In this document: one piece after another, positions 1 to 21,321 of the stretch
Layout of the letters: each line of letters starts with the position of its first letter
Position numbering within the stretch: the stretch's first letter is position 1
Virus record (IMG/VR): IMGVR_UViG_3300020005_000028
Coordinates: 1 to 21,321 of that record
Origin: a virus
Length of the DNA stretch: 21,321 bases
Reading direction: 5' to 3' (one strand)
The notes under the pieces: model-generated
Seen by the model: the letters and a program-made list of their open reading frames with translations, nothing else
Database searches by the model: none
Told to the model about the DNA's origin: nothing
Program-made: the position numbers and the translations under genes

Positions 1-895
1 CGATAATTCGCGTCATGTCATCCAGTGGAATCTTTGAGTGAATGTCACCCATCTTATTGTCCAGAGTATGGACTTCAATCTTCGTGTTGTAGAGGAAGAG
101 AACGTTTCCGCTATTCTCTTCACCAGGACCAGCAGATTCGAGATGCTCCTTGAGAGCCTCGACCTGTTGCTTTGTAAGAGTCTTATCCGATGTAACCACA
201 TACTTAATATTTGGATGTCCGGAAGCTGTGTCAAGCGCACGCTGCATCAGACACTTGATAATCATCAAAGGAATCATCAGCGACTCAATAGCCGCCGGAG
301 ACTTATTATATTCAATCAGACCGGAGAGACTAGGAAAAGAGATCTCAGCAGCATAAGCTTCTCCAGGGGAAGCTTTGCGCTTCGAAGGATACCTCTGCTC
401 TTGTTGCGTCCCTTCACCATAGACATAGGTATCAATGGTGCCGCGCGTATTCGGAATCCCCTTCATATACTTGGTAGCGAGAGGATAGATCGCGTTCGGA
501 AGTCCGCCTGTGCCTATACCCACCTTGAAATGAACACGAGAATAGAGCATCAAATTCATTGTCATCCAATAGCGCAGATTCTCCGGAGTAAAGTTATCAT
601 TCGGAGACTTGAGAAGGCTATTGATTGCCTTGATCTTCGCGGGAGGAGCCTGCTCACTCTTTGGAACATCCGGATCAGGCACACAGAACCAAGGAATAGC
701 CTGGGCGCTCGAGGCGACAAGGTGCGTCACACGATACAATTGAGGAATGCTGCGCTGCGCCTCTTCGGCTCCCATGATCGCCGCGGAAGATACAAGACGA
801 ATCGGCTGACCAGAGATCGTGAAGATCGGGCTTACCGGTTCCTCGACAGCTTCCCGCTTCGGAGGCTTCTTAACTAACTGGTTGAAAGGCCACAT
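1..895 (-). CDS. Phage portal protein (HK97-like), 3' end cut by window edge
   Basis: Portal proteins form the dodecameric ring at the head vertex through which DNA enters and leaves. The reading frame is open on the minus strand from an ATG at 895 to the left edge, giving 298 residues, with the C-terminal part missing. The protein starts MWPFNQLVKK and has the usual portal N-terminal features: a run ending SIPQLYRVTHLVASSAQAIP, where successive helices set up the wing domain, then a central part around DNFTPENLRYWMTMNLM. The start codon touches the stop of the upstream small gene (TAG then ATG), so translation is probably coupled. Position directly after terL fits the standard packaging order. 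Assignment to the HK97-type portal family rests on reading the residues and on gene order, not on a search. Confidence 0.82.
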   Translation of the reverse strand, partial: MWPFNQLVKKPPKREAVEEPVSPIFTISGQPIRLVSSAAIMGAEEAQRSIPQLYRVTHLVASSAQAIPWFCVPDPDVPKSEQAPPAKIKAINSLLKSPNDNFTPENLRYWMTMNLMLYSRVHFKVGIGTGGLPNAIYPLATKYMKGIPNTRGTIDTYVYGEGTQQEQRYPSKRKASPGEAYAAEISFPSLSGLIEYNKSPAAIESLMIPLMIIKCLMQRALDTASGHPNIKYVVTSDKTLTKQQVEALKEHLESAGPGEENSGNVLFLYNTKIEVHTLDNKMGDIHSKIPLDDMTRII

Positions 896-1099
896 CTAGA
901 CTTTGCGCCTTCCTGAGGAAGTCACTGGAGATTGGGTCTGAGAAGAAGTAGTGCGGGCCTGGAGTGACTTACTCTTAATGCTCACGGTCCCCTCCGCAGG
1001 ACGTTGATTCGGAACATGAGAAACACTCATGCTTCTATGACGCTGTCCAGTAGCGTAACTAGAACCTGAAGAAAAACTTTTGCCGCAATTGCATCCCAC
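896..1099 (-). CDS. Small Cys-rich, Ser/Thr-rich protein between terL and portal
   Basis: This 67-residue protein begins MGCNCGKSFSSG and is then rich in Ser, Thr, Arg and Gln, with no hydrophobic core visible. It appears to start at GTG (1097-1099), supported by AGGAG nine bases upstream; no ATG fits as well. Small proteins with an MxCxCGK-type N-terminus are common next to portal genes in phages, but their role is unknown to me. A metal-binding CxC or a disordered head-associated peptide are both possible. The stop is immediately followed by the portal ATG, and the gene starts 21 bases after the terL stop, so it belongs to the packaging operon. Confidence 0.65.
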   Translation of the reverse strand: MGCNCGKSFSSGSSYATGQRHRSMSVSHVPNQRPAEGTVSIKSKSLQARTTSSQTQSPVTSSGRRKV

Positions 1100-1119
1100 G
1101 ATCAGATACTCCTATGTGA

Positions 1120-2388
1120 TTACCAAAGCTTCACAACGCCGCCGAAAGGATCGTCATCGTTCGAAGGATTCGTGATGGCGTCCTCTAGCGCATAACGAGA
1201 AGAATCCCATCCATGGTTATTAGCGTCGACTGGGATTCTGCCTGGCAAGACCTTACCGGATAGTTTATCCGTCATAAACGAGTAGAGCCGCGCCTCATCG
1301 CGCATTTGCTCGCATTGCGGATGGATGACGATCTTGTATCCCGACATGAAGTTGATGCCGGACTTAACGGAACCTGGACCCTTCTGGGCTCCGACGATGT
1401 TGGGAAAGCCCCGCGCATTAAGAAATTCAATTGTTCCAGGTTGGCTTGAGTCTGCCTTGACGAGATCATAGTCGGAGTCGACCACAGAGCGGATAAGTGT
1501 GGGAAGCTGATCCATGGGAACACGACCAGTACCCTCCGCTGCGATGTAGATCGTCTTAATTGCCTCGATCAAGTAGAGCTTGACAATGAACGACGGATCC
1601 GTTCCGAAGCCGAAGTCCAGCCCATACCGGGGCGGGCAATCAAGCGGTACAGGAACGATACCAGTAGTGCAGTTCGGGAAGACCTTGGAGTCAGCGGCTG
1701 TATCGTATCCGCCTTCCCAAACATGCTTATACCGTTCGAAATTGCCCTTTCGGAGCGTCTCTCGCTCCTCAGGTAGCTCCGTCTGGTAGAAGTAAGGGTT
1801 GTCCGCGCACTCAACGAACGTCACAAGGGAGCGCGGCGGAGGGCCCTCTTTCGTGTTCCTGAAATAGTAATCTACAGGATCGGAGGGCTTCTCAGGATTC
1901 CACGTCCAGATGAAGAACGAACCGGGGCTGCGTACCGTAGGGAGCAGCACTTCCATTGACTTAGCTCGGATGGTGCGGGCTTCTTCTACCCAAACGATAT
2001 CTGCACCTTCAAGCGAGCGAATCGAATCAATGTTGCGCTCGAGACCTACGAAGCTGAACTCGGACTTCGTTTCGACGTGAGTGATATACTGATCCGTTAC
2101 CTTGTAGTGTCCGCCAAAGCCAAGAGAAAGAATTCTCTTTTCGATAAGCGCCTTGGAGGAGTCACGGATAGAATTTTGGAATTGCCTGGCGCACACTATC
2201 TTCTTCATCTCCTGACCGCCAACCACAGTCAGAAAGGAAGCGACGCTCCAGGACTTAGCAGAACCTCGGCCACCATATAGAGCGTGATGACGAGCAGGAG
2301 TCCAAAGATTCTGAACAAACTTCGCTCCCAGGTGGAGATCGAGCTGGGACTTGCGCCCTTGCGTCTGAGGGTAATCAAGGACACTCAT
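1120..2388 (-). CDS. terL: Terminase large subunit (ATPase and nuclease), Terminase_3-like
   Basis: TerL is the DNA-packaging motor: it cuts concatemeric phage DNA and pumps it into the prohead through the portal. The chosen start is the ATG at 2388 (protein MSVLDYPQTQ, 422 residues), because the frame upstream overlaps another gene and this ATG lies just after that gene's TGA. Walker A is GGRGSAKS at residues 39-46, Walker B with catalytic Glu is VWVEEA at about 132-137. The C-terminal RNase H-like nuclease shows its three acidic sites: D258 in GLDFGFGTDP, D313 in KADSSQPG, and D395 in NHGWDSSRYAL. Length is normal for the family. Walker A has Ala in place of the more common Gly in GSGKS. 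Start-site ribosome binding is weak, so coupling to the upstream gene is likely. Confidence 0.95.
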   Translation of the reverse strand: MSVLDYPQTQGRKSQLDLHLGAKFVQNLWTPARHHALYGGRGSAKSWSVASFLTVVGGQEMKKIVCARQFQNSIRDSSKALIEKRILSLGFGGHYKVTDQYITHVETKSEFSFVGLERNIDSIRSLEGADIVWVEEARTIRAKSMEVLLPTVRSPGSFFIWTWNPEKPSDPVDYYFRNTKEGPPPRSLVTFVECADNPYFYQTELPEERETLRKGNFERYKHVWEGGYDTAADSKVFPNCTTGIVPVPLDCPPRYGLDFGFGTDPSFIVKLYLIEAIKTIYIAAEGTGRVPMDQLPTLIRSVVDSDYDLVKADSSQPGTIEFLNARGFPNIVGAQKGPGSVKSGINFMSGYKIVIHPQCEQMRDEARLYSFMTDKLSGKVLPGRIPVDANNHGWDSSRYALEDAITNPSNDDDPFGGVVKLW

Positions 2389-2390
2389 TA

Positions 2391-2699
2391 TCAGGTAACC
2401 AGCGCCACGAGGATAGTCAATACCATACCTACAGGGATGCCGAAGAGAACCCCGAGGGTCAGACCTCGGAAAAGAAGGCAACACGGACAGTCGGTAAACA
2501 GATACTGAGTAAGACGGGACGTCCAATGCTCAGGTGTCTGACACCAATTAGGGAGGAGATGGTGACTCGCGTAAGCAAAAAGGTTGGAGACGGCGTTGTC
2601 CTCCCACTCGACAGGTGTGTCGGGTTTGGAGGGATCTGCTTGAGGGAGATCACCAGGACGGAATTTCAAAGGAAATGGTGACTCGTTACGCCGCGTCAT
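2391..2699 (-). CDS. Small membrane protein between small-terminase-like gene and terL
   Basis: This 102-residue protein has a polar N-terminal half and one strong hydrophobic segment at the C-terminus (about residues 79-102, GLTLGVLFGIPVGMVLTILV), preceded by a Cys cluster (DCPCCLLF). It is probably a single-pass membrane protein with its bulk in the cytoplasm. The start overlaps the end of the upstream gene by 14 bases, and its TGA lies two bases before the terL ATG, so it fits the operon exactly. I do not recognise a family. Holin-like or membrane-anchoring roles are possible but not supported beyond the single hydrophobic segment. Confidence 0.6.
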   Translation of the reverse strand: MTRRNESPFPLKFRPGDLPQADPSKPDTPVEWEDNAVSNLFAYASHHLLPNWCQTPEHWTSRLTQYLFTDCPCCLLFRGLTLGVLFGIPVGMVLTILVALVT

Positions 2700-3186
2700 C
2701 TGGGAGCGAGACGGGCACGGGGTTGTTCAATACATCCTCGATTGTCTGGACAGATGCATTGTCAGATGTATCGAGGTGCAGATCGCTTACGTCATTCGCT
2801 GGCTTGCTGTGGGTGCCATCGATTGTCTTCAGAGGATCAAACGCCTGCGGGGGCATGTACCGATCGGACGGGACCGACACGATGTTCACATGCTCGATCA
2901 CGTTGATCGTGGACTTGCTGTCAATCTGGAGAGGTAAGACCTTGGCAATAACCTGAAGGTACTGCTTCGGGAAGGTGCTCGCTGCGTATTTCAAGTAACC
3001 AAGAAGCCCATCACGACCTGAACCATCCATCCCGATCGCCGCTGCCGCATCAAGAATAAGTGTGCGCAGGTCAGCGTGTTGGTCGGTCGAGAGCTGGTTG
3101 CCGAGGTGAACCTTCTGCAACTCCGCAGTCATATTGATCGGAGTGAGATTCACTTGAACAGGGGATTGGGTTGGGGACTGGACCAT
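2686..3186 (-). CDS. Putative terminase small subunit-like protein
   Basis: This 166-residue protein has a core at about residues 55-110 with GMDGSGRDGLLGYLKYAAST followed by a segment ending in IAKVLPLQIDSK. The pattern G-hhGYL-x3-A-x4-P-x4-hhxKhLPLQ recurs in phage proteins encoded just before terL and commonly annotated as small terminase or DNA-packaging proteins. The N-terminal 20 residues and C-terminal tail are polar. If so it would recognise phage DNA and recruit TerL. The start is uncertain: ATG 3186 has no clear Shine-Dalgarno sequence, and another in-frame Met lies at about residue 19. The gene is the first of the leftward packaging operon and follows an intrinsic terminator by about 15 bases. 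Confidence 0.6.
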   Translation of the reverse strand: MVQSPTQSPVQVNLTPINMTAELQKVHLGNQLSTDQHADLRTLILDAAAAIGMDGSGRDGLLGYLKYAASTFPKQYLQVIAKVLPLQIDSKSTINVIEHVNIVSVPSDRYMPPQAFDPLKTIDGTHSKPANDVSDLHLDTSDNASVQTIEDVLNNPVPVSLPDDAA

Positions 3187-3201
3187 GCTGATATATAGTC
3201 A

Positions 3202-3242
3202 TAAAAAAGACTGGGCTGGCCAGGGGACCAAACCCAGTCTTT
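3202..3242 (-). terminator. Intrinsic terminator just upstream of the packaging operon
   Basis: On the minus strand a perfect 10-bp stem (AAAGACTGGG, positions 3242-3233, with CCCAGTCTTT, 3215-3206) encloses a 17-base loop and is followed by six T. The first packaging gene starts at 3186, only about 15 bases beyond the T-run. A terminator at this place must either end an upstream leader transcript or act as an attenuator for the packaging genes. Confidence 0.8.
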
Positions 3243-3551
3243 GAAGTAGAAGACGGCGAACCTAGAGGTCGAATCCCAGTCAACGCCTACGCAACGGGTA
3301 CCCAAATCTAGGAGGGGCGCCAAGGCACCCCTCCAACTCGATCCAGAAGGACAAGAAGGGGGTCCATCCTATCTCATCCAGACCAAGTCTACAAGTGCTC
3401 ATGACCTTAACCGCGTCTCTGGGATAGAGATCCCGAGGGATCCTTTGGAGCCCAGAAACCAAGCGATGTGTGAAAGGGGTCCACCAAGCATCGCAGAGCA
3501 GTATGAAAGGCCGTAACGTGAAGCTTGCGGCTGACTCACGTAGAGCACTTA
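3203..3551 (-). ncRNA. Candidate leader RNA between promoter and terminator
   Basis: Between the leftward promoter at 3557-3585 and the terminator at 3202-3242 lie about 345 bases with no credible gene. The minus-strand transcript contains several strong hairpins. The best is at 3311-3334, a 10-bp stem of GGAGGGGTGC with GCGCCCCTCC and a CTTG loop. Others are an ACGTGA/TCACGT pair near 3515-3541 and GATCCC/GGGATC near 3428-3441. The layout resembles the lambda late promoter, short 6S RNA and tR' terminator, but no family match is claimed. It could also simply be an untranslated leader. Confidence 0.35.
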
Positions 3552-3556
3552 CAGGG

Positions 3557-3585
3557 AGCGTAACACAGACGCATTGACGATGCAA
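3557..3585 (-). promoter_or_regulatory. Leftward sigma-70-like promoter for leader and packaging operon
   Basis: On the minus strand: -35 TTGCAT (3585-3580, followed by C), a 17-base spacer, and -10 TACGCT (3562-3557) preceded by TGT as an extended -10. The design matches the other TTGCATC promoters of this window. Expected transcription start is near 3550. Confidence 0.55.
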
Positions 3586-3599
3586 GTGGAAAATTGCCA

Positions 3600-4164
3600 C
3601 CCCAAATGTTGCTGGACTTTCAATGAGATATCTCCATTTGTCCTAATTTGTACCACAGTTCCTACAACACCACAAAAGAGGCCAGCTGTGACTTCCGCTT
3701 TCGATCCCAAACACAAGTCATGTGAGTTATGAGTCTGAAGGTGGATATGGTGAGAGATCATCACCGAGATCTCCGAAAGGAAACAATAGGCATAGGAGTG
3801 GGGAGGTTGTCTAGGGATGGAGTCAGGGAGGGGATTGTTCCCGTTGAAAAGATGGGGGTGGGAGGGATGTTCGTGGGGTCGTTGCATAGGACGGAGTTTT
3901 GGGGAACGAGGAATAACGTAGTCTACTCTTAAATTTGGATCGGGAATCGGAAAGAAGAGAAATGAAGGGAGTACAGGCAACACCACATGGGACCGAGTTC
4001 GTGCGGGGCCGCGACGGATAGGAACGGAAGTAGTTGGACAATAGAGAAGAGGATGGTCGAGGGAAAGGGGGAGGGTGTCGCGTGGGTGACAACGTAAGAT
4101 AAGGAAGCGGGGGTTGGGGTTGGGGTCTGTCTGCATGGACGGAGCCTTCTGGGTTGTCGTTGTA
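3600..4164. other. Gene-poor purine-rich stretch with G-tract clusters
   Basis: I see no gene here that I can support. From about 3720 to 4130 the plus strand is strongly purine-rich and carries closely spaced G-tracts. At 3854-3879 there are four tracts separated by 1, 1 and 8 bases, a canonical G-quadruplex pattern; at 4109-4125 there are tracts of 5, 4 and 4 G separated by TT. The long open frame on the minus strand (3549-4208) has a Pro/Ser/Arg-rich composition expected from a pyrimidine-rich strand and no family resemblance. Confidence 0.5.
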
Positions 4165-4307
4165 GATGACCGATTTAGTTTTAGCGCCGCGCGAGAAGTG
4201 AAAATCAAAGAGAGGAATTTTAGGGGTGAAGATATTTAGAGGACCGAATCAAAAATCGGGAAACGCGGTGCGTGAGTTTGGAGGACCGATTAGTTTTTCG
4301 GGAAACG
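4165..4307. repeat. Three imperfect direct repeats, two of them 42 bases apart
   Basis: Copies begin at 4165 (partial), 4239 and 4281. The last two share GAGGACCGA, an A/T-rich centre and TCGGGAAACG, about 27 bases each, repeated with a 42-base period; the first shares GAtGACCGATTTAGTTTT. In each complete copy CCGA and TCGG flank the A/T centre, so each unit is also a short dyad. The repeats lie between the packaging operon and the rightward cassette. They could be protein-binding sites, for example for terminase or a replication protein; nothing in the sequence decides this. Confidence 0.6.
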
Positions 4308-4394
4308 TGCGAACGACCTGCCGCCTCGACGACGCGATTCTCCGGTTTTGGTTTTCACCCCGGGGGGTGCATACCTGCTATGCGTTAGGCGCCG

Positions 4395-4423
4395 TTGCAT
4401 CTTAGGCGTGCATGTCGCATATA
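4395..4423 (+). promoter_or_regulatory. Candidate promoter of the 4500-5307 cassette
   Basis: TTGCAT at 4395-4400 (followed by C) and CATATA at 4418-4423, spaced by 17 bases. The -35 matches the window's recurrent promoter type but the -10 is weaker and lacks the TGC extension. The predicted start near 4430 leaves a leader of about 70 bases before the ATG at 4500. Confidence 0.35.
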
Positions 4424-4499
4424 CAGGGGGAAGCAGCGTTGTTGCTGCTTCCGCGTCTCGCATAAGCAAGCGCGTCAAATCTCACCTGGAGTTATCGCT

Positions 4500-4889
4500 A
4501 TGTCTCGTCGTAATCGCAAGTCGCAGTCCGTCACTGTCGCCACCCCTGTGGTGGAGTCCGAAGTGTCCACCGCTGTTGTTGAAACGGTGGAAAACCCTGC
4601 TGCTGTCGTTGACACTGCAGAAGCCCCCGTCGCGCCCGTTGAAGCCGCTGCTGCGCCCGCGGAAGCTGCTGTCGCTGCGGACACGCCCGTTGCAGTTGCC
4701 AAGACCAAGAAGTACCCCCGCGTCGGGGGCAAGTGTTGGCAGGTGTGGAACGCCTGCGACGAACTGGTCGCCGCCGGTACTCACCCGACTGTCAAGCACC
4801 TGCGCGATCACGCAGTCGCCAACAACTGGAACGTGTCCAACGCCTCGCAGGAGTTCTACGCCTGGCGCAAGTATCACGGTCGCGTCTAA
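4500..4889 (+). CDS. Ala/Pro-rich protein with C-terminal basic, possibly DNA-binding domain
   Basis: This 129-residue protein has a short basic N-terminus (MSRRNRKSQ), an Ala/Val/Glu/Pro-rich linker (about residues 10-68) that looks disordered, and a compact C-terminal domain (about 69-129). The latter contains YPRVGGKCWQVWNACDEL, then THPTVKHLRDHAVANNWNVS and a final EFYAWRKYHGRV. The helix, turn and helix spacing and the basic aromatic end suggest nucleic-acid binding, but I cannot name a family. The start at 4500 is preferred over an upstream in-frame codon because TGGAG lies nine bases before it. The gene is followed by a strong terminator. Its GC-rich Ala codons differ from the neighbouring phage genes. 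Confidence 0.75.
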   Translation: MSRRNRKSQSVTVATPVVESEVSTAVVETVENPAAVVDTAEAPVAPVEAAAAPAEAAVAADTPVAVAKTKKYPRVGGKCWQVWNACDELVAAGTHPTVKHLRDHAVANNWNVSNASQEFYAWRKYHGRV

Positions 4890-4907
4890 GCAACACGCCT
4901 AGTCTCA

Positions 4908-4938
4908 GGGGACACGCATTCCGCGTGTCCCCTTTTTT
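4908..4938 (+). terminator. Intrinsic terminator after the Ala-rich gene
   Basis: A perfect 10-bp stem (GGGGACACGC 4908-4917 with GCGTGTCCCC 4923-4932), a five-base loop and six T. It lies between the gene ending at 4889 and the gene starting at 4961, so the downstream pair is either expressed by read-through or has its own unseen promoter. Confidence 0.9.
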
Positions 4939-4960
4939 GCATATCAGAGGAGCTACTTCT

Positions 4961-5173
4961 ATGAGGCAATACGCCCTTCGCGCTTTCGCGCTACTCGCAG
5001 CCGCTTGCGCTGCTTCGGCCGTCGCTGCTACTGAGTTGACGGTCATTCGCACCGATAAAGAGTACGCTGCCTGCCTGGAACAGCTTATCGCCAAGCGAGG
5101 CCTGCGCTACGCGGTGGATCACGCTGGGTCGACAAGCTGCGACCGTCGGGTTCGCATTGGTGGTCGCCGATGA
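4961..5173 (+). CDS. Small secreted or periplasmic protein with signal peptide
   Basis: This 70-residue protein starts at 4961 with AGAGGAG upstream. The N-terminus, basic MRQYALR then a hydrophobic Ala-rich run (about residues 8-22, FALLAAACAASAVAA), is a typical Sec signal peptide with an AxA-type cleavage site near residue 23. The mature part is about 47 residues with two Cys (YAACLEQ and STSCDRR) that could form a disulfide in the periplasm, and an Arg-rich end. I do not recognise the family. The stop overlaps the next gene's start (ATGA). A lysis accessory or envelope-modifying role is possible for a small secreted phage protein but is not shown. Confidence 0.7.
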   Translation: MRQYALRAFALLAAACAASAVAATELTVIRTDKEYAACLEQLIAKRGLRYAVDHAGSTSCDRRVRIGGRR

Positions 5174-5307
5174 GCCACATACCGGTGTTCGCTAGCAACC
5201 TCAACGAGCTGATTACGCTCGCGGGTCTTGCATCGGTGACAACGATCGCCGCAAACCTTCTGACAGTAGTCGGGCTGCTCGCCGTTCTGCGAAAAGCTCG
5301 CCGTTAG
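5170..5307 (+). CDS. 45-residue single-pass membrane peptide
   Basis: ATG at 5170 overlaps the upstream stop in an ATGA arrangement, and the frame ends at TAG 5307. The protein begins MSHIPVFASNLNELITLAGL, carries a hydrophobic segment at about residues 16-39, and ends with the basic tail LRKARR, consistent with an N-out, C-in single-pass helix. A terminator follows at 5323. The overlap with the secreted gene suggests that the two act together at the envelope. Nothing identifies a specific function; a small holin-like or toxin-like peptide is conceivable. Confidence 0.65.
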   Translation: MSHIPVFASNLNELITLAGLASVTTIAANLLTVVGLLAVLRKARR

Positions 5308-5322
5308 ACGACGTCTCCAGAA

Positions 5323-5349
5323 GCGGCCCCCGAAAGGGGGTCGCTTTTT
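5323..5349 (+). terminator. Intrinsic terminator closing the 4500-5307 cassette
   Basis: A nine-pair stem (GCGGCCCCC 5323-5331 with GGGGGTCGC 5336-5344, one G-T wobble), a GAAA tetraloop and five T. It lies 15 bases after the stop of the last cassette gene. Confidence 0.9.
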
Positions 5350-5439
5350 CGTGACTGTGTCGTATCAAATCAACTCAAGAAAATCTCGAGATCAGATCCT
5401 CGAAATCCCGAGGTTGAGTTTCGAGAAGCTTGAGGATGA

Positions 5440-5492
5440 GACGACGACATGATATATATTTTTGGTCGACGACGACGCACGTATATATTTGG
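5440..5492. repeat. 28-base tandem repeat, two copies
   Basis: GACGACGAC at 5440-5448 and again at 5468-5476 is each followed by an A/T stretch (ATATATATT or TATATATT) and TTGGT. The period is 28 bases. The segment lies at the left edge of the repeat-rich noncoding region, next to further TCGAG-containing sequence at 5385-5430. Confidence 0.6.
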
Positions 5493-5520
5493 TGCGCGCG
5501 CTTCGAAAGAAGGGCGCTAG

Positions 5521-5588
5521 CTCGCAAGCCTGAGTCGAACAGGTCTCAGCATTGGAGGTACTGGTGCTTCCGTTACACTAAATGCGAG
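5521..5588 (-). tRNA. Degenerate tRNA-Gly(TCC)-like sequence
   Basis: On the minus strand the 68 bases can fold as a cloverleaf. The acceptor is CTCGCAT with TTGCGAG (six pairs, one mismatch). The D-arm has a GTG/CAC stem and GG in the loop. The anticodon arm is CAGTA/TGCTG with loop CCTCCAA, giving anticodon TCC at 5556-5554. The T-arm is CCTG/CAGG with a TTCGACT loop. Defects are a C at position 33 where U is expected, a short variable region, short D and T stems, a total length below normal, and no encoded CCA. It may be a decayed or divergent phage tRNA, or a chance likeness. A leftward promoter at 5967-5995 could transcribe it. Confidence 0.4.
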
Positions 5589-5797
5589 GTGAGAGTTTCT
5601 TTGAACGCCACACTGGACGAAATCCTCCGGCCGCTGCTCTCGCGTTCCCTTATGGAACTGTGGATTGCTCTGTCCTGGAGATGTCCCCGTGCTATTGGTC
5701 TCAGTATCAGAAGAGGCAGATAGCCCTGCCTAGGCTTTGTGCCTGAACGAACTTTCCACAATGAGAGACAGCGCAGCACGCAGACGATCGAGAAAAG

Positions 5798-5899
5798 ACT
5801 CGACCGACAGAAGACTCGAGCCGAAGAATCACTCGGTCAGAAGACTCGGCCGAGAACTCGAGCCCCCAATGTAACTCGAGGACTCGAGCTCCTTACTCG
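5798..5899. repeat. Array of ACTCG boxes (iteron-like), eight copies
   Basis: ACTCG occurs at 5798, 5814, 5831, 5844, 5856, 5874, 5882 and 5895, usually within a longer AGACTCGACC or AACTCGAG context and mostly 12-18 bases apart. Two more copies lie at 6038 and 6079. The same box forms a second array at 10879-10967. The spacing is irregular enough that this is not a simple tandem duplication. It looks like a set of binding sites for one protein, as at replication origins or partition sites. Confidence 0.6.
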
Positions 5900-5966
5900 A
5901 CCGGTCTCAGGCTCATGGAGCACTGGCCTCTCCCGTCGGAAAGACTGATGACGCACTCCATGCAGT

Positions 5967-5995
5967 ACCGTAGCATAGAACTTTGCGGGATGCAA
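5967..5995 (-). promoter_or_regulatory. Leftward promoter of the TTGCATC type
   Basis: On the minus strand: TTGCAT at 5995-5990 (followed by C), a 17-base spacer ending TGC, and -10 TACGGT at 5972-5967. It points into the ACTCG array and the tRNA-like sequence, where no gene is visible, so its product would be an untranslated RNA or an antisense transcript of the cassette at 4500-5307. A transcription-primed origin is another reading. Confidence 0.5.
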
Positions 5996-6260
5996 ATGAT
6001 TTTTTATTCAGGCGAAAGTTGGCCTAGGGGTAAATAGACTCGACCAAGAATACAGAAAAGTAAGAGATAAGCGAGATAACTCGAGGAAGATTCGCAAATT
6101 ATTGGGGAATTAGTGATGATTATTAAGATTTTTGACCGCTAAGTGGTTGTTTTCATTAAATAAATATATAATAGAATATATAGAATAATAGTAATAGTAT
6201 AGAGAGAGGTCATCTACTTTTCAACTAATCTTACGAGAGGCCACTTGACAACCTTTTACA
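5996..6260. other. AT-rich tract, candidate DNA unwinding element or origin
   Basis: No gene is visible. Base composition becomes very AT-rich from about 6085, with an almost pure A/T core at 6151-6201. ACTCG boxes flank it at 6038 and 6079, and the repeated GAGAGGTCA and GAGAGGCCA words follow near 6205 and 6235. TTGACCGCTAA at 6132-6142 recurs exactly in the promoter before the primase gene (12628-12638). Protein-binding boxes next to an AT-rich tract at the divergence of two transcription directions is the usual build of a replication origin. This is inference. Confidence 0.4.
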
Positions 6261-6510
6261 CACTTGATGACCCCCTTTATAGGGGGAGCGAAAAAAAATT
6301 CTACCCCCTCATCTCTTACGTTTTTTCTATGCAAAAACAGTCACTTAACCGGGAAAAATCAATAAATTGCTCGCAATTGGAACCTACCCATAAAACTCGC
6401 CCATCTTCCTTACTGTCCCCCAAACACCCCATACCAACAATTCCCCCAATTCCCCCAATTCGCCCTCTTCTCCCTACCCTTGTCGACATGCCCTCCTAGA
6501 TCCCAGCTAC
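6261..6510. other. Noncoding stretch with C-tract cluster
   Basis: I find no supported gene. A short palindromic hairpin, CCCCC and GGGGG around TTTATA, lies near 6270-6286. From about 6395 to 6480 the plus strand is pyrimidine-rich, with at least four C-tracts including AATTCCCCC repeated twice in tandem, so the minus strand has G-quadruplex potential. The short open frames that span it start at non-ATG codons without ribosome-binding sites. Confidence 0.45.
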
Positions 6511-6516
6511 AGCCAT

Positions 6517-6542
6517 ACAACTATGATAAGTTGTCTACAACT
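6517..6542. promoter_or_regulatory. Operator-like triple half-site
   Basis: ACAACT at 6517-6522, its reverse complement AGTTGT at 6529-6534 and ACAACT again at 6537-6542 form two overlapping dyads with spacers of six and two bases. The site lies about 90 bases upstream of the early promoter at 6630. No repressor gene is recognised in the window, so the binder is unknown. Confidence 0.4.
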
Positions 6543-6629
6543 GTGACCCCTTGTCATTGCGCCGGTGTAACCAACACATACCTCCTATTCCTGCCCTACT
6601 TTCCCCACCGCTACACCGCAGCCCGACAC

Positions 6630-6659
6630 TTGCATCAACCGGCTGATCCATGCTACATT
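6630..6659 (+). promoter_or_regulatory. Promoter of the early gene block
   Basis: TTGCAT at 6630-6635 (followed by C), an 18-base spacer ending TGC, and -10 TACATT at 6654-6659. Expected start near 6666, about 53 bases before the first ATG at 6719. The leader contains a small GGGG/CCCC hairpin around 6666-6681. Confidence 0.65.
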
Positions 6660-6718
6660 ACTTTTGGGGTACAAAATCCCCTTCAGCACCATTCTACCAA
6701 CAGAAGGACTTACCTGCT

Positions 6719-6973
6719 ATGAACAAGCCCACCAATCGAGTATATTCCCTAGGTTCCAATTCACTCGTCTACGCTCCTGGCATCGTTCAGTGGGCGATCA
6801 ACGCAGCGAAATTCCCTGAAGATCGCGCACGGATGGTCCACATTGTGGCGTCCACCTGGAGCATTCCGAAGTTCGCTGCAGAGCAACTCCTAACGGAAAA
6901 AGTTCCATACCGCATCGTTAACGAAGCAGTGCGCTTCACGGTTGCGCAATCCAAAGAAAAGGTATCCGTGTAA
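6719..6973 (+). CDS. Unknown early protein, 84 residues
   Basis: The start at 6719 has AGAAGGA upstream and lies just downstream of the early promoter; an in-frame Met further upstream would place the start on the promoter itself. The protein begins MNKPTNRVYSLG and is predicted mostly helical, with LLTEKVPYRIVNEAVRFTV near the end. It has no transmembrane segment or Cys. I do not recognise a family with a known function; similar small soluble proteins are common at the head of phage early operons. The stop overlaps the next start by one base (TAATG). Confidence 0.7.
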   Translation: MNKPTNRVYSLGSNSLVYAPGIVQWAINAAKFPEDRARMVHIVASTWSIPKFAAEQLLTEKVPYRIVNEAVRFTVAQSKEKVSV

Positions 6974-7155
6974 TGACCGGAACAATCACAGTTGTTATGA
7001 AGCTCGTAAAAGAGCACAAGTCCGTCGTGGAGTATGCTGAGATTGACGACAAGGGCGAAAAGAAATTCAAGCCTACGCTGCAACCGATCTACGTCCGCAA
7101 AAACGAATATCTGCCGGCGGCGTACACCGTTACTCTAACACCTACGGAGGTCTGA
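6973..7155 (+). CDS. Unknown small protein, 60 residues
   Basis: The ATG at 6973 overlaps the upstream TAA by one base, and the stop lies one base before the next start region. The protein (MTGTITVVMKLVKEHKSVVE onward) alternates hydrophobic and charged residues with a Lys-rich middle, suggesting a small beta-rich fold. No family is recognised. Tight coupling on both sides supports real expression. Confidence 0.6.
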   Translation: MTGTITVVMKLVKEHKSVVEYAEIDDKGEKKFKPTLQPIYVRKNEYLPAAYTVTLTPTEV

Positions 7156-7156
7156 C

Positions 7157-7495
7157 ATGGGTTGGTACTCTGGACCAAAGGACAACAGCGTTTGCTCGCA
7201 CGTGAAGTTCAACCTGAAGGGTTGCAACCGGCTTGCAAATCACGATGGTATGCATCGTAACATCTTTGACTCAACAAACGAGTACTGGTCGGACGATGCA
7301 GGTCGGTACATCAACACGCAGGAGGAATGGATCGCGCTAGTCAACGGGCTGGGAAATCCGAAGATGCAAGTTACAATCACTGAAGCACAACGCCGGCTGT
7401 TGATGAAGATCATAGCAACCTATGGTAAATCCTCAGACGAGGAAGAACTAAAGGAAATCGCGCGGTTGCTCCACATATTCGGCTTAGCGGCCTGA
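7157..7495 (+). CDS. Small protein with CxH-x7-C-xn-H-xn-H motif
   Basis: This 112-residue protein starts at 7157 with GGAGG five bases before the ATG. The N-terminal part contains VCSHVKFNLKGC followed by NHDGMHR, a Cys/His pattern (C13, H15, C22, H29 and H33 approximately) that could bind zinc; short C...GC...GHxGxH domains are frequent in phage proteins of unknown role. The second half (from about residue 70) is helical and charged. The function is unknown. The stop codon is immediately followed by the first copy of the structured RNA element. Confidence 0.65.
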   Translation: MGWYSGPKDNSVCSHVKFNLKGCNRLANHDGMHRNIFDSTNEYWSDDAGRYINTQEEWIALVNGLGNPKMQVTITEAQRRLLMKIIATYGKSSDEEELKEIARLLHIFGLAA

Positions 7496-7560
7496 TGCAA
7501 GTCCATGTGGTGTCGTGTACACCACATGAGCGTGCAACACCGCACGATAACAGGAAGTAT
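7493..7560 (+). ncRNA. Structured RNA element, copy A (leader of 7566 gene)
   Basis: The element begins at the upstream stop codon and reads TGCAAG (7496-7501). Hairpin 1 is 10 perfect pairs (7504-7513 with 7519-7528) and hairpin 2 is CGTGC (7531-7535) and GCACG (7542-7546) around the loop AACACC. CAGGAAG follows, and the ATG at 7566 is 19 bases after hairpin 2. The same order occurs in copies B and C. In hairpin 2 the central pair is T-A here and A-T in the other copies, a compensatory change that supports the fold. Function is unknown. Confidence 0.6.
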
Positions 7561-7565
7561 CCGCT

Positions 7566-7868
7566 ATGTCTAAGAAGATTGCATTCAATACTGGTCGGAA
7601 GTACACTATCCACGGTCAGCGCATCGTTGCTACCCTGCACGACGATGGTATCGTTACGTTCCACGACATCGACCGGATGGTGTGTGGGGAGTTCAAGCTC
7701 GGACTGCACTGCCAATTCAACCAGGTGGAAGTTATGCACTGGTACGACAACAATCTGGCGAATGGAACAGCCCGCTCGCACAGAGATGCTTTCTATCACG
7801 ACAGCACGAACAGTACCGCTGCATATGTCGATCTGTGCGGCGAGACGCTCAACAAGGTGGTGCGCTAA
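7566..7868 (+). CDS. Unknown small protein, 100 residues
   Basis: The protein begins MSKKIAFNTGRKYTIHGQRI and has alternating hydrophobic strands up to about residue 50 (IVATLHDDGIVTFHDIDR), suggesting a beta-rich N-terminal domain, then a polar second half with several His and Asn. No family is recognised. It is the first gene behind RNA element copy A, with GGAAG about 11 bases before the ATG. The stop TAA overlaps the next ATG by one base. Confidence 0.65.
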   Translation: MSKKIAFNTGRKYTIHGQRIVATLHDDGIVTFHDIDRMVCGEFKLGLHCQFNQVEVMHWYDNNLANGTARSHRDAFYHDSTNSTAAYVDLCGETLNKVVR

Positions 7869-8125
7869 TGACACACTCAATGAACGCACGCGCCACACGC
7901 CAGGGTTGGACTATACTCAAGCATGTCTCTGTGAATGGTGATGGCGTGCAGGCGCCCGGCGCTATCGTAATGTGCCAGATAGCCGACACAAGACGTCCTT
8001 TCGCAGTTCACTTCTTCAACGAGCAAGACGGCGGCTTCCATATGGGAAGCTACTGCGAGGATCGGGCGGAAGCAGAAGACGTCTACGCAATGCGCGTACT
8101 GAAGTACCTCGGAAGGAACAAGTAG
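7868..8125 (+). CDS. Unknown small protein, 85 residues
   Basis: The start is taken at 7868, overlapping the upstream stop (TAATG); the frame is open further upstream but inside the previous gene. The protein contains GWTILKHVSVNGDGVQAPGA then FAVHFFNEQDGGFHMGSY and an acidic helix EDRAEAEDVYAMRVLKYL. It resembles the many small phage proteins with a mixed alpha/beta fold, but I cannot assign one. The stop overlaps the following GTG-started gene (TAGTG). Confidence 0.65.
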   Translation: MTHSMNARATRQGWTILKHVSVNGDGVQAPGAIVMCQIADTRRPFAVHFFNEQDGGFHMGSYCEDRAEAEDVYAMRVLKYLGRNK

Positions 8126-8226
8126 TGATTGTAGAGTATGACGAAGCCCTGTTTCTCGGGCACGACAAAGAGAAATGGGTAAAGAAATACGGACCTCGCC
8201 CGCACACACGAAAGGAGTGTAAATGA
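8125..8226 (+). CDS. 33-residue peptide with GTG start
   Basis: GTG at 8125 overlaps the upstream TAG by one base and has a strong GGAAGGA eight bases upstream. The frame encodes a charged peptide (beginning MIVEYDEALFLGHDKEKW) and ends at TGA 8226, which overlaps the next ATG. The perfect overlaps on both sides and the ribosome-binding site support translation. No function can be proposed from 33 residues. Confidence 0.5.
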   Translation: MIVEYDEALFLGHDKEKWVKKYGPRPHTRKECK

Positions 8227-8756
8227 GCCCAAGAATTCGAGTCAGAGAAGTAGAAGTCACTCAGGCGGATCGCGACGCGATGCTGCACAAGCATCCGATC
8301 GAAATTCCTCCTGTGGAGGTTGGGCGAACTCAAGTTAGTCCTACCGAAACGGTGGTTACCACATGCATAGTAAGTGAGGTTTACCGACACGAAGAAAATG
8401 GTGTGGTGAAGATCTATAACATTCGCGAGATTAAGGATTTAATCTACACTAACGATATTCCGGTGAAAGCTCTTCAAATATACATGTCTGACGAATATGT
8501 CAGTTATATCTTTACTTACGGAGGATGTGAACAGTCCCACGTAGATCGCGTTACTGAGAAAGACATAGAACGCCCTGCAATTGGGGTTTTCTATCCCGAT
8601 GGGTTGCAAATTATAGATGGCACCCATCGCATCGTCGCGCAATGGCGCAGGTTCAACAAGAAGAAAATGCGTATCCTGGTTGTTCCTGGTGAATTGGAAC
8701 ACTTATTCCTAATCGACCAGGACGAACTTGTTGACGCAGTTTGGATCAATAGGTGA
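8223..8756 (+). CDS. ParB/sulfiredoxin-like domain protein
   Basis: This 177-residue protein has the ParB/Srx signature near its end: DGLQIIDGTHRIVAQWRRF, with DGTHR at residues 132-136, followed by a strand MRILVVPGELE. In this family the DG(T/H)HR segment binds nucleotide or phosphate; relatives include ParB N-terminal domains, sulfiredoxins and phage nucleases or ADP-ribosyltransferase-like proteins. The first 110 residues show a less clear mix of strands and helices. The start overlaps the upstream stop (ATGA) and AAAGGAG lies just before it. The exact activity is unknown; the family assignment is from the motif only. Confidence 0.65.
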   Translation: MSPRIRVREVEVTQADRDAMLHKHPIEIPPVEVGRTQVSPTETVVTTCIVSEVYRHEENGVVKIYNIREIKDLIYTNDIPVKALQIYMSDEYVSYIFTYGGCEQSHVDRVTEKDIERPAIGVFYPDGLQIIDGTHRIVAQWRRFNKKKMRILVVPGELEHLFLIDQDELVDAVWINR

Positions 8757-8779
8757 ATCAACACGACAGAGGAGATACA

Positions 8780-8968
8780 ATGAGAGGAATAATCTTTCTC
8801 GCAATCATCCTTACTCTCTGGTTAGTACCAAAAAAGTACTATCCAAGAAGCTGGTTGGATCCTCACTATGAAAGCACAGCATGTATTCCGGAGCCTGAGC
8901 CCGATGAAAAGACTCTGTTATCGAAGGAATGGTTAGACTTTTGCGACATGATGGTGTGGTCAAAGTGA
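8780..8968 (+). CDS. Small single-pass membrane protein, 62 residues
   Basis: I chose the ATG at 8780 because GAGGAG lies seven bases before it; an in-frame ATG at 8753 overlapping the upstream stop would add nine polar residues. The N-terminus is a hydrophobic helix (about residues 3-16, GIIFLAIILTLWLV), then basic KKYYPR, so the short C-terminal part probably faces the cytoplasm or, if cleaved, is exported. Acidic PEPEPDEK is in the middle. No family is recognised. Its TGA begins RNA element copy B. Confidence 0.6.
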   Translation: MRGIIFLAIILTLWLVPKKYYPRSWLDPHYESTACIPEPEPDEKTLLSKEWLDFCDMMVWSK

Positions 8969-9036
8969 TTGCAAGCCCATGTCCCACCTCGGTGAGGCAT
9001 GTACGAGCAATCTCGCTCGATATGGAGAACTACATT
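8966..9036 (+). ncRNA. Structured RNA element, copy B (leader of 9037 gene)
   Basis: It starts at the upstream TGA. Elements in order: TTGCAAG (8969-8975), hairpin 1 (8978-8988 with 8991-9001, one mismatch and one G-T pair), hairpin 2 CGAGC (9004-9008) and GCTCG (9015-9019) around AATCTC, then GGAGAA and the ATG 17 bases after hairpin 2. GATTGC at 8967-8972 can pair with GCAATC at 9007-9012. That would close hairpin 1 inside a longer stem and break hairpin 2, a possible two-state switch. Confidence 0.6.
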
Positions 9037-9360
9037 ATGAGTAACCCAATCTGGACACTGCTACACCCACTGATGACATACGAACATCTTGGTCCCTATC
9101 TTCCATACTTCCTCGTTAACGAGGATGAGCGTCCAGCAGCGCAGCAGTTCAACGAACGCTACAAATTCGGAGGTTGGCGTCCGTTCGGTCAAGACAAGTT
9201 TACTCTAACTGAGACTCATATTTTGAAGTATCCCGGCGACCCGGCGCATCAGCCGATGGCAGTAACCCATCTGCGGGATGAACTGATCCTCCTGTATAAC
9301 AGCGATGTGGTTGTTATCAAACAGCCCGACGGCTCGTTTGAAGTCTGCAGGATGGATTGA
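9037..9360 (+). CDS. Unknown protein, 107 residues
   Basis: The start at 9037 follows GGAGAAC by about nine bases and is placed the same way as in the other genes behind this RNA element. The protein begins MSNPIWTLLHPLMTYEHLGP, has many aromatic and Pro residues, and ends with two likely strands (LRDELILLYNSDVVVIKQPD). It looks like a compact soluble domain. I do not recognise it. Its TGA is the first codon of RNA element copy C. Confidence 0.65.
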   Translation: MSNPIWTLLHPLMTYEHLGPYLPYFLVNEDERPAAQQFNERYKFGGWRPFGQDKFTLTETHILKYPGDPAHQPMAVTHLRDELILLYNSDVVVIKQPDGSFEVCRMD

Positions 9361-9435
9361 TTGCAAGCCCTTGCTCCATCCGTAAGAAAGATGGAGCAAG
9401 TTCGAGCAATCCCGCTCGCAATGGAAGTACATGAT
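9358..9435 (+). ncRNA. Structured RNA element, copy C (leader of 9436 gene)
   Basis: It starts at the upstream TGA and contains TTGCAAG (9361-9367), an 11-bp perfect hairpin 1 (9370-9380 with 9390-9400, nine-base loop), hairpin 2 CGAGC (9403-9407) and GCTCG (9414-9418) around AATCCC, then GGAAG and the ATG 17 bases after hairpin 2. Hairpin 1 differs in sequence from copies A and B but keeps position and length, as expected if the fold, not the sequence, is conserved. GATTGC (9359-9364) can pair with GCAATC (9406-9411), as in copy B. Confidence 0.6.
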
Positions 9436-9705
9436 ATGGCTCAACTAGGAAAGGCAGTGAGCGTTCTATTAAGATTTGAACGCTCTTGCAGTGAGATGTA
9501 CGACGACCTGTCGGCGTTTCATGCCCCAAGCGAATGCTACGAAGACGTATCCCGCGGCCAACGACGACGTTTCCGTAGGGTACGAAAGCACGCCTGCGCG
9601 GTAGCCGGCGTCAAAAATCTCAAGCAACTCCATAAGGCGATCAAAAAGGTATGCCCAACTTGGGATCGCTACAATCACTTCCGCCTGGGCTTGGAGCACG
9701 TCTGA
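9436..9705 (+). CDS. Unknown basic helical protein, 89 residues
   Basis: The ATG at 9436 is chosen by alignment with the other two element-led genes; a TTG further up would place the whole RNA element inside the protein. The protein is helical and basic (RGQRRRFRRVRKH at about residues 40-52, KNLKQLHKAIKKV later), with Cys at three places. The charge suggests nucleic-acid contact, which is inference. The stop overlaps the next ATG (TGATG). Confidence 0.6.
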   Translation: MAQLGKAVSVLLRFERSCSEMYDDLSAFHAPSECYEDVSRGQRRRFRRVRKHACAVAGVKNLKQLHKAIKKVCPTWDRYNHFRLGLEHV

Positions 9706-9878
9706 TGTTAAATGTACTTCTTATACTGCAGAACGAGCTGGACGGTCGTACGCCAGGCTCACACAACTGGTTCATGACAGTGGACCGGATAGTCAAAGCT
9801 TTGCTGCGAGAACGTATCGAGCAGGAAGAGGCTAAGATCAGTGACGCTGATTCGAAAGGAAGCCTGCGAAATGACTGA
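9705..9878 (+). CDS. Unknown small protein, 57 residues
   Basis: The ATG at 9705 overlaps the upstream TGA. The peptide begins MLNVLLILQNELDGRTPGSH and continues as an amphipathic helix (IVKALLRERIEQEEAKI). It overlaps the next gene's start by eight bases. No function is proposed; coupling on both sides makes translation likely. Confidence 0.55.
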   Translation: MLNVLLILQNELDGRTPGSHNWFMTVDRIVKALLRERIEQEEAKISDADSKGSLRND

Positions 9879-10098
9879 CATCCGTAGCTGGAACTACACC
9901 CAACTCCCAAAGGGCATCTACGCCGCCCACGTTCGGAAACATGGATCATGGGACGGGTGGTTCTTGTTCCGTGCATTCCCGAACTCGGGAAGCAATTGCC
10001 TGGAATACGTCTCTCAAGACGAAAACGACGTCATTGCGAAAGCAGAGTCGTTCGTCCGAGGTGAACGCGATCCCGCAATCTACAGCGCATCCTACTGA
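9871..10098 (+). CDS. Unknown small protein, 75 residues
   Basis: The start at 9871 has GAAAGGAAG about ten bases upstream and overlaps the end of the previous gene; an in-frame Met at 9841 lies well inside it. The protein is rich in aromatic residues (SWNYTQLPKG, HGSWDGWFLFRAFP) and ends in a charged helix. It resembles a small alpha/beta fold. I do not recognise a family. Confidence 0.6.
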   Translation: MTDIRSWNYTQLPKGIYAAHVRKHGSWDGWFLFRAFPNSGSNCLEYVSQDENDVIAKAESFVRGERDPAIYSASY

Positions 10099-10109
10099 AA
10101 GGAAAGACT

Positions 10110-10295
10110 ATGAAGTCAGCTCCTTATCTCGATGGTTGGCTCGCCCATAAGGGCGGGCTAACTCAACACAATCCGTACAGTGAGGACGTTCAACCTTATT
10201 CGTACGGACAATGGATTTCTGGTTGGTGTGATCGTTTTTCTGCTATCAAGCACGAAGGCGATCTATCTCTAGATGACACTCAGACGTTCATATAG
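10110..10295 (+). CDS. RMF-like small protein (ribosome modulation factor fold)
   Basis: This 61-residue protein carries the pattern of the ribosome modulation factor family: a helix (YLDGWLAHKGGL), NPY at about residues 21-23, and a WxxGW motif (QWISGWCDRF at about 34-43). In bacteria RMF binds and dimerises resting ribosomes, but many phages and plasmids encode short NPY...W..GW proteins whose role is unknown. A start at 10110 is supported by AAAGGAAAG. The stop TAG is embedded in the ribosome-binding site of the next gene. I am fairly sure of the likeness and unsure of the function. Confidence 0.6.
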   Translation: MKSAPYLDGWLAHKGGLTQHNPYSEDVQPYSYGQWISGWCDRFSAIKHEGDLSLDDTQTFI

Positions 10296-10303
10296 GAGGT
10301 GAA

Positions 10304-10465
10304 ATGAAGGCAGCTATCTGCTGGCGATGTGGAAAGGATCTGGGACATATTGTCTCAGATGATGCTGATCAGATTACCTGCTTCCAGTGTGACAACGATA
10401 CCACTGGAAAGAGAAAGAAGATTTTCAATAAGAAACGGAAATACAGAAGAAAAAGGAAGAGGTGA
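10304..10465 (+). CDS. Zinc-ribbon peptide with very basic tail, 53 residues
   Basis: ATG 10304 follows a near-perfect AGGAGGTGAA. The peptide has CWRC (C6, C9) and CFQC (C26, C29) with 16 residues between, a classic C2-x16-C2 zinc ribbon. Its last 18 residues are mostly Lys and Arg (KKRKYRRKRKR). Such proteins usually bind nucleic acid or a transcription or translation partner. It directly follows the RMF-like gene with which it shares the ribosome-binding site region, so the two may be co-translated. No specific family is assigned. Confidence 0.65.
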   Translation: MKAAICWRCGKDLGHIVSDDADQITCFQCDNDTTGKRKKIFNKKRKYRRKRKR

Positions 10466-10673
10466 GATCGAGGCGAGGCCGAGGCTCGAGATGGTAGGCG
10501 TCGGTACGTCTTGATTGAAAAATGGAGCCCATTCCTATAATGGGCGCGGCCGGCGGGCGCCCGACGCGCGACGCCGACACGCGCCTACATCGACGTATGA
10601 ATTCGATGCGCCGTTGATACTTGCATCGAACCCAAATCTGTGCTACTATGCTATAGCTTAACCGAGGTTCAGA
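10466..10673. promoter_or_regulatory. Intergenic region with hairpin, GC island and triple dyad
   Basis: A seven-pair hairpin (GCCCATT 10527-10533 with AATGGGC 10539-10545) lacks a T-run, so it is not a normal intrinsic terminator. A GC-only stretch with palindromes follows to about 10585. CATCGA occurs at 10588-10593, inverted (TCGATG) at 10603-10608, and again at 10624-10629 inside the -35 element of the promoter below, an operator-like arrangement. Confidence 0.45.
10621..10649 (+). promoter_or_regulatory. Promoter upstream of FlbD-like gene
   Basis: TTGCAT at 10621-10626 (followed by C), a 17-base spacer ending TGC, and -10 TACTAT at 10644-10649; a second TATAGC overlaps just downstream. 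The first gene starts at 10674 after GAGG. Confidence 0.7.
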
Positions 10674-10892
10674 ATGCTCAAACTTGTCACGTTCATTCGT
10701 TGGAATATGGAACCACGTCTTCGAACACCAGTGAGCATCAACCCCGTTGAGGTGTCTGACGTCGAAGACTGCTGTGGTACAGATGTGCCTAGTAGCGCGA
10801 TTACGCTAAGGAATAAAAAGGTTCATCTTGTTATGGGCGGCCACTTCGATATTGTTGCAAAATTGACTTCGAAAGAAGACTCGGTCGGCTAA
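10674..10892 (+). CDS. FlbD-like small beta protein
   Basis: This 72-residue protein fits the short FlbD-like pattern: hydrophobic start (LKLVTFI), then a segment PVSINPVEVSDVEDCC, then a strand AITLRNKKVHLVMG and a final FDIVAKL. FlbD is a small flagellar-operon protein, and phages carry many short relatives of unknown role. ATG 10674 follows GAGG by seven bases and lies about 25 bases after the promoter. The end of the gene runs into the second ACTCG array, whose first box is at 10879, so the array is partly coding. Confidence is moderate for the family and low for function. Confidence 0.6.
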   Translation: MLKLVTFIRWNMEPRLRTPVSINPVEVSDVEDCCGTDVPSSAITLRNKKVHLVMGGHFDIVAKLTSKEDSVG

Positions 10893-10967
10893 AGACTCGA
10901 CTGCCGGCAGAAAACTCGACCTCGACCAGTAACTCGACCTCAACTTCTAACTCGACCGGAGAACTCG
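10879..10967. repeat. Second ACTCG-box array, six copies
   Basis: ACTCG occurs at 10879, 10895, 10914, 10932, 10950 and 10963, with the extended form AACTCGACC in the middle copies and 18-base spacing between three of them. It matches the array at 5798-5899. The last box lies immediately before the ATG at 10970, and the ribosome-binding site GGAG sits between the last two boxes. A bound protein could therefore affect expression of the next gene. Confidence 0.65.
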
Positions 10968-10969
10968 CC

Positions 10970-11185
10970 ATGGAAGAAACTATCACTCCTCAGATGTGGG
11001 AAACCTACTTCGAATACTTGGACACCCTAAAGGAATCAGGCGTCACCAACATGTTCGGTTCGGTCCCGTACATTCAGAAGCAATTCGGTGTTCCCGAACC
11101 CCAAGCAAAGAGAATCTTTAAAGCTTGGTGGGAGACATTCGACGAGAACGAGACTCCAGCAGTTCGAGCAGCAAAGGTTAAATGA
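10970..11185 (+). CDS. Conserved-looking phage protein, 71 residues
   Basis: The protein contains EYLDTLKESGVTNMFGSVPY followed by FGVPEPQAKRIFKAWWETF. The pattern L-x-x-L-(K/R)-E-S-G-V-T-N-M-(F/Y)-G-x-x-P-Y recurs in small phage proteins of unknown function, mostly in early regions. It is probably a helical bundle. The start at 10970 has GGAG nine bases before it, within the repeat array. No enzyme motif is present. Confidence 0.7.
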   Translation: MEETITPQMWETYFEYLDTLKESGVTNMFGSVPYIQKQFGVPEPQAKRIFKAWWETFDENETPAVRAAKVK

Positions 11186-11213
11186 GCCACCCCGGCGGAG
11201 AGTACTTCGATCG

Positions 11214-11315
11214 GTGAGCGGGAGCGTCGGTTTTCAGAAAGGTGACCTGCGGTCTTCGTACGGGGTAATCATAGCGCCGTCCAAGGTCATCAACTCCCGC
11301 ATTCACTCTAACTAG
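11214..11315 (+). CDS. Possible 33-residue peptide with GTG start
   Basis: The 143 bases between 11186 and 11328 hold a frame from GTG 11214 to TAG 11315 (beginning MSGSVGFQKGDLRSS). GGAGAG lies upstream at a suboptimal distance. A still shorter ATG frame of 11 codons starts at 11182, overlaps the upstream stop and ends just where this GTG begins. Either could be a coupling peptide, or the stretch could be untranslated. Evidence is weak. Confidence 0.25.
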   Translation: MSGSVGFQKGDLRSSYGVIIAPSKVINSRIHSN

Positions 11316-11328
11316 AGGTACAGATAGA

Positions 11329-11535
11329 ATGAAACGCTTTCAGATTGTTGAGATAGATCATCTCAAGCATGAGGAATCTATCTTGTATTCAGGCGACAAC
11401 CCAATCTGGGCGAACGAGTTGTTCATCCAGATAAGAAAACTGAGTAACCCAAGATACACCTACAGTCTGATTGATCAACGGGAGACAGAGGCGCTCAGAG
11501 CTCAATTCGCTGCTGAAGGAAAAGGTGCTGCATGA
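11329..11535 (+). CDS. Unknown small protein, 68 residues
   Basis: ATG 11329 follows AGAGGT. The protein (MKRFQIVEIDHLKHEESILY) has an alternating strand start, then FIQIRKLSNPRYTYSLIDQR and a helical tail. It looks like a compact beta/alpha domain, and no family is recognised. The stop overlaps the next start (ATGA). Confidence 0.65.
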   Translation: MKRFQIVEIDHLKHEESILYSGDNPIWANELFIQIRKLSNPRYTYSLIDQRETEALRAQFAAEGKGAA

Positions 11536-12011
11536 CGCCACGAAATTGGAGACCGCTGCGTAAATTGAAAAAAGAAGAATTCCATCCAATTCGACGCGAA
11601 GTTATTGAAGAGACAATGCGTTCTTATTCGGTCGATGAGACCGCAGCTCTTAAGATGTTAGACGATCTACACAATACCTGTGACTATTACACCAACAATC
11701 TTTATCAAGTACAGGTTGCAAAATGCGGCCCCGATAGAGTGATGACGCATATCTGCATTCGACGTCTTGATGGAGCATGCGACATTCGAGACTGGCGTCA
11801 TTTTCAGCAAATCAAAAATGAGATTTGTGGAGAAGAGCGCGAAGGATTTGAACTATATCCACGCGAAAGTCGAAAGGTAGATACAAGTAACAAATTTCAT
11901 ATCTGGGTATTGCCCGATGGAATATCAATGAGTGCTGTCGGTTGGTTAGAGCGTGATGTGCAGTACGACGAGCGCAAGAACGTTCCTGGAATGAGACAGA
12001 GGACACTCTAA
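11532..12011 (+). CDS. Phage protein of the DUF7694 type (tentative)
   Basis: This 159-residue protein has a distinct central block: MTHICIRRLDGA, then DWRHFQQIKNEICGEEREGF and LYPRESRKVDTSNKFHIWV (about residues 73-125). This IRR...DWR..Q.IKNE..G.E...ELYP.ESR..D..N..H.WV pattern is a recurrent phage domain that I associate with DUF7694; the label is from memory and should be treated as tentative. Its biochemical role is unknown. The N-terminal 70 residues are helical. The start overlaps the upstream stop (ATGA), and the stop is directly followed by the next ATG. Confidence 0.65.
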   Translation: MTPRNWRPLRKLKKEEFHPIRREVIEETMRSYSVDETAALKMLDDLHNTCDYYTNNLYQVQVAKCGPDRVMTHICIRRLDGACDIRDWRHFQQIKNEICGEEREGFELYPRESRKVDTSNKFHIWVLPDGISMSAVGWLERDVQYDERKNVPGMRQRTL

Positions 12012-12623
12012 ATGTGGCTCTTATTCGACATGGTCAACCCACGGATCCTACACGTAGCGCCGGTTCCGGATCAATTGCGATTTGAGGAAGGGGAACTTCC
12101 AACTCACCTTCAGCTGGTAAGGAGCTCGCGAGTTGAAGCGATCGATGATCCTTTGTTTCTCAGTGCTCTTTCACATTGGTCTGAGATCAAACTTCGACGT
12201 CTCTATACTTGGCTAAAGCTTGAACCACCTCTTTCTCCAGCTAAGATGGATGAGAAAGCATTTCTTACCATGCGTCTGCAAATACGAGCTGCGCTCGCGA
12301 AACAATTACGCTTCGAACCCAGCCGGCTCCCTACATTAGAGGCTCCCAATATTGTTATCAGCGCACCTCTTCCCCCTCCTCGGCCTCAACGTTTGCCTAA
12401 TGCGCGGCGGGGTTCGGTTGGTCCATTGATACATCGCGTTGCTACCGAAATGTGGGAGGCTGCGGGAAAACCTTTGGATATTCCAACCATACTTGTTCTC
12501 CGTCAAACGATCATGAAAGTGCTCAATGATGAGCATAAGATAAAGGTTTCGACCAGCAGTAACGAGCTCGGACGCTGGCAAAAGGAGCTTGTGGCGGTCA
12601 AAGAGACGAAACCCCAGATCTAG
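12012..12623 (+). CDS. Unknown protein preceding the primase gene, 203 residues
   Basis: ATG 12012 directly abuts the upstream TAA, with AGAGGAC nine bases before. The protein has an N-terminal part to about residue 105 with several amphipathic helices, a Pro-rich linker (APLPPPRPQRLP at about 117-128), and a C-terminal helical part to 203. No catalytic motif, transmembrane segment or Cys pattern is visible. Two domains joined by a Pro-rich linker would suit a loader or adaptor of the replication machinery next door. That is only a suggestion from position. Confidence 0.65.
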   Translation: MWLLFDMVNPRILHVAPVPDQLRFEEGELPTHLQLVRSSRVEAIDDPLFLSALSHWSEIKLRRLYTWLKLEPPLSPAKMDEKAFLTMRLQIRAALAKQLRFEPSRLPTLEAPNIVISAPLPPPRPQRLPNARRGSVGPLIHRVATEMWEAAGKPLDIPTILVLRQTIMKVLNDEHKIKVSTSSNELGRWQKELVAVKETKPQI

Positions 12624-12627
12624 GGGC

Positions 12628-12656
12628 TTGACCGCTAACCCCCTCCATGCTATAGT
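12628..12656 (+). promoter_or_regulatory. Promoter of the replication operon
   Basis: TTGACC at 12628-12633, a 17-base spacer ending TGC, and -10 TATAGT at 12651-12656. This is the strongest match to the sigma-70 consensus in the window. The primase ATG lies at 12702. The -35 and next bases (TTGACCGCTAA) repeat a word in the AT-rich tract at 6132-6142. Confidence 0.75.
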
Positions 12657-12701
12657 GTTTTTCTTCCCTATCGCGTTCTGGTTCGCTCAACGGAGCCATC
12701 A

Positions 12702-15065
12702 ATGGCCGACGATCCGCGCCTACTCCAATGGCGAAATATTCCCATGGAGTTGCGCCTGAAGCGTCAGTGGCTCGTTGCTCATCCTGCCAACAAGAATCCC
12801 ATCTTTTTCAAAGAAGGTCAATTCTACAACGCCTCTGTTTCAAGACATCTCAGCTCGCAGTGGATGAGCTTCGAGGAAGTTACGACCCTTGCACTGACAC
12901 ACAATCTTGCAATCGGCTTCGTCATATGCGAAGGCGAAGATATTACTTGTATCGATCTTGACGTAAAACCCAACACCACAAAGGAGTCTCTGGATTTATT
13001 CCAGACCATTGTTCAATCGTTTGACAGCTACACTGAACGATCTGTCGGCGGGCACGGAATCCATATTTGGTGCAAGGGGAGCATTGGACTCGGCCGACGG
13101 CGGGACGGCGTAGAGATCTACAGCCAGAATAGATTTATGATCTGTACTGGCAACGTCTTGCATCTTAAAGAACAATTAGAATTCAGACAAGAGAAACTGA
13201 CTAAGATGATTAGTCAGATGCCTATGTCTGCAGGTTACGATGAAGTTATTCTCGAGGAGCTACCCCAAATAGAGAGCGACGAAGACGTAGGTCGCAAGCT
13301 ATGGGAGAACGAAGACGCAAGAATGCTCTGGCAAGGAATGTGGCGTGAATTAGATCATCCGTCACAGTCCGAAGGCGATCTTGACCTGATGGTCCACCTT
13401 GTACGTTATACTCAATCGAATGAACAATGTAAGCGCCTATTCCGTCAGTCCGGGCTGGGAAAAAGAACTAAAGCAAATCGAACTGATTACGTTGTGCGTA
13501 CCCTGCGCCATGCTCGGTTTATTCGTCAAGCTGAGATGGTAGATATAGAAGCTGGCAAACGCAGTGCAGACGCTATCATTGCCAGATATGAAGCCGAACA
13601 AGCTCTTCTACGTACCGCCGACGGATCTGTTGTCTTCACTCCTGATCCTATTCAATTCCAAACAGTCGAACATATAGTTGATATAGATCTCCCACCAGAT
13701 CCGGAAGATCACATGACTCATACAGAATTTCCACCAGGAGGTCTGGGTTATCTAGCTCATTATTTTTATCGAGGATCGGTTTATCCAAACGTTGAATTCT
13801 CAGTAGCTGCTGCAATCACCGTAGTATCAGCTCTTTGTGGAAGAGCTTGGAATACGTCCACCTCATCTGGTCTAAACACTTATAACCTTGTTGTTGCCCC
13901 TTCTGGAATGGGCAAAGATGAGATGCAAAAAGGTATTGCTAGATTGATTGAAATCTGCCAACAGAAATTTCCAACATTCAAAGATTATTTTCATTTTGGA
14001 AACTTTGCAAGTGGACAAGGACTCGTAAAACATTTTACTCCAATACGAACATCCTTTGCTCAGATTATGGCTGAATTTGGATCATTGATAAAAAGATTTG
14101 CAAATACTCGAGATGAAAATATACAAGGACTAATGTCCGTTATGCTTGACTTACATTCTAAAGCAGGGCCTCATTCTTTATCGAATTCAATTATCTATAG
14201 CGATGCCACTAAGAATGTATTCTCAGTTAAATCTCCTGCATATAGTATCTTAGGTGATACTACACCTGAGGTCTTTGAAAGTGTCAATTCCTTCCTTCTT
14301 AATAATGGATTTATTTCACGATTCAATATCTTTGAATATAAAGGAACACGAACCGAAATGAATAAGAATATAGATCACACAGTCGATCCTAGATTTATAG
14401 ATTATCTAGTTATAATTGCTAGAATTGCTGATATAATTGTTACTCAAAAACGAGCACCCATCACCGCTAATTTAGATTCAGAAGCTAATATTCGGTATCA
14501 TAATTTTCGTAGATATTGCGATAGAAATTATAATAAAGCAGTTCAGACCAGGAGTGGTGATATTGAACACCATATGTGGTCTCGTTCTCTTAATCGAATT
14601 AACGTTTTAGCAACTCTTGCAGCGATCTTAGATACACCTCCACCAACACCTCAGGGAGATATTACAGTTCCTATTGTTACAAAAGATCATTGGGATTATT
14701 TTGAACGAATGATAATGAATGATATCAATAATTTCAAAACTAAACAAGAGACAGGTGATATAGGAACTGGTGATAGTGTACAGTCTAAGAAACTTGAAAA
14801 ACTTATTGATGACTATCTGAATAAAGCTGTCGCAGAAAGTTATAAAATAAGACCTGAACTACAGGCATCTGGAAAAATTCAATATAGCTATATTCGACAA
14901 AGAATGCAACATATACCTGCTTTTAAGACTGATGGTAACTTCGACGATAAAAAATTGAAAAGTACAATTCAGACTCTTATTCAGATGGGAAGACTTAAAG
15001 AAATCAGAGACCCGCATGAAAAAGGAATGATCGCGGGTGATCTATACTGGGTCAGGGGAACATGA
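12702..15065 (+). CDS. Primase-helicase fusion (AEP primase plus DUF3987-like ATPase)
   Basis: This 787-residue protein is likely the phage replicative primase-helicase. The N-terminal archaeo-eukaryotic (AEP) primase domain shows metal-binding D85 and D87 in CIDLDVK, the sxH-type motif in SVGGHGIHIW (H121), and a third motif with E138 and R144 in GVEIYSQNRF. A helical segment at about 215-275 (DLDLMVHLVRYTQSNEQCKR onward) resembles primase C-terminal linkers. The ATPase domain has Walker A APSGMGKD at 399-406 and looks DUF3987-like. The C-terminal 100 residues look like a winged-helix end. Codon use shifts to strongly AT-rich in the ATPase part (about 13,800-15,000). The next gene overlaps by four bases. 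Polymerase activity, as in NrS-1-type enzymes, is possible. Confidence 0.85.
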   Translation: MADDPRLLQWRNIPMELRLKRQWLVAHPANKNPIFFKEGQFYNASVSRHLSSQWMSFEEVTTLALTHNLAIGFVICEGEDITCIDLDVKPNTTKESLDLFQTIVQSFDSYTERSVGGHGIHIWCKGSIGLGRRRDGVEIYSQNRFMICTGNVLHLKEQLEFRQEKLTKMISQMPMSAGYDEVILEELPQIESDEDVGRKLWENEDARMLWQGMWRELDHPSQSEGDLDLMVHLVRYTQSNEQCKRLFRQSGLGKRTKANRTDYVVRTLRHARFIRQAEMVDIEAGKRSADAIIARYEAEQALLRTADGSVVFTPDPIQFQTVEHIVDIDLPPDPEDHMTHTEFPPGGLGYLAHYFYRGSVYPNVEFSVAAAITVVSALCGRAWNTSTSSGLNTYNLVVAPSGMGKDEMQKGIARLIEICQQKFPTFKDYFHFGNFASGQGLVKHFTPIRTSFAQIMAEFGSLIKRFANTRDENIQGLMSVMLDLHSKAGPHSLSNSIIYSDATKNVFSVKSPAYSILGDTTPEVFESVNSFLLNNGFISRFNIFEYKGTRTEMNKNIDHTVDPRFIDYLVIIARIADIIVTQKRAPITANLDSEANIRYHNFRRYCDRNYNKAVQTRSGDIEHHMWSRSLNRINVLATLAAILDTPPPTPQGDITVPIVTKDHWDYFERMIMNDINNFKTKQETGDIGTGDSVQSKKLEKLIDDYLNKAVAESYKIRPELQASGKIQYSYIRQRMQHIPAFKTDGNFDDKKLKSTIQTLIQMGRLKEIRDPHEKGMIAGDLYWVRGT

Positions 15066-15427
15066 AAGTCATCGTCTGCGGCAGTCATCTCTACAGTCAA
15101 CCGAACTTTATCCGCCAATGGCTTGATTGGTACCATAGCGGAAAAAGAATCAAGACTCTAATCGAGGGCGGAGCATTGCATGTCGATGCTATTGCTGGTG
15201 CATGGGCCGTTGAACATGCTATCGAACATCATAAGGTCAAAGCAGAATGGACCGTCTATGGTCTCCATGCAGGACCAAAACGAAATGCCGAGATGTTACT
15301 ACATGGTCCACATGTTGTGATTGCATTTCCGGGCGGGAATGGAACTGCGAATATGGTGAGACAAGCACGGGCTGCCGGCGTTCCTGTCATTGAGGTACAA
15401 TACCCAAAAATGAAATCAATGCCTTGA
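15062..15427 (+). CDS. SLOG-family protein, DUF2493 (YspA/CpYpsA-like)
   Basis: This 121-residue protein is a Rossmann-like nucleotide or ligand-binding domain of the SLOG superfamily. It shows the start VIVCGSH, IEGGALHVDAIAGAWA at about 34-49, GLHAGPKRNAEML at about 67-79, and FPGGNGTANMV at about 89-99. The canonical family pattern GGA.GaD..A..WA is preserved with H40 where Arg-Gly is usual. The ligand is unknown; family members are linked to nucleotide-derivative sensing or processing. ATG 15062 overlaps the primase TGA, so it is translated with it. A promoter immediately follows. Confidence 0.85.
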   Translation: MKVIVCGSHLYSQPNFIRQWLDWYHSGKRIKTLIEGGALHVDAIAGAWAVEHAIEHHKVKAEWTVYGLHAGPKRNAEMLLHGPHVVIAFPGGNGTANMVRQARAAGVPVIEVQYPKMKSMP

Positions 15428-15430
15428 CAC

Positions 15431-15459
15431 TTGCATCCGACCGCTTACTATGCTATAAA
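15431..15459 (+). promoter_or_regulatory. Promoter of the recombination block
   Basis: TTGCAT at 15431-15436 (followed by C), a 17-base spacer ending TGC, and -10 TATAAA at 15454-15459. An alternative pair, TTGACA at 15424-15429 with TACTAT at 15446-15451 (16-base spacer), overlaps it. The next gene starts at 15494. Confidence 0.75.
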
Positions 15460-15493
15460 GTGGGATCGACAACACAAACACGGAGTACTTCCT

Positions 15494-15931
15494 ATGGTTC
15501 TAATTCCCGAACGCCAAGTTTCCCTCGACCATCTTAAAGAGTGGTACGAACTCAAAAAGCAAATGGATGAGATGAAGAACAAGGAAGTTGTTCTTCGTCA
15601 GTTCATTTTTGCTGGACTGTTTCCAACTCCGGAAGAGGGTACCAACACCTATCCGCTGAACGATGGAACAGGTGCTGTCGCAAAGGGGGTGCATACTATC
15701 AATCGCGCTGTGCAGGTCGAGCTGTTGGCAGAATTGGCGAAGGTGCAGGCGATGCCAGACAGCAACCAGCCCAAGTTGGAGCTGGAGAAATTGGTTAAAT
15801 GGAAGCCTGAGGTTTCAATCAAAGAGTATCGTCTGCTTACCGACGAACAGCGCCTCTTGTTTGACCAAGTACTTGTGATCAAGCCGGGTATGCCCGGACT
15901 CGATATTGTCATTCCAAAAAGGAGTAGTTGA
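15494..15931 (+). CDS. Unknown protein upstream of Sak4-like gene, 145 residues
   Basis: I place the start at ATG 15494 (MVLIPERQVSLDHLKEWYEL), preceded by CGGAGT; an in-frame ATG at 15431 lies on the promoter itself. Residues 9-40 form a charged helix with coiled-coil character (LKEWYELKKQMDEMKNKEVV). The middle has a strand-rich part (NTYPLNDGTGAVAKGVHTIN), and the end is WKPEVSIKEYRLLTDEQRLL followed by a Pro/Gly-rich tail. Proteins of this kind often precede Sak4-like genes in phages, but the role is unknown. The stop overlaps the next start (TGATG). Confidence 0.7.
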   Translation: MVLIPERQVSLDHLKEWYELKKQMDEMKNKEVVLRQFIFAGLFPTPEEGTNTYPLNDGTGAVAKGVHTINRAVQVELLAELAKVQAMPDSNQPKLELEKLVKWKPEVSIKEYRLLTDEQRLLFDQVLVIKPGMPGLDIVIPKRSS

Positions 15932-16656
15932 TGCCACTTCAGTTCTCTACCGCTTCCGAGGAGTCTTTCTCCAATGGGATCAAAGTGCTTGTCTACGGGG
16001 GCGCAGGAGTTGGGAAGACAGTTCTTACTGCCACACTCCCAACTCCAGTTCTGATCTCTGCGGAGTCCGGTTTGTTATCTCTCCGCGAATCTAACTTGAG
16101 ACGTCTATTTGGTAATGATCAGTCTATCTGTTACAATATGCCGATCATTACCATTAACACGGCAGACGACTTACGAGACGCGCATCTCTGGTGTCTGCAG
16201 AGTGCAGAAGCTCGTAACTTCCAGAGCGTTGGATTGGACAGCATAACCGAGATCGGTGAAGTTGTTCTCAACAACGCTAAACGACAGGTGAAAGATCCAA
16301 GGCAGGCCTACGGGGAATTGATCGAAAAGATGGAAACCCTAATCAGAGCTTTCCGGGATCTCCAGGGTAAGAACGTACTCGTCTCCGCAAAGATGGAGCC
16401 GATGAAAGATGAATTATCTGGTATCGTTAAGTATGGACCGTCGATGCCGGGCGCTAAGTTAGGTCCTAAGTTACCTTATTTTTTCGATGAGGTATTCCGC
16501 CTCGGGATAGGTAAGGATCCAACGACCCAGAAGGAGTTCCGTTTCCTGCAAACGCAACCTGACCTTCAGTTTGAGGCGAAGGACAGAAGTGGAGCCCTCG
16601 CAAACGTGGAACCTCCACATCTAGGCTATGTCTTCAACAAGATCATCAACTCGTAA
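15931..16656 (+). CDS. Sak4-like RecA-fold ATPase (AAA_24)
   Basis: This 241-residue protein has an N-terminal Walker A GGAGVGKT at residues 23-30 and a probable Walker B ending in the short hydrophobic strand FQSVGLDSITEI (about 100-111). The core matches phage Sak4/AAA_24 proteins: a RecA-like single-strand annealing ATPase that works with the phage SSB in replication and recombination. The Met codon at 15931 is used rather than the TTG just before it; AAGGAG lies eight bases upstream. It is followed after 11 bases by the DUF669 SSB gene, the usual Sak4 partner. Length is typical. Confidence 0.85.
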   Translation: MPLQFSTASEESFSNGIKVLVYGGAGVGKTVLTATLPTPVLISAESGLLSLRESNLRRLFGNDQSICYNMPIITINTADDLRDAHLWCLQSAEARNFQSVGLDSITEIGEVVLNNAKRQVKDPRQAYGELIEKMETLIRAFRDLQGKNVLVSAKMEPMKDELSGIVKYGPSMPGAKLGPKLPYFFDEVFRLGIGKDPTTQKEFRFLQTQPDLQFEAKDRSGALANVEPPHLGYVFNKIINS

Positions 16657-16667
16657 GGAGTCACCTT

Positions 16668-17582
16668 ATGGTGCAACTTAACTTCGACGCGCGACAATTT
16701 GTTCCGCTTGACAATGATGTCATTCCGGAAGGCTGGTACAACTTCGTTATCGACGAGACCAATGCCATGCCGACGAAAGACGGCAACCCCAACCACCTTC
16801 GTCTCGTTCTGCGGTTCTCCATCATCGACGGACCGCACCAGGGACGCAAGGTGTTCACTGGCCTGAACATGCGGCACACCAATATCCAGACGATGGAGAT
16901 TGCGAATCGCGAACTGAGTGCAATCTGTGCCGCTCTCAATCTGCCTTATGTTCAGGACACCCAGCAGCTCCACAATATCCCGCTGAAGGGACGTGTCAAA
17001 ACCATCAAGGACCCCAACGGCGTCTACGACGACAAGTCGGAGATCAAGAGCTACAAGCCCATCAACTATGTGGTCCCTGGCGTTCTCGCTCAGCCTGGGG
17101 CACCGGCAGGAGCTCCCGCAACAGCACCCACTGGATGGGCACCACAACAGGCACCACAACAGACTGCTCCTCAGCAAGCACCTGTACAGCAGCCTTGGGC
17201 ACCTCCGCAGCAGACTGCTCCGCAGCAGAACGGAGCGTATCCGCAACAGACTCCGCAGCAGCCTGTCTATCAGCAGCCTCCGCAGCAACAGCCGCAGCAG
17301 ACTGCTCCTCCGAACGGTGGTTGGCAGCAGCCCCAGACCCAACAGCCGTGGGGACAGCCTCCGCAACAGCAGGCCCCGCAGCAGCCGCAGCAGGCGCCTC
17401 AGCAGCAACAGCCGGCACAGTACGCCGAACCCCAAAAGCAGCCCGCACAACAGCCAGGGCCTGTTGGGTTCGCTGCGCCCCCTCCGACTCAGCAAGCTCC
17501 TCAGGCTGTCCAACAGCCGCAGGATCCTGCTGTTACTTCTGCTCAGACTGCTCAGCCGCCGTGGGCCAGGCCGCCTGCGTAA
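16668..17582 (+). CDS. DUF669 single-stranded DNA-binding protein with long Pro/Gln tail
   Basis: The first 137 residues match the DUF669 core: MVQLNFDARQFVPLDNDVIP at the start, GWYNFVIDETNAMPTKDG, a strand LRLVLRFSIIDGPHQGRKVF, and IPLKGRVKTIKDPNGVYDDK. Members act as phage ssDNA-binding proteins beside annealing recombinases. Residues 138-304 are an unusual low-complexity tail of Gln, Pro, Ala and Trp (motifs such as QQAPQQ, PQQTAPQQ), more than half the protein. The ends lack the acidic tip of bacterial SSB. The tail is encoded by repeated CCGCAGCAG-type triplets, prone to length change. GGAG precedes the ATG at 16668. A terminator follows. Confidence 0.85.
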   Translation: MVQLNFDARQFVPLDNDVIPEGWYNFVIDETNAMPTKDGNPNHLRLVLRFSIIDGPHQGRKVFTGLNMRHTNIQTMEIANRELSAICAALNLPYVQDTQQLHNIPLKGRVKTIKDPNGVYDDKSEIKSYKPINYVVPGVLAQPGAPAGAPATAPTGWAPQQAPQQTAPQQAPVQQPWAPPQQTAPQQNGAYPQQTPQQPVYQQPPQQQPQQTAPPNGGWQQPQTQQPWGQPPQQQAPQQPQQAPQQQQPAQYAEPQKQPAQQPGPVGFAAPPPTQQAPQAVQQPQDPAVTSAQTAQPPWARPPA

Positions 17583-17600
17583 CTGAACGTAACCATCTCA

Positions 17601-17629
17601 AGGGGTCCTGTTCGCAGGACCCCTTTTTT
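17601..17629 (+). terminator. Intrinsic terminator between SSB and nuclease genes
   Basis: A perfect 10-bp stem (AGGGGTCCTG 17601-17610 with CAGGACCCCT 17615-17624) closes a TTCG tetraloop and runs into six T. The ribosome-binding site GGAG of the next gene begins right after the T-run, and no promoter is visible in between. The downstream nuclease and helicase genes therefore depend on read-through or antitermination. Confidence 0.9.
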
Positions 17630-17639
17630 GGAGTAGATA

Positions 17640-18584
17640 ATGGTTGACATTGCACGCGATCTATGTCTTGCTATCGATAAGGCTATTGCAATTGATCAAG
17701 GGGCTGCATATAGAGGCTGGCTAGGGCAGGTGCTTCCGCATATGTCGGACGCATACAGGGACACGGAAGAATCCCATCGAAGTCACATGGGAGCTTCTCA
17801 GCTCGGGCATGACTGTGGCCGCGCCGTATGGTATAGCTTTCGATGGGCTACCAAGGCAGCATTTCAAGGCCGCATGCTCCGTCTATTCAACCGTGGACAT
17901 ATTGAAGAGGCGCGTTTCATCGCAATGCTTCTCACCGTTGGGATGCCTGTCTATCAACAAGATGCAAACGGAAAACAGTTTCGTATCGCCTTCGGGGATG
18001 GTCATGGAGGAGGAAGCGGCGACGGGGTAACACATTATAATAACAGCCCAGCTCTTATTGAAGCGAAGACACATAATGAACGATCCTTTATCGAGCTAGC
18101 GGGGAAGCTAGAAGAGTGGCGATCATATCTAGCCAGCGAGGGACACTTCAAGGGAAAAGGTGTTCGCGACGCTAAACCAGAGCATTTTGTTCAAGCGCAG
18201 ATCTACATGCGCAAGATGGGTATTGCGAGCTGTCTCTATATGGCAGTCAATAAAAATACTGACGACCTTTATATCGAAATCATTACTCTCAATCCCGAGC
18301 ATGCAGACCAGTATATTGAACGAGGCGAGAAACTGATACAAGCTGCGACGCCCCCAACTAAGCTCAGTACCTCGCCAGGGTTCTGGAAATGTACTTGGTG
18401 CGAACACAAACCTGTCTGCCATATGAAACGAGCTCCTGATAGGAACTGCCGTACCTGCAAATATGTTCAAGTCCAATCCGAGGGACGATGGGCTTGCACC
18501 CACCCCACTGAACATGCTATACTAACGCAGGAAAAACAACTTGTAGGTTGCCAGTTCTATAAGGTAGCGAGTCACTTCTTATGA
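17640..18584 (+). CDS. Cas4-like PD-(D/E)XK exonuclease with two Cys clusters
   Basis: This 314-residue protein has Cas4/RecB-nuclease features. C59 is in SQLGHDCGRAVWYSFRWA, D128 in GGGSGDGV, E141-x-K143 in LIEAKTH, and Q185 in HFVQAQIYM (motif order as in the family). C251, C254 and C260 follow in CTWCEHKPVC. C59 with the latter three would hold a 4Fe-4S cluster as in Cas4 and AddB. A second group, C270, C273, C286 and C304, is an extra possible metal site. It would resect double-stranded ends to feed the Sak4/SSB annealing pair. The start at 17640 follows GGAG. The stop overlaps the helicase start (ATGA). Confidence 0.85.
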   Translation: MVDIARDLCLAIDKAIAIDQGAAYRGWLGQVLPHMSDAYRDTEESHRSHMGASQLGHDCGRAVWYSFRWATKAAFQGRMLRLFNRGHIEEARFIAMLLTVGMPVYQQDANGKQFRIAFGDGHGGGSGDGVTHYNNSPALIEAKTHNERSFIELAGKLEEWRSYLASEGHFKGKGVRDAKPEHFVQAQIYMRKMGIASCLYMAVNKNTDDLYIEIITLNPEHADQYIERGEKLIQAATPPTKLSTSPGFWKCTWCEHKPVCHMKRAPDRNCRTCKYVQVQSEGRWACTHPTEHAILTQEKQLVGCQFYKVASHFL

Positions 18585-20389
18585 AACCCTTTATCGATAG
18601 ACAGTACCAAACGGAGGCCGTCCAGAGTATATGGACGTACTTCCAACATCATCCTGTTGGAAATCCAATCCTCGCAATGCCCACGGGAAGCGGGAAGACG
18701 ATCGTCAACGCTCGCTTTCTCGAAGGCGTCTTCAAAGCTTTCCCGTTTCAGAAGGTCATGCTGCTGACTCATGTTAAGGAACTGATTCAGCAAAATTTTG
18801 AGAAGCTAATAGCATTGTGGCCAGACGCTCCCGTTGGTATCTACAGCGACGGACTCGGGCAGAAGAATTCCAGACAGCCTATTACACTGGGCGGCATCGC
18901 TTCCGTATGGCGACAACCGCAACTCTTTGGGCATGTAGACTTAATCATTATTGACGAGGTACATCTAGTTAGCCCGCGCGGCAATACAATGTACCAGACG
19001 TTCATTGAAGCATTGAGATTAATCAATCCGCATCTTCGTGTGATCGGACTCACTGCTACTCCTTGGCGTATGGGACACGGGAAGCTAACTGATCCGTATC
19101 TAGACAAAGAAGGAAAATTGCATCCTAGCGTCTTTACAGATTTCTGCTTCGACATCACAAACTATCACAGCTTCAACAGGTTGATCGCTGAGGGCTACCT
19201 TGTCCCGCTGATCCCTAAGAAGATGAAGACAGAGCTTAACGTAGACGGAGTCCATCTCCGTGGTGGTGAATTTATTGAAAAAGACTTGCAGATCGCAGTC
19301 GACAAACACGAAGTCACTGTCGCTGCAATCAAAGAGGCTATTGAACTTGGTAAGGATCGTAAGAAGTGGTTGGTGTTTGGAGCGGGTATCGAACACGCGG
19401 AACACATCGCTCAGATCATGAACGAGATGGGAATCCCTGCGGGATGTGTTCACAGCAGGCGCGACGATCGTGACGCCACAATCAAAGCCTTCCGAGCCGG
19501 CAAGATCCGTGCCCTAGTCAATAATAACATTCTGACAACAGGCTATGACGATCCGACAGTGGATATGATTATTGTCCTGCGTCCAACTATGTCCACAGTG
19601 TTGTGGGTCCAGATGTTAGGGCGAGGCACACGACCTGTCTATCCTCCTGGACATAACAGCGAGACGCTAGAACAGCGCATGGCTGCGATTAAAGCCAGTG
19701 GCAAGCTCGACTGTTTAGTTCTAGACTACGCTGGTAACACGCGCCGCTTGGGGCCAATCAATGACCCCGTAATTCCCGAGCCTCCTAAGTCGAAAGGAAC
19801 GCGGGACGCACCGGTCAAACTCTGCGATGTCTGCCAGACCTACGTTCACGCCAGCGTTCGCATCTGCCCACATTGTGGCAACGAATTCAAATTCCAGCTC
19901 AATATCGTGCAGACAGCAAGCTCGATCAGCCCGTTGAAGGGAGAGCTGCCTATAACGAAAGTTTTCAAGGTGGACCACATCAGCGCAGCACGGCATGAAA
20001 AGCACGGCGGAGGTTCTGTGTCGATGCGCGTCTCATACTACTGTGGCCTAAAGATGTACACCGAATTCGTAACATTCGAGAACAGTAATGCCTTCGCCCA
20101 GCGTCGTGCGCGAGCTTGGTGGAAGGTGAGAATGAAATCAAAATGGAACGATACGTTAAACAATCCTGTTCCAACCACAGTTAACGAGGGACTCACTCGC
20201 CTCGAAGAAATCAATCACCCAACGCACATCCGTGTCTGGGTTAACAAGAATCCATATCCAGAAATCATGGCTATCTGTTTCGATGGCACTGCCTTTGGAA
20301 TGGAGGAGATGTCAGACGAGGTTCCAACGATCGCTACCTCTCTGGCTACACTACAGAAGACCGAACTGGACGCAGAGATCCCATTCTAA
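18581..20389 (+). CDS. SF2 DEAD/DEAH-type helicase with C-terminal zinc ribbon
   Basis: This 602-residue protein shows the SF2 helicase motifs in order: RQYQTEAV (about 7-14), Walker A MPTGSGKT (33-40), DEVH (125-128), GLTATPWRMG (about 155-164), and the second RecA domain with QMLGRGTRP (about 344-352). A zinc ribbon follows, C415/C418 and C429/C432 (CDVC, CPHC), then a 160-residue C-terminal domain of unknown fold containing ARRARAWWKV-type aromatic and basic residues. It resembles ResIII/UvsW-type phage helicases that remodel replication forks and recombination intermediates. It overlaps the upstream nuclease gene by four bases, so the two are probably translated in concert. Confidence 0.9.
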   Translation: MKPFIDRQYQTEAVQSIWTYFQHHPVGNPILAMPTGSGKTIVNARFLEGVFKAFPFQKVMLLTHVKELIQQNFEKLIALWPDAPVGIYSDGLGQKNSRQPITLGGIASVWRQPQLFGHVDLIIIDEVHLVSPRGNTMYQTFIEALRLINPHLRVIGLTATPWRMGHGKLTDPYLDKEGKLHPSVFTDFCFDITNYHSFNRLIAEGYLVPLIPKKMKTELNVDGVHLRGGEFIEKDLQIAVDKHEVTVAAIKEAIELGKDRKKWLVFGAGIEHAEHIAQIMNEMGIPAGCVHSRRDDRDATIKAFRAGKIRALVNNNILTTGYDDPTVDMIIVLRPTMSTVLWVQMLGRGTRPVYPPGHNSETLEQRMAAIKASGKLDCLVLDYAGNTRRLGPINDPVIPEPPKSKGTRDAPVKLCDVCQTYVHASVRICPHCGNEFKFQLNIVQTASSISPLKGELPITKVFKVDHISAARHEKHGGGSVSMRVSYYCGLKMYTEFVTFENSNAFAQRRARAWWKVRMKSKWNDTLNNPVPTTVNEGLTRLEEINHPTHIRVWVNKNPYPEIMAICFDGTAFGMEEMSDEVPTIATSLATLQKTELDAEIPF

Positions 20390-20402
20390 CGGAGAAAAGA
20401 TA

Positions 20403-20792
20403 ATGGCCTTCAAACTGACAAAGAACGAGGAAGACCAATTCGCACGCCTAAAGACCGCTCTCACTGCGAAACACGTCGAACTCACGACAGCTATCAACAC
20501 CTATAACGAGGAGATGAACGATATTGTGGAATCGCTTCAAGAGGCGTTACAAGAATACAATAAATATCTAGGTGAGTTGCGTTCATTCGTCGAAACGGTT
20601 GCTGAAGAAAAACGTGCAGACTTTGAAGACAAGTCTGACGACTGGAAAGAAGGAGATACTGGGTCTGGTGTCGATGCTTGGCTTAGCTCCTGGGAGAGTG
20701 CTGAACTCGAAGAAGTAACTATCGAATTCCCAGCCGAGCTTGAAATAGAGTTCGAAAATCATTCAGAGATCGATCTGGCCAACGAGCCATAA
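20403..20792 (+). CDS. Acidic coiled-coil-like protein, 129 residues
   Basis: ATG 20403 follows GGAG by about 8 bases and lies 13 bases after the helicase stop. Residues 5-70 form long charged helices with heptad-like hydrophobics (ARLKTALTAKHVELTTAINT, ESLQEALQEYNKYLGELRSF), so a coiled-coil dimer is likely. The C-terminal half is strongly acidic (SWESAELEEVTIEFPAELEI). This may mimic DNA or dock onto an SSB or helicase. No family is recognised. The stop is just before a promoter and dyad. Confidence 0.65.
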   Translation: MAFKLTKNEEDQFARLKTALTAKHVELTTAINTYNEEMNDIVESLQEALQEYNKYLGELRSFVETVAEEKRADFEDKSDDWKEGDTGSGVDAWLSSWESAELEEVTIEFPAELEIEFENHSEIDLANEP

Positions 20793-20798
20793 ATCGGC

Positions 20799-20827
20799 TT
20801 GCACCACCATTAAGAAGCTGCTATGCT
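20799..20827 (+). promoter_or_regulatory. Promoter of the papain-like gene
   Basis: TTGCAC at 20799-20804, a 17-base spacer ending TGC, and -10 TATGCT at 20822-20827. The -10 overlaps the left arm of the inverted repeat described next. Confidence 0.6.
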
Positions 20828-20861
20828 TGTGGTGTTATCGCATACAACGGAACACCACAAG
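20826..20861. promoter_or_regulatory. 11-bp inverted repeat overlapping -10 and ending one base before ATG
   Basis: CTTGTGGTGTT at 20826-20836 and AACACCACAAG at 20851-20861 are a perfect dyad with a 14-base spacer. The right arm ends one base before the ATG at 20863, and the left arm touches the -10. It may be a repressor operator, or in RNA a hairpin that blocks the start, although only part of the left arm would be transcribed if the start is near 20834. No clear Shine-Dalgarno sequence is visible. Confidence 0.55.
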
Positions 20862-20862
20862 C

Positions 20863-21318
20863 ATGACGCATTGGATCAGAAACGATGGAGGTCGCGCCGC
20901 CTACGGATATACAGGTAAGGCAGGCGATTGTGTCACCCGTTCGATTGCTATTGTCACGAACATACCGTATTCTAAAGTCTATAGTGATATGGCATGGATT
21001 AATGCTACGATGCCCAAGACTAGGGGTCGTCGAACAGCAGGTCTTCACAGCGCATTCTATGGTATCTATACCCAGAGTGTTCTGTTCAAACGCTACATGG
21101 AGAGTCTTAACTTCATCTGGACTCCGACCATGTTTATCGGGTCTGGTTGTAGAGTTCATTTGCGGGCAAACGAACTACCGTCCGGGGGACTGGTAGTGTC
21201 CGTCAGCAAGCATCTTACCGCAGTGATCGACGGGGTCATTCACGATACCCACGACCCATCCCGAGGTGGCAGACGTTGCGTCTATGGTTACTGGAAACTG
21301 GAAAGACTCCAATGGTAG
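20863..21318 (+). CDS. Papain-like (cysteine-protease fold) phage protein
   Basis: This 151-residue protein has the layout of a small papain-like fold protein. GDC at residues 21-23 starts a helix (GDCVTRSIAIVTNIPYSKVY), and a later SKHLTAVIDGVIHDTHD block provides H117 and D124 or D128. C23, H117 and an Asp could form a triad. The strand IWTPTMFIGSGCRVHLRANE is also typical of a recurrent phage family with GDC...H...D. Proteolytic or transglutaminase-like activity is a family possibility, not shown here. The ATG at 20863 is used; the frame extends to a TTG within the promoter. The gene is complete, ending three bases before the window end. Confidence 0.7.
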   Translation: MTHWIRNDGGRAAYGYTGKAGDCVTRSIAIVTNIPYSKVYSDMAWINATMPKTRGRRTAGLHSAFYGIYTQSVLFKRYMESLNFIWTPTMFIGSGCRVHLRANELPSGGLVVSVSKHLTAVIDGVIHDTHDPSRGGRRCVYGYWKLERLQW

Positions 21319-21321
21319 AAA

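Follow-up and report, generated by a model that had tools for sequence, protein, structure and literature searches.

A three-strand RNA module with two mutually exclusive folds at gene junctions of uncultivated phages

Three repeated elements (copies A, B and C) found at gene junctions in the window, i.e., the whole analysed stretch of 21,321 nucleotides from virus record IMGVR_UViG_3300020005_000028, are, as judged from comparison of related sequences, members of an undescribed family of structured phage RNA with a module of about 57 letters. Three strands of the module can pair in two mutually exclusive ways, and the aligned copies show that both of the predicted helices have been conserved. 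In the long fold, which we call OUT, strands 1 and 2 form a helix that is followed by an internal loop of approximately 4x4 nucleotides (AAGYC / NNCG) and then by the variable hairpin 1, making up a single interrupted hairpin that begins at the upstream stop codon. In the short fold the partner of strand 2 is strand 3, and the two make up hairpin 2, about 17 nt upstream of the next start codon. We tentatively favour the view that the family is an intercistronic processing module built on these two folds.

The coordinates of the three copies are collected in Table 1. All parts of the element, including hairpin 2, TGCAAGYCCNTG (exact at 7496, 8970 and 9362 in copies A, B and C, respectively), a stop codon, a ribosome-binding site and an ATG, occur where the original prediction had placed them, with the ATG 17-19 nt past hairpin 2 and the ribosome-binding site in between. 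The stop codon had been described as upstream of the element; it is indeed present in all three copies, but usually lies inside the element and overlaps strand 1. The proteins encoded downstream of copies A, B and C, said to be unrelated to each other, have no family in common in comparison with Pfam and PHROG, and neither database gives a convincing family for any of them.

Table 1. Parts of copies A, B and C in the window
Feature	Position	Strand	Remarks
Copy A, full extent	7492-7548	+	
Copy A strand 1 (TGATGCA)	7493-7499	+	Holds stop TGA (7493-7495) of upstream ORF 7157-7495
Copy A hairpin 1 (CATGTGGTGT / ACACCACATG, 10 bp)	7504-7528	+	Compensatory changes in orthologous copies
Copy A hairpin 2 (CGTGC-AACACC-GCACG)	7531-7546	+	Strand 2, 7533-7539; strand 3, 7542-7546
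Copy A ribosome-binding site AGGAAG	7552-7557	+	ATG start at 7566
Copy B, full extent	8966-9021	+	
Copy B strand 1 (GATTGC)	8967-8972	+	Upstream ORF stop TGA, 8966-8968
Copy B hairpin 1	8978-9001	+	
Copy B hairpin 2 (CGAGC-AATCTC-GCTCG)	9004-9019	+	Strand 2, 9007-9012
Copy B ribosome-binding site GGAGA	9024-9028	+	ATG start at 9037
Copy C, full extent	9358-9420	+	
Copy C strand 1 (GATTGC)	9359-9364	+	Upstream ORF stop TGA, 9358-9360
Copy C hairpin 1 (CTTGCTCCATC / GATGGAGCAAG, 11 bp)	9370-9400	+	
Copy C hairpin 2 (CGAGC-AATCCC-GCTCG)	9403-9418	+	Strand 2, 9406-9411
Copy C ribosome-binding site GGAAG	9423-9427	+	ATG start at 9436

The original prediction had been made to depend on further copies with conserved pairing in related phages, and its novelty on the lack of a match in Rfam. 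Further copies are abundant, and their pairing is kept: the alignment comprises 38 distinct copies taken from uncultivated phages. The largest number per contig is 16, in G001 (39 kb); these all lie on one strand at gene junctions, separate consecutive small genes and precede 16 different genes. A pattern scan of viral contigs gave 31 loci, about 22 of them with true copies, in which the sequence of hairpin 1 differs yet remains self-complementary; several contigs have more than one copy. The matches in L008, L013, L014, L016, L017, L020, L026, L029 and L030 were judged by eye to be due to chance. The sole match in the genome collection, a Roseovarius MAG (L154) without a clear hairpin 1 or ribosome-binding site, was also taken as chance. 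The carriers fall into at least six phage groups, which share hardly any proteins in the sampled regions that were compared. No Rfam 15 covariance model matched the window, at gathering score or, over positions 7400-9500, at E<=5, and none matched ten related loci; a known RNA family was therefore rejected as the identity of the element. A nucleotide BLAST search with this region of the window found no match among isolate phages, and the composite model had none in 200 proteobacterial genomes, searched with strict filters and without a positive control. The literature on the core sequence and on phage hairpin families offered nothing relevant except the SAS/ESAS repeats (see below).

Double-sided changes are found at all ten pairs of hairpin 1 among 18 copies, and hairpins 1 and 2, scored together for covariation in this set, give 0.627, versus 0.161 after shuffling (0 of 500 shuffles reach 0.627), which bears out the compensatory change originally claimed for the repeated RNA. 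Arms that vary and covary in this manner speak against a DNA-level recombination or gene-swapping junction in which RNA folding is incidental, since recombination sites would conserve sequence, not pairing. The conserved upstream flank of copy C, next to a downstream gene that varies among related phages, would suit such a junction; however, the copies in G001 all face the direction of transcription and the spacing to the start codon is nearly fixed, and we regard this explanation as very improbable.

The second helix was suspected in the original prediction as an alternative pairing of GATTGC with GCAATC, which would break hairpin 2. The comparison of copies shows this pairing to be real. Typical strand 1 is GAUUGC and mostly overlaps the upstream stop codon, and typical strand 2 is GCAAUC, made of the 5' arm and loop of hairpin 2; the two strands covary as AGUGC/GCACU, AGCGC/GCGCU, GAAUGC/GCAUUC and GAUGC/GCAUC. 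Across six positions, 19 to 26 of 26 distinct combinations are paired, depending on the position. Scans that left the hairpin-2 loop free recovered the same compensatory types in sister contigs; L234 added an independent type. Nor is the pairing confined to copies B and C, as had been thought, for copy A has TGATGCA/TGCAACA with one A-A mismatch. Copies that have their stop codon 8-22 nt upstream keep it; in L185:6759 most of it has been lost.

The strand 2:3 pairing is supported by the central pair of hairpin 2, which is A-U or U-A in 37 of 37 copies, and by an 8-bp version, GUACAAUC/GAUUGUAC, in L185:12378. This support is weaker than that for strands 1 and 2, because the search patterns fixed most of the hairpin-2 stem. 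Each of the two exclusive helices thus covaries, and two folds of similar predicted energy seem to be maintained; the mean predicted difference between OUT and the short fold is -1.6 kcal/mol, with OUT predicted to be more stable in most copies. At G001:31577-31632 strands 1 and 3 have the same sequence, and therefore strand 2 must choose between them. A pseudoknot between the hairpin-2 loop and the 5' flank was at first plausible, as most covarying bases sit within that loop, but is disfavoured: loops of 3 and 4 nt in L186:6672 and L185:6185 and the 8-bp stem of L185:12378 leave no space for it. An anti-Shine-Dalgarno role of the UCCC loop fits copy B and L027; L011 (5836), L006 and several G002 copies are without a matching pair, and this role was rejected.

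Hairpin 2 by itself is, on the evidence of its sequence contexts, a widespread phage leader hairpin, often found shortly downstream of putative promoters. Many phages have the version with the loop C-AAUCCC-G just 5' of a Shine-Dalgarno sequence and start codon, the spacing having been limited by the scan pattern. Strong -35/-10 elements are located within 20 nt upstream of 13 of the 57 solitary hairpins, versus 2.2 in shuffles. Solitary hairpins are stronger (-10.8 +- 4.7 kcal/mol, with an A-U or U-A central pair in 9 of 57) than the weak and uniform composite ones (-6.3 +- 0.3 kcal/mol), and the weakness of hairpin 2 in the composite would be in keeping with a need for OUT to prevail until it is cleaved. 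Caulobacter phage CcrRogue has the solitary form in its terminal repeats, and Caulobacter phages that carry it suggest an alphaproteobacterial host for the family. In 289 alphaproteobacterial genomes the strict solitary hairpin has six matches, none of them with the SD-ATG leader arrangement; several of the six look, by eye, like a single conserved stretch of coding sequence (AGNPA, acetyltransferase-like), and a host-genome version of the leader was accordingly dismissed.

The processing module might work as follows. OUT would fold first on the newly made polycistronic mRNA, and a host nuclease acting on double strands, of RNase III type, would then cleave it at or close to the internal loop. 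The upstream message would retain hairpin 1 as a 3'-end cap directly past its stop codon, and the downstream message, freed of strand 1, would form hairpin 2 at its new 5' end, which would be of the same kind that many phages make directly at promoters. One transcript would thereby give rise to separately protected single-gene mRNAs. No RNase III (PF14622) is encoded in ten sampled carrier records, which speaks against a phage-encoded enzyme; taken together with the near absence of common proteins in the compared regions of the carriers, this makes a host factor likely. Some observations sit uneasily with processing: an RNase III site should need less sequence conservation than the internal loop shows, part of it having been fixed by the search patterns, and the placement of the stop codon (see below) and the loss of most strand-1 pairing in L185:6759 also count against it. 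The same handover to hairpin 2 would follow if OUT were a new small self-cleaving ribozyme cut at the internal loop, and the variable stem, the small, nearly invariant internal loop, the conserved lower stem and the coupling of C or T at element position 11 to the opposite base have the look of one. Yet the conserved core is small for a ribozyme and no Rfam ribozyme family matched at E<=5; a ribozyme is hardly to be expected here.

In 26 of the 38 copies the stop codon is found at element position 1-2, an arrangement suggesting that translation plays a part too. In these copies hairpin 1 starts approximately 9 nt later, roughly at the leading edge of a terminating ribosome, and strand 1 follows the stop codon that is used (UGA, UAG or UAA), with strand 2 compensating. 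A ribosome terminating on the upstream gene, for instance one of the consecutive small genes of G001, might cover strand 1 and free strand 2, whereupon hairpin 2 would promote initiation on the next gene; with no upstream translation, OUT would persist and the next gene would be expressed less. Such a switch is the chief rival of processing; it has some chance of being correct but is, on balance, unlikely. Predicted Shine-Dalgarno accessibility has the same mean, 0.49, with strand 1 free or blocked (38 copies); the copy at L186:4785 pairs with compensatory change although its stop codon is 22 nt upstream, where the ribosome should not cover strand 1; and solitary hairpin 2 after promoters needs no upstream cistron. 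Since the Shine-Dalgarno sequence is not predicted to be accessible in one fold only, the simple translational switch proposed in the original prediction is unsupported as well.

The companion proposal of a protein-binding autoregulatory site fares no better, as the element precedes many different genes and recurs in phages with almost no common proteins, which points to host machinery and not to a phage-encoded regulator. A host RNA-binding protein or translation factor might land on hairpin 2 or on the AAGYC/NNCG loop and stimulate translation or stability, with OUT masking the site. The recurrence of the C-AAUCCC-G hairpin shortly before Shine-Dalgarno sequences and starts in many phages is in line with this, as is the near invariance of TGCAAG and the internal-loop CG, much of both having been demanded by the search patterns. 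In G002, however, the hairpin-2 loops (AUUCAC, ACUCAA, ACUUUC, GCUUAA, ACC) change freely as long as each can still pair for the most part with strand 1, which would be odd for a sequence-specific binding loop, and the rarity of the strict solitary hairpin in alphaproteobacterial genomes, none with a leader arrangement, also argues against a landing site; we consider it rather improbable.

Unrelated phages have perhaps set one RNA module at each of many cistron junctions as a self-separating gene-cassette code. Under such a code, a strand with a built-in stop codon would be cut away or covered, leaving a standard leader hairpin on the next gene; the trigger could be a nuclease, a ribosome or self-cleavage. 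Each small gene between modules would then be an independently expressed unit, and the module would represent a new class of RNA device. Long runs of tiny genes of unknown function are found in phages, and their per-gene expression from one transcript is poorly understood; a covarying three-strand junction module in phages with almost no common proteins in the compared regions offers a directly testable answer. The covariance models obtained here can be used to find such junctions, and the module may provide a compact part for multi-gene expression.

Several known systems resemble parts of the module. Attenuators and riboswitch expression platforms likewise have exclusive helices sharing one strand, but here a ribosome-binding site follows hairpin 2, generally with no U-run (a short T-run occurs in only a few G001 copies), and there is no recognised aptamer and no predicted Shine-Dalgarno masking. 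The put antiterminator RNA of HK022 is known as a pair of hairpins close to early promoters and is not known to recur at each cistron junction. Stem-loops at 5' ends are a known protective feature (PMC7509114). Solitary hairpin 2, often at or near the predicted transcript start and beside the Shine-Dalgarno sequence, is reminiscent of the E. coli ompA-type 5' stabilising hairpin; it differs in its recurrent loop sequence and, in the composite form, in competing with a second pairing.

The SAS/ESAS repeats of Cluster K mycobacteriophages are present in many copies, nearly all in one orientation, just 5' of unrelated genes, and consist of an inverted repeat followed by a Shine-Dalgarno motif, sometimes including the upstream stop codon; the 17-bp ESAS sequence is kept, RNA pairing is unsupported, and Pope et al. 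2011 (PMC3203893) prefer to see these repeats as DNA-binding sites. Our module shares the multiple copies in one orientation, the unrelated downstream genes, the stop codon and the inverted repeat with Shine-Dalgarno motif, which in G001 lies inside a small inverted repeat, TGCCTAGGAGGGCA, analogous to but different from the SAS consensus GGGATAGGAGCCC; the latter is absent at the ribosome-binding sites of the window (AGGAAG, GGAGA and GGAAG). Unlike the ESAS arms, those of hairpin 1 vary with pairing kept, a second exclusive helix is present, and both the phages and the sequences are different.

OUT resembles the R1.1 RNase III signal of T7, which lies between genes 1.0 and 1.1 and has a length of 60 nt and a 4/5 internal loop (PMC6121014). 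The predicted OUT fold is likewise an intercistronic hairpin of about 60 nt, with a lower stem, an internal loop of 4-5 nt and an upper stem. Neither a downstream strand able to refold as a leader hairpin nor a stop codon within the pairing strand is known to us from T7 sites.

The element is organized around one strand with two alternative partners. Strand 1 (GAUUGC), located at the upstream stop codon, is followed by hairpin 1, hairpin 2, a ribosome-binding site (RBS) and ATG; strand 2 (GCAAUC) forms hairpin 2 together with strand 3, or else pairs with strand 1 in an outer fold that encloses an internal loop and hairpin 1. The proposed order of stop codon, TGCAAG, hairpin 1, hairpin 2, RBS and ATG is borne out for each copy in the window, hairpin 1 having about 10-11 pairs (with a mismatch in copy B) and a sequence unlike in each copy. 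The stop codon, which the original prediction placed upstream, is present at each copy and does not merely precede the element, but overlaps it within strand 1. The copies sit amid small unknown plus-strand genes of a tailed phage, whose terminase large subunit and other genes occupy the minus strand on the left side of the window, and a primase and an SF2-helicase-like gene the plus strand on the right; at 21,321 bases the window spans its entire IMG/VR record, which is probably a genome fragment. Positions 5788-5955 and 10859-10955, outside confident genes, hold two imperfect-repeat stretches on GACTCG / AACTCGA (repeat families D4, D8, D13).

Stop codons at the window copies, genes of carrier phages (G, viral records), and solitary copies of hairpin 2 (L, loci from pattern scans)
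Feature	Position or record	Strand	Remark
Stop codon TGA, copy A	7493-7495	+	bases belong to strand 1
Stop codon TGA, copy B	8966-8968	+	bases belong to strand 1
Stop codon TGA, copy C	9358-9360	+	bases belong to strand 1
Carrier genes	G001		family A DNA polymerase, thymidylate synthase
Carrier gene	G002		RecE-like exonuclease
Carrier gene	window		PaMx25-like primase
Solitary hairpin 2	L062		5 copies
Solitary hairpin 2	L075		4 copies
Solitary hairpin 2	L109		3 copies
Solitary hairpin 2	L140		3 copies
Solitary hairpin 2	L198/L200/L201		CcrRogue

When 2.9 million viral contigs were scanned for a pattern that prescribed TGCAAGYC and the frame of hairpin 2 but left hairpin 1 open, 31 loci emerged; about 22 contain true copies, and the remainder look like chance. 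Two scans that relaxed the loop of hairpin 2, in part or entirely, added more copies, among them the one in L234 described below. Covariance model R1, built on 18 copies (alignment A1) and run over whole viral records, found further copies beyond the window, as the original prediction implied: not counting palindromic reverse-strand echoes, there are 16 in the 39-kb contig 3300047160_001700 (G001), on one strand only and within 24.5-32.2 kb, several in G002, G012 and G013, and 2-3 in the majority of the window phage's relatives. The G001 array runs gene-element-gene-element, its first six junctions agreeing to within 5 nt. After most elements at this locus (L185), the Shine-Dalgarno (SD) sequence lies within its own small inverted repeat, TGCCTAGGAGGGCA, which recalls mycobacteriophage SAS. 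The 136-kb viral record 2513237141_000003 (IMG/VR; L234) has one divergent composite copy, GAGCGC...GCGCUU, downstream of which come a further small stem-loop and a tiny ORF (MSKKVIILLRKLELASYRNGKK). A sample of 200 proteobacterial genomes yielded no composite element, in a search run without a positive control; the sole genome-collection match to the composite pattern is regarded as chance. The carriers are unrelated phages: window-type phages, G001, G002, G004, G008 and G009 have nearly no ORFs in common across the compared regions, with just two matches, each of a single ORF, so that a phage-specific regulator is unlikely, and a host factor acting on the element is the simpler reading.

The predicted compensatory change is confirmed. 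All ten pairs of hairpin 1 show both-sided changes, and for hairpins 1 and 2 jointly 97.5% of cells are paired, with a covariation score of 0.647 against 0.157 for shuffled and at most 0.16 for slid alignments. The central pair of hairpin 2 is A-U or U-A in 37/37 scored composite copies; the search pattern prescribed its outer pairs, whose constancy is therefore no evidence. Covariation also upholds the alternative pairing of strands 1 and 2: at the six positions in turn, pairing is seen in 26, 25, 25, 22, 25 and 19 of the 26 distinct combinations, with replacements of U-A by A-U, G-C or C-G and of A-U by G-C. In the alignment based on the covariance model, which misplaces unusual-loop copies, this helix is 93.5% paired and scores 0.149, versus 0.067 shuffled and at most 0.037 in all slides. 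A second model, R2, built on the outer fold, scored divergent copies higher: G002:7729, included in its training set, rose from 28.6 to 47.3 bits, for instance, and G488, not included, from 33.6 to 43.9 bits. Inside the internal loop, columns 11 and 60 of alignment A2 (38 copies) are strictly coupled, C at column 11 going with T/A at column 60 (23/23) and T with G/A (15/15), which may mark a non-canonical pair.

As most covarying bases of strand 2 fall in the hairpin-2 loop, a loop pseudoknot, with both helices formed at once, is conceivable. These loops are only 3 and 4 nt long in two copies, and at L185:12378 a further copy of strand 1 (GAUUGUAC) lies downstream, and strand 2 (GUACAAUC) can pair with it along its whole length and therefore must choose its partner. 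The predicted energy difference between the two folds averages -1.6 kcal/mol. We are left in very little doubt that the family is real and its two conserved folds mutually exclusive.

Hairpin 2 also occurs without strand 1 and hairpin 1. Viral contigs commonly contain GCAATCCCGC between complementary flanks, with SD and ATG after it (relaxed scan, among the matches listed); this widespread leader hairpin is absent from Rfam. Among the matches listed, at least 3 extra flanking pairs are found in 43/95 cases (roughly 5 by chance, by our estimate), and a strong -35/-10 at most 20 nt upstream in 13/57 distinct cases (2.2 shuffled), which in these 13 places the hairpin at or near the mRNA 5' end. 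Several phages have more than one such hairpin (GGGCAATCCCGCCC and similar), lying between promoter-like sequence and an SD with its ATG; in Caulobacter phage CcrRogue, each terminal repeat contains three. The GCAATCCCGC string is rare in alphaproteobacterial chromosomes, with the leader arrangement in 0/6 matches. Composite hairpins 2 are predicted to be uniformly weak (-6.3 +- 0.3 kcal/mol), and solitary ones stronger (-10.8 +- 4.7 kcal/mol, among the matches listed); the central pair is G-C in 45/57 solitary (among the matches listed) versus 0/37 composite copies (Fisher p about 3e-17), a contrast that may be owed partly to GC-rich phages, differing stem lengths and common ancestry of the composite copies. 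Window positions 6247-6300, upstream of the small-gene run, contain TTGACA and then the palindrome CCCCCTTTATAGGGGG, resembling promoters with GGGCATATGCCC-type palindromes that precede solitary hairpin 2 in L099 and L127. At L076 and L105, TGCAAGG or TGCAAGC is the 7-nt loop of a hairpin upstream of solitary hairpin 2, resembling a T-loop; this is possibly another TGCAAG-using architecture, or chance.

In 26/38 copies the stop codon occupies the first or second position of the element, in the others mostly lying 1-22 nt upstream; the start codon is usually 13-29 nt past the element. We tentatively infer, at somewhat less than an even chance, a processing mechanism: a host nuclease would cut the outer fold in its internal loop, leaving the upstream cistron with a 3'-end hairpin and the downstream cistron with a 5'-end hairpin. 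Stem-loops at 5' ends, like hairpins at 3' ends, are known to stabilize RNA (PMC7509114), and processing of this kind would account for solitary hairpin 2 at promoters. The strongest rival is a switch set by the ribosome, which, terminating at the upstream stop, would cover strand 1 and free strand 2; predicted SD accessibility is alike with strand 1 free (0.49) or blocked (0.49). The two mechanisms are compatible.

Comparison with Rfam gave no matching family, in line with the suspected novelty. In the open-licence literature, the closest described phenomenon is the SAS/ESAS repeats of Cluster K, though an earlier account elsewhere is possible; these conserve sequence, not pairing, and their authors prefer DNA-binding sites (PMC3203893). 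The outer fold has its anatomy in common with the T7 R1.1 signal (PMC6121014), and the element resembles a processing site or a switch in its working, a likeness that falls short of proving membership in either class.
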